Translations under genes and position numbers: made by a program
The notes under the pieces: model-generated
What the model was told of the DNA's origin: nothing
The model's database searches: none
What the model saw: only the letters and a program-made list of their open reading frames with translations
Assembly: GCF_011927725.1 (NCBI RefSeq)
Contig: NZ_JAATJC010000001.1
Span: 2,611,001-2,675,000, forward strand
DNA length: 64,000 nt
Direction: 5' to 3'
DNA from: Sphingomonas kaistensis
Lineage (GTDB): Bacteria; Pseudomonadota; Alphaproteobacteria; Sphingomonadales; Sphingomonadaceae
Shown here: piece by piece, positions 1 to 64,000 of the stretch
How the letters are laid out: each line of letters starts with the position of its first letter
Position numbering within the stretch: the first letter of the stretch is position 1

Positions 1-301
1 CGGCACCGCGCCGGTGGAGCCGGACGGCAGCTCGACCCCGGGTGATGCGGCGGCGCAGGCGCGTCGCTGCTTCGCGATCATCCTGAAGGCGGTCGAGGAC
101 CTCGGCGGCTCGGCGGCGGATGTGGTGCGCACTCGCATGTATATCGTCGACCCGGCCGATGCCGATGCGGTGGGCCAGGTGCATGGCGAAATCTTCGGTG
201 GGGTGCGGCCCGCGGCGACCATGGTCGTCGTGAGCGCACTTCTTCGTGCCGAATGGTTGGTCGAAATCGAAGCCGAGGCGTTGGTCGGGGATGAAGTCTA
301 G
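1..301 (+). CDS. Rid (YjgF/YER057c/UK114) family protein, 5' end cut by window
   Basis: This is the C-terminal part of a Rid-family protein; the frame is open to the left edge of the window. The fold signature is visible: the GTAP(V)EPDG stretch at the start, a DVVRTRMYIVD strand, a GGVRPAATMVVVSAL strand and the terminal VEIEAEAL. Canonical RidA hydrolyses reactive enamine/imine intermediates and uses a conserved Arg in the VARL segment just before VEIEA. By eye that position is Leu here (SALLRAEWLVEIE), so this is probably a member of the arginine-lacking Rid subgroups whose substrate is not settled. Its last 11 bases overlap the start of the downstream lipoprotein gene. Confidence 0.85.
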   Translation, partial: GTAPVEPDGSSTPGDAAAQARRCFAIILKAVEDLGGSAADVVRTRMYIVDPADADAVGQVHGEIFGGVRPAATMVVVSALLRAEWLVEIEAEALVGDEV

Positions 302-854
302 CCTCATCCCCCTTCTCGCCGCCCTTCCCCTCCTCGCCTGCACCCCCGCTGCGGACAAAGCCGACACCGGCGAAGTCATCGCCCAGCAAGGCGGGGTCGG
401 CGACGGTCCGACCGGCCGGGTCGGCAATCCCGTCGCCAAGGGCGCGGAGAAAGGCCCGATCCCCGACGATATCGACGAAGGCGTCGCACCAGCCGCCAAT
501 TCTGCAGCGAACGAGGCCGCGCCGGCCGCGAAGCCGACCTCCATTCCGGCCCGGTTCCACGGCCGTTGGGGTCTGACCGCCAACGATTGCAAGCCGGAGT
601 TCGCAAGCGCCGCCAAGGGGCTGATGGTGGTCAATGACAGCCGCCTCACCTTCTACGAAAGCCGCGGCACGCTCGACCGGATCGACAGCTGGACCCCGGC
701 CAACCGCTTCACCGCCAATTACGGTTTCTCGGGCGAAGGCATGACCTGGGAGCGGGTCGTCACGTTCGAGCGCAACGGGGCCAAGTTGCGACGGACCGAG
801 AAGGGAGGCGACGAAGGACCGGTCGACCTCACCTACACCGCTTGCCCGGCCTGA
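291..854 (+). CDS. Putative lipoprotein of unknown function
   Basis: The product is a 187-residue exported protein. The ATG at 291 gives a short signal peptide, MKSSLIPLLAALPLLAC, with a lipobox (LLAC) at residues 14-17, so lipid attachment at Cys17 is expected. An Ala/Pro-rich linker (about 20-90) follows. A compact C-terminal domain (about 95-187) contains PARFHGRWGL, NDC and a final Cys in YTACPA, so one disulfide is possible. The frame is open further upstream, but only the 291 start gives a signal peptide. It overlaps the upstream Rid gene by 11 bases and is followed after 24 bases by the valine-catabolism operon. I do not recognise the domain. Confidence 0.8.
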   Translation: MKSSLIPLLAALPLLACTPAADKADTGEVIAQQGGVGDGPTGRVGNPVAKGAEKGPIPDDIDEGVAPAANSAANEAAPAAKPTSIPARFHGRWGLTANDCKPEFASAAKGLMVVNDSRLTFYESRGTLDRIDSWTPANRFTANYGFSGEGMTWERVVTFERNGAKLRRTEKGGDEGPVDLTYTACPA

Positions 855-878
855 TGCGCCTGCGCTAACGCGCGCGGC

Positions 879-2021
879 ATGTCCCAGTTCGACCTCACCG
901 ACGACCAGCGCCAGATCCAGGATCTGGCGCGGCAATTCACTGCCGCCGAAATCACGCCCAATGCCGCCGAGTGGGACGAGAAGCATCACTTCCCCCGCGC
1001 CACCGTGCAGAAGGCGGCGGAGCTCGGTTTCGGCGCGATTTACGTGTCGGAGGAGAGCGGCGGGATCGGGCTCGGGCGGCTCGAATCGGCGCTGATCTTC
1101 GAAGCGATGAGCTATGGCTGCCCGTCGACCAGCGCGTTCATCTCGATCCACAACATGGCGGCGTGGATGATCGACCGCTTCGGAAGCGCGGGCGTCAAGG
1201 ACAAGTATCTGCCGAGCATGATCGGGATGGAGCGCTTGGGCTCCTACTGCCTGACCGAGCCGTCGAGCGGATCGGACGCGGCGGCGCTCAAGACCCGCGC
1301 GGTGCGGGACGGCGACCATTATGTCGTCAGCGGCTCCAAGGCGTTCATCTCGGGCGGCGGCGAGAACGAGATCTACGTCACCATGGTCCGCACCGGCGAG
1401 GACGGTCCCAAGGGGATCACCGCGCTGGTCATCGAAAAGGACATGCCCGGCGTCAGCTTCGGCGCGCAGGAGCGCAAGCTCGGATGGCACAGCCAGCCCA
1501 CCGCGCAGGTCAATTTCGACGAGGTCCGGGTGCCGGTCGAGAACCGCGTCGGCGGCGAGGGCGAAGGCTTCCGCATCGCGATGATGGGCCTCGACGGCGG
1601 ACGGCTCAATATCGGCGCCTGCAGCCTGGGCGGGGGTCAGCGCTGCCTTGACGAGGCGGTTGCCTACACCAAGGAGCGCAAGCAGTTCGGCACCGCCATC
1701 GCCGACTTCCAGAACACCCAGTTCATGCTGGCCGACATGGCAACCGAGCTGGAGGCCGCCCGTGCGCTGCTCTATCTCGCGGCGGCCAAGGTCACCGACA
1801 ATGCGCCCGACAAGACCCGCTTCGCGGCCATGGCCAAGCGGCTTGCGACCGACACCGGGTCGACCATCGCCGATCGCGCGCTGCAGCTTCACGGCGGCTA
1901 CGGCTACCTGATGGATTATCCGATCGAGCGCTTCTGGCGCGACCTTCGGGTCCATTCGATCCTCGAAGGGACCAACCAGGTCATGCGCATGATCACCGCG
2001 CGAGAGATGCTGCGCCAGTGA
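879..2021 (+). CDS. Acyl-CoA dehydrogenase, probably isobutyryl-CoA / short-chain type
   Basis: This FAD-dependent acyl-CoA dehydrogenase (380 residues, usual family length) oxidises a CoA thioester to the 2,3-enoyl-CoA and passes electrons to ETF. The family signatures are present: YCLTEPSSGSDAAALKT (about 115-131), the SGSKAFISGGG flavin segment, and a C-terminal GGYGYLMDYPIERFWRD followed by the ILEGTNQV motif, whose Glu is the expected catalytic base. It is the first gene of a four-gene array that also encodes a hydroxyisobutyryl-CoA hydrolase, a hydratase and a 3-hydroxyisobutyrate dehydrogenase. By context the substrate is most likely isobutyryl-CoA from valine. The stop overlaps the next GTG start by four bases. 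Confidence 0.92.
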   Translation: MSQFDLTDDQRQIQDLARQFTAAEITPNAAEWDEKHHFPRATVQKAAELGFGAIYVSEESGGIGLGRLESALIFEAMSYGCPSTSAFISIHNMAAWMIDRFGSAGVKDKYLPSMIGMERLGSYCLTEPSSGSDAAALKTRAVRDGDHYVVSGSKAFISGGGENEIYVTMVRTGEDGPKGITALVIEKDMPGVSFGAQERKLGWHSQPTAQVNFDEVRVPVENRVGGEGEGFRIAMMGLDGGRLNIGACSLGGGQRCLDEAVAYTKERKQFGTAIADFQNTQFMLADMATELEAARALLYLAAAKVTDNAPDKTRFAAMAKRLATDTGSTIADRALQLHGGYGYLMDYPIERFWRDLRVHSILEGTNQVMRMITAREMLRQ

Positions 2022-3073
2022 CCAGCGATGTCCTGATCACGACCCAAGGCGCGCTGGGCCGGATCCGGCTCAACCGGCCGCGCGCGATCCATGCGCTGAC
2101 CCGCGCCATGTGCGAGGCGATGAGCGACGCGCTGCTCGAATGGCGCGACGATCCCGCGATCCAGGCGGTGCTGATCGACCATGCCGAAGGCCGCGGCTTC
2201 TGTGCCGGGGGCGACGTGGTCGCGCTGGCCAGGTCGGGTGCGGGCGACGGGAGCGAGGCCGCCGCCTTCTTCCACGCCGAATATCGCCTCAACCACCTGC
2301 TGTTCACCTATCCCAAGCCGACCATTGCGCTGATGGACGGGATCACCATGGGCGGCGGCGTCGGCATCGCCCTTCCCTGCCAGGTCCGGATCGCGACCGA
2401 GAACACTCGGCTTGCCATGCCCGAAACCGGGATCGGCCTGTTCCCGGACGTCGGCGGCGGCTGGTATCTGTCGCGGCTGGAAAGCCGGGTCGGCCAGTTC
2501 ATGGCCCTGACCGGCGCGCGGCTGGACGGGGCCGAATGCCGCTATCTCGGCCTTGCCACTCATTACGTGCCGCAGTCGGCCCTGCCCGACCTGGTCGAGC
2601 GGCTGGCTGCAGCGCCGGCCCGCGCCGCTGGCGCCGCGGGCAATTTCGCGGGCGTCCCGCCAACCGCGCGGATCGAGCAGAACATGGCCGACATCGCGCG
2701 CCTGTTCGCGCCCGACACGCTGGAGGAAGTGATCGCTGGCTTGGAAGCCGAGGACAGCGACTGGGCGCGCTCCGAGCTGGCGACGCTGCGCAGCAAGAGC
2801 CCGTTGTCGTGCAAGGTCTCGCTTCGGCTGCTCAAGGAGGGCGCCGGGCGGGCGAGTTTCGAGGATGAGATGCGCGCCGAATATGTGCTTGCCTGCCGGG
2901 TCGTGCACACCCACGATTTCGTCGAAGGCGTCCGCGCGCTGCTGATCGACAAGGACAACAAGCCCGACTGGAAGCCGGCGGTGCCCGAGGCGGTGCTGGA
3001 CGAAACCGTCGATCAACTGTTCGCCGAGCTTCCGCCCGAGGAAGCCTGGACGCCGTTCCCGGAGATCGCATGA
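2018..3073 (+). CDS. 3-hydroxyisobutyryl-CoA hydrolase (crotonase superfamily)
   Basis: The 351-residue length separates this protein from ordinary 260-residue enoyl-CoA hydratases and fits the HIBYL-CoA hydrolase branch, which releases free 3-hydroxyisobutyrate from its CoA ester in valine degradation. The N-terminal crotonase core shows [10 protein letters not shown] (oxyanion-hole loop), [13 protein letters not shown] and [16 protein letters not shown], the last being typical of the hydrolases. A C-terminal helical extension follows. The GTG start at 2018 overlaps the previous stop as GTGA, and the stop overlaps the next ATG as ATGA, so translation is probably coupled through the operon. 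Confidence 0.9.
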
Positions 3074-3846
3074 CCGATTACACCACCCTGCTCGTCGAGC
3101 GGCACGACGCCGTCACGCTGGTCCGCCTCAACCGCCCGCAGGCGCTGAACGCGCTGAACAGCCAGGTGCTGGCCGAACTGATCGATGCCTTTGCCGCCTA
3201 CGATGCCGACGACAGCCAGCATTGCCTGGTGCTGACGGGAAGCGAAAAGGCGTTCGCCGCCGGGGCCGACATCAAGGAAATGCAGGCGCAAGGCTTTGCT
3301 GACATGTATTCGGCCAACTTCTTCGCCGGGTGGGAGCGGGTCACCGACACCCGCAAGCCGTGGATCGCGGCGGTCAGTGGCTTTGCGCTGGGCGGCGGGT
3401 GCGAAGTCGCGATGATGGCCGACTTCATCATCGCCGGCGATAATGCGAAATTCGGCCAGCCGGAGATCAAGCTCGGCGTGACCCCGGGCATGGGCGGCTC
3501 GCAGCGGCTGGCGGCTGCGGTGGGCAAGGCCAAGGCGATGGAGATGTGCCTGACCGGCCGGATGATGGGCGCCGAGGAGGCCGAAAAGGCCGGACTCGTC
3601 GCCCGCGTGGTGCCCGCCGCGAGCCTGGTGGAGGAAGCGCTCAAGACCGCTGCCGAGATCGCCGCCATGCCGCCGCTCGCCGCGATCGCCGCCAAGGAAA
3701 TGGTCAACGCCGCCTTCGAGCTTCCGCTTGCTCAGGGCGTGAAGTTCGAGCGGCGGCTGTTCCACGGCCTGTTCGGGACGCAGGACCAGAAGGAAGGCAT
3801 GGCCGCATTTGTCGAGAAGCGCCCGGGCAAGTGGACCGGCAAGTAG
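3070..3846 (+). CDS. Enoyl-CoA hydratase
   Basis: A 258-residue crotonase-fold enzyme that adds water across the 2,3 double bond of enoyl-CoA (by context methacrylyl-CoA to 3-hydroxyisobutyryl-CoA). Visible signatures are [10 protein letters not shown], the oxyanion-hole loop [34 protein letters not shown] and [20 protein letters not shown], which carry the two glutamates expected of true hydratases. It starts inside the stop codon of the hydrolase gene (ATGA) and is followed 11 bases later by 3-hydroxyisobutyrate dehydrogenase. The family also acts on straight-chain enoyl-CoAs, so exact specificity is inferred from the neighbours. Confidence 0.92.
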
Positions 3847-3857
3847 GAGCGTCAAGC

Positions 3858-4760
3858 ATGCGGATCGCGTTCATCGGGCTCGGCAACATGGGCGGCGGGA
3901 TGGCCGCCAACCTAGCCAAGGCGGGGCATGAGGTTCGCGCCTTCGACCTCAGCGAGGCGGCACTGGCCAAGGCCGAAGAGCGGGGCGCGACCCGGGTCGC
4001 CGATGCGGCGGCGGCGGTCGAGGGCGCCGAGGCGGTGGTGACCATGCTTCCTGCCGGCAAGCATGTGGCCGAGGTCTATCGCTCGGCGGTATTCGGCAAG
4101 GCGCCGACCAGCGCGATCCTGCTCGACTGTTCGACGATCGACGTCGCCACCGCCCGCACGGTCGAGGAGGAAGCCCGCGCCGCCGGCTATGAAATGGTCG
4201 ATGCGCCCGTCTCTGGCGGGATCGCCGCGGCCGAGGGCGGGACGCTGACCTTCATGGTCGGCGGGACGGATGCCGGGTTCGAGCGCGCGCGGCCGATCCT
4301 CGAGCAGATGGGCAAGGCGGTGATCCATGCCGGCGGCTCGGGCTCGGGCCAGGCCGCCAAGATCGTCAACAACATGCTGCTGGGCGTGACCATGGCCGGC
4401 ACCTGCGAAGCGTTCGTGCTGGCGCAGAAGCTCGGCCTCGACCCGCAGGTATTCTTCGACATCTCCAGCAAGGCGAGCGGTCAGAGCTGGTCGATGACCT
4501 CCTATTGCCCGGTGCCGGGCGTCGGTCCGGAGACCCCGGCCGATCGCGGCTATGACGGCGGGTTCGCGGCGCAGCTGATGCTGAAGGACTTGCTGCTCGC
4601 GATGGAAGCGGCGCAGGCCGCGGGCGCCTACACGCCGATGGGCGGCGAGGCGGCCGAGCTTTACCAGCGCTTCGTCGAGCGCGGCGGCGGGCCCAAGGAC
4701 TTCTCGGCGTTGATCAAGATGATCGACGACAGCTGGACGCCGCCTGCCGAAGCGAACTAG
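3858..4760 (+). CDS. mmsB: 3-hydroxyisobutyrate dehydrogenase
   Basis: A 300-residue NAD-dependent beta-hydroxyacid dehydrogenase oxidising 3-hydroxyisobutyrate to methylmalonate semialdehyde. The Rossmann motif IGLGNMGGGMAANL is at the N-terminus, the substrate loop DAPVSGGIAAAEGGTLTFMVGG is at about 115-137, and the GSGQAAKIVNNMLLG helix contains the conserved catalytic Lys. The ATG at 3858 is chosen because it begins directly at the Rossmann strand; the frame runs open upstream over the hydratase gene without homologous sequence. It closes the valine operon. The methylmalonate semialdehyde dehydrogenase (mmsA) that would follow in the pathway is not in this window. Confidence 0.94.
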   Translation: MRIAFIGLGNMGGGMAANLAKAGHEVRAFDLSEAALAKAEERGATRVADAAAAVEGAEAVVTMLPAGKHVAEVYRSAVFGKAPTSAILLDCSTIDVATARTVEEEARAAGYEMVDAPVSGGIAAAEGGTLTFMVGGTDAGFERARPILEQMGKAVIHAGGSGSGQAAKIVNNMLLGVTMAGTCEAFVLAQKLGLDPQVFFDISSKASGQSWSMTSYCPVPGVGPETPADRGYDGGFAAQLMLKDLLLAMEAAQAAGAYTPMGGEAAELYQRFVERGGGPKDFSALIKMIDDSWTPPAEAN

Positions 4761-4794
4761 GCTGCGCTGTCCTGTCAGCCGGAGCACATTGCCG

Positions 4795-5250
4795 ATGCGC
4801 ATCCTGATCTTGTCGTCCGTTGCAGCCGCAGTCCTGGGGACGGCCGCCATCGCGGCGCCGCTGTCGCGTGAGGCGGGCGTCAGGATGATCGCGCAGCGGC
4901 ACGCCGGTTACGAGCAGCTGGGCAAGGCGATGCGCGCGGCCAAGCAGTCGATCGGCAAGGGGGACGTGGCGGCAACCCGCGCTTCCGCCAACCAGATCGC
5001 CGCCCTCGCCGCCCGCGCGCCGAACTGGTTTCCTGTGGGAAGCGGGCCCGAGGCCGGAAAGACCCATGCCAAGGCGCTGGTCTGGCAGCAGCGCGCCGAT
5101 TTCGACGCCAAGATGAAGAATCTCGGCAGCGCGGCCAGGCTGTTCCAGTCGGCGGCGGCGAGCGGCGACCTTGCCGCGATCAAGGCCGCGCACGGCAAGC
5201 TCGGACAAACCTGCGGTGCCTGTCACGATCAATATCGCGAAGAGCATTAA
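4795..5250 (+). CDS. Cytochrome c', periplasmic
   Basis: A 151-residue exported four-helix-bundle cytochrome c'. The ATG at 4795 gives a Sec signal peptide ending at AIAAP; a TTG two codons earlier is less likely, and a GGAG lies 10 bases before the ATG. The single haem site is at the C-terminus, CGACH, as in all cytochromes c'. The MIAQRHAGYEQLGKAMRAAKQ helix near the N-terminus is the family hallmark. It is followed after about 54 bases by a close paralogue and then a cytochrome b561. Members bind NO or CO or shuttle electrons; which applies here cannot be told from sequence. Confidence 0.9.
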   Translation: MRILILSSVAAAVLGTAAIAAPLSREAGVRMIAQRHAGYEQLGKAMRAAKQSIGKGDVAATRASANQIAALAARAPNWFPVGSGPEAGKTHAKALVWQQRADFDAKMKNLGSAARLFQSAAASGDLAAIKAAHGKLGQTCGACHDQYREEH

Positions 5251-5304
5251 GCCCGGAGCCAGATCGCTCGAACCGGGTTCTTTGAAACAGCCAAGGAGTT
5301 GCCG

Positions 5305-5856
5305 ATGCGTTCGATCCTGCTGATTTCCGCCGCCCTGCTGTCACTGTCCGCCTGCAATCGCGGCGGCGACGAGGCGAACGCCGTGCTGAACGACGCCAAC
5401 GCCAGCGGCGCCGAAGCCACCGCAACGGTCACCAACACGGCGATGGCCGCGGCCGATACCCCGCTCGAGCGCGAGGCCGCGCTGGCCAAGATGAAGGAGC
5501 GGCACGACGGCTATGAGAAGATCGGCAAGGCGATGCGCGCGGCCAAGCAGGCGATCGACAAGCAGGATTTGAACGCGGTCCGCAACTCGGCCGATACGAT
5601 CGCGAGCCTCGCCCCGCAGGCGATCGGCTGGTTCCCGCTCGGCACCGGCCCCGACGTCGGGAAGACACAAGCCAAGGCCGAGATCTGGCAGCAGAAGGCC
5701 GAGTTCGACAAGGGCATGACCCGCTTTAACGAAGCCGCCAAGGTGTTCCAGGCGGCCACCGGCGGCGGTGATTTCGGGGCGATCAAGGAAGCCCACGCCA
5801 ACCTCGGCAAGACCTGCGCGGCCTGCCACGACCGCTTCCGCACCAAGGATGACTGA
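5305..5856 (+). CDS. Cytochrome c', lipid-anchored paralogue
   Basis: A 183-residue second cytochrome c', evidently a tandem duplicate of the preceding gene: the MKERHDGYEKIGKAMRAAKQAI helix and the C-terminal haem site CAACHDRF match it closely. It differs at the N-terminus, which has a lipoprotein signal ending in LSAC (Cys19) followed by an Ala/Asn-rich spacer of about 40 residues. This copy should therefore be anchored to a membrane while the first is soluble. AAGGAG precedes the ATG at 5305 by about 6 bases. The last 8 bases overlap the cytochrome b561 gene, suggesting that the two are made together. Confidence 0.9.
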   Translation: MRSILLISAALLSLSACNRGGDEANAVLNDANASGAEATATVTNTAMAAADTPLEREAALAKMKERHDGYEKIGKAMRAAKQAIDKQDLNAVRNSADTIASLAPQAIGWFPLGTGPDVGKTQAKAEIWQQKAEFDKGMTRFNEAAKVFQAATGGGDFGAIKEAHANLGKTCAACHDRFRTKDD

Positions 5857-6547
5857 GGCTGCGGCAAGCGTCCCGGAGGATCAAGCCGCGCCGCGTTCGT
5901 CGGTGCCGGTCTGGGACCTTCCGATCCGCCTGGTCCACTGGACTATCGCGCTGCTGGTCGCCTTTTCCTGGTGGTCGGCGGAGAATGGCGAGATCGAATG
6001 GCATATCAGGAGCGGCCTCACGATCCTGTTCCTGTTGCTGTTCCGGCTTCTGTGGGGTGTCCTCGGAAGCTCGACGGCGCGTTTCGGATCGTTCGTGGCG
6101 GGCCCGTCGAGGGTTGCCGCCTACCTTCGTGATCCGGCCGGCTGGTCGCGGGTCGGGCATACCCCGCTCGGCGCGCTCAGCGTGGTCGCGCTGCTCGCCC
6201 TGCTCGTGCTGCAGGTCGCCTTCGGCCTGCCGTTGTCCGACGAGGATGGCATCGTCACCGGGCCGCTCAACCGGCTGGTAAGCTTCGATACCGCCGAATG
6301 GGCGCACGAGGTTCACGAGATCCTGTTCAACATCCTGCTCGCCTTCATCGCCCTGCACGTGGCGGCCATCGTCTACTATCGGTGGAAAGGCAGGCATCTC
6401 GTCAGTGCGATGGTGACGGGGGACAGCAAGGATTATCCCGCGGGCACCCAAGGCCTGGTCAGGGCCGGCGCGGGCCGGTTGGTCGTCAGCCTGGCGATCG
6501 CCGCAGCGGTGACCTGGTGGATAGCGAACGGAGTGCCTGGACTATGA
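5849..6547 (+). CDS. Cytochrome b561 family membrane protein
   Basis: A 232-residue di-haem b-type membrane cytochrome with four predicted helices. It begins with a short cytosolic tail and the typical VWDLPIRLVHWTIALLVAFSWW, has His residues in the first helix and in EWAHEVHEILFNILLAFIALHVAAIVYY, and ends with a final hydrophobic helix ([19 protein letters not shown]). The ATG at 5849 lies inside the end of the cytochrome c' gene; the upstream in-frame sequence is only that gene read in another frame. Family members exchange electrons between quinol and a periplasmic c-type partner, and the two cytochromes c' just upstream are the obvious candidates. Confidence 0.9.
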   Translation: MTEAAASVPEDQAAPRSSVPVWDLPIRLVHWTIALLVAFSWWSAENGEIEWHIRSGLTILFLLLFRLLWGVLGSSTARFGSFVAGPSRVAAYLRDPAGWSRVGHTPLGALSVVALLALLVLQVAFGLPLSDEDGIVTGPLNRLVSFDTAEWAHEVHEILFNILLAFIALHVAAIVYYRWKGRHLVSAMVTGDSKDYPAGTQGLVRAGAGRLVVSLAIAAAVTWWIANGVPGL

Positions 6548-6888
6548 GCGGTGCCCGGATCGATTATGTCGAACTGCCAAGCGCAAGCGCGCACGAACTG
6601 ACCCGCGCCTTCTATCAGAAGGCGTTCGGCTGGAGCTTTGCCGCCTACGGCCCCGATTATAGCGCGGCCGAACTGGGGGCGGTCAGCGTCGGCCTGCAGG
6701 GCGACCGGGAGGAGGCGCTGTCGGCGCCGCTGCCGGTGGTCCGGGTCGACGATCTCGACGCGGCGTTCGACGCGGTCACGAAGGCCGGCGGCCATATCGC
6801 CAAGCCGATCTTCTCCTTCCCGGGCGGGCGACGCTTCCACTTCATCGATCCGGGCGGCAACGAGATCGCGGTCTGGGTCACCGCCTAG
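6544..6888 (+). CDS. VOC (glyoxalase/bleomycin-resistance) family protein
   Basis: A 114-residue single vicinal-oxygen-chelate domain. The paired beta-alpha-beta-beta-beta modules are recognisable: RIDYVELPSAS, ELTRAFYQKAFGWSF, VVRVDDLDAAFDAVTKAGG and the closing FHFIDPGGNEIAVWV, with a Glu in the usual metal-ligand position. The substrate is unknown. The ATG at 6544 overlaps the cytochrome b561 stop by four bases. Its stop shares the palindrome CTAG with the stop of comEC on the other strand. Confidence 0.88.
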   Translation: MSGARIDYVELPSASAHELTRAFYQKAFGWSFAAYGPDYSAAELGAVSVGLQGDREEALSAPLPVVRVDDLDAAFDAVTKAGGHIAKPIFSFPGGRRFHFIDPGGNEIAVWVTA

Positions 6889-8996
6889 GAACTGCTACCG
6901 GCCCAGGGCAGGCGCTTCAGCCGATCGGCGACGCTGGCCGCCCTGCCCTTCCCTGCATCGATGGCGAGGCCCCCGGTCTGCCGCAGGCGCGGCGCGTCGA
7001 GCGTCAGCCAGCGCGCGCGGCAGGCGCGCGGCAGGCGGCGGTCGGCGACCACGATGTCGGCCGCGGCGCAGGCACGAGTGAGCTCCCGCCAGTCGATCCG
7101 CTGGGTCGAGCGCAGGGCCAGAAGGGTCCGCCCGGTGCTGCCGAGGTCGGCGATACAGCTGTCGGCGCTGCATCGCGCCCTCGCGTAAGCGGCGAGCGGC
7201 GGCGGGTCGCCGTCGAACCCGGCATTCTCCGCCATCAGGTCGCGCACGAAGTCCCCTGCCCGGTCGCGCAGCAGCCAGGGGGTACCGGTCTCGTCGATCA
7301 CCGCCAGATGCTTGCCGTCGCCGGTGACGAGTACGTCGGGGAGGGGTTCGGCAAGGGTCAGGAGGATTCCGACCGCGATCGGGGCGAGCCCCCATCGCCG
7401 CCAACTCGCCTGCCACAGGCAGAACCAGAGGCCGCCGCCGATGATCAGCGCGAAAGCCGTTCGCGGCATGGCAGGCAGGATGGCGCTCGCTCCCGGGGTA
7501 TCGGCCACTGTGTGCGCGACACCGAGCAGGAGGCTGATCGACCAGCCCGTCAGCGCCCACAGCGGCGCGCCGAGGCCGACGCTGTCGAGCAGCAGCGCGC
7601 TCGCTTCCAGCGGCATGATGACAAAGGTGGTGAGCGGAATGGCGACGAGGTTGGCCGCCACGCCGTAGAGGCCGGCGCGGTGGAAATGGTAAAGGGCGAA
7701 AGGCGTCAGGGCGATCTCGATCGCGAGGCTGGTGGCGGTCATCGCGCCGAGGCTGCGCAACATCGCGGCCGCCCGGCCCTCCTCGCGCCGTTCGAACCGT
7801 TTCTTGAAGCGGGCCGAACCGTAGAGCGTGACCAGCGTCAGGACGGCGGCGAAACTGAGCTGGAAGCTGGCCCCGGCGATCGCTTCCGGGCGGATCAGCA
7901 GGACCAGCAGCGCCCCGGTCGCGAGCAAGCGGATGCTCATCGCTTCGCGCCCGAGCAGGATTCCGGCGAGGACCAGCAAGGCCGCGATGCAGCTGCGCAC
8001 CGTCGGCACCTGCAATCCGGTCAGCACGGTATAGGCGACCCCGGCGAGGGCGCCCGCCGCAAAGCCGATCGCGACCAGGTTCCAGCGCAGCGCCAGGGTC
8101 GGCACTAGCGCCAGCGAGCGGAGCACGAGTAGGTAAAAGAAGCCGACCGCCGCGGCGATATGGAGGCCGCTCACCGACAGCAGGTGGGCAAGTCCCGACC
8201 GCCGCATGGCTTCCGCGTCGGCTTCCAGCACGGAACCCTGGTCGCCGGTGACCAGCGCGGTCGCGATCCCGCCGGCACCGGGCCCCAGCTGGCTTCGGAT
8301 ATGGGTATCGAGGTCGCGGCGGATGCGATCCAGGCCGGTTTCCTGCGCGGGCTGCAGCACCGTGACCTTGCCCAGCGCCTTGCCGGTGGCGCCAAGTCCC
8401 ATGAACCAGGCATCGCGGGCGAAATCGTGGGTTCCGGGCAGCGCCATCGGCATCGGCGGGGCGAGCCGCGCCCGCAGGCCGACCTCCGCGCCGACGCCGA
8501 GCGCGGGACCGAGCGCTTCGGCGTCGGCCAAGGGAAGCGAAACACGAATGCGCGGCGGAAGGGCGCGATCGGTCGGTGCAAGCGTCAGGCGAAGGTTGCC
8601 CCGGGCGACCAGCCGCTCGGCCTTGAGGACCTTGCCCTGGACGGCGGCGATCACCGGGCGGTCGAGCCGCGGCGAGGCGACCTCGCCGCTGCGCCACCAG
8701 ATGAGCGCGCAGCCGAGCGCCAGGCAGCCGCCGGCGGTGGCGATCACCTGCCCGGTCCGGCCCTGCACGACCAGTCCGGCGGCGACCAGCCCGGCGCAGC
8801 AAAGCAGCATCGCCGCCCATGCCAGCGGGTCGGCAAGCACCAGCCAGGCGGCAATTCCGCCCCCCAGTGCGACCACCGCCCACGGCGCAAGCTGGGAACG
8901 TTCGGCCTCAAGGCGGTTTTCCGCACTTGCGAAGAACGCTCTGGCTTGCCAGTGCACTGGGACCGGTATGTTATCCGGGGAAGCGGCCACGTCCAT
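6885..8996 (-). CDS. comEC: ComEC/Rec2 family DNA-uptake channel protein
   Basis: A 703-residue polytopic inner-membrane protein of the ComEC/Rec2 family, which forms the channel for single-stranded DNA uptake. The hallmark LLSVSGLHIAAAVGFFYLL of the Competence domain is present at about residues 265-285. It is preceded by a soluble DUF4131-type region and followed by about ten hydrophobic segments. The C-terminal part (about 560-703) is a short soluble domain lacking the full metallo-lactamase HxHxDH motif by eye. The ATG at 8996 is preferred. A TTG/ATG start further upstream would run into the divergent gltX start, although the frame stays open to 9065. Confidence 0.88.
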   Translation of the reverse strand: MDVAASPDNIPVPVHWQARAFFASAENRLEAERSQLAPWAVVALGGGIAAWLVLADPLAWAAMLLCCAGLVAAGLVVQGRTGQVIATAGGCLALGCALIWWRSGEVASPRLDRPVIAAVQGKVLKAERLVARGNLRLTLAPTDRALPPRIRVSLPLADAEALGPALGVGAEVGLRARLAPPMPMALPGTHDFARDAWFMGLGATGKALGKVTVLQPAQETGLDRIRRDLDTHIRSQLGPGAGGIATALVTGDQGSVLEADAEAMRRSGLAHLLSVSGLHIAAAVGFFYLLVLRSLALVPTLALRWNLVAIGFAAGALAGVAYTVLTGLQVPTVRSCIAALLVLAGILLGREAMSIRLLATGALLVLLIRPEAIAGASFQLSFAAVLTLVTLYGSARFKKRFERREEGRAAAMLRSLGAMTATSLAIEIALTPFALYHFHRAGLYGVAANLVAIPLTTFVIMPLEASALLLDSVGLGAPLWALTGWSISLLLGVAHTVADTPGASAILPAMPRTAFALIIGGGLWFCLWQASWRRWGLAPIAVGILLTLAEPLPDVLVTGDGKHLAVIDETGTPWLLRDRAGDFVRDLMAENAGFDGDPPPLAAYARARCSADSCIADLGSTGRTLLALRSTQRIDWRELTRACAAADIVVADRRLPRACRARWLTLDAPRLRQTGGLAIDAGKGRAASVADRLKRLPWAGSSS

Positions 8997-9055
8997 TGCT
9001 GCCTCCCTTGTGAAGGCATGCGATCCGGCGAAACCGAGGAAAGAGGAAAGCGCGC

Positions 9056-10486
9056 TTGAGCGCAAGCACCATCGTCACGCGCTTTGCGCCAAGCCCGACC
9101 GGCTTTCTCCACATCGGTGGGGCACGGACGGCCTTGTTCAACTGGCTGTTCGCGCGCCATCACGGCGGCAAGTACCTGCTTCGGATCGAGGATACCGACC
9201 GGGCGCGGTCCACCCCCGAAGCGATCGAGGCGATCCTCGACGGGCTGTCCTGGCTCGGCATCAGCGGGGACGGCGAGCCGCATTTCCAGTCGCAATATGA
9301 GGCGCGGCACGCGGAAGTGGCGTTGCAGTTGATCGAGCGCGGTGCGGCCTATCGCTGCTACCTGACGCAGGAGGAGCTTGCCCGCCGCCGCGAGGAAGCG
9401 CAGGCGCAGAAGAAGCCGTTCCGGATCACCAGCGAATGGCGCGACCGCTCCGACGCGCCCTCACCCGACGCGCCGTTCGTGGTCCGCCTCAAGGCCCCGC
9501 GCGAGGGCGAGACGGTGATCGAGGACATGGTGCAGGGCCGGGTCGTGGTCCAGAATGCCGAACTCGACGATTTCGTCCTGCTGCGTTCCGACGGCACCCC
9601 GACCTACATGCTGGCGGTGGTGGTCGACGACCATGACATGGGCGTGACCCACGTCATCCGCGGCGACGACCATCTCAACAATGCCTTCCGCCAGCTGGTG
9701 ATCGTGCGCGCGATGGGCTGGCCCGAACCGACCTATGGCCACATCCCGCTGATCCACGGGGCCGACGGCGCCAAGCTCTCCAAGCGCCACGGCGCGCTCG
9801 GGGTAGACGCCTATCGCGACGAAATGGGAATCCTGCCCGAGGCGCTGTCCAACTACCTGCTGCGGCTCGGCTGGGGCCACGGCGACGACGAGATCATCAG
9901 CCGCGAGCAGGCGGTGGAGTGGTTCGACATCGACCATGTCGGCAAATCGCCGAGCAGGTTCGACACCAAAAAGCTGGAAAACCTCAACGGACATTACATC
10001 CGCCATGCCGAGGACAGCCGCCTAGCGGTGTTGGTCGCGGCCCGGCGCGGCGGGCTCGAGGCCGAGCAACTGGCGCTGCTAGAACAGGCGATGCCGGAGC
10101 TCAAGGCGCGGGCCAGGGATCTGAACGAGCTCAGCGCGAACGCCGACTTCCTGTTCGTGGCGCGGCCGCTCAGCCTCGACGACAAGGCCGCGGCGCTGCT
10201 CGACGGGGACGCGCGGGCCTTGCTCGGCCGGGTCCACGAAACGCTGTCGGGCGTGAGCGAGTGGACCCACGACGGCACCGAAAGCGCGGTCAAGGCGCTG
10301 GCCGAGGCCGAGGGCTTGAAATTGGGCAAGCTTGCCCAGCCGCTGCGGGCGGCACTGACCGGGCGGGCGACCAGTCCCGGCATCTTCGACGTGCTGGTAT
10401 TGCTCGGGCAGGACGAAAGCCTTGCCCGGATCGCCGACCAGCTCGACCCCTCTACCGTGACGTTGCACCTCAAGGAGCGCAATTGA
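9056..10486 (+). CDS. gltX: Glutamyl-tRNA synthetase
   Basis: A 476-residue class I synthetase charging tRNA-Glu. [22 protein letters not shown] holds the HIGH-type ATP site and [12 protein letters not shown] the KMSKS-type loop; the C-terminal anticodon-binding helical domain is present in full. The start is a TTG at 9056 ([10 protein letters not shown]), with a GAGGA ribosome site about 8 bases upstream; there is no ATG or GTG between this and the catalytic core. Its last base overlaps the gltA start (TGATG). Many alphaproteobacteria carry two gltX-type genes, one charging tRNA-Gln; which type this is cannot be decided from sequence alone. Confidence 0.95.
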
Positions 10487-11766
10487 TGTCGAATGCCAAT
10501 CTGACCATGGGCGACAAGGCCCTCGACCTGCCGGTTCTGAGCGGCAGCGTCGGGCCCGACGTGGTCGACATCCGCAAGTTGTACGGTGCGACCGACATGT
10601 TCACCTACGATCCGGGTTTCACTTCGACCGCCAGCTGCCGCAGCGCGATCACCTATATCGATGGCGAGCAGGGTATCCTGCTTCACCGCGGCTATCCGAT
10701 CGACCAGCTGGCCGACAAGTCGAGCTTCATGGAAGTCGCCGCGCTGCTTCTTCACGGCGAGCTTCCCAATAAGGAAGAGCTCGACAAGTTCACCTACACG
10801 ATCAGCCGCCACACCATGCTTCACGAGCAATTGGCGACCTTTTTCCGCGGGTTCCGCCGGGACGCGCACCCGATGGCGATCATGTGCGGCGTGGTCGGCG
10901 CGCTGTCGTCCTTCTACCACGACAGCACCGACATCACCGATCCCAAGCAGCGCGAGATCGCCTCGCACCGCTTGATCGCCAAGATGCCGACGATCGCGGC
11001 GATGGCTTACAAGTACAGCATCGGGCAGCCGTTCCTGTATCCGGACAATTCGCTGTCCTACACCGGCAACTTCCTGCGCATGACCTTCGGCGTTCCGGCC
11101 GAGGATTATGTGGTGAACCCGATCATCGAAAAGGCGATGGACCGGATCTTCATCCTCCATGCCGACCACGAGCAGAACGCCTCTACCTCGACCGTCCGCC
11201 TGGCCGGTTCGTCGGGCGCCAATCCCTTCGCCTGCATCGCGGCGGGCATCGCTTGCCTGTGGGGCCCGGCGCATGGCGGGGCCAACGAGGCCGCGCTCAA
11301 CATGCTGCGCGAGATCGGCCACGTCGACCGGATCCCGGAGTATATCGCCCGCGCCAAGGACAAGGACGATCCTTTCCGCCTGATGGGCTTCGGCCACCGC
11401 GTGTACAAGAACTTCGACCCGCGCGCGAAGGTGATGAAGGAAACCGCGGACGAGGTGCTGCGCGAGCTCAACATCTCCGATCCGGTGCTCGACGTCGCCA
11501 AGGAGCTGGAGCGGATCGCGCTCAGCGACAGCTATTTCATCGACAAGAAGCTGTATCCGAACGTCGATTTCTATTCGGGCGTGATCCTGAACGCGATCGG
11601 CTTCCCGACCGAGATGTTCACCGCCTTGTTCGCGCTCGCTCGCACCGTCGGCTGGGTCGCCCAGTGGAACGAGATGATCGCCGATCCCGAGCAGAAGATC
11701 GGTCGTCCGCGCCAGCTCTACACCGGCGCGACGCAGCGCGATTACGTGGGCGTTAACGCCCGCTAG
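10486..11766 (+). CDS. gltA: Citrate synthase
   Basis: A 426-residue type II citrate synthase, the entry enzyme of the TCA cycle. The three catalytic residues are in recognisable settings: [16 protein letters not shown] and [14 protein letters not shown] (histidines), and the C-terminal [14 protein letters not shown] (aspartate). [18 protein letters not shown] is the phosphate-binding region. The ATG at 10486 gives [11 protein letters not shown], the usual start for alphaproteobacterial enzymes, and overlaps the gltX stop by one base. An AAGGAG lies 9 bases upstream. The stop shares CTAG with the convergent kinase-like gene. Confidence 0.96.
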
Positions 11767-13100
11767 GCGAGCGGCAGGGTCAGCCGGAAGGCGGCGCCGG
11801 GTCCGGGGAGGTCGAGCAGTTCGACCTCTCCGCCCATGTCGCGGGCTAGCCGGCGCGAGATGGCGAGGCCAAGGCCGGCCGTTCCGCCGCGCGCCTCCGC
11901 CCCTTGTTCGAAGCGTTCGAAGATGCGGACGCGGTCGGCGGCGGCGACTCCCGGCCCCTGGTCGCTAACCGTGATCGCGGCCTTGGCCCCGCGCTCCAGC
12001 TGGAGAGCGACCGTTCCCCCTTCGGGCGAGAAGCGGACGGCATTGCCGATCAGGTTGACGAGGATCTGCGTGATCGCGCGCGGCTGGCCGCGTGCCTGGA
12101 CGCTCCCCTCCCCCCCGACGTCGAGAAGGATGCGGCGGCTCGAAGCGTCGGCCTGGAGCAGGCTGGCCGCGTCGAGCACCAATTCGGCCAGGTCGAGGAC
12201 CTCTCCGGTCCCGGCGCCCGGGTCGGAAGCGCCCGACGCGCCGTCACCCAGCGCGGTCAGCAATTCCAGCAGGTGCCGGGCCGCGGTCGCAATGTCGGCG
12301 CCATAACCGGCATAGTCGGTCCTGAGCGGACCCTGGCTGCGCGCAGCGATCTCCTCGGCCTGGCTGATGATCGAGGCCAGCGGGTCCCGCAACAGCTCGT
12401 CGAGGGGCGGCAGGTCGGAGCCCTTGCGCGCCGCAGCACCGTCAGGCGCCCGGACTCGGATGGTGTAGCCCACGAAGCGCCCCTCCTCGAGCCGCGGCTC
12501 CCCGTCGATGAGGACGGAGGCTTCGTCCCCGCGCAGCAGCGCCATCTGGTCGGCAAAGGCGGTTCGCCCGGCAAGGGCTTCCAGGAGCGGGAGATTGCCG
12601 TCCTCGTCCTCGACCGGGCGGACCAGGCGTGACAGGGCCTGACCGGTCAGCTCGGCTTCGTCCTGGCCAACCCGGCGGGCTAGCCCTGGGCTGACACTGA
12701 GGATACGCAGGGCGTGATCGGTGACGACATCCTCGGCCGCAGCTCGGACTTCCGCTTCGGCTTCCTCGCCGCCGCGGCCACCGCCCAGCCAGCGCGAGCG
12801 GGCCTGGGGCCGTACCGTCCAGCGTTCGATCGAAAGGGTCACGCCGTCGCGGTCGGGCTCGGCGCGGACGAGGAGGTCGAGATCTTCGTCTTCGCTGGCG
12901 GCCATGACCGGGCGCGTGATTCCGACCCCGAGGCGGGCGGCAAGCCGCGCCAGCGCGGCCAGCTGCGGCACCGAAAGCGAGCCGCCGAGCCGCGATCCGG
13001 CCTGTTCCTGCAGGGCCAGCAGCGGGGGATCCGCGGCGACCAGCCGGCCTGCCGCGTCAACGCGCGCGGAAATCGGGGGCTGGACGGGAAGGCTAGCCAT
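11763..13100 (-). CDS. Histidine-kinase-like protein lacking the H-box histidine
   Basis: A 445-residue soluble protein. Residues about 115-225 look like a PAS-type sensor region. Residues 230-285 take the place of the dimerisation/phospho-acceptor domain, and 300-445 form a complete HATPase_c domain (N-box Asn353, D380-x-G-x-G, and the G-box [12 protein letters not shown]). In the H-box the sequence reads [13 protein letters not shown]; the position of the phospho-accepting His is Asp234 by eye. No transmembrane segment is visible. It overlaps the upstream DUF2336 gene by 8 bases and no response regulator lies nearby. It may act as an ATP-dependent scaffold or pseudokinase rather than an ordinary sensor kinase. 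Confidence 0.82.
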
Positions 13101-14133
13101 GGCGGCCGATGATCCGCCGGGCGTTGCGGTAGGCGCCGGGTAGCGCCAGCTCGGCGCGCGCGGCCTCGACCATGTCGGCGCTCATGGCCTCGAAGGCTTC
13201 GATGGCGCGGACCGGATCTCCGATCCCGAGCGCAGGGCCGGCGGCAGCGAGCAAGGATGCGACTTCCGGCCGCGGGGCGCCGGCGAGGCGGAGCAGCAGC
13301 GCGACCTGTTCGGCCCCGCCCAACAGCGCGGCCCACGCCTCGTCGGCAGGAATGCAGGCTTCGGCGGCGAGGATGGCCGACAGGATCGGCGCTTCGCCTT
13401 CGTCGGCGAGGGCGACGAGCAGGCCGGCTTCGCGGCGGCCGTCGCTTCCCAGTGCCTCGGCCAGTGCCGCTTCGAGTTGTTCAAGCGATGGTGTTTCGGC
13501 CCGCGAGGACAGGAGGTCGCTGATCGCGTCGGCGACCTCGGCGTCGCTGGGGCTGTCGCAGCGCAGACCAAGCGCAGCGCCGATCGCGACCACCAGGCCG
13601 GTCGCGAGGCCGGCGGGAAGATCGGGGAGGTCGAGGGCGACGCGTCCGAAGCGGTCACGGCCCCGCCCCCGCGCGGCGACCAGGGTCATGGCCGCGGCCG
13701 CGACGTCGGCGTCCCTGGCGGCAGTCCAGCGCTGCAGGGTCGAGCGCCCGCCGCGGCCCGAAGAGGCGATGCGCTGGGCGTCGGCGCGGCGCAGCAGAAG
13801 CCCGACCAGCACCTCGTCCTGGATCAGTCCGGCACGGGTGAGGTCGGCGATGAGTTCGGCCGGACTGGCGGCGCAGGCCGCTGCAGCCTCCGGCGAGAGG
13901 CGCGCCCGAAGCTCAACCGCGACGCGTTCGATCAGCCCGTGGAGCATGGCCGCCATCAGCGAGCGTTCCTGCTCGGTCAGGCGATCGTCGGGAGACAGGA
14001 ACAGGTCGCGCACGATGGCCGCCATGCGCCGCCCCTCGCCCGCCGGGAGGGCGGAGGAAGGATGGGTCGGGCGCTCTCCCGGGGGGAGTGCAGCAATGGG
14101 CCATTCGGCGGGCATGTCGAAGCGGTTTAGCAA
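13093..14133 (-). CDS. DUF2336 domain-containing protein
   Basis: A 346-residue, Ala/Leu-rich, all-helical protein resembling alphaproteobacterial DUF2336 proteins, which look like HEAT-type helical repeats. Features by eye are the segment PDDRLTEQERSLMAAMLHGLIERVA (about 50-75), repeated AxxLxxAGLIQDEVLVGLLLRRADAQRIA-type helices, and a low-similarity C-terminus. The first possible start is a TTG at 14133 and the next is an ATG at 14115; neither has a clear ribosome site, so the start is open. It lies between a membrane protein gene and the kinase-like gene in one minus-strand transcript, overlapping the latter by 8 bases. Confidence 0.75.
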   Translation of the reverse strand: MLNRFDMPAEWPIAALPPGERPTHPSSALPAGEGRRMAAIVRDLFLSPDDRLTEQERSLMAAMLHGLIERVAVELRARLSPEAAAACAASPAELIADLTRAGLIQDEVLVGLLLRRADAQRIASSGRGGRSTLQRWTAARDADVAAAAMTLVAARGRGRDRFGRVALDLPDLPAGLATGLVVAIGAALGLRCDSPSDAEVADAISDLLSSRAETPSLEQLEAALAEALGSDGRREAGLLVALADEGEAPILSAILAAEACIPADEAWAALLGGAEQVALLLRLAGAPRPEVASLLAAAGPALGIGDPVRAIEAFEAMSADMVEAARAELALPGAYRNARRIIGRHG

Positions 14134-14151
14134 AGGAGCCTTAACGCCGCG

Positions 14152-15333
14152 TCAATCGCGATCGGAAAGCACCATCTGCTGGACGATGAAGAAACTGGCG
14201 GCGGCGTAGACCGCAAGCGCCACGGTCAACAGGCTCCATGCGCCGGCCGCGGCGAAGGGGAGCGAGAGGAACACCGCGCTGCGCGGGGTCAGCAGCCACA
14301 GGTCGGGGCCAAGCTCCCGGCCGCGCCGCTCGACCCGCGCCGCCTCGCCGAACGCGATCGCCGCCGCAGCCGCGGCCAGGGCGCCCCACCCGCCGCCATG
14401 CCGAGTCTCGAACCAGGCCAGCCCGAGCAGCGCGATCCCATGCGCCGGGGCAAGCAGCCGGAACAGCAGGGAATGACGGGAAAAAGGCCGCAGCCGAACC
14501 GTCGCGAGCCGTTCGGCCAGCCGATCGAGCGGGCTTGCCGCGACCAGCAGGCCCATCGCCCACAGGGGCTCCCCGCGCGTGAACAGCAGCGCGGCGCCAA
14601 GGACCATCGCCAGGGCCGCCCACAGCAGGGCCGTGGGGCGCACCGGTGCGCCCATCAGCTGGCGGGTGAGGAAATCCTCCACCGGGGGGAGCAGGTAGCG
14701 GCTCGGCCAGTCCCGGCGGCGGTGGCGGCTGCTGTCGACCAGGTGGCGATCAAACGCGGCGCTGCTGCTGTCGCTGGCGGCAAGGAACGGGCGCAGACCC
14801 TCCGGCGCCGGGACCAACCTGGCGCCTTCCTGAACTGCACGCCGAAGCAGGGTCGAGTGGAGGTCCCAGTCGCCCAGCATTCGGGCGGTGTCGGACAGCA
14901 ATTTGGAGGAGATCAGCGCCAGCCCGGCCCAGCGATGGTCGTTGTCGATCCGCTCGAACGCATGGTGCCGCTCGTCGTCGGGAACGGTGAGGATGGCGCT
15001 CGACGGTTCTTCGGCGAGTTCGGCCAGCAGCGGCGCGGCGGGTGCGATCCCGTCGGCCATCTGCAGCACCGCCCCCTCGGGATCGAAGCGGGCCGCGGCC
15101 TCCATCGCGTCGGTCACGGGCACCACCGCAATGCCTTCGGCCCGCAGCCGCTCGAACGCCGCCTGGAGCGTCGGCGGCACGCGTTCGACGATCACGACGA
15201 TGGGAGCCGCGCCGACCGCAGCGGCACAGCGAGCCTGATATTCGACGAGTGTTCGACCTGCGAGCGGCGCCAGCGCGTGGAGCCCACCCTGATCATCCTC
15301 GTCATGCGCCGCGATCAACGCACCGAGCGCCAT
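14152..15333 (-). CDS. Membrane protein with nucleotidyltransferase-like N-terminus; degenerate CDP-alcohol transferase-like C-terminus
   Basis: A 393-residue protein. The N-terminal half (about 1-190) has an NTP-transferase-like pattern: ALGALIAAHDEDDQ, LAPLAGRTLVEYQARCAAAVGAAPIVVIVE, VLQMADGIAP and AILTVPDDERHHAFERID. After SRYLLPPVEDFLTRQLMGAPVRP come about five hydrophobic segments. That layout is like cytidylyltransferase/CDP-alcohol phosphatidyltransferase fusions, but the Asp-rich DGxxARxxxxxxxxGxxxDxxxD active-site motif of the second enzyme is not visible (LDRLAERLATVRLR stands in its place). The ATG at 15333 has AAGAGGAAGG upstream. Enzymatic function is uncertain. First gene of the set with DUF2336 and the kinase-like protein. 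Confidence 0.7.
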   Translation of the reverse strand: MALGALIAAHDEDDQGGLHALAPLAGRTLVEYQARCAAAVGAAPIVVIVERVPPTLQAAFERLRAEGIAVVPVTDAMEAAARFDPEGAVLQMADGIAPAAPLLAELAEEPSSAILTVPDDERHHAFERIDNDHRWAGLALISSKLLSDTARMLGDWDLHSTLLRRAVQEGARLVPAPEGLRPFLAASDSSSAAFDRHLVDSSRHRRRDWPSRYLLPPVEDFLTRQLMGAPVRPTALLWAALAMVLGAALLFTRGEPLWAMGLLVAASPLDRLAERLATVRLRPFSRHSLLFRLLAPAHGIALLGLAWFETRHGGGWGALAAAAAAIAFGEAARVERRGRELGPDLWLLTPRSAVFLSLPFAAAGAWSLLTVALAVYAAASFFIVQQMVLSDRD

Positions 15334-15403
15334 TCCCACCCCTTCCTCTTGCCACTCCTCTTGCACGCTTCCGTAGTCGAGCAAAGGTGGTAAACATGGC
15401 GCC

Positions 15404-17710
15404 ATGACGCCGTCCCAGCCCCGCTCCATGCATGACGCATCGGATGAGCCCCTCGAGCTGACGGAGGCGGTCGGCAGCGCCGGTCCCGACTATCAGCCTG
15501 CCGAGCCGGCCTGGGTAGATGAGCCTGCGCGGGCGGTGGACAGCGGAGCCGACGGGCGGCGCGTGCTCGGCTGGACGCTGGGCCTGTTGGCGCTGGCGTG
15601 GATCGGCTTTGCCGGGTGGAGCGCCGGGCGCGCGCTGGGCGACGCTGCAAGCGCTCCCCTGGTGGCGCAGTGGCTGGCGGTGGCTGCGGCGCCGCTGGTC
15701 CTGCTTGGGCTGGGGTGGTTGATCTTCGGTCGTACCCGTCGCCGCGAAGCCGAGCGCTTTACCCAATCGGTGCAGATGATGCGCTCGGAGGCGCGCAGCC
15801 TGGAGCAATTGCTCGGCGTGCTTCGCCAGCGGCTGGATGACGAGCAGATCGCGCTGTCGGGCCATGCCGACCGGCTGATGCGGCTGGGCGACGAAGCCGG
15901 GCATCGGCTTGGGCAGGTCACCCGCGACCTGGCGACCGGAAGCGAAACGCTGAGCCGGCATGCGGCCGTGCTCGACCGTGCCGCGGAAAGCGCACGGACG
16001 GATATCGGCGTCCTCCTCGACGACCTGCCTCGGGCGGAGGCGAGCAGCCGGGCGATGGCCGAGGAACTGCGCCAGTCGGGCCGCGAGGCGAGCGCGCAGG
16101 CCGCCAGCCTCGAAGCGCAGCTGGCGGCGATCAGCGGCCGCGCGCGGGAGGCCGAGGATCAGGTCGGCGGCGCGTCGCAGCGGCTGGTCGCGCATCTCAC
16201 CCAGATCGAAAGCGCCGGCGCTGCGGCAGCCCTGCGGGTCGGCGAAACCGGAACCACCGCCTCTGCACAGGTCGATTCGCTGCTCGAGCGCACGGCCGAG
16301 GCGCTTGGCCTGATCCGCTCCGGCATCGACGAACAGGCAGCGGCGGTGCGCGGCCTGGTCGACCAGAGCGCCGCGGCACTGGGCGTCGCCGGACAGGAAG
16401 CGGCGATCCAGCTTGGCGGCCGGCTCAGCACCGCGGGCCAGGCGCTCGATGGACTGTCCTCGCGCATTGCCGAGCAGGACCGGGCGGTCACCGCCCTGGT
16501 GTCCAGCCTGGAACGCCAGCTCGGCGATGTCGACCAGCGCTTCGTCGACCTCGCAGCCGAGGGTGACCTTCGCGCACAAGCGGTGGCAACGGCGATCGAC
16601 CGGGTGCGGCGTGAACTAGATGGGCTTGGGGCACAGCAGGCGGCGAGCGGCGGCACGCTGGAGGATCTCAGCCATCGGACCGAACATCTGCGCACCGCCA
16701 TCGCCTCCTTGCAGCGCGAGTGCGGCGAGGATCTGAGCGGCGCCCTGGAAACCGCCGAAAGCGGCGCCGAACGCCTGCTTGCAGCAGTCCAGGCCGCGCG
16801 GCCCGATGTCGAGTGGATGAACGAGGCGGCGGCCAGCGTGACCAGCCGTCTCGAACAGGGGACGTCCGGCCTGTCGGGCCAGCAGGAGCGGCTCGCCGGC
16901 TTGCTGGCGAGCGTCGAGAGCGGGGTCGGCGGCGCCGAGCAGCGGCTCGGCGAGCTTCGCGCCGCGCTGGCCGCGGCGGGCGAGGAAGCGACCCGGCTCC
17001 AGGCCGAAACCGGCCCGGCGCTGGTCCAGGCCATGGTCCAGGTCCGCGAGGCCGCGGCACAGGCAGCGACCCGGGCCCGCGAGGCGCTTGCCTCGGTCGT
17101 GCCGGAGACCGCGCAGCAATTGTCGATCGAAGCGCAGGCAGCGCTGAGCCGCGCAGTGGAACAGAGCGTGGCGCAGCAGCTTGGCGAGGTCGAGCGGGTT
17201 GCCGCACGGGCGCTGGAAGCGGCGCGGCATGCCTCGACCGGGCTGTCGCAGCAGATGCTCAACATCGGCCGTACCGCAAGTGCGCTCGAACAGCATATCG
17301 AGAAGGTCCGCGAGGACGACCGGATGGCCGACAGCGAGGCCTTTGCCCGCCGCGCCGCGGTGCTGATCGATTCGCTCCACTCGGCCTCGATCGACGTCGG
17401 CCGGATCCTCAGCGACGAGGTCGACGACCGGGCCTGGGCCGCTTACCTCAAGGGCGATCGCGGGGTGTTCACCCGCAAGGCCGTGCGGCTGCTGTCGGCG
17501 GGCGAGCTGCGCCTGGTCGAGCAGCAGGTTTCGAGCGATCCGGAATTCGCCTCGTCGGTCACCCGCTATGTGCAGGATTTCGAGAGCATGCTGCGCCGCG
17601 CGTCGGCCGAGCAGGAAGGCGGCATGATGGCCGTGACCCTGCTGTCGAGCGACATGGGACGGCTTTACGCCGCGCTTGCGCAGGTGCTGGAGCGGCGCCG
17701 CTCGTTCTAG
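15404..17710 (+). CDS. Large coiled-coil membrane protein, TipN-like polarity protein candidate
   Basis: A 768-residue protein with an acidic N-terminus, two membrane helices (about 54-74 and 86-108), a very long Ala/Glu/Gln/Arg-rich coiled coil (about 115-640), and a compact C-terminal domain (about 645-768) with the conserved-looking stretch AWAAYLKGDRGVFTRKAVRLL and ending SSDMGRLYAALAQVLERRR. Two N-terminal helices followed by a long coiled coil is the architecture of the Caulobacter polarity factor TipN; this assignment is by architecture only. The start at 15404 has AAAGGTGG 13 bases upstream; an ATG eight codons later is possible. It is transcribed away from the DUF2336/kinase-like set. 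Confidence 0.65.
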   Translation: MTPSQPRSMHDASDEPLELTEAVGSAGPDYQPAEPAWVDEPARAVDSGADGRRVLGWTLGLLALAWIGFAGWSAGRALGDAASAPLVAQWLAVAAAPLVLLGLGWLIFGRTRRREAERFTQSVQMMRSEARSLEQLLGVLRQRLDDEQIALSGHADRLMRLGDEAGHRLGQVTRDLATGSETLSRHAAVLDRAAESARTDIGVLLDDLPRAEASSRAMAEELRQSGREASAQAASLEAQLAAISGRAREAEDQVGGASQRLVAHLTQIESAGAAAALRVGETGTTASAQVDSLLERTAEALGLIRSGIDEQAAAVRGLVDQSAAALGVAGQEAAIQLGGRLSTAGQALDGLSSRIAEQDRAVTALVSSLERQLGDVDQRFVDLAAEGDLRAQAVATAIDRVRRELDGLGAQQAASGGTLEDLSHRTEHLRTAIASLQRECGEDLSGALETAESGAERLLAAVQAARPDVEWMNEAAASVTSRLEQGTSGLSGQQERLAGLLASVESGVGGAEQRLGELRAALAAAGEEATRLQAETGPALVQAMVQVREAAAQAATRAREALASVVPETAQQLSIEAQAALSRAVEQSVAQQLGEVERVAARALEAARHASTGLSQQMLNIGRTASALEQHIEKVREDDRMADSEAFARRAAVLIDSLHSASIDVGRILSDEVDDRAWAAYLKGDRGVFTRKAVRLLSAGELRLVEQQVSSDPEFASSVTRYVQDFESMLRRASAEQEGGMMAVTLLSSDMGRLYAALAQVLERRRSF

Positions 17711-17722
17711 GCCGGGGACAGG

Positions 17723-17983
17723 CTAGTTGTAGAAGTCGAGCGTTTCGGCGGTGATCCAGCCCTGCGTCCAGTTGACGTAGAACAAGGCAAACAACAGCGC
17801 CGACACCGCCGCCGCCCGCAGCAAGTGCCGCTTGAGGTCGAAGCGGTGCGGTGCGCTGTCAGCCTGGCCGGCGATCTTCGGCGCCCCCGCCTCCTCGTCC
17901 GTCCGAATCCCGAACGGCAGCATCAGGAAGGCCGTGAAGACGAAGATCAGGAAGAAGACGGCAAGGGCGCTTCCGGGGTTCAC
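17723..17983 (-). CDS. DUF1467 family small membrane protein
   Basis: An 86-residue protein with two membrane helices: ALAVFFLIFVFTAFLMLPFGI and LLRAAAVSALLFALFYVNW, separated by a charged loop containing RTDEEAG. This is the pattern of DUF1467, which in alphaproteobacteria is often found directly downstream of ribonuclease J. The GTG at 17983 overlaps the ribonuclease J stop as GTGA and is preferred over an upstream TTG/ATG-type start inside that gene. Function unknown. It appears to be the last gene of the long nuo-birA-coaX-rnj array. Confidence 0.85.
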   Translation of the reverse strand: MNPGSALAVFFLIFVFTAFLMLPFGIRTDEEAGAPKIAGQADSAPHRFDLKRHLLRAAAVSALLFALFYVNWTQGWITAETLDFYN

Positions 17984-19614
17984 AGGCGGGTCACCAGCAC
18001 TTCCACGTTGGGCTTCTTCCCGGTCCACAGGGTGGCGCAGCGGCGGACCGCCAGGCGGACATTCTCGCGCAGTTTATCCTCGTCGCGGATTGGCTCGACC
18101 GCCTTGGCGGCGGTGGCCTGCGCATCGCGGATGAAGTCGTCGCGATCCTCCTCGACCGGGACGCCGACCGCCCGCACCACCGGATCGGCGGCAAGCGAGC
18201 CATTGCCGCGAAGGACCAGGCTGACCGCAATCACGCCCTGCTGGGCGATCCGGCGGCGCTCATTGATCGTCGAACCGTCTGCCGGAAGGATGACGTCGCC
18301 GTCGAGCACCAGGCGCCCGACCCGCTCCTCGCCGATCTTCTTCGGCGTGCCGGGTGCGAGGCGGATGAGGTCGCCATTCTCCTGGACCAGCGCGGCGGGG
18401 ATCCCGCTCTCGGTGCCGAGGCGTGCCTGTTCGAGCATGTGGCGGCGCTCGCCATGGACCGGGACCAGCAGCCGCGGCCGGATCCAGTCGTACATCTGCT
18501 TGAGCTCGGGACGGCCGGGGTGCCCCGACACGTGGACGTGTGCCTGGCGCTCGGTGACGGTACGGACGCCAAGCACCGCAAGCTGGTTCATCACCCGCCC
18601 GACGGCATTCTCATTGCCGGGGATCTGGCGCGAGGAGAAGATCACCGTGTCGTCCTCGCCGAACTTGATCTCATGCTGGCCGGCAGCGATCCGGCCCAGC
18701 GCCGCGCGCGGCTCGCCCTGCCCACCGGTGGCGACCACCAGCAGATCGCGGCGCGGAATCCGCATCGCCTCGTCGTAGCGGATCGTCTCGGGGAAATCGG
18801 TCAGGTAGCCGGTAGCGCGCGCGACCTTGAGGTAGCGTTCGATCGAGCGGCCGGCCACCGCCACCCGCCGACCCGTCGCTTCCGCGACCTTGCCGATGGT
18901 GTGCAGCCGCGCGGCGTTGGAGGCGAAGGTGGTGACCAGCACGCGGCCGGGCGATTCCTCCACCGCATGGCGCAGGCCGTCGAACAGTTCGGCTTCGGAG
19001 CCCGACGCCTTTTCGGTGAAGGCGTTGGTCGAATCGCAGATCATCACGTCGATGCCGAGGTCGCCGATCGCCCGCAGCTTGTCGGGGCTGGTCGGGTTGC
19101 CGATCACCGGCGTCGGATCGAGCTTCCAGTCGCCGGTGTGGAACACCCGCCCATGGCGGGTTTCGATCAGCAGCCCGTTGGCCTCGGGGATCGAGTGGGC
19201 GAGCGGCACCGGGGTGACCTTGAACGGCCCGAGGTCGAGCACGTCGCCCGGATGGATGAGCTTGAGCTTGACCTGCCCGGTCAGCCCTTCCTCCTCCAGC
19301 TTGTGGGCGATCAGCCCGGCGGTGAAGGGCGTCGCGTAGAGCGGCACCTGGAGGTCGGCGGCGAGATAGGGGATGGCGCCGATATGATCCTCGTGGCCGT
19401 GGGTCAGCACGAGCGCGACGAGATCCCTGCGGCGCTTCTCGATGAATTCGAGATCGGGAAGGACGAGGTCGATGCCGGGATAATCGGCCTCGCCGAAGGT
19501 CATTCCGCAATCGACCATCAGCCACTTGCCGTCGGCACCGTAGAGATTGACGTTCATGCCAATCTCGCCCGAGCCGCCAAGCGCGAGGAAGAGCAGTTCG
19601 TTACCTGGTGTCAC
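17980..19614 (-). CDS. rnj: Ribonuclease J
   Basis: A 544-residue metallo-beta-lactamase/beta-CASP ribonuclease that degrades and processes RNA with 5' exonuclease and endonuclease activity. LTHGHEDHIGAIPYL is the HxHxDH metal site; LALGGSGEIGMNVNLY lies at the N-terminus, and VHVSGHPGRPELKQMYDWIRP and VPVHGERRHM are beta-CASP motifs. The start is the GTG at 19614 (MTPGNELLFL), which has AGGAA about 6 bases upstream; an in-frame TTG 13 codons earlier lacks a site. It follows coaX after about 107 bases and overlaps the DUF1467 gene by four. Confidence 0.94.
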   Translation of the reverse strand: MTPGNELLFLALGGSGEIGMNVNLYGADGKWLMVDCGMTFGEADYPGIDLVLPDLEFIEKRRRDLVALVLTHGHEDHIGAIPYLAADLQVPLYATPFTAGLIAHKLEEEGLTGQVKLKLIHPGDVLDLGPFKVTPVPLAHSIPEANGLLIETRHGRVFHTGDWKLDPTPVIGNPTSPDKLRAIGDLGIDVMICDSTNAFTEKASGSEAELFDGLRHAVEESPGRVLVTTFASNAARLHTIGKVAEATGRRVAVAGRSIERYLKVARATGYLTDFPETIRYDEAMRIPRRDLLVVATGGQGEPRAALGRIAAGQHEIKFGEDDTVIFSSRQIPGNENAVGRVMNQLAVLGVRTVTERQAHVHVSGHPGRPELKQMYDWIRPRLLVPVHGERRHMLEQARLGTESGIPAALVQENGDLIRLAPGTPKKIGEERVGRLVLDGDVILPADGSTINERRRIAQQGVIAVSLVLRGNGSLAADPVVRAVGVPVEEDRDDFIRDAQATAAKAVEPIRDEDKLRENVRLAVRRCATLWTGKKPNVEVLVTRL

Positions 19615-19721
19615 GATAATTCCTGTTCTGGGCCCGCCGTGCGAGTCAAACAATGCAGTCCATTGGTGAGGTCAGGAGAAGCGGCTGGACTGGCTGTGCC
19701 GCTTGGCTCCTCGAATTTCGT

Positions 19722-20504
19722 TCAGGCGGGCTTGCGGCTCCGCTGGTGGAGCAGCGCCAACCCACGGATCGTGAGGTCGGGCTCGACCGCATCGAACAGG
19801 TGGTGCTGCTGGAACAGGGTGGCAAGGCCGCCGGTGGCGATGCAGGTGACCGGACGGCCGATCTCCGCCTTCACGCGGGCGAGCAGGCCTTCGATCATCG
19901 CGACATAGCCCCAGTAGATGCCGGACAGCATCTGGCTTGCGGTGGTGCGGCCGATGACGGTCGGGTCGGTCGGCGCCTCGATCGCGATGCGCGGCAGCTT
20001 GGCGGCGGCGGCGACCAGTGCATCGAGGCTGAGGTTGATCCCGGGCGCGATGATCCCGCCCTTGTAGGCGCCGTCATAGTCGACCACGTCGAAGGTGGTG
20101 GCGGTGCCGAAATCGATCACCACCAGGTCGCCCGGATAGGCGGCATGGCCGGCGATGGCGTTGAGGACGCGGTCGGCACCGACATTGTGCGGCTCGTCGA
20201 CGTCGAGGCGGATACCCCAGCCGGCTGCGCCCTGCCCCGCGACCATCGCTTCCTGGCCGAAATATTTGTGCGCGAGCACCTGCAGGTTGTGGAGCGCGCG
20301 CGGGACCACGGTGCCGATGATGACCCCGGTCACATCGCCGCGAGCATAGCCTTCGAGGCTGAGAAGCTGGTGCAGCCACACCGCATATTCGTCGGCGGTC
20401 CGGCGCGGGTCGGTGGCGATCCGCCAGCGTGCGGCAATGCTGCCGTCCTCCGCCAGCAGGGCGAAGACGACGTTGGTGTTCCCGGCATCGACCGCGAGCA
20501 ACAT
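19722..20504 (-). CDS. coaX: Type III pantothenate kinase
   Basis: A 260-residue type III pantothenate kinase catalysing the first step of coenzyme A synthesis. The ASKHA-fold motifs are visible: [17 protein letters not shown] (phosphate 1), [15 protein letters not shown] (substrate pocket), and [16 protein letters not shown] followed by [15 protein letters not shown]. This enzyme type is not inhibited by CoA and uses a monovalent cation. It starts three bases after the birA stop and belongs to the same transcript. The neighbourhood nuoN-birA-coaX-rnj is common in alphaproteobacteria. Confidence 0.95.
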
Positions 20505-20507
20505 ATG

Positions 20508-21209
20508 TCAGGCGCTCCCGAGCATCACGTCGGCGGCATGGATGCGCCGTTCCTCCCCGCCCGGCAAGGCAAGGCGCAGCGCGCCGTCCGGGGCGAGGCC
20601 GGCGAACGTGCCCGCGAGCTTCTCGTCGGCGGCGACATGGACCGACAGCGGGGTACCGATCGGGTGGGCGCTTTCCAGCCACAGGGCGATGAGGCCGAGC
20701 GGATCATCGCGCCAGCGCTGTAGTTCGCGGGAGAAGGCGGCGGCGAGCAGCGGAGCGAAGGCCTCCGGGCTGACCAGCACGACCGAGGAAAGCGCAACCG
20801 TATCGCGACCCTCGATCTCGGGGGCATGGGCAAGATTGACCCCGAAGCCCGCCACCACGCGGTCCCCCTGCCGCTCGAGCAGGATGCCGGCGAGCTTAGC
20901 GGGGCCGAGCAGCAGGTCGTTGGGCCACTTGAGGATCAGGCCGGTTGCCGGCGCCGCCGCCTCGACGGCGCGGATCAGGGCCAGCCCGGCCGCCAGCGCG
21001 AGTGATCCCGCCTGCGGGTCGGTCGGCGCCAGGCGCACGAGCGTCGAACCGTGGAAATTGCCGGTGGGGCTTTCCCACGTGCGGTTCTGGCGGCCCCTCC
21101 CCTGCTCCTGCCGGGCGGCGATCAGCCATTCGCCTTCGGGCGCGTGCGGCTCCGCAAGCAGGTCGCTGTTGGTCGAGCCGGTTCGCTCGACGAAGCGGAT
21201 GCGGGTCAA
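20508..21209 (-). CDS. birA: Biotin--[acetyl-CoA-carboxylase] ligase
   Basis: A 233-residue biotin protein ligase that makes biotinyl-AMP and transfers biotin to the carrier domain of carboxylases. The ATP/biotin loop is seen as ARQEQGRGRQNRTWESP, the active-site strand as GLILKWPNDLLLGPAKLAGIL, and the small C-terminal SH3-like domain ends in DVMLGSA. There is no N-terminal helix-turn-helix, so this is a monofunctional (group I) ligase that cannot act as a biotin repressor. It begins 19 bases after nuoN. Confidence 0.93.
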   Translation of the reverse strand: MTRIRFVERTGSTNSDLLAEPHAPEGEWLIAARQEQGRGRQNRTWESPTGNFHGSTLVRLAPTDPQAGSLALAAGLALIRAVEAAAPATGLILKWPNDLLLGPAKLAGILLERQGDRVVAGFGVNLAHAPEIEGRDTVALSSVVLVSPEAFAPLLAAAFSRELQRWRDDPLGLIALWLESAHPIGTPLSVHVAADEKLAGTFAGLAPDGALRLALPGGEERRIHAADVMLGSA

Positions 21210-21228
21210 CAGCGCGGCCCGCGCGGCA

Positions 21229-22656
21229 TCAAAAGACGCTTGCCGCGTCCGCTGCGGCGGTGGTCAGCGGGCTGATGAGGAGATAGCCGAGCGGGCTGAT
21301 GATCAGCGCGCAGACGGCGATGAGGGCAGTCTCGACCTTGCCGCGCGCCGGCGCGAAAGGCTCGGCCGGGGCATCGAAGTACATGATCTTGATGACCCGC
21401 AGGTAGTAATAGGCACCGATCACGGTCAGCGCGGCGGCGGCCAGTGCAAGCAGCTGCAGCCCGGCATTCACCGCGGCCTGGAACACCATCAGCTTGGGCC
21501 AGAAACCGAACAAGGGCGGGATGCCGGCCAGGCTGAACATGAACATCGCGAGGGCGAGCGCAAGCAGCGGGCGGGTCTGCGACAGACCCGACAGGCTGGC
21601 GAGGCTTTCGAGCGGCCGCCCCTCGGCATCGCGCATCCGCATGATGCAGAGGAAGGCGCCCAGCGTCATGACCACGTAGACGGCGGAATAGACCAGCACC
21701 GCCGTCGCGCCTTCGCGGCCGCCCGCGGCAAGGCCGACCAGCGCGAAGCCGACGTTGTTGATCGAGGAATAGGCCAGCAGCCGCTTGACGTTGGTCTGGC
21801 CATAGGCGGCAACCGCGCCCAGCACGATCGAGGCCAGCGCCGCGAAGATCACGATCTGGCGCCACTGGTCGGTGGCCGGACCCATCGCCTCGAGGCAGAC
21901 GCGGGTGGCGAGCAGGATCGCGGCGGCCTTCTGTCCGGCGGCGAAGAAGGCGGTGACCGGGGTCGGCGCGCCCTCGTAGACGTCGGGCGTCCACATGTGG
22001 AACGGCACGGCCGCGATCTTGAAGGCGAGTCCGGCGAGGGTGAAGACAAGGCCGAACAGCAGGCCAAGGCTTGCCCCATTCGGGCCGGCAAAGGCTGCAG
22101 CAAGCCCTTCGAAGCCGGTGGTCCCGGCAAAGCCATAGAGCAGGCTGATGCCATACAGCAGGATGCCGCTGGCAAGGCCGCCGAGGACGAAATATTTGAG
22201 GCCCGCTTCGGCCGACCGCTCGTCATGGCGGCGGTAGGAGGCGAGGACGTAGGCCGACAGGCTCTGCAGCTCGAGGCCGACGTAGAGCATCATCAGGTCG
22301 GAAGCGCTGACCATCACCGACGCGCCGAGCGCCGACAGCAGGATCAGCACCGCATATTCGGCGCCATGTTCGTGATTCTGGTCGAACCAGCCGTGCGCCA
22401 TCACGATCGCAACCGCGGCGGCGAGGTAGATGATGACCTTGCCGAAGGCGGCGAAACCGTCGGCAGCCCACATGCCGTCGAACACCGATCCGGCCGTCTG
22501 CGGCGCGCCGATCAGCGCGAAGCAGGCGGCGACCAGCAGGGCAATGGCGGCGACATGGGTGATGGTGGACGGGCGCCGGACGAAGGCGGCAACCATCATC
22601 AGCACCACGGCGCCGAGGCCCAGGATGATCTCGGGAAGGATCGGAGCGAAGTTCAT
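21229..22656 (-). CDS. nuoN: NADH-quinone oxidoreductase subunit N
   Basis: A 475-residue antiporter-like membrane subunit of complex I with about 14 helices; it carries one of the proton channels of the membrane arm. Recognised by YVGLELQSLSAYVLASYRRHDERSAEAGLKYFVLGG, KIAAVPFHMWTPDVYEGAPTPVTAFFA, and YGQTNVKRLLAYSSINNVGFAL, which hold the channel Glu and Lys residues. Its start overlaps the nuoM stop by one base (TGATG). Confidence 0.96.
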   Translation of the reverse strand: MNFAPILPEIILGLGAVVLMMVAAFVRRPSTITHVAAIALLVAACFALIGAPQTAGSVFDGMWAADGFAAFGKVIIYLAAAVAIVMAHGWFDQNHEHGAEYAVLILLSALGASVMVSASDLMMLYVGLELQSLSAYVLASYRRHDERSAEAGLKYFVLGGLASGILLYGISLLYGFAGTTGFEGLAAAFAGPNGASLGLLFGLVFTLAGLAFKIAAVPFHMWTPDVYEGAPTPVTAFFAAGQKAAAILLATRVCLEAMGPATDQWRQIVIFAALASIVLGAVAAYGQTNVKRLLAYSSINNVGFALVGLAAGGREGATAVLVYSAVYVVMTLGAFLCIMRMRDAEGRPLESLASLSGLSQTRPLLALALAMFMFSLAGIPPLFGFWPKLMVFQAAVNAGLQLLALAAAALTVIGAYYYLRVIKIMYFDAPAEPFAPARGKVETALIAVCALIISPLGYLLISPLTTAAADAASVF

Positions 22657-24200
22657 CAGTGCGCCTCCCCGGCGCCATGTTCGTTGGCCTTGGCCGCCGC
22701 AGCCGCCGCGGGATTGCCGGCGGTCGGACGGCTGTCACCGGCCGGCTTCACCCGTTCGATCCGGGTCAGCAGGCGGCCCACGTCGTCCCGCATCGGTGCC
22801 ATGAAGCTTTCGGGATAGACGCCCATCCACAGCACCACGGCAGCGATCGGCGCCAAGAGCGCCCATTCGCGGCGGTCGAGGTCGGCCATCGCTGAGGCCT
22901 CTTCGGTCCGCGCAGTGCCGTAGCTGATGCGCCAGTAGAGCCATAGCATATAGGCCGCGCCGAGGATGATACCGGTGGTCGCGAAGATCGCACCCCAGGT
23001 CGACACTTCGTAGGTGCCCATCATCGCCAGGAATTCGCCGACGAAGCCGCTGGTGCCGGGCAGGCCGACAGCGGCCATCGTGAACAGCAGGAACAGCAGG
23101 GCGTAGGCCGGCATGTTGTTGGCGAGCCCGCCGTATTTGGCGATCTCACGGGTGTGCATGCGGTCGTAGATCACGCCGACGCAGAGGAAGAGCGCGCCCG
23201 ACACGAGGCCGTGGCTCAGCATCACGATCAGCGAGCCTTCGATCCCCTGGCGGTTGAAAGCGAACAGGCCGAAGGTGACGAACGCCATGTGCGCGACAGA
23301 GGAGTAAGCGATCAGCTTCTTCATGTCGCCCTGCACGAGGGCAACGAGGCTGGTGTAGACGATGGCGACGCTCGACAGGCCGAATACGAGCGGCACGAAT
23401 TGCGCGCTGGCTTCGGGGAACATCGGCAGGCTGAAGCGGATGAAGCCGTAGCCACCCATCTTCAGCAGCACGCCGGCAAGGATCACCGAGCCCGCGGTCG
23501 GCGCCTGCACGTGGGCGTCGGGAAGCCAGGTATGGACCGGCCACATCGGCATCTTCACCGCGAAGCTGGCGAAGAAGGCCAGCCACAGCCACGTCTGGAG
23601 GCCCGGCGCGAAGTCGGTCGCCATCAGGGTCGGGATATCGCCGGTGCCGGTCTGGCCGATCATCACCAGCATCGCGACCAGCATCAGCACCGAGCCGAGC
23701 AGGGTGTAGAGGAAGAACTTATAGCTCGCCTTGATCCGTTCGACGCCACCCCAGATGCCGATGATCAGGTACATCGGGATCAGGCCGGCTTCGAAGAAGA
23801 TGTAGAACAGCAACAGGTCCTGCGCCATGAACACGCCGAGCATCAGCGCTTCCATCAGCAGGAAGGCGGCCATGTATTCGGGCACGCGCTTGTCGATCGC
23901 GCGCCAGCTTGCGCCGATGCAGATCGGCATCAGGAATACGCTGAGCATGATCAGCATCAGCGCGATGCCGTCGATGCCGAGCGCCCAGTTGAGGTAGGGC
24001 GTGCCGAGGCTCACCCGCTCCTGGAACTGCCACTGGGCGCCGCCGACGTCGTAGCTCGCCCACAGCACGCAGCCGAGCACAAACAATGCGAGGGTCGCGC
24101 CCAGCGCCAGCCAGCGCGCACCGTCGGCCTTGAGGAACAGGCAGCCGAGCGCCGCCAGCAGCGGCAGGGCGATCATCACGGAGAGAATGGGAAAGCTCAT
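22656..24200 (-). CDS. nuoM: NADH-quinone oxidoreductase subunit M
   Basis: A 514-residue antiporter-like proton-pumping subunit of complex I. Typical segments are LLFYIFFEAGLIPMYLIIGIWG with the conserved channel Glu, FAVKMPMWPVHTWLPDAHVQAPTAGSVILAGVLLKMGGYG, and VQGDMKKLIAYSSVAHMAF. The C-terminus has an unremarkable Ala/Lys-rich tail ending at the nuoN start. It follows nuoL with a single base between. Confidence 0.96.
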   Translation of the reverse strand: MSFPILSVMIALPLLAALGCLFLKADGARWLALGATLALFVLGCVLWASYDVGGAQWQFQERVSLGTPYLNWALGIDGIALMLIMLSVFLMPICIGASWRAIDKRVPEYMAAFLLMEALMLGVFMAQDLLLFYIFFEAGLIPMYLIIGIWGGVERIKASYKFFLYTLLGSVLMLVAMLVMIGQTGTGDIPTLMATDFAPGLQTWLWLAFFASFAVKMPMWPVHTWLPDAHVQAPTAGSVILAGVLLKMGGYGFIRFSLPMFPEASAQFVPLVFGLSSVAIVYTSLVALVQGDMKKLIAYSSVAHMAFVTFGLFAFNRQGIEGSLIVMLSHGLVSGALFLCVGVIYDRMHTREIAKYGGLANNMPAYALLFLLFTMAAVGLPGTSGFVGEFLAMMGTYEVSTWGAIFATTGIILGAAYMLWLYWRISYGTARTEEASAMADLDRREWALLAPIAAVVLWMGVYPESFMAPMRDDVGRLLTRIERVKPAGDSRPTAGNPAAAAAAKANEHGAGEAH

Positions 24201-24201
24201 A

Positions 24202-26247
24202 TCAGCGGGTCATCACCCAGGTGGCCGCGCCGACCAGGCCGAGCAGCATCACGAGGGCATAGGAGTTGAGATAGCCCGACTGCAGCCGAGCGGTCATGCG
24301 ATTGCCGACGCCGACGGCCACCGCCGCGCCATGCGGACCGAAGCGGTCGATGGTCTGCACGTCGCCACGCTTCCAGAAGAAGCGACCGAGAGCGAGCGAG
24401 GGCCGGACGAACAGGAAGCTGTAGATCTCGTCGAAATACCACTTGTTCATCAGGAAGGCATGGATCGGACCGGTCGCGGCAACCCACTTGGCGGGGGTGT
24501 CGGGACGGCGGATGTAGTTGTTCCAGGCGAGCGCCAAGCCGATCAGCATCACGATGCCCGGAGTCAGCTTCACCCACAAAGGCACCTCGTGCGAGGCGTG
24601 CATCAGATGCTCGTTGAAGACGAGGCTTCCGCGCCAGAATTCGGCGCCGCCCTCGGCTTCGATGAAATAATGGTGGAAGCCGAAGCCCGCGAACACCGCG
24701 CCGAGGCTCAGCACGCCGAGCGGCACCAGCATCGACCACGGGCTTTCGTGTGGGTGGTAGCCGGCGGTGCCGGTCACCGGCTTCGCGGTCGAATGACTGC
24801 TGTCGCCATGCTCGTCGTCCGGGTGATCGTGATGATCGCCGTGGACCGCATGCTGGATATGCTCCGAACCCGCCCAGCGCGCCTGGCCGAAGAAGGTCAG
24901 GAAGATCAGCCGCCAGCTGTAGAAGCTGGTCAGCAGCGCCGCGAAGGAACCGACGAAAAAGGCCATCGTCCCATGCACGCTGCCGCTGGCGAACGCGCTC
25001 TCGAGGATCGAATCCTTGGAATAGAAGCCCGCGAACCCGAACACCCCGATGATCCCGACGCCGGTGATCGCCAGTGTCCCGAGCACCATTGCCCAGAAGG
25101 TCAGCGGGATCTCCTTCCGGAGCGCGCCATAGTAACGCATGTCCTGCTCGTGGTGCATGGCATGGATGACCGAGCCCGCGCCAAGGAACAGCAGCGCCTT
25201 GAAGAAGGCGTGGGTGAACAGGTGGAACATCGCCGACCCGTAGGCGCCGACGCCCGCGGCGAAGAACATGTAGCCGAGCTGCGAGCAGGTCGAATAAGCG
25301 ATCACCCGCTTGATGTCGTTCTGGACCAGGCCGACCGTCGCCGCGAACAGGGCGGTGGCAAGGCCGACGTAGGTGACCACCGTCATCGCGGTCGGGCTCA
25401 CCTCGAACATCGGCGACAAGCGGCAGACCATGAAAACGCCGGCGGTAACCATGGTCGCGGCGTGGATCAGCGCGCTGACCGGGGTTGGGCCTTCCATCGC
25501 GTCCGGAAGCCAGGTGTGGAGGCCAAGCTGTGCCGACTTGCCCATCGCGCCGACGAACAGCAGCAGGCAGAGCAGGGTCATGGTGTCGACCCGCATGCCG
25601 GCAAAGCCGATGGTCGAGCCCGCCATGTCCGGTGCCGCGGCGAGGATCGCCGGGATCGACACGGTGCCGAACACCAGGAAGGTGCCGAAGATTCCAAGGC
25701 TGAAACCGAAGTCGCCGACGCGGTTGACCACGAACGCCTTCATCGCGGCCGCGTTAGCCGAGGGCTTGTGATACCAGAAGCCGATCAGCAGGTAGGAGGC
25801 GAGACCGACCCCTTCCCAGCCGAAGAACATCTGGATCAGGCTGTCGGCGGTCACCAGCATCAGCATGGCGAAGGTGAACAGCGAGAGGTAGGCGAAGAAG
25901 CGAGGCTGGCTCGGATCCTCGTCCATGTAGCCCCAGCTGTAGAGGTGGACGAGGCTTGAGACGGTGGTGATTACCACCAGCATGACGGCCGTCAGCGTGT
26001 CGACGCGAAGACTCCAGTCGACCTGGAGGTTGCCCGAGCGGATCCATTCCAGCACCGGCACAACGGTTGCTTCGTTGGCGCCCGACATGAAGCCGAGGAA
26101 GATCGGCCAGCTCAGCGCGCAGCTGATGAACAGGGCGCCGGTGGTGATGGCCTTGGCCGGCACCTTGCCGATGACCCGCCCGCCCAGGCCCGCGACGAGC
26201 GCGGCCAGCAGCGGCAGGAAGACGATGAGGATGATCGAGGACTGCAT
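24202..26247 (-). CDS. nuoL: NADH-quinone oxidoreductase subunit L
   Basis: A 681-residue subunit: the largest antiporter-like subunit of complex I, with the long C-terminal lateral helix that runs along the membrane arm. Landmarks are [55 protein letters not shown], and [22 protein letters not shown] His/Asp-rich loop ([21 protein letters not shown], about 468-488) lies between helices in the C-terminal third; such loops are common in this subunit. One base separates it from nuoK. Confidence 0.96.
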
Positions 26248-26248
26248 G

Positions 26249-26554
26249 TTACCCGCGCATCTGGTCGGCGGCGTCGACCGCGATGGTCCCGCGGCGGCGG
26301 AAGAAGATCACCAGGATGGCAAGCCCGATCGCGGCCTCGGCGGCGGCGACGGTCAGCACGAACATGGCGAAGATCTGCCCCTTCATGTCGCCCAGGAAGG
26401 CGCTGAAAGCGACGAGGTTGATGTTGACGCTGAGCAGCAGCAATTCGATTGCCATCAGCATCAGGATGACGTTGCGGCGATTGAGGAAGATGCCGAGCAC
26501 CCCGATCACGAACAGGATCGCCGACACGGTCAGATAATGCACCAGGCCGATCAC
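26249..26554 (-). CDS. nuoK: NADH-quinone oxidoreductase subunit K
   Basis: A 101-residue, three-helix membrane subunit of complex I. It starts [18 protein letters not shown] and contains [15 protein letters not shown] with the conserved membrane Glu, then [19 protein letters not shown] with the second Glu. The GTG start at 26554 overlaps the nuoJ stop by four bases (GTGA), which fixes it although the frame is open upstream over nuoJ. Confidence 0.95.
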
Positions 26555-27153
26555 AGCTCGATCCCCTTGCCGACGGGCTGATTGACGTTGCGCACAGCGT
26601 CCTGCGGGCGGCGGCCGATCTGACGGCTGGCATTCTGCCCGCGGGCGTCGCCGCGGCTGCGGTGGGTCAGCACGATCGCGCCGATCATCGCCACCAGCAG
26701 GATGAAGCCGGCAAGTTCGAACGGCAGCAGGTAGCGGGTGTAAAGCTCGGCCCCGAGCGCTTCGATGTTGGGCACCGACTGGACCGGGGGAGCGCCGGCC
26801 ATCGCCGGACCCGCCTTGTAGGCCGACATGGCGATCACGATCTCGGCCAGCAGCACGATCGCGATCAGCAGCCCGAACGGGAGGTTGCGGTTGAAGCCCG
26901 AGCGCAGCTGGCTGAAGTCGATGTCCAGCATCATGACCACGAACAGGAACAGCACCGCGACCGCGCCGACGTAGACGATCACCAGCAGCATGGCGATGAA
27001 CTCGGCCCCGACCAGCAGCATCAGGCCGGCCGCGTTGAAGAAGGCGAGGATCAGCCACAGCACCGAGTGCACGGGGTTGCGGGCGAAGATCACCAGCACG
27101 GCGGACGTGATGGTGACGGTCGCGAAGAGGTAGAAGGCGAGAAGGGCGATCAT
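26551..27153 (-). CDS. nuoJ: NADH-quinone oxidoreductase subunit J
   Basis: A 200-residue, five-helix membrane subunit of complex I. Typical sequence is [52 protein letters not shown], which contains the pi-bulge helix of the E-channel. A soluble Arg/Gln-rich C-terminal tail follows (about 168-200). It begins 15 bases after nuoI and overlaps nuoK by four. Confidence 0.95.
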
Positions 27154-27168
27154 GGGTTGGCCGGGCGC

Positions 27169-27651
27169 TTAACGGTAGGGCGCATCGGCGGCAAGGTTCG
27201 CCGCGATCGCCGCCTCCCAGCGGTCACCGTTCGCGAGGAGCTTGGACTTGTCGTACAACAGCTCTTCCCGCGTTTCGGTCGAAAATTCGATGTTCGGACC
27301 CTCGACGATGGCGTCGACCGGGCATGCCTCGGCGCACAGGCCGCAATAGATGCACTTCACCATGTCGATGTCGTAGCGAGTGGTGCGGCGGCTGCCGTCC
27401 TCGCGCGGTTCGGCCTCGATGGTGATCGCCAATGCCGGGCACACCGCCTCGCACAGCTTGCAGGCGATGCAGCGTTCTTCGCCATTCGGGTAACGGCGCA
27501 GTGCATGCTCGCCGCGGAAGCGCGGGCTCTGCGGGGTCTTCTCGTACGGGTAGTTGATCGTCGCCTTGGGCTTGAAGAAATACTTCAAGGTGAGGGCGTG
27601 CGCCTTCACGAACTCCCAAAGGGTGAACGACTTTACGAACTGCGCGATCAC
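27169..27651 (-). CDS. nuoI: NADH-quinone oxidoreductase subunit I
   Basis: A 160-residue peripheral-arm subunit of complex I carrying two [4Fe-4S] clusters (N6a and N6b). The ligand motifs are [12 protein letters not shown] and [12 protein letters not shown], each followed by the usual C-P. The GTG at 27651 ([14 protein letters not shown]) overlaps the stop of the preceding 127-residue gene as GTGA. The frame is open further upstream but lacks family sequence. Confidence 0.95.
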
Positions 27652-28031
27652 TTCGACTGACCTTCCTTGGGCATGTTGGTCGCTCGGCAATCGGCGATGC
27701 CCGATGACATTATCGCTGGCTCCGCCCCCGGCTTCTTGGCACCGAGCCGCCGCCAGTCGAGGCCGAACCGGCCCTCCGCCGTGTCGTGCGGCATGAAGAC
27801 CGCCTCGAACGTCCCTCCCGCAGCGGGAGTCGCCTCGAGATTCCACTGCTGGCCGTCCCAGCTTCCGTCCGCTCGCGACACGCCCAGCCGTTCCGCCAGG
27901 GCCGGCTCGAAGGTCAGCCCACGGTCGGCGAACATCATCCGCATGTCCCGGGTTTCACCCCGCAGCGGGATGGTTTCCATCACCGTGCAGCGAAGCATCA
28001 CGGGGAAGATCGAGGCGGCGAGCAGCATCAT
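27648..28031 (-). CDS. Uncharacterised protein inside nuo operon, between nuoH and nuoI
   Basis: A 127-residue protein of unknown function. The start ATG at 28031 overlaps the nuoH stop (ATGA) and its stop overlaps the nuoI GTG start (GTGA), so it is tightly built into the operon. The N-terminus ([15 protein letters not shown]) is weakly hydrophobic and could be a signal or anchor. The middle contains [18 protein letters not shown] and [26 protein letters not shown], a plausible small beta-rich domain. Two Cys are present (16 and 115). It is not one of the 14 core subunits, and I recognise no family. Confidence 0.68.
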
Positions 28032-29083
28032 CCGCCGTACCTCGTCAGCATCAGCCACAGGCTGATGGCGAAGACGAAGAACAGCGACAGCGGGAGGAAA
28101 ATCTTCCAGCCCAGCCGCATCAGCTGGTCGTAGCGATACCGCGGCACGGTCGCGCGGACCCAGCCGAACACGAAGAAGAAGAACATCATCTTCACGAACA
28201 GCCAGATGATGCCCGGAATGTCGAACCACGGGATGAGGTCGATGTTGAGCGGCGGCAGGAACCCGCCCCAGAACAGGATGGCGTTGAGGGCGCACATCAG
28301 GATGACGTTGCCATATTCGCCGAGCCAGAAGAGCGCGAAGCTCATCGACGAATATTCGGTCTGGAAACCGGCGACGAGCTCGCTCTCGGCCTCGGTCAGG
28401 TCGAACGGCGTGCGGAAGGTTTCGGCCATCGATGAGATCAGGAAAACCACCGCCATCGGAAACAGCAGCGGATTGAAGCCAAAGCCGTTCAGCAGCCCGA
28501 AGATGTGGCCCTTCTGCGCAAGCACGATGTCGGTCATGTTGAAGGTGCCGGCGTAGAGCACGACGCAGATCAGGACGAACCCGATCGAGACTTCGTAGCT
28601 GACCATCTGCGCGGCCGCACGGAGCGCCGAGAAGAACGGATATTTCGAGTTGGACGCCCAGCCGGCGATGATGATGCCGTAAACCCCGAGGCTCGACGCC
28701 GCGAGAATGTAGAGCAGGCCGACATTGATGTTCGCCAGTACGACGCCGACGTCGAACGGCACCACCGCCCAGACGATCAGCGCAACGGTGAAGCTGATGA
28801 TCGGCGCCAGCAGGAACAGGCCCTTGTTGGCGCTGGTCGGGACGATGGTTTCCTTGAGGAAGACCTTGAGGCCGTCGGCGAAGCTTTGCAGCAGGCCGAA
28901 CGGCCCGACCACGTTGGGACCGCGGCGAAGCGCCATGGCGGCCCAGATCTTGCGCTCGGCATAGATGATCATCGCCACCGCCAGCATCAGCGGAAGCGCG
29001 ATCAGCAGGATACCGGCGATGGTCGCCAGGAACCACGACCAGTCGTAGTTGAGGTGCAGATTGGTCTGGAAGAAATTGGTCAT
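28028..29083 (-). CDS. nuoH: NADH-quinone oxidoreductase subunit H
   Basis: A 351-residue, eight-helix membrane subunit that joins the peripheral and membrane arms and helps form the quinone cavity. Signatures are [38 protein letters not shown] and [25 protein letters not shown], with the Glu-rich loop facing the quinone site. The ATG at 29083 overlaps the nuoG stop by four bases; the upstream open frame covers nuoG and is not part of the protein. Confidence 0.96.
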
Positions 29084-31092
29084 TCCGCAGCCTCGGCAAA
29101 GGTCTGGCCGTGGATCAGCTCGGCCGAGCAGCGCTGCATGACAGGGCTGGCGCGGCTGATGGCGTTGGTGAGGTAGAAATCCTTGACCGGCAGGCCGACC
29201 GGGCCGCTGGCCTCGGCGGAAAGCGACGGCGGCGACCACGGCAGGTCGATCAGGCCGGTCTCGCCCAGAGCCGGAACTTCGGCGACCATAGCGGCGCGAA
29301 GCTGGTCGAACCGGTCGAACGAAAGCGGCTTGCCGATGAGGTCGGACACGGCCCGCAGGATAGTCCAGTCCTCACGCGCCTCGCCCGGGGCGAAGCTCGC
29401 CTTTTCGGCCCGCTGCACGCGGCCTTCGAGATTGACGAAGGTGCCGTGCTTTTCGCTGTAGGCGGAGCCCGGCAGGACGAGATCGGCCTGCTTGGCACCC
29501 TTGTCGCCATGGTGGCCGATGTAGACCTTGAAGGCCCCGGCGAAGCGCTCGGGAGCGACTTCATCGGCACCAAGCAGCAGGACGAGCTCGGGCGAAGCGG
29601 CCTCGAGATCGGCGATGCCGCCCTTCTGGCCGTAACCCAGCATCAGCGAGGCCATTCGGCTGGCGGCGGTATGGATGACGTTGAAGCCGTTCCAGCCGTC
29701 CTTGACCAGGCCCAGCGGCCCGGCCAGCGCCAGCGCGGCGCCGAGCGCCCCTGCGCCAAGCGCGCCGGGACCGACGATGACAGCCGGACGCTCCGCCTTG
29801 GCGAAGGCTTCGGTGACCGCCTTGGGAAGCTTGCCCAGGATCGACAGGTCGTCGCCGAGGTCGGTGACTGGATACGTCAGGTCGACCGCCGGTCCGACGC
29901 TGAACACCGCCGCACCAGCCCGGCGCGACGCCTTGAGCAAGCGGGTGTTGACCAGCGGCGCTTCCCAGCGCGGGTTGGTGCCGATCAGCAGGATGGCGTC
30001 GGCCGTCTCGATCCCCGCGAGGGTCGAGTTGAACGCGACCGCCGACAGCGAGGTGACGTCATAATCGAGGCCGGTCTGGCGCCCTTCGAGCAGGGTCGAG
30101 CCCTGCCCCTCGAGCAGCTTCCTGGCCGCGAACATCGTCTCGGCGTCGAGCAGGTCGCCGGCGACCGCCGCGACCTTCGAGCCCGCGGCCTTGAGCTTGG
30201 AGGCGAACACATCGAGTGCCTCGGCCCAGGTCGCCGCGCGCAGCTTGCCGCCTTCACGCAGCCACGGACGGTCGAGGCGGTTGCGGACCAGCGCGTCGGC
30301 ATGATGCCGCGTTTTGTCGCTGATCCACTCCTCGTTCACGTCCTCGTTGATGCGCGGCAGGATCCGCATCACCTGCGGCCCGCGAACGTCGAGGCGGATG
30401 TTGCTGCCGACCGCGTCCATCACGTCGATCGAAGGGATCTTGCGCAATTCCCACGGCCGATATTCGAAGTTCTGCGGCGCCTGCAGCAGCGCGCCCACCG
30501 GACACAGGTCGGCAAGGTTGCCGCTCAGCTCGCTGGTCAGTGCGCGTTCCAGATAGGCCGTGATCTGCGCATCCTCGCCGCGATAGAGCATGCCGAGCTC
30601 GGGCGTTCCCGCCACTTCCTCGGCAAAGCGCACGCAGCGCGTGCACTGGATGCAGCGGGTCATCGCGGTCTTGATGACCGGACCCATATATTTGTCGTCG
30701 ACCGAGCGCTTGTTCTCGTCGAACCGGCTGGACGAGCGGCCATAGGCCATCGCCTGGTCCTGCAGGTCGCATTCGCCGCCCTGGTCGCAGATCGGGCAGT
30801 CGAGCGGGTGGTTGATGAGGAGGAACTCCATCACCCCTTCGCGCGCCTTCTTGACCATCGCGGTGTCGGTGCGGATCGTCTGCCCGTCGGCGGCCGGAAG
30901 CGCGCAGCTCGCCTGCGGCTTGGGCGGTCCGGGCGCGACCTCGACCAGGCACATGCGGCAATTGCCGGCGATGCTCAGCCGCTCATGGTAGCAGAAGCGC
31001 GGGATCTCCTTGCCGGCAAGCTCGCACGCCTGCAGCACGGTCGCCCCCGCGGGGACTTCGATCTCTTCGCCGTCGACGGTAACTTTGGGCAT
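29080..31092 (-). CDS. nuoG: NADH-quinone oxidoreductase subunit G
   Basis: A 670-residue peripheral-arm subunit with an N-terminal ferredoxin-like domain and a molybdopterin-oxidoreductase-like remainder. Cluster ligands are [19 protein letters not shown] ([2Fe-2S] N1b), [18 protein letters not shown] (N5 with its His ligand) and [14 protein letters not shown] (N4). The ATG at 31092 ([13 protein letters not shown]) overlaps the stop of the upstream exported-protein gene by one base. Confidence 0.96.
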
Positions 31093-31778
31093 CAAACTTT
31101 CCCTTGGGCCGCCGTCGCGACGGCCAGACGGTAATAAGCCAGCGCCATGCCGGCGCGCAGGTTGGTCCGGTTGAAGTTGCGGGTCTGCCCCTGCTGCACG
31201 CACAGCGCGATCCGCGGCGCCAAGGCGGTAAAGCGCTTCCGCTCCGAATCCGTGTCGATGTTCGTCTTGAGCACGCCGACCGCCCCTGCCGGGTCGGCGC
31301 GCGCGACGCATTCGCCAAGGCGCGCGATCTGGTGGTTGCGCGCATCTTCAGCGGCAAGGCGCGACAGCGCGGCAGCGTCGAAATTCTGGCCGGTCACGAA
31401 GGGCGACGTCGCGGTCCAGTCAAGCGCTGGAACAGCAGAAAACGTCGTCGATCCCTGCAGCCCGCGGTCGCGGATCAGCAGCGCCTCGGCCAGGGCCGCC
31501 TGCGACTGCCACAGTCGCATTCCTAGTTGCGCAGTGACCTGAACCAGGCAACGGCCATCGTGCAGCCGCTGGAATTCGGCGGGCGACAGCTGCTCGCCCT
31601 TCGACAGAATTACGAACCGATGCGCCAGCGCGGGCTCCCGTCGCACGGTGCACCAGGCATAGTCCTGGAGCGCCTTGCGGGCCACGGTCGGCGGCGCATA
31701 GCCGATGCCGGTCTGCTGCCCGGCCGCAGCAGATGCCGAACATGCCAGCACCATGCCTGTCAGCAGCGCCCGTTTCAC
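31092..31778 (-). CDS. Uncharacterised exported protein inside nuo operon, between nuoF and nuoG
   Basis: A 228-residue protein with a Sec-type signal peptide ([21 protein letters not shown]; cleavage near residue 20). The mature part is mainly helical, with Cys residues in [23 protein letters not shown] and IALCVQQG, so two disulfides are possible. The pattern of an exported, Cys-paired helical protein occurs in several sphingomonad-specific families, but I cannot name one. The GTG at 31778 overlaps the nuoF stop as GTGA and the stop overlaps the nuoG start. It should therefore be translated with complex I although its product leaves the cytoplasm. Confidence 0.8.
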
Positions 31779-33085
31779 TCGGCCGCCTCCAGCATCGCGC
31801 CGCCATTACGCTCCGCCATGCGGCGCTCGATCTCGGGGCGGAAATGCTTGATCAGGCCCTGGATCGGCCATGCCGCCGCGTCGCCGAGCGCACAGATGGT
31901 GTGGCCTTCGACCTGCTTGGTGACGTCGTACAGCTTGTCGATCAGTTCGGGGCTGCCGTCGCCTTCGCGCAGCCGCTCCATGATCCGCCACATCCAGCCG
32001 GTGCCTTCGCGGCACGGGGTGCACTGGCCGCAGCTCTCATGCTTGTAGAAATAGCTGATTCGGGAAATCGCGCGGACGATGTCTGTCGACTTGTCCATGA
32101 CGATCACGGCGGCGGTGCCAAGGCCCGAACCGACCGCCTTCAGACCGTCGAAGTCCATCGGCGCGTCCATGATCTCGGCCGCCGGAACCAGCGGGACCGA
32201 GGAACCACCCGGGATCACTGCGAGGAGATTGTCCCATCCGCCGCGGATGCCGCCGCAGTGGCGGTCGATCAGTTCGCGGAAGGAGATGCTCATGCTCTCC
32301 TCGACCACCGCAGGCTTGTTCACATGCCCGCTGATCTGGAAGAGCTTGGTGCCCTCGTTCTTCTCGCGCCCGAAGCCGGCGAACCAGCTGGCGCCGCGGC
32401 GCAGGATGGTCGGGACCACGGCGATCGATTCGACGTTGTTGACCGTGGTCGGGCAGCCGTAGAGGCCGGCACCGGCCGGGAACGGCGGCTTGAGGCGCGG
32501 ACGGCCCATCTTGCCTTCGAGGCTTTCCAGCATCGCGGTTTCTTCGCCGCAGATGTAGGCGCCCGCACCGCGGTGGCAGAAAATGTCGAAGTCGTAGCCC
32601 GACCCCGCTGCATTCTTGCCGACCAAGCCGGCGGCATAAGCCTCGGCGATCGCCTTCTCGAGCGCCTGCGCCTCACGGATATATTCGCCGCGGATGTAGA
32701 TGTAGCAGGCCCGCGCGCGCATCGCGAAGCTCGCGATCAGCGCGCCTTCGATCAGCTTGTGCGGATCGTGGCGGATGATCTCGCGGTCCTTGCACGACCC
32801 CGGCTCGGATTCGTCGGCGTTGATGACGAGGAAGTTGGGCTTACCCGGCTTGGGCTCCTTGGGCATGAAGCTCCACTTCATGCCGGTCGGGAAGCCCGCA
32901 CCGCCGCGTCCGCGAAGGCCGCTGGCCTTGACCGCGTCGATTATCGCGTCCTGGCCGACGGCCATCAGCGCCTTGGTGTTGTCCCAGTCGCCACGCGCCT
33001 GCGCCGCCTTCAGATCGGGCGACTGGAAGCCGTAGACGTTGGTGAAGATGCGGTCCTTGTCGGACAGCGGTCCTGTGTAGCCCAT
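31775..33085 (-). CDS. nuoF: NADH-quinone oxidoreductase subunit F
   Basis: A 436-residue subunit that binds NADH, FMN and the [4Fe-4S] cluster N3, the electron entry point of complex I. It shows the NADH/FMN loops [17 protein letters not shown] and [15 protein letters not shown], and the cluster ligands in [15 protein letters not shown] with a downstream Cys in [15 protein letters not shown]. The ATG at 33085 begins the conserved N-terminus [14 protein letters not shown] and lies one base after the stop of a 45-residue membrane peptide gene. Confidence 0.96.
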
Positions 33086-33086
33086 C

Positions 33087-33224
33087 TTAAAGCGAGCCCT
33101 GGCTGAGGAAGTAGATGACCGCGATGACGATCGCCGCGAGGACGGCAAACTTCACGATGCCGGCGATAAACCGAAACGCAAGAAAGGCGAGCAGCAGCCC
33201 GACCAGGATGACGACGATGCTCAC
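33087..33224 (-). CDS. 45-residue membrane peptide between nuoE and nuoF
   Basis: A short frame of 46 codons from a GTG at 33224 to TAA at 33087. The translation is almost wholly hydrophobic: [22 protein letters not shown], then a Lys, then a second hydrophobic stretch [13 protein letters not shown], ending SQGSL. It could form one or two membrane helices. The GTG overlaps the nuoE stop (GTGA) and only one base separates its stop from the nuoF start, so it occupies the full gap as a translated unit. Codon choice and position argue for a real gene. Function unknown. Confidence 0.65.
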
Positions 33225-33907
33225 GCGCCTTCGCCCGCCTCGGCCCACATCGGGCGATAGTCGTAGTTGCGCTCGGTCATCTTCTTGAGGCTGGTCGGTC
33301 CGCCCTCCGGGCAGCTGGTCTGCCGCCCGATCTGCGAGCCCGGCTTGACCGGACGCCCGGCCGCCAGCGCGTCCAGCACGGCAGTCATGCTCTCTTCAGT
33401 CAGATCCTCGAAATTGTCGTCGTTGATCTGGACCATCGGTGCATTGGCGCAGGCGCCCAGGCACTCGACCTCGGTCAGGGTGAACAGGCCATCGGGCGAG
33501 GTCCCGCCCTTCTTCATGCCCTTGGCATAGCAGGCCTTGAGCACGTCGTCGGAGCCGCGCAGCATGCACGGCGTGGTGCCGCACACCTGGACGTGGAATT
33601 TGCCCACAGGCACCAGGTTGAACATGGTGTAGAAGCTGGCGACCTCCATCGCGCGGATCGGCGGCAAGCCGCACTCCGCCGCGACGAACTCGATCACCGG
33701 GATCGGCAGCCAGCCCTGCGTGCCGGTTTCGGCGCCGACTTGGCGCTGGGCGAGGTCGAGCAACGGGATCACCGCCGACGCCTTGCGGCCTTCGGGATAT
33801 TTGGCGAGGGCACGCGCGGCCTCGGGCGCATGCGCCTTGTCCCACGCGAAAGCGCTCCAGCGCTCGCGCAGTTCGGGGACGTCGGGGGCGAAGTGACGCT
33901 CGGCCAT
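33221..33907 (-). CDS. nuoE: NADH-quinone oxidoreductase subunit E
   Basis: A 228-residue thioredoxin-like subunit with the [2Fe-2S] cluster N1a. Ligands are in [12 protein letters not shown] and [15 protein letters not shown]. The N-terminal helical bundle includes [12 protein letters not shown] and [11 protein letters not shown]. The C-terminus carries an extension of about 50 residues rich in Gly/Pro/Lys ([22 protein letters not shown]), as is usual in alphaproteobacteria. Its start abuts nuoD with one base shared. Confidence 0.95.
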
Positions 33908-35181
33908 TAGCGGTCACACTCCCCGAACACGATGTCCATCGCGCCGAGAACGGCAGTCGTATCGGCCAGCATGTGACCCTTCATCATGAAGTCCATCGCC
34001 TGCAGGTGGCTGAACGCGGTCGGCCGGATCTTGCAGCGGTAGGGCTTGTTGGAACCGTCGGCGACCAGATAGACGCCGAACTCGCCCTTGGGACTTTCGG
34101 TCGCGACATACACTTCGCCCGCCGGCACGTGATAGCCTTCGGTGTAGAGCTTGAAGTGGTGGATGAGGGCCTCCATCGAGGTCTTCATCTCGGCCCGCTT
34201 GGGCGGGAACACCTTGCGGTCGCTGCTGCCGATCTCGCCCTTTGGCATCTCGTTCAGGCACTGGCGGACGATGCGCCAGCTCTGCCGCACTTCTTCGACC
34301 CGGACCATGAAGCGATCGTAGCAATCGCCGCGCGTGCCGACCGGCACGTCGAACTCCATCCGGTCGTAGACCTCGTAGGGCTGGCTCTTGCGGATATCCC
34401 ACGGAATGCCCGAGCCGCGGATCATCGGGCCCGAGAAGCCCCAGGCGATCGCGTCTTCCTTGGTGACCGTGGCGATGTCGACGTTGCGCTGCTTGAAGAT
34501 GCGATTGTCGGCGACCAGGCTGATCGCGTCCTCGAACAGGCCCAGGCGCTTGTCGAGGAAGGTGCCGATCTCGTCGAAGGTCTTGGGAGCAATGTCCTGA
34601 TGGACGCCGCCGACGCGGAAATAGTTGGCGTGCATCCGCGCGCCCGACACGCTTTCGTAGATCTGCATCAGATCTTCGCGCAGCTCGAACATCCACAGGT
34701 TGGGCGTCATTGCGCCCACGTCCATGACATGGCTGCCAAGGTTCAGCATGTGGTTCTTGATGCGGGTGAGTTCCGCCATCATCACCCGGATGTACTGGGC
34801 GCGGATCGGCACCTCGAGGCCCATCAGCTTCTCGGCCGCGAGCACGAAGCTATGCTCCATGCACATCGGCGAGCAGTAATCGAGGCGATCGAAATAGGGG
34901 ATCGCCTGCGCGTAGGTCTTGTATTCGATCAGCTTCTCGGTGCCGCGGTGAAGCAGGCCGACGTGCGGATCGCAGCGTTCGACGATCTCGCCGTCCAGTT
35001 CCATGATCAGGCGCAGCACGCCGTGCGCAGCCGGGTGCTGCGGGCCGAAATTGATCGTGTAGTTCTGGATCGATTCGTCGCCGGGATTCTGGTCGCCCAG
35101 TTCCGGCATCACGCCGACTTCGACGCGGGTGGTCTGGCGCTTCTCGTCGACGACGACGCCATTCTCTTCGCTGATAGCCAT
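33907..35181 (-). CDS. nuoD: NADH-quinone oxidoreductase subunit D
   Basis: A 424-residue 49-kDa-type subunit that lines the quinone site. Landmarks are [43 protein letters not shown] with the quinone-site His, and the C-terminal DIVFGECDR. About 25 residues precede the usual N-terminus ([14 protein letters not shown]), a modest extension. The start overlaps the nuoC stop by one base. Confidence 0.96.
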
Positions 35182-36065
35182 TATTGCGCCTCCCCGCCGT
35201 CGCGGGTCACGTTCTTGCTGACGGGCACCGGCTCGTCGGTATCGGTGGCCTTGCCGCCCACTTGCGCGGACTTGGCGCCATTATCCTTGCGCGCTTCGGC
35301 ATGGGCCTCGGCGGCACCGGCGGTCTTCCGGTCTTCGTTGTCGGTATTGTACGGCTTCTCGCCGCCGCGCGGGCCGGCGCCCTTGCCAGCCTCAACCTTG
35401 GGCGGATCGGTCCTGGCGGGCGCAGGCGACGGCGCGCCGGGCGCTTCGGGTTCAGCCTTCTCGTCGCCCGGCAGGCGATATTCGGGCCCGTTCCACGGCG
35501 TCAGGAAGTCGAACGTGCGGAAATCCTGGGCGAGGCTGACCGGCTCGTAGATCACGCGCTTCTCGGCTTCCGAATAACGCATCTCGGTATAGCCCGTCAG
35601 CGGAAAGTCCTTGCGCAGCGGATGACCCTCGAACCCGTAATCGGTGAGGATCCGGCGCAGGTCGGCATTGCCGGCGAAGGTCACGCCATAGAGGTCGAAC
35701 ACCTCGCGCTCGAGCCAGCCGGCGACCGGCCACAGGGTGGTGACGGTCGGCACCGGGGTCGTCTCGTCGGTGCGGACCTTGACGCGGATGCGGCGGTTCC
35801 GGGTCAGCGACAGGAGGTGGTAATTGACCTCGAAACGCTCGGGATGGTCGGGATAATCGACCCCAGCGATCTCCATCAGTTGCTGATATTCGAGGCCCGG
35901 CGTGTCGCGCAGCAGGCGGCAGGCCTCGGCAAGGCCTTCGCGCTGCACGGTCAGCGTGATCTCGTCCGCATGATCCTTGGTGTCGAGGATCAGCGCACCG
36001 AGCGCAGCCTGGGCCGCGCCGATCACGCCCTCGTCGGACGCGGTCCTGGGAGCCGAATGGGTCAC
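35181..36065 (-). CDS. nuoC: NADH-quinone oxidoreductase subunit C, with long C-terminal tail
   Basis: The protein has 294 residues; typical NuoC is about 200-220. Residues 1-198 are the normal 30-kDa subunit, with [22 protein letters not shown](V)[34 protein letters not shown] and [16 protein letters not shown]. Residues about 200-294 form an extra low-complexity tail rich in Pro, Ala, Glu, Lys and Asp, with no hydrophobic core, so probably disordered. The GTG at 36065 overlaps the nuoB stop as GTGA. Confidence 0.94.
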
Positions 36066-36643
36066 CGTTCGAACGTCCCCTCGCGGCGGATCTTCCGCTG
36101 CAATTGCATGATCCCGTAGAGCAGAGCCTCTGCGGTCGGCGGGCATCCGGGCACGTAGATGTCGACCGGGACGATCCGGTCGCAGCCACGAACGACGCTG
36201 TAGCTGTAGTGATAATAGCCGCCGCCATTGGCGCAGCTGCCCATCGAGATGACGTAGCGAGGCTCGGCCATCTGGTCGTAGACGCGGCGCAGCGCCGGGG
36301 CCATCTTGTTGCACAGGGTACCGGCGACGATCATCACGTCCGACTGGCGTGGGGACGCGCGCGGGGCGACGCCGAAGCGTTCCAGGTCATAGCGCGGCAT
36401 GTTGACGTGGATCATCTCCACCGCGCAGCATGCGAGGCCGAAGGTCATCCACCACAGGGAGCCGGTGCGGGCCCAGGTGAACAGGTCCTCGGCGGACGTC
36501 ACGAGGAAGCCCTTCTCGTCGAGGTCCTTGCCCATCTCAGTCAGGCGGGCATGCTCCGGCGATCCCGGGACCAGGCCATAGGCGCGGGCGAGCTCTTCCT
36601 CGGTGGGATAAGGGTTCGCCGCGGGGTCGAGCATCACTCCCAT
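36062..36643 (-). CDS. nuoB: NADH-quinone oxidoreductase subunit B
   Basis: A 193-residue 20-kDa-type subunit holding the [4Fe-4S] cluster N2, which reduces quinone. Ligands are the adjacent pair in [10 protein letters not shown], then [22 protein letters not shown] and [12 protein letters not shown]. Two starts are possible: ATG at 36643 (MGVMLDP, GGGAG 9 bases upstream) and ATG at 36634 (MLDP, overlapping the nuoA stop as TGATG). I list the longer one without strong preference. Confidence 0.95.
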
Positions 36644-37011
36644 TCGAGCGCTCCCTTCTTCCAGGCGTAGGCAAGGCCGAGACCGAGTTCGGCGAGGAAC
36701 ACCATCATTGCGCCCCAGCCCAGCCAGCCGGTGGTGTCCAGCGTGACCGCCCATGGAAATAGGAAGGCGGCTTCCAGGTCGAACACGATGAACAGGATGG
36801 CGACCAGGTAGAAGCGGACGTCGAACTGCGAGCGCGAATCCTCGAAGGCCGGGAAGCCGCACTCATATTCGGTCAGCTTCTCGGCATAGGGCCGGTCGGC
36901 GCCGGTGAACTTGGACGCAATGATCGGCGCGATCACGAACAGCAGGCTGAGGCCGAGAGCGACACCCAGGAACAGCAGGATCGGCAGATATTGTGCGGCA
37001 ACTGAGGCCAC
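36634..37011 (-). CDS. nuoA: NADH-quinone oxidoreductase subunit A
   Basis: A 125-residue, three-helix membrane subunit of complex I and first gene of the operon. The conserved loop [45 protein letters not shown] is complete, including the Cys that reports active/deactive state in some species. The GTG at 37011 ([15 protein letters not shown]) has GGAG 8-9 bases upstream and is preferred over a start 15 codons earlier. The promoter must lie in the 149 bases shared with the divergent gene at 37161. Confidence 0.93.
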
Positions 37012-37160
37012 GCGAGACTCTCCGGTATTGGTTTGGCCGCGCTCTAGAGCAGGCAATACAAGTAGACAACATCCTGCACCGGCGAGATCGCCCCTTTTGA
37101 GAGGGAAACTCCGGGACTTGATGAGGGTTCACCCCGTGAGACGCCCTACAGGAGAATGCG

Positions 37161-37430
37161 ATGCGGACCCTCTGGACCTTGGCCGTGCTTGGCAGCCTGG
37201 CTGGAACCGCCACCCCCGCCCTGGCCGACCGCGCCCCGACGGCGAGCGAGCGGACGGCGGTCGAGCGGGTGCTGCGGCAGGCCGGCTTCGTCAGCTGGGA
37301 AGAGATCGAGCTCGACGACGACGGTCCGCGCTGGGAAGTGGACGACGCCCGCACCCGGGCCGGTGTCCGTTACGACCTCAAGATCGATCCCCGCACGCTT
37401 CGCATCGTGAAGCGCGAGCGCGACGACTAA
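37161..37430 (+). CDS. Small exported PepSY-like protein
   Basis: An 89-residue protein with a Sec signal peptide (MRTLWTLAVLGSLAGTATPALA, cleavage near 22) and a compact mature part: ERTAVERVLRQAGFVSWEEIELDDDGPRWEVDDARTR, then YDLKIDPRTLRIVKRE. The helix-strand-strand pattern with the final DP-x-T-x-x-I is like a PepSY domain, often an inhibitor or binding module in the periplasm. CAGGAG lies 9 bases before the ATG. It is transcribed away from nuoA, and its stop overlaps that of the convergent suhB gene by four bases. Confidence 0.78.
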   Translation: MRTLWTLAVLGSLAGTATPALADRAPTASERTAVERVLRQAGFVSWEEIELDDDGPRWEVDDARTRAGVRYDLKIDPRTLRIVKRERDD

Positions 37431-38245
37431 CGGTCGCGCAGTGCTCCCGCGACCAGCTTGTGGAGGCGGCTGTGGAGGTCGCCGTTGGCGGCCAGATACT
37501 CGCGCCGCTCCATCATCCGGTCCTGACCGCGATAGTCGGACACGAACCCGCCTGCTTCCTTAACCAGCAGCATGCCCGCGGCGCTGTCCCACGGGTCGAG
37601 GTCCTGTTCCCAGAAACCGTCCATCCGTCCCGCCGCGACCCACGCGAAGTCGAGGCTGGCGGCACCGAAACGGCGAATTCCGGCCACTTCGGGCGCGATC
37701 GCATTATAGATTTTGGTCCACTGCGCCGAGTCCGAGCGGCCGAGGTGCGGGATCCCGGTCCCGATCAGGCTCTCGTCGAGGTAGCGGCGGGCCGACACCC
37801 TGAGGCGCCGGTCGTGAAGCCAGCTTCCCCGGCCCTTCTCGGCCCAGAAGGTCTCGTCGGTCAGCGGCTGGTAGACCAAAGCATGGGTGATGTCCGGCTG
37901 CCCGTTAGGCTTCTTCTCCTCGACCGCGATCGAGATGGCGAAGTGCGGGATTCCGTGGAGGAAGTTGGTGGTGCCATCCAGCGGATCGATGATGAAGCGC
38001 GGCTTGGCGGGGTTGCCGGCGATCTCGCCGCCTTCCTCGAGCAGGAAGTTCCAGTCCGGACGCGCGGCCTTGAGCTCGCCGAGGATCGTCTCCTCGGCCT
38101 GCTTGTCGGCCATGGTCACGAAATCGCCCGGCCCCTTCTTGGAAACCTGCAGCTCGGCAACCTCCCCGAAGTCGCGGCGGAGCTTGGGAGCTGCCTTGCG
38201 GGCGGCCTTTTGCATGACGGCGATCAGGCCGGAATGGGTAACCAC
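37427..38245 (-). CDS. suhB: Inositol monophosphatase family protein
   Basis: A 272-residue lithium-sensitive-type phosphatase. Metal-binding motifs are FLLEEGGE, the central IIDPLDGTTNFLHGIP, and the C-terminal WDSAAGMLLVKEAGG. Such enzymes hydrolyse inositol-1-phosphate and related sugar phosphates; SuhB also has an rRNA-maturation role in E. coli. It lies 24 bases downstream of efp in the same direction. The symbol follows family usage; the true substrate here is not known. Confidence 0.92.
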   Translation of the reverse strand: MVTHSGLIAVMQKAARKAAPKLRRDFGEVAELQVSKKGPGDFVTMADKQAEETILGELKAARPDWNFLLEEGGEIAGNPAKPRFIIDPLDGTTNFLHGIPHFAISIAVEEKKPNGQPDITHALVYQPLTDETFWAEKGRGSWLHDRRLRVSARRYLDESLIGTGIPHLGRSDSAQWTKIYNAIAPEVAGIRRFGAASLDFAWVAAGRMDGFWEQDLDPWDSAAGMLLVKEAGGFVSDYRGQDRMMERREYLAANGDLHSRLHKLVAGALRDR

Positions 38246-38269
38246 TGAACTACCTCGGTTCTTGTTCGA

Positions 38270-38833
38270 TCAGTCCGCGCGGCGGACGTAGGTCTGCTCG
38301 TAGACGTCGACCACGATCTTGGTGCCCGCGCCGATGTGCGGCGGCACCATCACACGCACGCCATTGTCGAGCACGGCGGGCTTGTAGCTGGACGAGGCGG
38401 TCTGCCCCTTCACCACCGCGTCGGCCTCGACGATGGTCGCCTCGACGGTGTCGGGCAGCTGCACGCTGATCGCTTCCTCGTCGTACAGCTCCATGACGAC
38501 GTCCATGCCGTCCTGCAGGAACGCCGCGGCGTCGCCGAGCAGGTCGCGCGGAAGCGTCGTCTGGTCGTAGGTTTCCTTGTCCATGAAGACCAGGCCGTCG
38601 CCCTCGGCGAACAGGAACTGGAAATCCTTGGTGTCGAGGCGTACGCGCTCGACGCTTTCGGCCGAGCGGAAGCGGACGTTGTTCTTGCGGCCATCGCGCA
38701 GGTTCTTGAGCTCGACCTGCATATAGGCGCCGCCCTTGCCGGGCTGGGTGTGCTGGATCTTCACCGCACGCCAGATGCCGCCTTCATACTCGATGATGTT
38801 GCCGGGACGAATTTCCACACCGCTGATCTTCAT
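38270..38833 (-). CDS. efp: Elongation factor P
   Basis: A 187-residue EF-P that relieves ribosome stalling at polyproline stretches. The three-domain sequence is complete, and the loop that reaches the peptidyl-transferase centre reads [11 protein letters not shown] with Lys33 at the tip, the residue that is lysylated in bacteria with EpmA/EpmB. No epm gene is in the window. It is followed by suhB and preceded by the M23 peptidase gene on the same strand. Confidence 0.96.
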
Positions 38834-38898
38834 GGACCCGCTTTTCCGCTTCTACAGGTTGAAAGAGCTTGGCCGGAACGAGCCCGGTCGAGGCGCCG

Positions 38899-38941
38899 CC
38901 CCTACCCGCGTTCTGCTTTTCCGGCAAGCTGCGGGTAGGGG
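38899..38941. repeat. Inverted repeat spanning the 3' end of the M23 peptidase gene
   Basis: A perfect 11-base inverted repeat (CCCCTACCCGC ... GCGGGTAGGGG) with a 21-base loop. One arm is coding sequence for the last residues of the peptidase and the other lies just past its stop codon. No T-run follows on either strand, so it is not a classical terminator, but the RNA hairpin would sit exactly at the 3' end of the gene, before efp. Confidence 0.55.
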
Positions 38942-39567
38942 TTGATCGGGGCACCCTGCCACCAGCGCTCGCCCGGACTCATCCGGTAAATGGCGTAATG
39001 GAGGTGGGGTCCCGACGGACTGGCGTTGCCGCTGATCCCGACGGTGCCGATCGGGTCCCCGCGGCGGACCCGCTGCCCTTCCTTCAGTGCCGGCGCATAG
39101 GAATCGAGGTGGGCGTAATAATGCAGCCACTGCCCATCGGGCGAGCGGACGTAGGCGGTGATTCCGCCTCCGCCGTGCGAGAAATAGAGCTTCTCGACGG
39201 TGCCTTCGGTCGCCGCCACCACCGGGGTGCCGCGCGGCGCCATGATGTCGATCGCATTGTGGACGCGGCTGCCTCCACCCCGGCTGGCGGTGTAGGTGTC
39301 GGTCAGCTGGTCGGCGCGGACCCCGGCCACCGGGATCGCCAATCCGGACGGGGCGACGATCAGGGGCCCTGACGGCCCGCCGGCCCGCCGCGGGACGCCG
39401 CGACTGCTGTCGACACCGACCTTTTCGGCGGATTCGGCGAGGATCGCGACCGCGGCATTGGGCGGATCCGCCGTCCGCGACACGTTGCGCCACCACAGCC
39501 AGGCACCAAACGCCAGCAAGGCGAATACCACCGCATTGCCGAACAGGCTAAAGCGGCTGACCCTCAT
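38902..39567 (-). CDS. M23 family metallopeptidase, membrane-anchored
   Basis: A 221-residue protein with an N-terminal membrane helix (about 8-26, FGNAVVFALLAFGAWLWW) and a LytM/M23 endopeptidase domain (about 85-210). The zinc ligands are in VHNAIDIMAP (H and D) and GPHLHYAIY (HxH), all present, so it should be an active peptidoglycan cross-bridge hydrolase. It lies four bases after an L,D-transpeptidase gene, so the pair may remodel the cell wall together. An 11-base inverted repeat covers the 3' end. Confidence 0.9.
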   Translation of the reverse strand: MRVSRFSLFGNAVVFALLAFGAWLWWRNVSRTADPPNAAVAILAESAEKVGVDSSRGVPRRAGGPSGPLIVAPSGLAIPVAGVRADQLTDTYTASRGGGSRVHNAIDIMAPRGTPVVAATEGTVEKLYFSHGGGGITAYVRSPDGQWLHYYAHLDSYAPALKEGQRVRRGDPIGTVGISGNASPSGPHLHYAIYRMSPGERWWQGAPINPYPQLAGKAERG

Positions 39568-39571
39568 CCCG

Positions 39572-40693
39572 CTAGGCCTGGAAGATCGCCGTGAAGCCGG
39601 GCTTCATGATCCGGCTGAGGCGGATTACGTCCCAGTTGGCGAGCCGGATGCAGCCCGAGCTCTCGGCCCGGCCGATGGTTTCGGGCGAATTGGTGCCGTG
39701 AATGCCGTAATGCTCCTTGGTGAGGTCGAGCCAGGCGATCCCGACCGGACCGTTCGGTCCGGGGGGCAGCAGCTCCTCCTTGTCGTTCGCGTCGGTGCCG
39801 TTGAGCAGTTCCGGCTGGAACTTGAACGGCGGCTCGAAGGCATAGGTTGTCACCTTCCAGCGCCCGATCGGAAGCGGATATTTGGACGAGCCCATGGTCA
39901 CCGGAAACTGCGCCACCAGCTTGCCGGGATTGTCGTCGAGCTTCGGCGCCGGCCCGGGGTTGGAATTTGTGCTGAACTCGCCCTTGGGCACCTCGCCCTG
40001 ATAGACCCGGAGAACGCCCTCCGACTTGTCGACCACGATGAAGTCGCCCCTGGGCTGGCTCGCGTCGACGTTGAAGAAATTGAGCAGGCGGCTCTGCTTG
40101 TCGTCGACCGCACCGGCATAGTCCCGCGAGGACGGAAGGATATTGGGCAGCCGCAGCACGGCTCCCTGCCCGATCGCCTTGTCCGGGCCGTTCAAGGCGA
40201 CGATCGTCCGCGGCGTGGTGTGGAACCGCTCGGCCAGTTGCTCCAGCGCATTGCGGTAATGCAGCCCGTCGAGCTTGGCCTGGTCGGCGGCTTCCTCCGG
40301 GAAGGGATAGGTGAACGGGCCGCTCAGGTCGTTGGCGCCAAGCCGGAGCATCCGGGTCGAGGGCCGGCTCAGCTGAAGCAGCGCTGCGCGGGTGGCGCCG
40401 TCCAATTCCCCCGTCACCGGCAGGCCGCGGCTCTGCTGGAAGCCCTTGACCGCCTGCGCGAACACCATGCCCTTCTTGCCGTCGATCACCCCGCTCGGGA
40501 AACCGGCGGCGTCGAGCAGAACCTGGGCGTGGAAGATGGTGCCATCGATCGGCGAGCCGGGAGTCCCCGGAGCGACCCACGGGCGGGCGGCGGCCTGGCC
40601 GTTGGCCGGGGCGGCCGAAGGCTGCTGCGCAAGGGCGTGACCGGCGGCGGCAAGCCCGGCGCCGGCAGCGAGAAGAAGGACGAGCTTACGCAT
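39572..40693 (-). CDS. L,D-transpeptidase with peptidoglycan-binding domain
   Basis: A 373-residue exported enzyme. It has a signal peptide (MRKLVLLLAAGAGLAAAGHALAQ), a PG-binding-type helical domain with LLDAAGFPSGVIDGKKGMVFAQAVKGFQ (about 55-85), a LysM-like segment around LAERFHTTPRTIVALNG (about 150-167) and a C-terminal YkuD domain. Its catalytic motif is HGTNSPETIGRAESSGCIRLAN with Cys348. Such enzymes form 3-3 cross-links or attach proteins to peptidoglycan. The ATG at 40693 is chosen because the signal peptide begins there; the open frame runs on upstream. Confidence 0.92.
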   Translation of the reverse strand: MRKLVLLLAAGAGLAAAGHALAQQPSAAPANGQAAARPWVAPGTPGSPIDGTIFHAQVLLDAAGFPSGVIDGKKGMVFAQAVKGFQQSRGLPVTGELDGATRAALLQLSRPSTRMLRLGANDLSGPFTYPFPEEAADQAKLDGLHYRNALEQLAERFHTTPRTIVALNGPDKAIGQGAVLRLPNILPSSRDYAGAVDDKQSRLLNFFNVDASQPRGDFIVVDKSEGVLRVYQGEVPKGEFSTNSNPGPAPKLDDNPGKLVAQFPVTMGSSKYPLPIGRWKVTTYAFEPPFKFQPELLNGTDANDKEELLPPGPNGPVGIAWLDLTKEHYGIHGTNSPETIGRAESSGCIRLANWDVIRLSRIMKPGFTAIFQA

Positions 40694-40799
40694 GAACAGG
40701 CACCTCGATGAGCAATAGGGTTGCAGCCCGTAACGACCAAGGCGCGGCTTCTTTCCCATTGTCCACGGAAACGCCGGCCGGCTTTCTCGTTGGGCGGTG

Positions 40800-41486
40800 A
40801 TGTTTCGGGCCATTCTCTTCGACGTCGACGGCACCCTGGTCGACAGCAACCAGTTTCATGTCCTCGCCTGGGCGGAAGCCTTCCATGCCGCGGGGCACGA
40901 TTTCCGGCTGGCCGACATCCACGCCCAGATCGGCAAGGGCACGGACAATTTCGTGCCCGCCTTGCTTCCCGACGCCAGTGCGGAGGAGATCGAGAAGCTG
41001 GCCGCTGCGCACCGGGCGCTGTTCGCCAGGCTCTACATGCATCGGCTGAAGCCCTTCCCCGGTGCGCGCCAATTGCTCCAGCGTTGCCGCGACGAAGGGC
41101 TGAAGGTGATGCTCGCGACGTCGGCCAGCGGGCGCGAACTGGAACGGCACCTCGACGTGCTCGACGCGCGGGGAATCGTGGACGGCTGGACCAGCGCCGA
41201 CGACGTCGGTCACTCCAAGCCTTGTCCGGACCTGTTCGAAGCGGCGGCGCAAAGGATCGGCGTCGCACCGGACGAGGCACTGGTCGTGGGCGACTCGCCC
41301 TATGACATCCGGGCCGCCGGCGCGGCTGGCATCCGCGCCGTCGCGGTCCGTTCCGGGCTGTTCGACGACGAGGCGCTGGCGGGCGCGATCGCGATCTACG
41401 ACAATGTCGGCGACCTGCTCGACCGCTTCGATGAAAGCCCGCTCAGCGGCCGGTCAGCCACCGGCGGGCAGGTTGCCCGGCCCTAG
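40800..41486 (+). CDS. HAD-superfamily phosphatase (phosphoglycolate phosphatase-like)
   Basis: A 228-residue HAD hydrolase of subfamily IA. The motifs are complete: LFDVDGTLVDSN (nucleophile Asp), LATSASGREL (Ser/Thr), KPCPDLF (Lys) and VVGDSPYDIRAA (acidic pair). A helical cap lies at about 18-90. The substrate could be phosphoglycolate, a sugar phosphate or another small phosphate ester. A GTG immediately precedes the ATG and could also be used (start 40797); no clear ribosome site is seen. Its stop shares CTAG with thiE on the other strand. Confidence 0.9.
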   Translation: MFRAILFDVDGTLVDSNQFHVLAWAEAFHAAGHDFRLADIHAQIGKGTDNFVPALLPDASAEEIEKLAAAHRALFARLYMHRLKPFPGARQLLQRCRDEGLKVMLATSASGRELERHLDVLDARGIVDGWTSADDVGHSKPCPDLFEAAAQRIGVAPDEALVVGDSPYDIRAAGAAGIRAVAVRSGLFDDEALAGAIAIYDNVGDLLDRFDESPLSGRSATGGQVARP

Positions 41487-42169
41487 CGGCTCCGCTTGAG
41501 CAGCGGCTGGAACGCCGCGATCACCTGCGCCGGGTCTGCCGATCCCCACACCGCGCTGCACACCGCGAGGAAGTCTGCGCCCGCTTCCACCAGCGGCCGG
41601 CCATTGTCGGGCGTGATCCCGCCGATCGCCACGCAGGGCAGTTCGAACAGGGTGCCCCACCAGCCAAGGATGCCAAGCTCCGGCACGTGGCTGACGGTTT
41701 TGGTGGCCGTCGGGTAGAAGGCCCCGAACGCGACATAGTCGGCGCCCTTCTCGCCCGCCTCCATCGCCAGGTGGCGGCTGTCGTGGCAGGTGACGCCGAT
41801 CTGCGCGGTCGGCCCCAGCAACGCCCGTGCCTCGCGCGGGTCGCCATCCTTTTGCCCGAGGTGGACGCCGTCCGCGCCAAGCCGCTTGGCCAGCCCCATG
41901 TCGTCGTTGACGATGAAGGCTACCTCATGGTCGGCGCAGATCCGCTGCAGCGGCTCGGCCGCCTTGGCGAGGGCGTGCTGGTCGACGCCCTTCACCCGCA
42001 ACTGGAACGCCGCCACCCCGCCCTTCACCAGCGCAGCGCTCAGACGGTCGGGAAAATCGCCTCCCACCTCTTGCGGGCTGATCAGGTAGAGGGACGCGTC
42101 GCCCCGGGATTCTCCGTGGAAGCGCTCGGCAAAGCCTTCCACCGTCAAGTCGTCATCATGGTAGATCAT
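41483..42169 (-). CDS. thiE: Thiamine phosphate synthase
   Basis: A 228-residue ThiE TIM barrel that joins hydroxymethylpyrimidine diphosphate and thiazole phosphate to give thiamine phosphate. FIVNDDMGLAKRLGADGVHLGQKDGD holds the pyrophosphate/Mg site, then IGVTCHDSRHLA, YVAFGAFYPTATKT and VAIGGITPDNG. An N-terminal extension of about 30 residues precedes the barrel. Transketolase, a thiamine-diphosphate enzyme, is encoded a few kilobases upstream on the same strand, a fitting but not proving association. Confidence 0.92.
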   Translation of the reverse strand: MIYHDDDLTVEGFAERFHGESRGDASLYLISPQEVGGDFPDRLSAALVKGGVAAFQLRVKGVDQHALAKAAEPLQRICADHEVAFIVNDDMGLAKRLGADGVHLGQKDGDPREARALLGPTAQIGVTCHDSRHLAMEAGEKGADYVAFGAFYPTATKTVSHVPELGILGWWGTLFELPCVAIGGITPDNGRPLVEAGADFLAVCSAVWGSADPAQVIAAFQPLLKRSR

Positions 42170-42178
42170 CGCGCCGCC

Positions 42179-42709
42179 CTAGCGGACCAGGCGGCGGTCT
42201 CCAACGGCTGCGCTCCAGAACAGCGCGGCGGCGATCAGCCACAGGAAAGCGAAGAAGGAGCTGAAGCGGGCGCCGCGCAGGTCGACGCCCATGCCGCCGA
42301 GCGCGAGGCCGAGCTGCACCGCGGCGGCCAACGCCATGATGATCGCCGTCCGGCGCGGATCGAACCGGACGGCGACCGCGGCGGTGAACGCCAGCAGCGG
42401 AACGCCCATGAAGAACAGATTGTAGGGATTGTCCTCCGACCCGATCATGCCGACCGCCAGATTGGCCCAGACGGTCATGAAGGCGGTCAGCACCGCCACT
42501 ACGGAGCCCAGGCGGAAGGCGTTGCTCCCCGAACGCCGCACCAGAAACTCGATTCCAAGCCCGACACTGCCGAGCATGATCCCCATGAGAATGAAATCAG
42601 AGGCGGTCCAGGGGAAGCGAAAGATGGCTGGTAGCGAGAGCAGGGTCGCGAGGGTCCCCCACATGGCGAGGCGCCACAGGGCAGGGCGTCGGCCGGTCGA
42701 ATTGCTCAT
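42179..42709 (-). CDS. Uncharacterised multi-pass membrane protein
   Basis: A 176-residue integral membrane protein with about five helices: LAMWGTLATLLSLPAIF, FILMGIMLGSVGLGIEFLV, LGSVVAVLTAFMTVWANLAVGM, NLFFMGVPLLAFTAAVAV, and AIIMALAAAVQLGLALGG with a terminal FFAFLWLIAAALFW. No catalytic motif is seen. The ATG at 42709 has CGGAG 8 bases upstream; a GTG three codons earlier is the alternative. It lies nine bases before thiE and is divergent from a winged-helix/membrane protein gene 93 bases away, which may control it. Confidence 0.75.
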   Translation of the reverse strand: MSNSTGRRPALWRLAMWGTLATLLSLPAIFRFPWTASDFILMGIMLGSVGLGIEFLVRRSGSNAFRLGSVVAVLTAFMTVWANLAVGMIGSEDNPYNLFFMGVPLLAFTAAVAVRFDPRRTAIIMALAAAVQLGLALGGMGVDLRGARFSSFFAFLWLIAAALFWSAAVGDRRLVR

Positions 42710-42802
42710 CTTCGTCACTCCGGGGAAAGGTTGCGATGCTTGAACCCTGCCCTGCCCTTCTGCTCAAAGGCATGAGGAAGGGGTGAGCATTTGCTGAGCG
42801 GG

Positions 42803-43939
42803 ATGAGCAATGAGGTGCTGGAATTCGGCGGCTTCCGACTGGAGCCGTCCGAGCGGCGCCTGACCCGCGATGGCGCCGCGGTGGAGATCAGCGGCCGTTA
42901 CCTCGACGCGCTGTTGCTGCTGGCCGGGCGTGCGGGCGAGCTCATCACCAAGGATCGCTTCATGGCCGAGGTGTGGCGCGGGGTGCCGGTCACCGACGAG
43001 GCGCTGACCCAGTGCATCCGCACCCTGCGCAAGGCGCTGGGCGACGAGGCCGGGCGACCGCGGTTCATCGAAACCGTCCCGCGGCATGGCTATCGCTTCG
43101 TTGCCGAAGTGCGCGGGTCGGGAGCCGGCCGCGAGCCTGGCCCGGATCGTGATAAAGCTACCGGCGCCAGTCCACCCGGACATCCTGCTGGCGAGCCGAT
43201 AGCCCGCCAGCCTCAGACGGATCCATCTGCCTCCTCTTTCACATCACAATCACCCCGATCGCAGGTGTTGCTGCTTGGCGCTGCGGGGCTGGTCGGCGGG
43301 GCGGGCGCCGGGCTGGTCGGGGGCATCGGCTATGGCCTGATCGCGGCGACGGAACCGCCTCCCGGCACCGGGGCGATCTCGATCCTGCTGGTGATGACCT
43401 GCCTGTGCGTCCTGATCGGCCTGATCGGCGGTCTCGGCGTGGGCGGTGGAAGCGCGCTCGGGCGGCTGGTCGCCCGCGGGCGGCTGCTTCCGCTGATGGT
43501 CGGCGGCGCGCTCGGCGGGCTGGTCGTGGGGTCATTGGGCCGGCTGATCGGGCTGGATGCCTTTTCGCTGCTGATCGGCAGCCGCCCGCTTGCGATCACC
43601 GGTGGAAGCGAAGGGCTGATCATCGGCGCGATTGCCGGCGCAGGCCTGTGGCTGGCCGAGCGCGATGTCGCCGCCCTTCCCTCGGCCACTGCCGCCAAGG
43701 GCGCCCTGCTAGGCGCGGGTGCGGGGCTGCTGGTGACGCTGGGCGGCGGCAAGATGATGGCGGGAAGCCTCGCTGGGCTGGCCGCGGTTCACCCGGACGC
43801 GCCGCTCGGGCGCTTGCTGGCGGAACTGTCGCCACCTTTGCTGCTGGTGGCCGGGGCGGTGGAGGGGGCGATCTTCATCGCCGCCCTCACCCTTGCCTTT
43901 GCGCTGGTAATGCGGAGCCGAAGCGCCGCCGGGCGCTAA
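42803..43939 (+). CDS. Winged-helix (OmpR/CadC-type) DNA-binding domain fused to a Gly-rich multi-pass membrane domain
   Basis: A 378-residue protein. Residues 1-104 are a Trans_reg_C winged helix: VLEFGGFRLEPSERRLTRDG, the recognition region ITKDRFMAEVWRGVPVTDEALTQCIRTLRKALGD, and PRFIETVPRHGYRFVA. A Pro/Ser-rich linker (105-152) leads to a membrane domain (about 154-375) with six or more Gly/Leu/Ala-rich helices such as LLLGAAGLVGGAGAGLVGGIGYGLIA. CadC and ToxR proteins normally have one membrane helix and a periplasmic sensor, so this is a different arrangement. The ATG at 42803 is preferred to a TTG at 42791. It lies next to and divergent from a membrane protein gene. Confidence 0.82.
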   Translation: MSNEVLEFGGFRLEPSERRLTRDGAAVEISGRYLDALLLLAGRAGELITKDRFMAEVWRGVPVTDEALTQCIRTLRKALGDEAGRPRFIETVPRHGYRFVAEVRGSGAGREPGPDRDKATGASPPGHPAGEPIARQPQTDPSASSFTSQSPRSQVLLLGAAGLVGGAGAGLVGGIGYGLIAATEPPPGTGAISILLVMTCLCVLIGLIGGLGVGGGSALGRLVARGRLLPLMVGGALGGLVVGSLGRLIGLDAFSLLIGSRPLAITGGSEGLIIGAIAGAGLWLAERDVAALPSATAAKGALLGAGAGLLVTLGGGKMMAGSLAGLAAVHPDAPLGRLLAELSPPLLLVAGAVEGAIFIAALTLAFALVMRSRSAAGR

Positions 43940-43941
43940 AG

Positions 43942-44829
43942 TCAGGCCACCGAAGCGGCGTGGATTTCGTCGATCGCGGTGCCGAGCGTCTTGTCGAATT
44001 CCTCATCCGACTGTCCGTGGCGAAGGTCGCTGAGCAGTGCGCGGCTGAAGCTGGCGATCATGCCGGGGTTCTGCGCCAGCTGCTCGCAGGCTTCCGAGCG
44101 GCTGAACCCGCCCGACAGGGCGACGACGCGAAGCACGCGCGGATGATTGGTCAGCGGTTCGAACGTACCGGCCTTGGCCGGAATCGAGAGCTTGAGCATG
44201 ACCTGCTCGCCCTCGGGCAAGCGGTCGAGGTGGCGAAGGATTTCCTCGCGCAGGATCACGTCGGACGCGCCGCGGTCGGCGCTCTTGATGTTCACTTCCG
44301 GTTCGATGATCGGCACCAGGCCGTGGCGCAGGACTTGGATCGCCACTTCGAACTGCTGTCCGACGACCGCGGAAATGCCCGCTTCATTGGCCTGGTTGAT
44401 GACCGACCGCTCCTTGGTCCCGAACACGCCGAGGCCCTTGGCCCGGGTCAGCAGCTCGTCGAGGCCGGGGATCGGCTTCATCAGCTGGACGCCGTCGCGC
44501 TCGTCCTCAAGGCCCTTGTCGATCTTGATGAAAGGAACGATCCCGCGCTCGGTCAGCGCGGTCGGGGTCGGACGCCCGTCCACCTCGCCGTCCATGGTCT
44601 TCTCGAACAGGATCGCGCCGATCACCTTTTCGCCCGAGAAGCAGGGTGAAGTGATGATCCGGCTGCGCATCTGGTGGATCAGGCCGAACATCTCCTCGTC
44701 GCCCGAATAGGCGTCTTCCTCGACGCCATAGCCCTTGAGCGCCTTGGGGGTGGACCCACCCGACTGGTCGAGCGCCGCGATGAAGCCCTGGCCGGCGGCG
44801 ATCTTGTCACGCATATCGTTGAACTGCAT
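43942..44829 (-). CDS. Class I fructose-bisphosphate aldolase
   Basis: A 295-residue single-domain class I aldolase, which splits fructose-1,6-bisphosphate through a Schiff-base Lys without a metal. Family sequences are FIAALDQSGGSTPKALKGYG, ILFEKTMDGEVDG, IPFIK-type strand (IVPFIKIDKGLE), LVPIIEPEVNI and VMLKLSIPAKAG. The class II metal-binding histidines are absent. AAGAGGA lies upstream of the ATG. It follows pgk with three bases between and completes a tkt-gapA-pgk-aldolase cluster, all on the minus strand. Confidence 0.93.
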   Translation of the reverse strand: MQFNDMRDKIAAGQGFIAALDQSGGSTPKALKGYGVEEDAYSGDEEMFGLIHQMRSRIITSPCFSGEKVIGAILFEKTMDGEVDGRPTPTALTERGIVPFIKIDKGLEDERDGVQLMKPIPGLDELLTRAKGLGVFGTKERSVINQANEAGISAVVGQQFEVAIQVLRHGLVPIIEPEVNIKSADRGASDVILREEILRHLDRLPEGEQVMLKLSIPAKAGTFEPLTNHPRVLRVVALSGGFSRSEACEQLAQNPGMIASFSRALLSDLRHGQSDEEFDKTLGTAIDEIHAASVA

Positions 44830-44832
44830 CGA

Positions 44833-46044
44833 TTATCCTCTTGGCTGCAGGAGTGCGGAGACGCCCGGAAGGTCGCGTCCCTCCATCCACTCCAGGAATG
44901 CCCCACCGGCGGTTGAGACAAAGGTGAAATCGTCCGCCACGCCGGCATGGTTGAGCGCCGCCACCGTATCGCCTCCGCCGGCGACCGAAACCAGACTGCC
45001 GTCGGTGGTCAGCGCGGCGGCGATGCGGGCGAGCGCCACGGTGGCGGTGTCGAACGGCGGCGTCTCGAACGCGCCGAGCGGACCGTTCCAGACCAGGGTC
45101 CGGCAGGTCTTGAGCGCGTCGCCAAGCGCCTCGACCGCCGACGGCCCGACATCGAGGATCATCTCGTCCGCGGCGACCTCATGGACGTTGACGGTGCGCA
45201 AGGACGGCGGGTTGGCGGCGAATTCCCTGGCGACCACCACGTCGTACGGCAGGTGGACGGTGCAATCGGCCTTGTCGGCGGCGTCGAGGATCGCCTCGGC
45301 CTGCCCGGTCAGCTCATGCTCGCACAGCGACTTGCCGACATTCACGCCCCGCGCGGCGAGGAAGGTATTGGCCATGCCGCCGCCGATGATCAGGTGGTCG
45401 ACCTTGCCGACGAGGTGCAGCAAAACGGCGAGCTTGGTCGATACCTTGGCCCCCCCAACCACCGCCGCGACCGGCCGCTCGGGCGAACCCAGCGCCGCTT
45501 GCAGCGCCTTCAGCTCGGCTTCCATCGCGCGCCCTGCGAAGCTCGGCAGCAGGTGGGCGACGCCCTCGGTCGAGCTGTGGGCGCGGTGGGCGGCGGAGAA
45601 TGCATCATTGACGTAATAGTCGCCGAGCGCAGCGATTCCGCGGCTGAGCTCGGGGTCGTTCTTCTCCTCGCCGGCGTGGAAGCGGGTGTTCTCCAGCACC
45701 GCAATCGAGCCCGCGGTCATGGTCGAGATCGCCCGCGCCGCATGCTCGCCCTGGCAATCCTCGACAAAGCGGACCGAGCGACCGGTGAGGTCGGTCAGCG
45801 GCTTCACCAGCAGCGCGGTCGACATGTCGGGGCGGACCTGCCCCTTTGGCCGGCCGAAATGGCTCAGCAGCAGGACGATGGCGCCGCGGTCCGACAGTTC
45901 GAGGACCGTCGGCAACGCCGCCTTGAGCCGCGTCGCATCCGACACCGCGCCATCCTGCATCGGCACGTTCAGGTCGACGCGGACCAGGACACGCTTGCCG
46001 GTCAGGTCGTTCGGCAGGTCGTCGAGGGTGTGGAAGTCGGGCAA
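44833..46044 (-). CDS. pgk: Phosphoglycerate kinase
   Basis: A 403-residue glycolytic kinase. The N-terminal substrate site ([24 protein letters not shown]) and the nucleotide site ([37 protein letters not shown]) are intact. There is no ATG or GTG before the conserved N-terminus. The likely start is the TTG at 46044 ([11 protein letters not shown]), which has GGAG about 6 bases upstream; the frame is open further through a repeat-rich spacer. About 110 bases with two palindromes separate it from gapA. Confidence 0.94.
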
Positions 46045-46058
46045 GTGGCGCTCCAGTT

Positions 46059-46080
46059 CCCCTCCCGCTCGAGGGAGGGG
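46059..46080. repeat. REP-like palindrome, first of a pair between gapA and pgk
   Basis: A perfect 8-base inverted repeat, CCCCTCCC-gctcga-GGGAGGGG, directly upstream of the pgk ribosome site. Short palindromes of this composition (CCCTCCCGC...GGGAGGG) look like the REP/BIME-type intergenic elements of alphaproteobacteria. In the gapA-pgk message it would form a stable hairpin. Confidence 0.6.
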
Positions 46081-46126
46081 TGAGGGGTGGGTGTACCGGC
46101 GGAAAGCGGACGCCCTGCCCGCCGGC

Positions 46127-46146
46127 CCCTCCCGCAAGCGGGAGGG
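46127..46146. repeat. REP-like palindrome, second of a pair between gapA and pgk
   Basis: A perfect 9-base inverted repeat, CCCTCCCGC-aa-GCGGGAGGG, just downstream of the gapA stop. It shares CCTCCCGC/GGGAGG with the first palindrome 46 bases away, so the two form a pair resembling a BIME. No T-run follows. Confidence 0.6.
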
Positions 46147-46153
46147 AGGACGG

Positions 46154-47161
46154 TCAGCCCAGCTTGGCCATCGCCGCGGCAGTGTCGACCATGCGGTTCG
46201 AGAAACCCCATTCATTGTCGTACCAGCTGACCACGCGGACCAGCTTGCCTTCGAGCACGGCGGTTTCGAGGCTGTCGACGGTCGAGCTGGCTGGCGTGTG
46301 GTTGAGGTCGATCGAGACAAGGGGATCGGTCGAATAATCGAGGATGCCCTTGAGCGGACCGCTCTCGCTCGCCGCCTTCAAGACGCCGTTCACCTCGTCA
46401 AGGCTGGTGTCGCGCTTGGGAGTGAAGGTGAGATCGACCATGCTGACGTTGGGCGTCGGCACCCGGATCGCCGATCCGTCGAGCTTGCCCTTGAGCTCGG
46501 GCAGCACCTCGCCGACCGCGCGGGCGGCGCCGGTGGTGGTCGGGATCATGCTCATGCCCGCAGCGCGCGCGCGGCGCATGTCGGAGTGGATCTGGTCGAG
46601 GATCTTCTGGTCGTTGGTGTAGGCGTGGATGGTCGTCATCAGCCCGCGCTCGATGCCGATGGTGTCGTTCAGCACCTTGGCGATCGGGGCGAGGCAGTTG
46701 GTGGTGCAGCTCGCGTTGGACACGATCTTGTGCTCGGCGGTCAGCTTGTCGTGGTTGACGCCATAGACCACCGTCAGGTCGGCGCCCTTGGCCGGGGCCG
46801 AGATCAGGACGCGCGTGGCGCCGGCCGCGAGATGCTTCTCGCCGCCATCCTTGTCGGTGAAGAAGCCGGTACACTCGAGCGCGATTTCGACGCCGTGTTG
46901 CTTGTGCGGCAGGTTCGCCGGGTCGCGCTCGGCGGTGACAGCGATACGCTTGCCGTTGACGATGATGGCGTCGCCCTCGGCGGTCACTTCGCCCGGGAAC
47001 TTGCCGTGCACGCTGTCGCGCTGGAACAGCCAGGCGTTGCTCTTGGCGTCCGCCAGGTCGTTGATCGCGACCAGCTCCAGCCCGCAGTCCGGACGCTCGA
47101 GAATGGCGCGGGCGACGAGGCGGCCGATGCGCCCGAAACCGTTGATGGCGACCTTTGTCAT
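46154..47161 (-). CDS. gapA: Glyceraldehyde-3-phosphate dehydrogenase, type I
   Basis: A 335-residue phosphorylating GAPDH. The NAD site is [16 protein letters not shown], the catalytic Cys is in [17 protein letters not shown], and [15 protein letters not shown] lies near the C-terminus. The residue after the adenosine-binding strand is Asp-like in [10 protein letters not shown], which favours NAD over NADP, though this is a weak argument. It lies between tkt (84 bases) and pgk on the minus strand. Confidence 0.96.
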
Positions 47162-47245
47162 CGTGTCTTCATTCCTCTTCTTCGTTCGCCCCGATCATCA
47201 TCGAGAGGCGCTCTCGCCCTGGCTCGACGCCAATGGCGCGGGTGA

Positions 47246-49294
47246 TCAACTGGGGTGCGCTTCGACCTCGGCCTGGTCGGCCGGGCGGGCGGTCTCGTGG
47301 CGCGGCTCCGGGGCCATCTCGTCCAACCGCGCCAGCACCTGCGGCACGATCTTCTCCACCGTCAGGCCGAAGTGATCGTAAAGATCCTTGGCAGGGGCGC
47401 TTGCGCCGAAGCCGTCGAGACCGAAACGCAGCCCCTGCACCATTGTCAGGCGCTCCCACCCGAAGGTCGTCCCGGCCTCGATCGAGACGCGCAGTATCTG
47501 TTCGGGCGCGGCGCTCGGCAGCACGGATTCGCGGTAGCTCTCCTCCTGCGCCTCGAACCGGCGCCAGTTGGGCAGACTGACGACACGGGCCGCGACGCCC
47601 TCCCCGTCCAGCTTGTCGGCAACGTCGAGCGCCAATTCGACCTCGGACCCGGTGGCGATCAGGATCACCTTGGGATCGGCGCACTCGCGCACGACGTAGC
47701 CGCCGCGCGCCGACAGGTTGGAGTCCGCCTTGCCGGTCCGCACCGGGCGGAGGTTCTGGCGCGACAGGCACAATACCGACGGACCGTCCTGCTCGAGCGC
47801 ATCGGCCCACGCTTCCGCCGTCTCGACCGCGTCGGCCGGCCGCCACACCTCGAGGTTCGGGATCAGGCGCAGGCTCTGGATATGCTCCACCGGCTGGTGC
47901 GTCGGACCATCCTCGCCAAGCCCGATCGAATCGTGGGTCATGACATAGACGACCCGGGCGTTCTGCAGCGCCGACAGGCGCATCGCGGCGCGGCAATAAT
48001 CGGAGAAGACCAGGAAGGTGCCGCCATAGGGGATGACACCGCCGTGCAGCGCCATGCCGTTCATCGCCGCGGCCATGCCGAACTCGCGGATGCCGTAATA
48101 GACATAGCGGCCCGAATAATCGTCGGCGGTCAGCGGGCCGGTCGACTTGGTCTTGGTGTTGTTGGAGCCGGTAAGATCGGCCGAACCGCCGATGGTGGCG
48201 GGCACCGCGACATTGACGACTTCCAGCGCCATCTCGCTCGCCTTGCGGGTGGCGACGGTGGGCGGGTTGTCGAGCAGCGCGTCGAGATAGGGCTGCAGCC
48301 AGCGTCCGTCGGCCTCACCGGCCATGCGGCGGGTGAATTCGTCGGCCTTGCCGCTGGCGGCGAGGCGCTTCTCCCACGCGGCGCGCTCGGCAGCGCCGCG
48401 GCTGCCGGCCTTGAGCCAGGCATCGCGGACGTCGGCAGGGATCGTGAATTCCTGCGGTTCGAGGCCGAGGCCCTTGCGGGCGGCTTCGACTTCGGCCTTG
48501 CCGAGCGCGGCACCGTGAGTGGCCGAGGTGCCCTGCTTGTTGGGTGCGCCGTAGCCGATGATCGTCTTACAGCGGATCAGGCTCGGCCGGTGGTCGGCAT
48601 GGGCCTTTTCAAGCGCCTGCGCGACCTTGCCCGCATCGAGGCCGTCGCACTCGATGGTGTGCCACCCGCTCGCCGCGTGACGCGCCATGACGTCTTCGGA
48701 GCGGCTGAGTTCGGTCGATCCGTCGATGGTGATCTTGTTGTCGTCCCAAAGGACGATCAGCCGGCCGAGCTTGAGGTGACCGGCAAGGCCCACCGCCTCG
48801 TGATTGATGCCCTCCATCAGGCAGCCGTCGCCGGCGATGACATAGGTGCGGTGGTCGACCAGATCGTCGCCGTAGAGGGCATTGAGATGGCGTTCGGCGA
48901 TCGCCATGCCGACCGCGGTCGCAAGGCCCTGCCCGAGCGGGCCGGTGGTCGTCTCGACCCCGGTGAGCTCGAAATTCTCCGGATGGCCGGCGCAGGGCGA
49001 GCCGAGCTGGCGGAAGCGCTTGATCTCATCAAGCGTGGGATGCTCGTAACCGGTGAGGTGCAGCAGCGCGTAGATCAGCATCGAGCCGTGGCCGGCCGAC
49101 AGCACGAAGCGGTCGCGGTCGGGCCACTTGGGATCGGCCGGATCGTACTTCATCACCTTGGTGAAAAGCGCGGTAGCGGCGTCCGCCATGCCCATCGGCA
49201 TGCCCGGATGGCCGCTATTGGCGGCCTCGACCGCGTCCATGGCCAGTGCCCGGATGGCATTGGCAAGACGGCGCTGGGTCGGCTGCATCATCAC
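47246..49294 (-). CDS. tkt: Transketolase
   Basis: A 682-residue thiamine-diphosphate enzyme of the pentose phosphate pathway. Sequences include SGHPGMPMGMADAATALF, the ThDP/Mg motif GDGCLMEGINHEAVGLAGHLKLGRLIVLWDDNKITIDG, and the pyrimidine-domain ESIGLGEDGPTHQPVEHIQSLR-type segment (HDSIGLGEDGPTHQPVEH). Three successive ATG codons give MMMQPTQRR; which is used is open. It heads the tkt-gapA-pgk-aldolase cluster and is divergent from the zapA locus. Confidence 0.95.
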   Translation of the reverse strand: MMMQPTQRRLANAIRALAMDAVEAANSGHPGMPMGMADAATALFTKVMKYDPADPKWPDRDRFVLSAGHGSMLIYALLHLTGYEHPTLDEIKRFRQLGSPCAGHPENFELTGVETTTGPLGQGLATAVGMAIAERHLNALYGDDLVDHRTYVIAGDGCLMEGINHEAVGLAGHLKLGRLIVLWDDNKITIDGSTELSRSEDVMARHAASGWHTIECDGLDAGKVAQALEKAHADHRPSLIRCKTIIGYGAPNKQGTSATHGAALGKAEVEAARKGLGLEPQEFTIPADVRDAWLKAGSRGAAERAAWEKRLAASGKADEFTRRMAGEADGRWLQPYLDALLDNPPTVATRKASEMALEVVNVAVPATIGGSADLTGSNNTKTKSTGPLTADDYSGRYVYYGIREFGMAAAMNGMALHGGVIPYGGTFLVFSDYCRAAMRLSALQNARVVYVMTHDSIGLGEDGPTHQPVEHIQSLRLIPNLEVWRPADAVETAEAWADALEQDGPSVLCLSRQNLRPVRTGKADSNLSARGGYVVRECADPKVILIATGSEVELALDVADKLDGEGVAARVVSLPNWRRFEAQEESYRESVLPSAAPEQILRVSIEAGTTFGWERLTMVQGLRFGLDGFGASAPAKDLYDHFGLTVEKIVPQVLARLDEMAPEPRHETARPADQAEVEAHPS

Positions 49295-49423
49295 TCCGCT
49301 GTTCGTAACGGCGACGCACCGGAGTCGGCCGCGCCGGTAGTGCGGCCCCTTTGGGCGGTGAGCCGTTGAGCGTCAACACCCGCGCCGCTTGGCAGGTCCC
49401 ATCAAGAGGCATAGGTCAGGGCC

Positions 49424-49597
49424 ATGACACAGGAAGCATTGGAAACGGCACTGACGCGGGCCGAACGCGCGCTCGCCCGGATCGAACGGGTGGCCGAGCA
49501 GGTCGGCCGGCGTGGCGATGGCGAGGAACGGCTGCGCGAGCGGGTCCGCACGGCAATCGCCGAACTCGACCAGATCATTCGCAAGGTGGAGGCCTGA
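49424..49597 (+). CDS. 57-residue coiled-coil protein upstream of zapA
   Basis: A small ATG-started frame of 58 codons. The product is wholly helical and highly charged: MTQEALETALTRAERALARIERVAEQ, then a Gly/Arg hinge, then ERLRERVRTAIAELDQII, a clear heptad pattern. A comparable small coiled-coil gene (DUF4164 type) precedes zapA in other alphaproteobacteria. Its stop is three bases before the zapA ATG, with the zapA ribosome site (GGAGG) inside its last codons. A partner of ZapA is a reasonable guess only. Confidence 0.7.
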   Translation: MTQEALETALTRAERALARIERVAEQVGRRGDGEERLRERVRTAIAELDQIIRKVEA

Positions 49598-49600
49598 CCG

Positions 49601-49924
49601 ATGGCCGAAATCGACATCGAGATCGCCGGGCGGCGCTACAAGGTCGCCTGCCGCGACGGCGAGGAGCAGAACCTGCGCCACGCCGCCGAGATGGTGGACG
49701 CCAAGGGCCGCGAGGCACTGGCCGGGCTTGGCGCCCTGTCCGAAAGCCGCACCCTGCTGTTCGCCTCCCTGCTGCTGGCCGACCAGTTGATCGACAAGCG
49801 CGGCGTCGCCACGCCCTTGCCGACCATGCCGCCTGACCCGCAGGTCGTGCGCCGGGTCGATGCGCTGGCCGAGCGGCTCGAGCTTCTCGCGTCCAAGCTT
49901 GAGAAAGAGGTCGCAAGCGCCTAA
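49601..49924 (+). CDS. zapA: Cell division protein ZapA
   Basis: A 107-residue ZapA, which bundles FtsZ filaments at midcell. It has the N-terminal beta-hairpin domain IDIEIAGRRYKVACRDGEEQNLRHAAEMVD and a C-terminal coiled coil (VVRRVDALAERLELLASKLEKEV). It is preceded by a 57-residue coiled-coil gene and followed by the 6S RNA and formyl-THF cyclo-ligase, the classic arrangement in many proteobacteria. Confidence 0.92.
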   Translation: MAEIDIEIAGRRYKVACRDGEEQNLRHAAEMVDAKGREALAGLGALSESRTLLFASLLLADQLIDKRGVATPLPTMPPDPQVVRRVDALAERLELLASKLEKEVASA

Positions 49925-49937
49925 GTAAGACAAGACG

Positions 49938-50089
49938 GGTACTGCCTGGCACGCGCCTCATGAAATCCCTGAGGCTATTCCCGATCCATGGGGGCTGTCC
50001 CTGGCTGGTTCGCTAAGGTCTCTTAGAGGTCCGGCACACATGGCTCCCACCTGACGTTACAGGCGTCAGAGGATTACAAGGCTCCGACC
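49938..50089 (+). ncRNA. ssrS: 6S RNA
   Basis: The 166-base gap between zapA and the formyl-THF cyclo-ligase gene is the standard site of 6S RNA, which mimics an open promoter and sequesters housekeeping RNA polymerase. The sequence contains no good reading frame but several hairpins: CCTCA/TGAGG near 49957-49974, an apical CTAAG-gtct-CTTAG at about 50013-50026, and CTGACG/CGTCAG at about 50050-50068, with further pairing such as GCTGG/CCGGC around the apical stem. Ends are approximate. Assignment rests on locus plus secondary-structure pattern read by eye. Confidence 0.8.
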
Positions 50090-50090
50090 T

Positions 50091-50681
50091 ATGGTGGTCC
50101 CGTCAACCTCCTCTCCCGCCGACAAGACCGCGCTGCGGGCCGCGCTACGTGCGCGGCGCAGGGATTATGCCGCAAGTCTGCCGCCAGAGACCCGCACGTT
50201 GCTGGAAGACTATCTGACGGCAGCGCTCGAACCCTTGCTGTTCGCCGCCCGGATCGTCGCAGCCTATCAGCCGATGAAAGACGAGATCAGCCCACTCGGA
50301 GCCCTCGCCCGGGCGCGGGCGCTGGGCAAGGCGACCGCCCTTCCCGCCTTTGCGGCGCGCGATTCGCGAATGACCTTTCGCAGCGGCGAGGCGAGCGAGG
50401 CGGGCCCGTGGGGACTGCTTCAGCCGCCCTTGTCCGCGCCGCCGGTGCAGCCCGACCTGATCCTCGTCCCGCTGGTCGGCTGTGATCCCCTCGGCAACCG
50501 CATCGGCATGGGCCAGGGCCATTACGACCGCGCGCTGGAAGGGCTACGGAACAACGCCCGGCTGGTCGGGATCGGCTGGGAGTTCCAGTTGCTGGACGCG
50601 GAAATCGGCGCCGATCCCTGGGACCAGCCCCTCGACGCCTTCGCCTCACCCGCCGGAATCACGGAGTTCAACACCAAGTGA
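50091..50681 (+). CDS. 5-formyltetrahydrofolate cyclo-ligase
   Basis: A 196-residue ATP-dependent enzyme converting 5-formyl-THF to 5,10-methenyl-THF. It shows KTALRAALRARRRDYAAS at the N-terminus, VAAYQPMKDEISP, and the signature near the C-terminus, CDPLGNRIGMGQGHYDRALE, where the common form reads RLGYGGGYYDR. It lies just downstream of 6S RNA, so part of its message may be processed from the 6S transcript, as in E. coli. The GTG start of the next gene overlaps its stop. Confidence 0.92.
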   Translation: MVVPSTSSPADKTALRAALRARRRDYAASLPPETRTLLEDYLTAALEPLLFAARIVAAYQPMKDEISPLGALARARALGKATALPAFAARDSRMTFRSGEASEAGPWGLLQPPLSAPPVQPDLILVPLVGCDPLGNRIGMGQGHYDRALEGLRNNARLVGIGWEFQLLDAEIGADPWDQPLDAFASPAGITEFNTK

Positions 50682-50914
50682 ACCACGAAGAACAGCCTCG
50701 TCCGCGACCCACCGCCGGCGTGTTCATGATCATCGGGATCATCATCATCTGGTCGATCCTGGTCGCTTCGGTGTCGGACATCGTGACCCGCTGGCCAGCC
50801 CTGGTTCAGCTGCTTTTCTATATCGTCGCGGGTGTTGTCTGGATCCTGCCACTGCGGCCGATCCTGCGCTGGAGCGAGACCGGCCGGTGGCGGGCGGACC
50901 CGCCGAAACCTTGA
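50678..50914 (+). CDS. DUF2842 family small membrane protein
   Basis: A 78-residue protein with two hydrophobic helices, AGVFMIIGIIIIWSILVASV and LVQLLFYIVAGVVWILPLRPIL, matching the DUF2842 pattern (ending WxLPLRPxLxW). The function is unknown. The GTG at 50678 overlaps the cyclo-ligase stop as GTGA, so it is probably translated with it. Confidence 0.85.
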   Translation: MNHEEQPRPRPTAGVFMIIGIIIIWSILVASVSDIVTRWPALVQLLFYIVAGVVWILPLRPILRWSETGRWRADPPKP

Positions 50915-50951
50915 AAATCGCGAGTGATTTAGCTACCTCATACACTCTCCC

Positions 50952-52088
50952 ATGACCTCTTTGACCCTCCCCTCCAGCCGGCCCGGCCCGGTCCAGCAGG
51001 CCGCAGCCTTGCTCCGTGCCCGTCCGCGCGAAAGCGCCGGCGCCGGTCTGCTGCTGCTTGCGGCCTGCCTGTCGGTGGCGGCGGTGGCGAACGACAGCGG
51101 TGCGGTTCCGGTGCGTGCCGAGGCGGTCGCCGCGCCGGCCGCGCCCGCGGTCCAGGACATTACTCCGTTCGCCGTCCGGCAGATCGCTCCGGGCGAAGCG
51201 CAGAAGCTGAATGCGGCGATGCCGCTCGCCGGCGGGCCCAATCCCGCTGCCGCGCCGTTCGTGCTGAAGGCGGACAGCAAGACCTATGGCCGGGCGCTCG
51301 AATGCCTCACCCAGGCGATTTATTACGAAGCCGCGCGCGAAAGCGAAGACGGCCAGCGCGGCGTTGCGCAGGTGGTCCTGAACCGGATGCGCCACCCCGC
51401 CTATCCGGCCAGCGTCTGCGCGGTCGTCTACCAGGGTGCCGAGCGTCCGACGGGCTGCCAGTTCAGCTTCACCTGCGACGGCTCTCTCGCCCGAGCGCCG
51501 ATGCGCGATTACTGGGACCGTGCCCGCCGCATCGCCGACGAGGCGCTGAAGGGCTATGTCGCCGCGTCGGTCGGCAACGCCACCCATTACCATGCCGATT
51601 ATGTCGCGCCTTACTGGGCACCGACGTTGACCAAGAATGCGGTGATCGGCGCGCACATCTTCTATCGCTGGCGGGGCAATTGGGGCCAGTCGGGCGCCTT
51701 CACCCAGAAGTGGGCGAAGCGCGAGTCCGATCCTGCCTTCCTGCGCAGCGCGGCGCTTGCCGCCGAAGCCCGCTACGCAGCCACCCTGCCCAGCGTCGGC
51801 TCGACGGTGGCCGAGGCCCGCCAGAACCTCCCGCCCGAGCTTGCCAAGCTGGTCGAGCCCGAAATCGCCGCTGGTGGCGCCAAGCGCGTCGCTCTGCGCC
51901 TCGAAGCGCGTCGCCGGGTCGAGGAAGCCACGCGTGAGCCGCGGCCGGCCGCAAGCGGGTCGAGCAGCCTCAACTGGGGCCTGACCGGCACGCCGGTGGA
52001 GGAAGCCGAGCAGGCACCGCTTGGCCGCAAGCCGGCGCCAACCACCGCCGCGAACAGCGCCGGAGCCGCGCCGAGCGCAGCCGAATAG
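50952..52088 (+). CDS. Cell wall hydrolase, SleB (Hydrolase_2) type
   Basis: A 378-residue exported protein. An N-terminal hydrophobic segment (about 28-48, SAGAGLLLLAACLSVAAVA) serves as signal or anchor after an Arg-containing leader. The SleB-type domain (about 115-235) contains ALECLTQAIYYEAARESEDGQRGVAQVVLNRM with the catalytic Glu, then CQFSFTCDG and NATHYHADYVAPYWAP. The long C-terminal part is Ala/Pro/Arg-rich and probably unstructured. SleB-type enzymes are lytic transglycosylases in spores; in proteobacteria their role is peptidoglycan turnover. Confidence 0.9.
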   Translation: MTSLTLPSSRPGPVQQAAALLRARPRESAGAGLLLLAACLSVAAVANDSGAVPVRAEAVAAPAAPAVQDITPFAVRQIAPGEAQKLNAAMPLAGGPNPAAAPFVLKADSKTYGRALECLTQAIYYEAARESEDGQRGVAQVVLNRMRHPAYPASVCAVVYQGAERPTGCQFSFTCDGSLARAPMRDYWDRARRIADEALKGYVAASVGNATHYHADYVAPYWAPTLTKNAVIGAHIFYRWRGNWGQSGAFTQKWAKRESDPAFLRSAALAAEARYAATLPSVGSTVAEARQNLPPELAKLVEPEIAAGGAKRVALRLEARRRVEEATREPRPAASGSSSLNWGLTGTPVEEAEQAPLGRKPAPTTAANSAGAAPSAAE

Positions 52089-52099
52089 GCAGGCGCACC

Positions 52100-52120
52100 G
52101 GCCGGCCCCGGGGGGCGGCC
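52100..52120. terminator. GC-rich hairpin between sleB-type gene and tRNA-Asp
   Basis: GGCCG-gCCCC...GGGG-CGGCC forms a strong stem of about 9 pairs with one bulged base, 12 bases past the hydrolase stop. Only a poor T-run follows (CTTTAT). It could end the plus-strand hydrolase message or the convergent tRNA transcript. Confidence 0.35.
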
Positions 52121-52145
52121 TGACGGCTTTATCGATGACAGGAAA

Positions 52146-52222
<77 letters not shown>

Positions 52223-52312
52223 GTTTGGTGTGGGCGGCCAACTAGGAGACAAGCGCGGGAGCGTCAACCGCAATATCGACCGACCGCGCGGACTTTTGTG
52301 TCGTGACGCCCC

Positions 52313-53500
52313 TCAGGCCCCCTGCGCGGTGGCGGAATGCTCCTCTTCCTCCTCCCCGGCATGGGTCAGCGTGCCCTGTTCAAACAGGAAGCCGGCGATG
52401 TCAGGGGTTCCGGCCGCGGCGAACACGGTCTTGAGGATGATCAGCAGCGGAATGGCCAGCAAGGCGCCCGTCGTTCCCCACACCCAGGCCCAGAAGCTGA
52501 GCGACAGCAGGATGAGCAAGGGATTGATCCTGACCCGCTTGCCCACCACCAGCGGCGTGATGGCATTGGCCTCGACCATGTGCATGCCGACGAAGATCAA
52601 CGGCGGCAGAAGCGCGGTCCACGGATCGGAGAAGCTGATCAGCCCGCCCAGCGCCAGCAGAAGCGCGGCGGCGATCGGGCCGAGATAGGGGATGTAGTTC
52701 AGCACCGCGACGATACCGCCCCACATCAGCGGCGAATCCATCCCCATCCACCACAGGATGCCGGCCACCAGCGCGCCCAGGGTCACGTTGATGAGGGTGA
52801 TGGTCCCAAGATAGGTGGAGGTCGCCGCCACCACCTGCTGGATGACGCGGGCGGTGGTCAGCGCCCCTTCGAAGCTGCCCCGGCTGGTGATCGTCTGCTT
52901 GCGCATCGCGGTCCAGCCGGACAGGAAGAAGTAGATCACCAGCAGCGCGAAGAACAATTGGATCAGCGCGTGCGGCGCGCTGCTGGTCAGCAGGTCGAAC
53001 ATCGAATTGGGCGTCTCGACCTGGACCGTGCGGGCGCCGCCGGTACTGGCGCTCGGCAACTGGTTGAGGATCCGGTCGACGAAGCGTTCGAGATCCTTCA
53101 CCAAAGCCAGGATCGGCTCCAGCGCCTCGCGGACTCGGCCGATCCGCTCCGGCAGCAGGGCGACCCAGTCGATCGCCGGGATGACGATCGACAGCAGCGC
53201 AAAGGCCATCACGCCAAGGAACAGGATCACGCACGACAGCGCGGACAGCGCCGAGGGCAATCCGCGCCGCTCGAACCATTCCAGCATCGGGACCAGGGCG
53301 ATGGCGATCACCAGCGCGGCGGTCACCGGCAAGAAGAACTCGGCCCCTGCTCGAAGCGCGAAGGGGATGGCGAAAACGAGGCCGATGCCGGCGATCAACG
53401 TCAGCGAGGCGAGCAGCCGATCGCGCTTGATCGTGATGTGCTCGGCAAGGACGGCCGCCTCGTCTTCGGCATGATCGGGTCGTGAGGTGGGCGCGTCCAT
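52313..53500 (-). CDS. AI-2E family transporter (PerM/TqsA type)
   Basis: A 395-residue membrane protein with eight helices in the usual 3+5 layout and a large central loop (about 130-200). The conserved motif NYIPYLGPIAAALL and the helix pair LGTITLINVTLGALVAGILWWMG are present. Family members export autoinducer-2 or other small solutes, or act as Na+/H+ antiporters; the substrate cannot be assigned. The C-terminus ends in a run of Glu (GEEEEEHS), not unusual for the family. Confidence 0.9.
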   Translation of the reverse strand: MDAPTSRPDHAEDEAAVLAEHITIKRDRLLASLTLIAGIGLVFAIPFALRAGAEFFLPVTAALVIAIALVPMLEWFERRGLPSALSALSCVILFLGVMAFALLSIVIPAIDWVALLPERIGRVREALEPILALVKDLERFVDRILNQLPSASTGGARTVQVETPNSMFDLLTSSAPHALIQLFFALLVIYFFLSGWTAMRKQTITSRGSFEGALTTARVIQQVVAATSTYLGTITLINVTLGALVAGILWWMGMDSPLMWGGIVAVLNYIPYLGPIAAALLLALGGLISFSDPWTALLPPLIFVGMHMVEANAITPLVVGKRVRINPLLILLSLSFWAWVWGTTGALLAIPLLIILKTVFAAAGTPDIAGFLFEQGTLTHAGEEEEEHSATAQGA

Positions 53501-53513
53501 GGCGCCACTCTAG

Positions 53514-53867
53514 TCAGCCCCGGGTCGCTCCGCCAGCGCTCACTCCGGCCGCATCGAGATGGGGGCCGAGCCGCCCACTGATCGCCAGGAAGAACATTCG
53601 GAAATCGCTGAACAGCGACCACAGGGGATAGGTGAAGGTCGCCGGCCGGTTCTTCTCGACGAAGAAATGCGCGAACCAGGCAAAGCCGTAGCCGGCGAGC
53701 GGCATGGCGAGCGCCCACCACGCATTGCCGGTCACCAGCAGCGCGACGAAGGCGGCGAGCACCAGCGCGGTTCCGACATAGTGAATCAGGCGTGTGCGCC
53801 GGCCCGAATGCTCCCGCAGGTAATAGGGCCAGAATTCGCCAAAGGTCTTGTAGCTGCGCTCTGCCAT
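53514..53867 (-). CDS. DUF962 / Mpo1-like membrane protein
   Basis: A 117-residue protein with two or three hydrophobic helices and the characteristic DUF962 sequences: SYKTFGEFWPYYLREHSGRRTRLIHYVGTAL and WFAHFFVEKNRPATFTYPLWSLFSDFRMF. The yeast homologue Mpo1 is an Fe-dependent dioxygenase in fatty-acid alpha-oxidation of phytosphingosine; the HY, AHFF and EKNRP positions that match its metal-binding His/acid residues are present here. A lipid-oxidation role would be of interest in a sphingolipid-bearing group but is inference. Confidence 0.85.
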   Translation of the reverse strand: MAERSYKTFGEFWPYYLREHSGRRTRLIHYVGTALVLAAFVALLVTGNAWWALAMPLAGYGFAWFAHFFVEKNRPATFTYPLWSLFSDFRMFFLAISGRLGPHLDAAGVSAGGATRG

Positions 53868-53876
53868 GGCGGCAGA

Positions 53877-55166
53877 CTAGCCCCGCGCCCCGGCCCCCTC
53901 AACCCGTTCCGGTGCTGCCTCGCCCGGCTCCGGTGGCTCCTCCCCGGTGACCTGATCGAGGGCGAGGCCGGCGGTCAGGCCGTGGACGAGGGTCGACAGC
54001 AGGATGGTGCCGACAATTGTCGCCCACAGCTCATATTCGTTGGTCAGCTTCACATGGTGCCCGGCGTAGGCGAGATAATAGATCGAACCGATGCCGCGCA
54101 CCCCGTAAAAGGCCACCACCGCCCGCTCGCGCCCGCGCAGCATGGTGCCGGTCAGCGACAGCCACGCCGCAGCCGGCCGGATCACCAGGATCAGCACCCC
54201 GGCGATCAGCGCGTTGGCGGGCGTGAAGTGCGGCCACAGCACCGGCAGGATGGCGCCCAGGCCGACCAGCAGGATCGCGGTCAGCGCATGTTCCAGCGAT
54301 TCGGAGAAGTCGTGCAGCTTCTTGTGGAAGTCGTGGGTGCTTTCCGAACGCCGGAGGGTGAGCCCCGCGACAAAGGCCGCGATGAAGCCGTAGCCCTCGA
54401 CCAGCTCGGTCGCGCCATAGGCCAGCAGCACCCCGGCGAAGGCGATCACGCCGCTTTCGGTGCGGGCGAGCGCGTTCTCGCGCGGCCAGTCGAACAGCAA
54501 CTTGCCGAGCAGCCAGCCGACCGCAGCGCCCGACAGCCCGCCGACCACGACGCGGTAGAGGAGATCGCGGAGCACCCACTCCCCCGCCATGTCCCAGCTG
54601 ATCATCCCGGCGCCGGCGACCAGGATGCCGAGGTGCACGAAGGGAAAGGCCAGGCCGTCGTTCAGTCCGGCTTCGGTGGTGAGCGTGAAGCGGACGGGAT
54701 GCTCGCCGCCCTCGAGGGGAGGCCCGACCGCGACATCGGCGGCAAGAACGGGATCGGTCGGTGCCAGCACCGCGCCCAGCAGCAGCGCGCCGGCAAAGGT
54801 CATCCCCGCAGCGAACCAGCCGAAAAGCGCCAAGGCGGCGATGCACAGCGGCATGGCGATTAGCAGCAGCCGAAGCGTCGGCCACCATTGCCCGCGGTCA
54901 ACCAGCCGATCGATCCTGAGACCGGTCCCGAACAGGCCGACGATGACGCAAATCTCGGCCATGATCTCCCACCCACGCGGTTGGCTGACGGGATCGAGCC
55001 CGGCGCGAGCTTCGGGAAAGGGCAGAAAGGCAAGCAGCCCGGCGACGATCAGCAAGGCGGAGGCCGCCGGCTCCCGCCCCGAGACGAAGCGCGGGAGCCA
55101 GAAGGCGATCAGAATGGCGAGGCCGACCCCGGCAAGGCCGATGTGATAGGTTTCAAATCCGAACAT
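53877..55166 (-). CDS. Cation:proton antiporter (CPA1/NhaP type)
   Basis: A 429-residue antiporter with about 12 helices. The ion-binding stretch is LGAVLAPTDPVLAADVAVGPP (TDPV with its Asp), and TTEAGLNDGLAFPFVHLG holds the second Asp in the ND motif typical of CPA1 exchangers. The C-terminus is a short cytosolic Glu/Pro-rich tail. The ATG at 55166 begins MFGFETYHIGLAGVGLAILIAFW; the frame is open upstream without membrane sequence. A monovalent cation (Na+ or K+) is the probable substrate. Confidence 0.92.
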   Translation of the reverse strand: MFGFETYHIGLAGVGLAILIAFWLPRFVSGREPAASALLIVAGLLAFLPFPEARAGLDPVSQPRGWEIMAEICVIVGLFGTGLRIDRLVDRGQWWPTLRLLLIAMPLCIAALALFGWFAAGMTFAGALLLGAVLAPTDPVLAADVAVGPPLEGGEHPVRFTLTTEAGLNDGLAFPFVHLGILVAGAGMISWDMAGEWVLRDLLYRVVVGGLSGAAVGWLLGKLLFDWPRENALARTESGVIAFAGVLLAYGATELVEGYGFIAAFVAGLTLRRSESTHDFHKKLHDFSESLEHALTAILLVGLGAILPVLWPHFTPANALIAGVLILVIRPAAAWLSLTGTMLRGRERAVVAFYGVRGIGSIYYLAYAGHHVKLTNEYELWATIVGTILLSTLVHGLTAGLALDQVTGEEPPEPGEAAPERVEGAGARG

Positions 55167-55287
55167 GTCGCTCGCCCAATGCTTGGGAGTGAGCAGTCGT
55201 TGCGCGTCATCAACTATCGGGCGGCGGCGCACGAAAAAGGGGAGCGCCTTGCGGCACTCCCCTTCGACGCAACAATCGAGGCTCGAA

Positions 55288-56097
55288 TCAGGCCATCTGA
55301 AGCAGATGGGCCGCACGCCGCTGGCGACGCATCGCGCCACCAATGACCCCGAACCCGAGGAGCATCATCGCCCAGGTGCCAGGCTCCGGCACGGCCGCGA
55401 CCGCAGCGAAGTTGAACGAACGCGACCCGAACGAGCCCGACGCGGCGACATTGTCCGCATAGCCGACGAAGTTGGCACCGGACCCGCTGCCGTTACCGAC
55501 GCTGACACCGCTGACGAATGCGGCGTCGGTGTAGAAGGACGAGGCGCCCCACCCGGCGATGGTGTTGAAGACGTAGCTGCCAGGGCTGGCCGGATCGAAG
55601 GTCGGGCCCTGCCCGGCGACAAACCGCCAGAAGCGGGCCTCGGGGTTGCTCTCGTACCAGGTGTTGAGATCGTAGAAGCCCGCGCCGGCACCATTGGCGT
55701 CGTTGTAGGCTGCTTCCCAGATCAGTTCCGAGCGTTGGTCGCCGTCCTGAACCAGGAGACGAAGCGCCGGCGAAGCGTTGCCGTTCGGACCGCCATTGGC
55801 GACCATCCACTCGAACGTCAGGACGCTGACCTGATCGAGCGTGGCACCGGTCGGCGTGCCGCCACCATATTGGACGCCGGTCTGCACGCGGGTCCGGTCG
55901 CCGGTCAGCATCAGCGCGCCGTCGCCATCGTTCGATGTCGCCCCTTGGATCGACACAGTGCCGGTGTTCTCGCCGGGAATCGTTCCCCAGTTCTCACCCG
56001 CCGGCACCGGCGAATCGAGATCGGTGATCGTGTATTGCTGCGCCGCTGCAGGCGTCACGAAGAGGGCCGCAACAGCAGCCGCCAAAATCTTACGCAT
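55288..56097 (-). CDS. PEP-CTERM sorting domain-containing exported protein
   Basis: A 269-residue protein with a signal peptide (MRKILAAAVAALFVTPAAAQ), a beta-rich Gly/Asn/Ser-rich body (about 21-235) and a C-terminal PEP-CTERM signal: VPEPGTWAMMLLGFGVIGG followed by AMRRQRR. This is the PEPxxWAMM(L)xGF variant typical of sphingomonads. The exosortase EpsH/XrtA cleaves such tails and releases the protein to the surface or extracellular polysaccharide. No exosortase or EPS gene is in the window. AGGGGA lies about 11 bases before the ATG, and an AT-rich region with GTTAAC repeats lies upstream. Confidence 0.9.
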   Translation of the reverse strand: MRKILAAAVAALFVTPAAAQQYTITDLDSPVPAGENWGTIPGENTGTVSIQGATSNDGDGALMLTGDRTRVQTGVQYGGGTPTGATLDQVSVLTFEWMVANGGPNGNASPALRLLVQDGDQRSELIWEAAYNDANGAGAGFYDLNTWYESNPEARFWRFVAGQGPTFDPASPGSYVFNTIAGWGASSFYTDAAFVSGVSVGNGSGSGANFVGYADNVAASGSFGSRSFNFAAVAAVPEPGTWAMMLLGFGVIGGAMRRQRRAAHLLQMA

Positions 56098-56393
56098 GTT
56101 TGATTAGGTCCCCTGAAGGCCAGAACCGGATGATGTCCCAGCAACGTCTTGCTTCCGACGGACCAAGTGCATCCCGGTCGCCAACAGCGTGTTAACCATA
56201 AGTTAGGAATACTTGTTAACGCAAGTAGCTGGCGACAGCTATTTCAGAAGTTGTGCGAAATCGAAGCGACTTTGCGTCATTTTGGAGCGGTCCGCCTAAT
56301 GACAGACTGTCGGGTCGCCGACACTTGCTCGCTTTTTCCACGCACTTCTTCGGCGTCGTGCGCAGTTACTTGTTTCGAACAGCGATTTAGGGA
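56098..56393. other. Gene-free AT-richer spacer upstream of the PEP-CTERM gene
   Basis: About 296 bases with no convincing gene on either strand, clearly lower in GC than the rest of the window. It must contain the promoter of the PEP-CTERM gene (minus strand) and the 3' end of the tRNA-Leu transcript. The only structure I see is a pair of GTTAAC hexamers (56191-56220). Confidence 0.6.
56191..56220. promoter_or_regulatory. Paired GTTAAC motif, candidate operator
   Basis: Two GTTAAC hexamers, each itself a palindrome, lie 24 bases apart start to start and enclose AAGT...ACTT, so the 30-base element is partly dyad-symmetric and very AT-rich for this genome. It is about 94-123 bases upstream of the PEP-CTERM start, a usual distance for an activator or repressor site. 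No factor can be named. Confidence 0.35.
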
Positions 56394-56477
56394 TGGTGCC
56401 CCCGGTCCGACTCGAACGGACACGTCTCTCGACAACCGATTTTGAGTCGGTCGCGTCTACCATTCCGCCACGGGGGC
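56394..56477 (-). tRNA. tRNA-Leu (CAA)
   Basis: Minus-strand cloverleaf of 84 bases from GCCCCCG to CGGGGGC-A-CCA, with CCA encoded. The anticodon loop reads CTCAAAA between ACCGA and TCGGT stems, giving anticodon CAA, which reads TTG codons. A long variable arm (TGTCGAGAGACGTG region) and the T loop GTTCGAGTC are present, as expected for a class II tRNA. Confidence 0.94.
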
Positions 56478-56529
56478 AACGGCGCGGTTCGTAGGCGAAG
56501 GGCGCGCAGCGAGCAAGACGGCGGGAACG

Positions 56530-58038
56530 TCAGTTGCGCGGTGCGACGCGGCGATAGCTGAGCGCCTCGGCGACGTGGATGCGACCGACCGTCTCCGCAC
56601 CGGCGAGGTCGGCGATCGTGCGGGCGACGCGCAGGACGCGGTGATAGCCCCGGGCGCTGAGACGCATCGCTGCCGAGGCATCGGCGAGGAGCTTGCGGCC
56701 CGGCTCGTCGGGGGTTGCGATGGCATCGAGCAGTTCGCCATCGGCCTCGGCATTGGTGCGCGGGCCGTGGCCGTTGAAGCGGGTCGTCTGGACGGCGCGG
56801 GCCTGTGCGACGCGGGCCGCCACCGCCTCGCTGCCTTCGGCCGGTGGAGGGAGCGAGAGGTCGGCGGCGCTGACCCCGGCGACCTCGACGTGGAGGTCGA
56901 TACGGTCGAGCAAGGGCCCCGACACCCGCGCCTGGTAATCGGCGGCGCAGCGCGGCGCGCGGGCGCAGGCCAGCGCGGGATCGCCCAGATGTCCGCAACG
57001 GCAGGGGTTCATCGCCGCCACCAGTTGCACGCGCGCCGGAAAGGTCAGGTGGCTGTTGGCCCGCGCCACGCTGACCGTGCCCGTCTCGAGCGGTTGGCGA
57101 AGGCTGTCGAGCACCGCGCGCTGGAATTCGGGAAGTTCGTCGAGGAACAGCACGCCGAGGTGCGCAAGGCTGATCTCGCCCGGACGCACCTTCAGCCCGC
57201 CGCCGACCAACGCCGGCATCGACGCGCTGTGATGCGGCGAGCGGAACGGGCGCCGCCGCTTGATCTGCCCGCCCTCCATCTCGCCCGCGACCGAGGCGAC
57301 CATCGACACCTCCAGCGCCTCGGCCGGTGACAGCGGGGGAAGGATGCCCGGCAGGCAGGAGGCGAGCAGCGACTTGCCCGCACCGGGCGGCCCGCTCATC
57401 AGCAGGTTGTGACCGCCCGCCGCGGCAATCTCCAGCGCGCGCTTGGCGACTTCCTGGCCCTTCACTTGCCGGAGGTCGGGACCGGCCCTGACCGGCTCCG
57501 CTTCGCCGAGTCTGGGAGTGGCCAGCAAGGTCGTGCCCTTGAGGTGCGCCAGCAGCGCCAGCAGGTCGGCCGCGGCAAGCACCTCGACCTGTCCTGCCCA
57601 GGCCGCTTCGGACCCTTGCGCAGCAGGACAGATCAGCCCCTTCTCCTCTTGCCCGGCATGAAGCGCGGCGAGCAGCACGCCGGGCGAGGCGTTGATCCGG
57701 CCGTCGAGCGAGAGTTCGCCGACCGCGACATAGTGGCTCAGCATCTCCGCATCGACCACGCCGACCGCAGCCAGCAGCCCCAGGGCGATCGGCAGGTCGA
57801 AGTGGCTGCCTTCCTTGGGCAGGTCGGCGGGTGACATATTGACGGTGATGACCTTGGGCGGAAGCGCGAGGCCGATCGCGGTCAGCGCCGCGCGGACCCG
57901 CTCGCGGCTTTCGGCGACGGCCTTGTCGGGCAGGCCAACGATGACGAAGCGGGGTATGCCGGTGGAGAGCTGGACCTGCACCTCGACGGCGCGCGCCTCC
58001 AGCCCGAGATAGGCGACGGTGGATACGATCGCGACCAT
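56530..58038 (-). CDS. YifB/ComM family Mg-chelatase-like AAA+ ATPase
   Basis: A 502-residue protein with an N-terminal Lon-protease-like domain (about 1-170), a Mg-chelatase ATPase core and a C-terminal helical lid. Walker A is GPPGAGKSLLASCLPGIL, Walker B is LGVLFLDELPEF, and SLRQPLETGTVSVARA and CRCG (a Zn-finger-like insert with PALACARAPRCAADYQ) follow. ComM in Vibrio is a hexameric helicase that promotes branch migration during natural transformation. With comEC also in the window, a transformation role is plausible. Confidence 0.92.
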   Translation of the reverse strand: MVAIVSTVAYLGLEARAVEVQVQLSTGIPRFVIVGLPDKAVAESRERVRAALTAIGLALPPKVITVNMSPADLPKEGSHFDLPIALGLLAAVGVVDAEMLSHYVAVGELSLDGRINASPGVLLAALHAGQEEKGLICPAAQGSEAAWAGQVEVLAAADLLALLAHLKGTTLLATPRLGEAEPVRAGPDLRQVKGQEVAKRALEIAAAGGHNLLMSGPPGAGKSLLASCLPGILPPLSPAEALEVSMVASVAGEMEGGQIKRRRPFRSPHHSASMPALVGGGLKVRPGEISLAHLGVLFLDELPEFQRAVLDSLRQPLETGTVSVARANSHLTFPARVQLVAAMNPCRCGHLGDPALACARAPRCAADYQARVSGPLLDRIDLHVEVAGVSAADLSLPPPAEGSEAVAARVAQARAVQTTRFNGHGPRTNAEADGELLDAIATPDEPGRKLLADASAAMRLSARGYHRVLRVARTIADLAGAETVGRIHVAEALSYRRVAPRN

Positions 58039-58173
58039 CAGCCGCGAGCCCCCGTCACCAGCAATGCACGACGCAATTGGCCCCCTAGCTCGGCACCGCG
58101 GAGGCTATGCGGTTTGCGTCGGCCGGGCAAGGCGCCTCTTGCCCGGGCGTCTTACTTCCCTACATCACCGCGG

Positions 58174-58617
58174 ATGTCCGTCGGCACCCGCCTTCTCGCG
58201 ATCCGCGATACGCGACTGGCGCAGAGCCTGCTGTTCGGGCTTGGCCTGTTCCTGATGTTCGTCGCCGCGCCGCTGGCCAGCCCCCTTCCCGGCCCAGGCG
58301 GGCTTGTTATCGCCGCGGCCGGGCTGACCCTGGTCCTGCGCACCAGCCTGTGGGCCAAGCGCCGCTACGTCCGGTTCAAGCGCTGGCAGCCACGAGCGGG
58401 AAGCTGGTTCGATTGGGGCCTGCGCCGCGGCAGTGCGCGCCGCCGCGAGGCGCTGCGCAAGGAACGCGAGCGGCAGGAGGCCCCACCCCCTTCCGAAGTC
58501 CCGCGGATCGACGACCCGCTGCCCAAGGCCGGGCTGGAGATCATGCCGATCGACCCGACCCCCTCGGAGGTCGTTCCGGCGGAACCGCCCGTCGCCGACG
58601 AAGCCTCGCGGCATTGA
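58174..58617 (+). CDS. PGPGW-like small membrane protein
   Basis: A 147-residue protein with two close hydrophobic helices, SLLFGLGLFLMFVAAPLASPL and GLVIAAAGLTLVLRTSLW, joined by PLPGPGG, the feature of PGPGW-type putative transmembrane proteins. A Lys/Arg-rich stretch (KRRYVRFKRW...RRREALRKERERQ) and a Pro/Glu-rich tail follow. The ATG at 58174 is preferred over an upstream in-frame start because the residues before it look non-coding. Function unknown. A hairpin with a T-run lies about 40 bases downstream. Confidence 0.72.
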   Translation: MSVGTRLLAIRDTRLAQSLLFGLGLFLMFVAAPLASPLPGPGGLVIAAAGLTLVLRTSLWAKRRYVRFKRWQPRAGSWFDWGLRRGSARRREALRKERERQEAPPPSEVPRIDDPLPKAGLEIMPIDPTPSEVVPAEPPVADEASRH

Positions 58618-58658
58618 CTTGGGAGCCCGCCTTGCGTAACGGCCCCCCCAAGCAATGC

Positions 58659-58690
58659 GGCTGCCCCTGATTGGGCGGCCCTTTTTGTTC
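58659..58690 (+). terminator. Intrinsic terminator or attenuator before rpmH
   Basis: GGCTGCCC-ctgatt-GGGCGGCC forms an 8-pair stem (one G-T pair) followed at once by CTTTTTG, a standard Rho-independent terminator for the PGPGW-like gene. A possible -35 (TTGACT at 58614-58619) precedes the hairpin, so if rpmH is transcribed from there the hairpin would act as an attenuator within its leader. Confidence 0.7.
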
Positions 58691-58704
58691 TTAACTCGAA
58701 GGCC

Positions 58705-59169
58705 ATGAGCGATGAAGCGCACTTTCCAGCCCAGCAATCTCGTCCGCAAGCGGCGTCACGGCTTCCGCACGCGTTCGGCGACGGTGGGCGGCCGCAAGGT
58801 GCTGGCGGCTCGTCGCGCCCGCGGCCGCAAGAAGCTCAGCGCTTAATCACCCTCAAGAAGCGCGCCGATTTCCTGGCCGCGAACAGCGGCCGACGCGCTC
58901 CGATGCCCGGTTTCGTCCTGCTGGTCCGCCCCCGTGGCGACGGTGAGCAGGCGATGCGCATCGGCTATACCGTCAGCAAGAAGGTCGGCAACGCGGTTGT
59001 TCGCAACCGCATGAAGCGGCGCCTGCGCGCGCTCGCCGCCGAACTGCTGCCCGTGGCGGGGATCCTAGGTGCCGACCATGTGCTGATCGGGCGCCAAAGC
59101 GGGATCGAGCGCGATTATGCGCTGCTCCGTTCCGAACTGACCAAGGCGCTGGCCAAGGTTGCCCGGTGA
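58705..59169 (+). CDS. rnpA: Ribonuclease P protein component; start unresolved, frame overlaps all of rpmH
   Basis: The protein subunit of RNase P, which helps the catalytic RNA mature tRNA 5' ends. The conserved core begins at [17 protein letters not shown] and includes [25 protein letters not shown] (the RNR motif) and [10 protein letters not shown]. No ATG, GTG or TTG lies between 58708 and this core. Two explanations fit: initiation at the ATG at 58705, giving 154 residues with rpmH nested inside, or a rare ATC start at 58846 that overlaps the rpmH stop (TAATC), giving 107 residues. A base error in the sequence is a third possibility. The stop overlaps the yidD start by three bases. Confidence 0.9.
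58712..58846 (+). CDS. rpmH: 50S ribosomal protein L34
   Basis: A 44-residue ribosomal protein, translated by hand: [20 protein letters not shown], then [24 protein letters not shown], matching the family over its full length. GAAGG lies 9 bases before the ATG. An in-frame-shifted ATG seven bases earlier opens the rnpA frame, which runs through this whole gene in another phase. Together with rnpA, yidD and yidC this is the classical order of many bacteria. Confidence 0.97.
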
Positions 59170-59378
59170 TCGCGCGCCTCCTGATCCTGGCGGCGCGTGG
59201 CTGGCAATTGGGCCCAAGCGCGATCCTGCCCCCTTCCTGCCGATTCACGCCGTCCTGCTCGGCCTATGCAATCACCGCCTGGAGCCGCTATGGGGCCCTG
59301 CGCGGAAGCTGGCTGGCCCTGAGGAGGATCGGCCGCTGCCATCCCTGGGGGGGCCAGGGTCACGATCCGGTCCCGTGA
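59166..59378 (+). CDS. yidD: Membrane protein insertion efficiency factor YidD
   Basis: A 70-residue YidD, a small amphipathic protein that assists YidC-dependent insertion. It shows [34 protein letters not shown] with the conserved CRFxPSCSxY, and [15 protein letters not shown] with its third Cys. The GTG at 59166 overlaps the rnpA stop. The family Tyr in CRYYPTCS is replaced by Phe-Thr here, within normal variation. Confidence 0.94.
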
Positions 59379-59412
59379 GACGGGGACGAACGACACGAGG
59401 ACATGGACTGAA

Positions 59413-61149
59413 GTGAGCGACGATACCCGCAACATGATCCTCGCCATCGTGCTGAGCGCCGCTGTGCTGCTCGGCTGGGGGCTGCTGTCCGAGCGATTCT
59501 TCCCGACGCCCAAGCCGGCGGTCACGGCGACCAGGAACGGCGCTCCGGCACCGGCTCCGGCGGCCCAGACCCCCGGCGCTCCAGCCGCCGCGACGGCACC
59601 CGCGCTGTCCCAGGCCCAGGCCCTGCAGGGCGTCCCCCGGGTCAGGATCGCCACGCCCAATCTCACCGGCTCGCTCAGCCTCAAGGGTGCGACGTTCGAC
59701 GACCTGCGGATGGTCAATCAGACCGACCGAGTCGGCCGGAATGCGCAACCCGCCCGCCTGCTCAGCCCGGCCGGCGCGAACGGCGCCTATTTCGCGCGCT
59801 TCGGCTGGACCGGACAGGGCGTTGCGGTGCCGGATGCCAACTCCGTCTGGACCCCGAGCGCCCCGACGCTCGCCCCGGGCAAGCCCGTCACGCTGAGATG
59901 GACCAACCCGACCGGTCAGCGCTTCGAGCTGATCGTCGCCGTCGACGATGGCTATCTGTTCACCGTCACCCAGCGTGTTTCGAACCTCGCCGGCGCTCCG
60001 GTCGCGGTGCGTCCGTTCGGCTTGCTCAGCCGCGCCAACGCCGGTCCCGACGCCAAGTCGGATGGCTGGACGCATCACGTCGGCCCGATGACCGTGATCG
60101 ACGGCAGGTCCGATTATGACGTCAATTACGGCACGCTCGACGAGGAAGGCTCCAAGCGCTTCGCCGGCAACAGCGGCTGGGTCGGCTTTACCGACAAATA
60201 TTGGCTGACTGCGCTGGCTCCGGCCGGCAACACCCCGCTCAACGCCAGCCTGCGCCGCGGCCAGGGCACCAGCTACCAGGCCGACTACGCGCTCGAGCCG
60301 ACTATTGTCGCGCCGGGCCGGGCCACGCAGGCCACCACCCACCTGTTCGCCGGTGCCAAGGAAAAGAAGTGGCTCGACGCCTATGAGGCTTCGGGCGCGG
60401 TTCCGGTGATCTCCGACTCGATCGACTGGGGCTGGTTCGAGTTCGCCATGCGGCCGATCTTCGCGCTGCTGATCTGGCTGTTCCACGCCATCGGCAACTT
60501 CGGCTGGGCGATCATCGCGCTGACCTTCATCGTCCGCCTGCTGATGTACCCGATCTTCGACCGCCAGTTCCGCTCGATGGCGGGGATGCGGGCGATGCAG
60601 CCCAAGATGAAGGAGCTGCAGGAGCGTCACAAGGACGACAAGACCAAGATGCAGCAGGAGCTGCTCGAGCTGTACAAGCGCGAGAAGATCAATCCCGCCG
60701 CCGGCTGCCTGCCGATCCTGATCCAGATCCCGGTCTTCTATGCGCTCTACAAGGTGCTGACGGTGACGGTGGAGATGCGCCACCAGCCGTGGGAGCTGTG
60801 GATCAAGGACCTCTCCGCGCCCGACCCGCTGACCCCGGTCAACCTGTTCGGGCTCTTGAACTTCGATCCGCCAGGCCTGCTTCACCTCGGCGTGCTTCCG
60901 ATCCTGCTCGGAATCACCATGTGGCTGCAGTTCCGCCTCAACCCGGCGCCGATGGACGATATCCAGAAGCAGATCTTCTCGATCATGCCGTGGGTGATGA
61001 TGTTCGCCATGGCGCCGTTCGCCGCCGGCCTGCAGCTCTACTGGGTGGTGTCCAACCTCCTCGGCATCGCGCAGCAGAAGTATCTCTACTCCAAATATGA
61101 TGCGGAGAAGATCGCGGCGCGCGCCGGTGTGGCGACGGCGAAGACCTGA
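59413..61149 (+). CDS. yidC: Membrane protein insertase YidC
   Basis: A 578-residue proteobacterial YidC. An N-terminal anchor helix (MILAIVLSAAVLLGWGLL) leads to an Ala/Pro-rich linker, the periplasmic beta-super-sandwich domain (about 70-340), and the conserved five-helix insertase core (about 350-565) with YPIFDRQFRSMAGMRAMQPKMKELQERH (coiled hairpin) and NPAAGCLPILIQIPVFYALYKVL. The GTG at 59413 is the only suitable start. Its last base overlaps the engB ATG. Confidence 0.96.
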   Translation: MSDDTRNMILAIVLSAAVLLGWGLLSERFFPTPKPAVTATRNGAPAPAPAAQTPGAPAAATAPALSQAQALQGVPRVRIATPNLTGSLSLKGATFDDLRMVNQTDRVGRNAQPARLLSPAGANGAYFARFGWTGQGVAVPDANSVWTPSAPTLAPGKPVTLRWTNPTGQRFELIVAVDDGYLFTVTQRVSNLAGAPVAVRPFGLLSRANAGPDAKSDGWTHHVGPMTVIDGRSDYDVNYGTLDEEGSKRFAGNSGWVGFTDKYWLTALAPAGNTPLNASLRRGQGTSYQADYALEPTIVAPGRATQATTHLFAGAKEKKWLDAYEASGAVPVISDSIDWGWFEFAMRPIFALLIWLFHAIGNFGWAIIALTFIVRLLMYPIFDRQFRSMAGMRAMQPKMKELQERHKDDKTKMQQELLELYKREKINPAAGCLPILIQIPVFYALYKVLTVTVEMRHQPWELWIKDLSAPDPLTPVNLFGLLNFDPPGLLHLGVLPILLGITMWLQFRLNPAPMDDIQKQIFSIMPWVMMFAMAPFAAGLQLYWVVSNLLGIAQQKYLYSKYDAEKIAARAGVATAKT

Positions 61150-61790
61150 TGGACGGCCCTGATCCCGAGCTGACGGAGCGGGCGCGCAAATTGTTCGCCG
61201 GCCCGGTCGAGTTCCTGAAATCGGCTCCGGGGCTCGAATTCCTGCCCGGTGCCGACGCGCCGGAGGTGGCCTTCGCCGGACGCTCCAATGTCGGCAAGAG
61301 CTCGCTGCTGAACGCCATCACCGGCCGCAACAAGCTGGCGCGGACGTCGAATACCCCGGGCCGGACGCAGGAGCTGAACTTCTTCGACGTCGGCAGCCCG
61401 CTCGTCATGCGGCTGGTCGACATGCCCGGCTATGGCTTTGCCGAAGCCCCAAGGGACATGGTCAAGCGCTGGCGTTTTTTGGTCAACGACTACCTGCGCG
61501 GACGGCAGGTGCTGAAGCGCGCGGTGGTGCTGGTCGACAGCAGGCACGGCGTGAAGCCGGTCGATCTCGAGATCATGGCGATGCTGGACGCGGCGGCGGT
61601 CGGCTATCGGCTGGTCCTGACCAAGGCCGACAAGATCAAGGCCAGCGAGCTTGCCGCGGTCCGCATCGCGGTCGAGGCCGAGGCGCGCAAGCATCCCGCC
61701 GCTTTCCCGCGGCTGATCGCCACTTCGTCCGAAAAGGGCCTTGGCATCGCCGAGCTGCGGACAGCCTTGCTCGAAGATGCGTTGAGCTAG
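61149..61790 (+). CDS. engB: Ribosome biogenesis GTPase YihA/YsxC (EngB)
   Basis: A 213-residue TrmE-Era-EngA-YihA-type GTPase needed for large ribosomal subunit assembly. G motifs are complete: G1 GRSNVGKSSLLNAI, G2/G3 TSNTPGRTQELNFF and VDMPGYGFAE, G4 TKADK, and G5 TSSEKG. It follows yidC directly, as in many proteobacteria. Confidence 0.95.
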   Translation: MDGPDPELTERARKLFAGPVEFLKSAPGLEFLPGADAPEVAFAGRSNVGKSSLLNAITGRNKLARTSNTPGRTQELNFFDVGSPLVMRLVDMPGYGFAEAPRDMVKRWRFLVNDYLRGRQVLKRAVVLVDSRHGVKPVDLEIMAMLDAAAVGYRLVLTKADKIKASELAAVRIAVEAEARKHPAAFPRLIATSSEKGLGIAELRTALLEDALS

Positions 61791-61814
61791 TTCAACCCTC
61801 TGGCGGAGACCCAC

Positions 61815-62486
61815 TTGCTCAAGCTCATTCTCGGCAACAAGGCCTATTCCTCCTGGTCGATGCGCGGCTGGCTGGCGCTGAAGGCGTCGGAGCTTGAGTT
61901 CGAGGAACTGGTCGTGCCGCTCTACGACAGCGGCTGGAACGAGCGGCGCGAAGGCGACGAGTTCGCCCCTTCGTCGGGCAAGGTGCCCCTGCTGTGGCAC
62001 GACGACCTGGTGGTGTGGGACAGCCTCGCGATCATCGAATATTGCGCCGACCTGACCGAGATTGCGCGCTTCTGGCCCGAGGACGTCGCGGCCCGCGCGA
62101 TGGCCCGTTCGATGGCGGCGGAAATGCATTCGGGCTTTGCGGCACTCCGCCGCGAATGCCCGATGAACGTGCGCCGCAACGTCCCCAAGCCCGACCTGTC
62201 GCGCGATACGATCGCCGACATCAACCGCATCCTCGTGCTGTGGGCGCAGTCCCGGGCACGGCACGGCGGCAGCGGCCCCTTCCTGTTCGGTGAATGGACC
62301 GCGGTCGACATGATGTACGCCCCGGTGGTGACCCGCTTCCTGACCTACTCGATCCCGGTCCCGCCCTTCGCCCGGCAATATATGTCCGACGTCCTGCGGC
62401 ACCCGCACGTCGCGGCGTGGATCGAGGCGGCCCAGGACGAGCCGTGGGTGATCGAACAATATGAAGGCGACCACGGAACCGCCTGA
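61815..62486 (+). CDS. Glutathione S-transferase family protein
   Basis: A 223-residue GST with a thioredoxin-like N-terminal domain (LILGNKAYSSWSMRGWLALKAS, and VPLLWHDDLVVWDSLAIIEY for the gamma-glutamyl site) and an all-helical C-terminal domain (about 85-220). The SSWSMR segment with its Ser resembles the beta/zeta-type active-site Ser. The TTG at 61815 is the only start that gives the full N-terminal strand; GGCGGAG lies about 9 bases upstream. The substrate is unknown. Confidence 0.9.
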   Translation: MLKLILGNKAYSSWSMRGWLALKASELEFEELVVPLYDSGWNERREGDEFAPSSGKVPLLWHDDLVVWDSLAIIEYCADLTEIARFWPEDVAARAMARSMAAEMHSGFAALRRECPMNVRRNVPKPDLSRDTIADINRILVLWAQSRARHGGSGPFLFGEWTAVDMMYAPVVTRFLTYSIPVPPFARQYMSDVLRHPHVAAWIEAAQDEPWVIEQYEGDHGTA

Positions 62487-62507
62487 CTCCCCGTTCGTCT
62501 CCGGGGT

Positions 62508-62864
62508 GTGCGTAAACTTTTCCTTATCGCTGCGGTATTTACCGCTTCCGCCTGTGCCAGTCCCAAGGACCGGATCGCCGAAGGATTGACCGGCTACGGG
62601 GTGGCCGAAGCGCCTGCGCAATGCGTCGGTGCGCAGCTGCAACGCAGCCTGTCGCTCGGCCAGTTGCAGGAACTCGGGCGGGTCGCCAGCGCCACCCGCG
62701 CGCGTGATCCCGACCCCTCGCGGCTGACCATCGACGACTTTCTCCGTGCCGCAAGCGAGGTACGCGATCCCAGGATCGCCATCGAGGTCGCAAAGGCGGC
62801 GGGCCGCTGCAACCTGTCGCCCCTGGGCTTTGCCCCGGCCAAGTATGAGATGGACGACGCTTAG
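62508..62864 (+). CDS. Small putative lipoprotein
   Basis: A 118-residue protein starting at a GTG (62508) with a lipoprotein signal MRKLFLIAAVFTASAC (Cys16). The mature part is helical and contains Cys residues in APAQCVGAQLQ and AAGRCNLSP, so a disulfide is likely, with RLTIDDFLRAASEVRDPRIAIEV between. I recognise no named domain. It sits 38 bases before dapE in the same direction and 21 bases after the GST gene. Confidence 0.8.
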   Translation: MRKLFLIAAVFTASACASPKDRIAEGLTGYGVAEAPAQCVGAQLQRSLSLGQLQELGRVASATRARDPDPSRLTIDDFLRAASEVRDPRIAIEVAKAAGRCNLSPLGFAPAKYEMDDA

Positions 62865-62902
62865 CCTGTCGGACTGCGCCGCAGGCTGCTAGCAAGCGGC
62901 CC

Positions 62903-64000
62903 ATGCCCGTCATCGATCCCGTCGACCTTGCCGCCCGGCTGATCTCCGTCCCTTCGGTCACCCCCGCCAGCGGCGCGGTGTTCGACGTGCTGGACGAGGC
63001 GCTGAGCGGCCTTGGTTTCACCATCCACCGCTTCACCCTCGGCGAGGCGCCGGACGGCCCGACCGAGAACATGGTCGCTATCCGCGAGCGCGGGCCGGGG
63101 CCGCACGTCGGCTTTGCCGGGCACCTCGATGTCGTTCCGGCTGGCGACGGCTGGGAGGGCGACGCCTTCACCGCCCGGATCGCGGACGGACGGCTGGTCG
63201 GGCGCGGCGCCAACGACATGAAAAGCGCGATCGCCGCAGCGGTCGCCGCCGTGTCGGCGATCGAACAGCCGAGCGGCACCCTCTCCTTCCTGATCACCGG
63301 CGACGAGGAAGGCTATGCGACCTTTGGCACGCCGCGGATCATCGACTGGCTGAACGACCGGGCGATCCGCCCCGACATGATCCTGATCGGCGAGCCGACC
63401 AGCGAGACCAGGCTGGGCGACACGGTCAAGATCGGGCGCCGCGGCTCGCTCAACTTCTGGATCAGGACCAGGGGCGTGCAGGGCCATGTCGCCTACCCCC
63501 ACAAGGCCGACAACCCAGTACCCCGCCTGGCGAAGATCGTCGCGGCGCTGTCGGCGCTGCACCTCGACGATGGGACCGAGGCGTTTCCGCCGTCGAACCT
63601 CGAATTCGTCGCGCTCGGCACGCCGACCGCCGCAAGCAACCTCATCCCGGGCGAGGCCAGCGCGCAGGGCAACATCCGCTTCAACAACCTGCACACGGGC
63701 GACCGATTGATCGCCCTGCTGACGGAAACGGCTCAGGCGGTGGACCCGGGCTGTGAGGTGCGGACGCGGATTTCGGGAGAAGCGTTCCTGACCCCGCCGG
63801 GCAAGCTGTACGAGCTGGTCACCGAGGCGATCCGGGCGGAATGCGGCATCGCGCCGGAGCTATCGACCGGGGGCGGCACGTCGGACGGCCGGTTCCTCAT
63901 CAAGCTCTGCCCCGTCGTCGACTTCGGGCTGCCCAACGCCAGCATGCACAAGGTCGGGGAAAGCGCCGGCGTCGACGACATCGAGACGCTGTCCCGTATC
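62903..64000 (+). CDS. dapE: Succinyl-diaminopimelate desuccinylase, 3' end cut by window
   Basis: The first 366 codons of an M20 dizinc peptidase that releases succinate from N-succinyl-LL-diaminopimelate in lysine and peptidoglycan synthesis. Metal and catalytic motifs are FAGHLDVVPAGDGW, RGANDMKSAIAA (first Asp), LITGDEEGYA (catalytic Glu-Glu) and IGEPTSETRLGDTVKIGRRGS typical of DapE rather than of other M20 members. RVHGHVAYPHKADNP-like sequence (GVQGHVAYPHKADNPV) marks the lid domain. No stop is reached; the family length of about 375-385 suggests that only a few residues are missing. Confidence 0.93.
   Translation, partial: MPVIDPVDLAARLISVPSVTPASGAVFDVLDEALSGLGFTIHRFTLGEAPDGPTENMVAIRERGPGPHVGFAGHLDVVPAGDGWEGDAFTARIADGRLVGRGANDMKSAIAAAVAAVSAIEQPSGTLSFLITGDEEGYATFGTPRIIDWLNDRAIRPDMILIGEPTSETRLGDTVKIGRRGSLNFWIRTRGVQGHVAYPHKADNPVPRLAKIVAALSALHLDDGTEAFPPSNLEFVALGTPTAASNLIPGEASAQGNIRFNNLHTGDRLIALLTETAQAVDPGCEVRTRISGEAFLTPPGKLYELVTEAIRAECGIAPELSTGGGTSDGRFLIKLCPVVDFGLPNASMHKVGESAGVDDIETLSRI

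Follow-up and report, generated by a model that had tools for sequence, protein, structure and literature searches.

The locus examined here raises the question of where translation of rnpA begins. In the ordinary bacterial rpmH-rnpA pair, rnpA has its own start codon after the rpmH stop, unlike the arrangement described below. The window, which is the whole 64,000-nucleotide stretch of Sphingomonas kaistensis DNA that was analysed, comes from a genome that is assembled as a single contig of 2.85 Mb and is 99.99% complete. Within it, rpmH (58712-58846), the RnpA domain, yidD (59166-59378) and yidC (59413-61149) follow one another on the + strand, which carries every feature described in this study, and this order is the same as that of the ordinary pair. 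The 44-amino-acid product of rpmH is recognized as ribosomal protein L34 by PF00468 (77 bits; cut-off 25) and TIGR01030 (73.9; cut-off 37.65), and RnpA is recognized by PF00825 (74.5 bits; cut-off 22.3) and TIGR00188 (55.4; cut-off 38.35), all above the curated cut-offs. The RnpA core domain (58846-59166) begins at an ATC codon at 58846, whose A also completes the rpmH stop codon TAA (TAATC), and a protein counted from this codon has 107 amino acids. The initial annotation of this DNA proposed either that rpmH lies entirely inside a longer rnpA, as in Thermus, or that rnpA uses the ATC as its start, provided that the ATC is not a misread ATG.

The RnpA-domain frame is free of stops from 58618 to 59169, and a scan of this frame from the upstream stop to the RNase P core confirmed the initial observation that ATG 58705 is its sole ATG, GTG or TTG codon. 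This ATG lies exactly 7 nucleotides ahead of the rpmH ATG (position -7 hereafter). Both codons stand behind one GAAGG, a common Shine-Dalgarno-like site (58698-58702) whose end is 2 nucleotides before the rnpA ATG and 9 nucleotides before the rpmH ATG, again exactly as first described. Read from 58705, rnpA (58705-59169) encodes 154 amino acids and encloses the whole of rpmH in the other frame. The N-terminal extension over rpmH (58705-58845), which had been estimated at about 47 residues, comprises exactly 47, rich in Pro, Ala, Arg, Gly and Gln, and PF00825 spans residues 48-152 of the 154. On the evidence given below, we estimate at roughly 0.93 the probability that rpmH is wholly nested in rnpA and that RnpA is read from ATG 58705.

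To place this arrangement among its relatives, rpmH loci were drawn from the same genus, from named public genomes, from the order and from the class, and L34 and RnpA were positioned by profile search. The same-genus, order and class sets were found via L34. The named set consists of the best 80 matches by RnpA-core similarity to the window's own core and is therefore biased towards nested relatives. A total of 254 loci were collected, 248 of them distinct and carrying both genes. Two fragments were left out (L044, without L34, and L248, without RnpA), as were the duplicates L005, L047, L049 and L217. The family was assigned as Sphingomonadaceae, with same-genus loci L029 and L006 being identical to the Sphingomonas records L047 and L049. 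The 201 distinct loci of this family comprise 66 from the same genus, 77 from the named set and 58 from other genera; the named loci L084, L095 and L110, whose titles bear no sphingomonad name, were counted in the family by similarity. Of the 71 same-genus genomes, 4 gave no L34 match. The other families of the order contributed 47 loci taken from 81 matched genomes, and the class survey, from which G226 and G266 were left out, contributed 58 scored loci after RnpA was not found at 4 of 62. A locus was called nested if it has an ATG at -7, an RnpA core in the frame of that ATG, and a frame that is open from -7 to the core.

An ATG resides exactly at -7 in 151 of the 201 Sphingomonadaceae loci. 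The RnpA core is in the frame of this ATG, and the frame is open throughout, at 148 of these 151 loci, compared with the one third expected by chance. Nesting was thus scored at 63/66 loci of the same genus, 72/77 named loci and 13/58 loci from other genera of the family, and the extension measures 47 codons in all 148. None of the 63 nested same-genus loci has an ATG, GTG or TTG between the rpmH stop and the core, and in 52 of them the whole stretch between -60 and the core contains no such codon besides the -7 ATG. Loci that are not nested look different in this respect: among the 45 from other genera of the family, none has an ATG at -7, and 40 have a start codon near the core. Two loci show start-codon variants at the -7 place, namely TTG in L243, which has no later start, and GTG in L153. 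A start codon near the core is also present in 32 of the 148 nested loci, so internal RnpA starts are possible there; 22 of these 32 codons have no Shine-Dalgarno match. The proposal of Thermus-like full nesting is therefore backed by comparison within the family, and the comparison of rnpA starts across the order that had been suggested as a check gave 148/201 for Sphingomonadaceae and 0/47 for seven other families.

Several features that accompany nesting carry less information than they appear to. Openness of the frame over rpmH says little on its own, because 45 of 53 non-nested Sphingomonadaceae loci are also stop-free across this GC-rich gene. The spacers between the rpmH stop and the core at the 148 nested loci have 17 different lengths, from 0 to 111 nucleotides, with the frame kept in all, but multiples of three and the absence of stops follow from the definition of nesting, and the independent fact is the agreement at 148 of 151 loci. 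The same dependence on the definition applies to the lack of T at stop-risk third positions (0/805 in nested loci) and to the stops found in 44 spacers (538 codons per frame: 0 in the rnpA frame vs 12 and 6 in the other two); these zero counts are informative only because no locus of the family with a -7 ATG and an in-frame core was closed. The third frame across rpmH is closed at all 248 loci, likely because the Met-Lys opening (ATG, then AAA or AAG) invariably contains a TGA shifted by one base. What points to nesting is that exact position, frame and lack of alternative starts coincide. Additional information comes from fourfold-degenerate sites, where the divergence of rpmH relative to that of the rnpA core in the same pairs is 0.60-0.80 for nested loci and 0.87-0.93 for non-nested loci. 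The lower value is in the direction expected if a second frame is translated, and codon bias or GC content may contribute to it.

Among the alternatives, the ATC start fares best, and we nevertheless regard it as very unlikely. In this case, ribosomes terminating at the rpmH stop would reinitiate within TAATC and produce the 107-amino-acid protein, which agrees with the core beginning at the ATC and with this near-cognate codon overlapping the stop. However, the codon is not conserved. At the 57 of 63 nested same-genus loci whose core abuts rpmH, it is GTC in 16, ATC in 15, ACC in 7, GTT in 4, ATT in 3, AGC in 3 and others in 9. At 14 of the 57, the stretch between the end of rpmH and the fourth core codon contains no near-cognate start codon. 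Since the codon varies and these 14 lack any near-cognate, an ATC start is not shared across the group, and it would leave the exact -7 ATG in the frame of the core unexplained.

It is hardly probable that selection on the rpmH leader has produced the -7 ATG incidentally, with RnpA starting at varied, unrecognized sites. An ATG at -7 without nesting does occur at 4 of the 47 loci from other families of the order, and openness alone is common. Against this stand the 0/45 count for non-nested loci from other genera of the family and the agreement in frame at nearly all loci that possess the -7 ATG. There is a similarly slim chance that a -1 frameshift late in rpmH joins L34 to RnpA in one fusion protein. 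The rnpA frame is indeed the -1 frame of rpmH, with no intervening stop, but such a fusion would not depend on the -7 ATG or on the 5' part of rpmH being open in this frame, and yet both are kept, and inspection by eye revealed no classical slippery heptamer at the end of rpmH. Finally, the suspicion that the ATC is a sequencing error for an ATG, leaving rnpA with an ordinary separate start, found no supporting point and has negligible probability given the single-contig, nearly complete genome and the 63 nested same-genus loci that likewise lack ATG, GTG or TTG between the rpmH stop and the core. The initial annotation had also named close relatives with a normal ATG at this place and a closed frame over rpmH as evidence that would speak against nesting; the same-genus relatives keep the frame open and have no ATG there.

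If RnpA is read from ATG 58705, one transcript and one Shine-Dalgarno-like site would serve two AUGs that are 7 nucleotides apart. The majority of ribosomes would initiate at the downstream, well-spaced AUG to yield L34. A minority would start from the upstream AUG, translate the same 135 nucleotides in the other frame into the 47-residue tail and go on to the RNase P protein, and their translation would continue into yidD, whose GTG start overlaps the rnpA stop (GTGA). An exact ATGA or GTGA is present at the rnpA/yidD junction in 58/63 same-genus and 66/72 named nested loci. A Shine-Dalgarno match is in the expected place at 93 of the 148 nested loci, with spacings of 4-9 nucleotides to rpmH and -2 to 2 nucleotides to rnpA, such that the rnpA AUG is unusually near this site. 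The other nested loci either have no match of 4 nucleotides (40/148) or have only a probably spurious TGAT (15). By the general spacing rules for initiation, rpmH should take most initiations and rnpA should be started at a lower rate. Because the common site stands at a favourable distance from the rpmH AUG but lies too near the rnpA AUG, L34 output probably exceeds RnpA output. We infer that initiation occurs at 58705, that poor spacing keeps the RnpA yield low, and that the two starts are mutually exclusive. A lower rnpA rate would fit the expectation that ribosomes outnumber RNase P, and the nested starts may in this way control the L34/RNase P ratio, as was initially suggested.

A precedent exists in Thermus, whose rnpA-rpmH overlap was reportedly described by Feltens et al. 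in PNAS in 2003. According to a later article (PMC9841429), Thermus rpmH is nested out of frame in rnpA, the two genes share one Shine-Dalgarno sequence, their starts form 5'-AUGGAUG-3', and both are expressed; this was the only described case before that article's own examples. The sphingomonad locus resembles the Thermus locus in that rpmH is wholly inside rnpA, the rnpA start comes first, one Shine-Dalgarno sequence is present and the AUGs are only a few nucleotides apart (PMC9841429). The frame relation is also the same, as the offsets of 4 in Thermus and 7 here are both 1 modulo 3. The two systems differ, by the same account, in the arrangement of the starts (ATG-N4-ATG with offset 7 here, AUGGAUG with offset 4 in Thermus), in phylum, and in the Shine-Dalgarno sequence, which in sphingomonads lies nearly in contact with the rnpA AUG. 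In Thermus, both proteins are reported to be expressed, whereas in sphingomonads their production from one site is predicted from sequence. The same article describes ambiguous AUGUG and GUGUG sites of E. coli, which likewise open two frames from one initiation region; there the start codons overlap, whereas here their offset is 7 nucleotides and each frame encodes a conserved housekeeping protein (PMC9841429).

These comparisons suggest that sphingomonad nesting is Thermus-like, of a kind that is very rare, and apparently convergent. No paper on nested rpmH and rnpA in sphingomonads was found within the limited literature collection searched. The long form of RnpA is already annotated, since public databases contain 154-residue entries (for example, P0009 from Sphingomonas humi). 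The same gene pair appears to be nested in the same way in a lineage distant from Thermus and in many species, cultured strains included. This opens testable questions, including how ribosomes are split between the two starts, what makes this particular pair nest, and whether anything depends on the L34/RNase P ratio. There are also practical consequences: RnpA would be annotated too short if its start were placed within the core, and it would be altered by any recoding or tagging of rpmH.

Nesting appears to be widespread in one family, encompassing much but not all of Sphingomonadaceae, as it is missing from 45 of the 58 loci from other genera. When scored for an ATG at -7, nesting was absent from all 47 loci of the seven other families of the order and from all 58 loci of other alphaproteobacterial families in the class survey; none of these 58 has an ATG at that position. 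In the class survey, the frame across rpmH is open at 8 of 58 loci, and all 8 also have an ATG, GTG or TTG near the core. That neither the sister families nor the remaining class sample showed nesting favours an independent origin from that in Thermus, with which the comparison was made by description. Within the family, a short-protein tree (FastTree, 215 rows) requires 8 changes between the nested and non-nested states. A tree of a 75-row subset, from which L020, L060, L222 and L243 were left out, requires 4, and the AU test does not reject a single clade of its 43 nested rows (p-AU 0.445). Two loci outside the family have an in-frame upstream ATG and an open frame over rpmH, with ATGs at -13 in L205 and at -16 and -13 in L269, along with start codons after rpmH; separate nesting with a different offset is possible at these loci.

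Three loci of the family have the -7 ATG yet are not nested. In L020 (genome G028), an insert of ~270 nucleotides with perfect 25-nucleotide inverted ends lies between rpmH and the core and closes the -7 frame; it carries an in-frame ATG ahead of the core, behind GAGGAGG. A second copy of this insert was not found in its genome, and our suggestion that the insert is mobile is a guess. In L060, a stretch of ~140 nucleotides at the corresponding place has a perfect 23-nucleotide inverted repeat, closes the -7 frame, and contains an ATG in frame with the core without an evident Shine-Dalgarno sequence. In L222, the -7 frame passes rpmH, enters the core and breaks inside it, which may reflect an assembly fault; this genome is 86% complete. 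Separately, four related loci (L038, L040, L048 and L079, two of which carry the title Rhizorhabdus) lack a start at -7 although their frame is open, and their rnpA start is likely a GTG located 152 nucleotides after the rpmH ATG.

Upstream of the nested starts, the window contains promoter-like boxes (58614-58642) consisting of TTGACT (58614-58619), 17 nucleotides and TAACGG (58637-58642). Between these boxes and the starts is a terminator-like hairpin with a T-run (58659-58686), which is a candidate attenuator. An Rfam search gave no relevant match for the hairpin, and its covariation is weak, with a double change in 3 of 6 pairs in one sequence each. In the leader counts, from which one same-genus locus was left out as too short, the hairpin and T-run were found at 60/65 same-genus loci (2.6 in shuffled sequences), 73/77 named loci (2.8), 39/58 loci from other genera of the family (1.6) and 2/47 loci from other families of the order (~0.4). 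We tentatively offer a broader scheme, doubtful as a whole, in which nesting arose independently of Thermus and both starts draw on a single ribosome site in competition with each other, with RNase P protein being made as a fixed small fraction of L34 initiations. In combination with the family-specific hairpin, a leader of this kind would couple the processing of tRNAs to the making of ribosomes. The 47-residue tail would have come about as a by-product of the L34 code and may since have acquired a function. The promoter-like pattern TTGACN-N16-18-TAN4 is present upstream of rpmH at 200/200 Sphingomonadaceae loci scored and at 44/47 loci from other families of the order. In the window, the TTGACT box overlaps the stop codon of an upstream frame of 167 amino acids.
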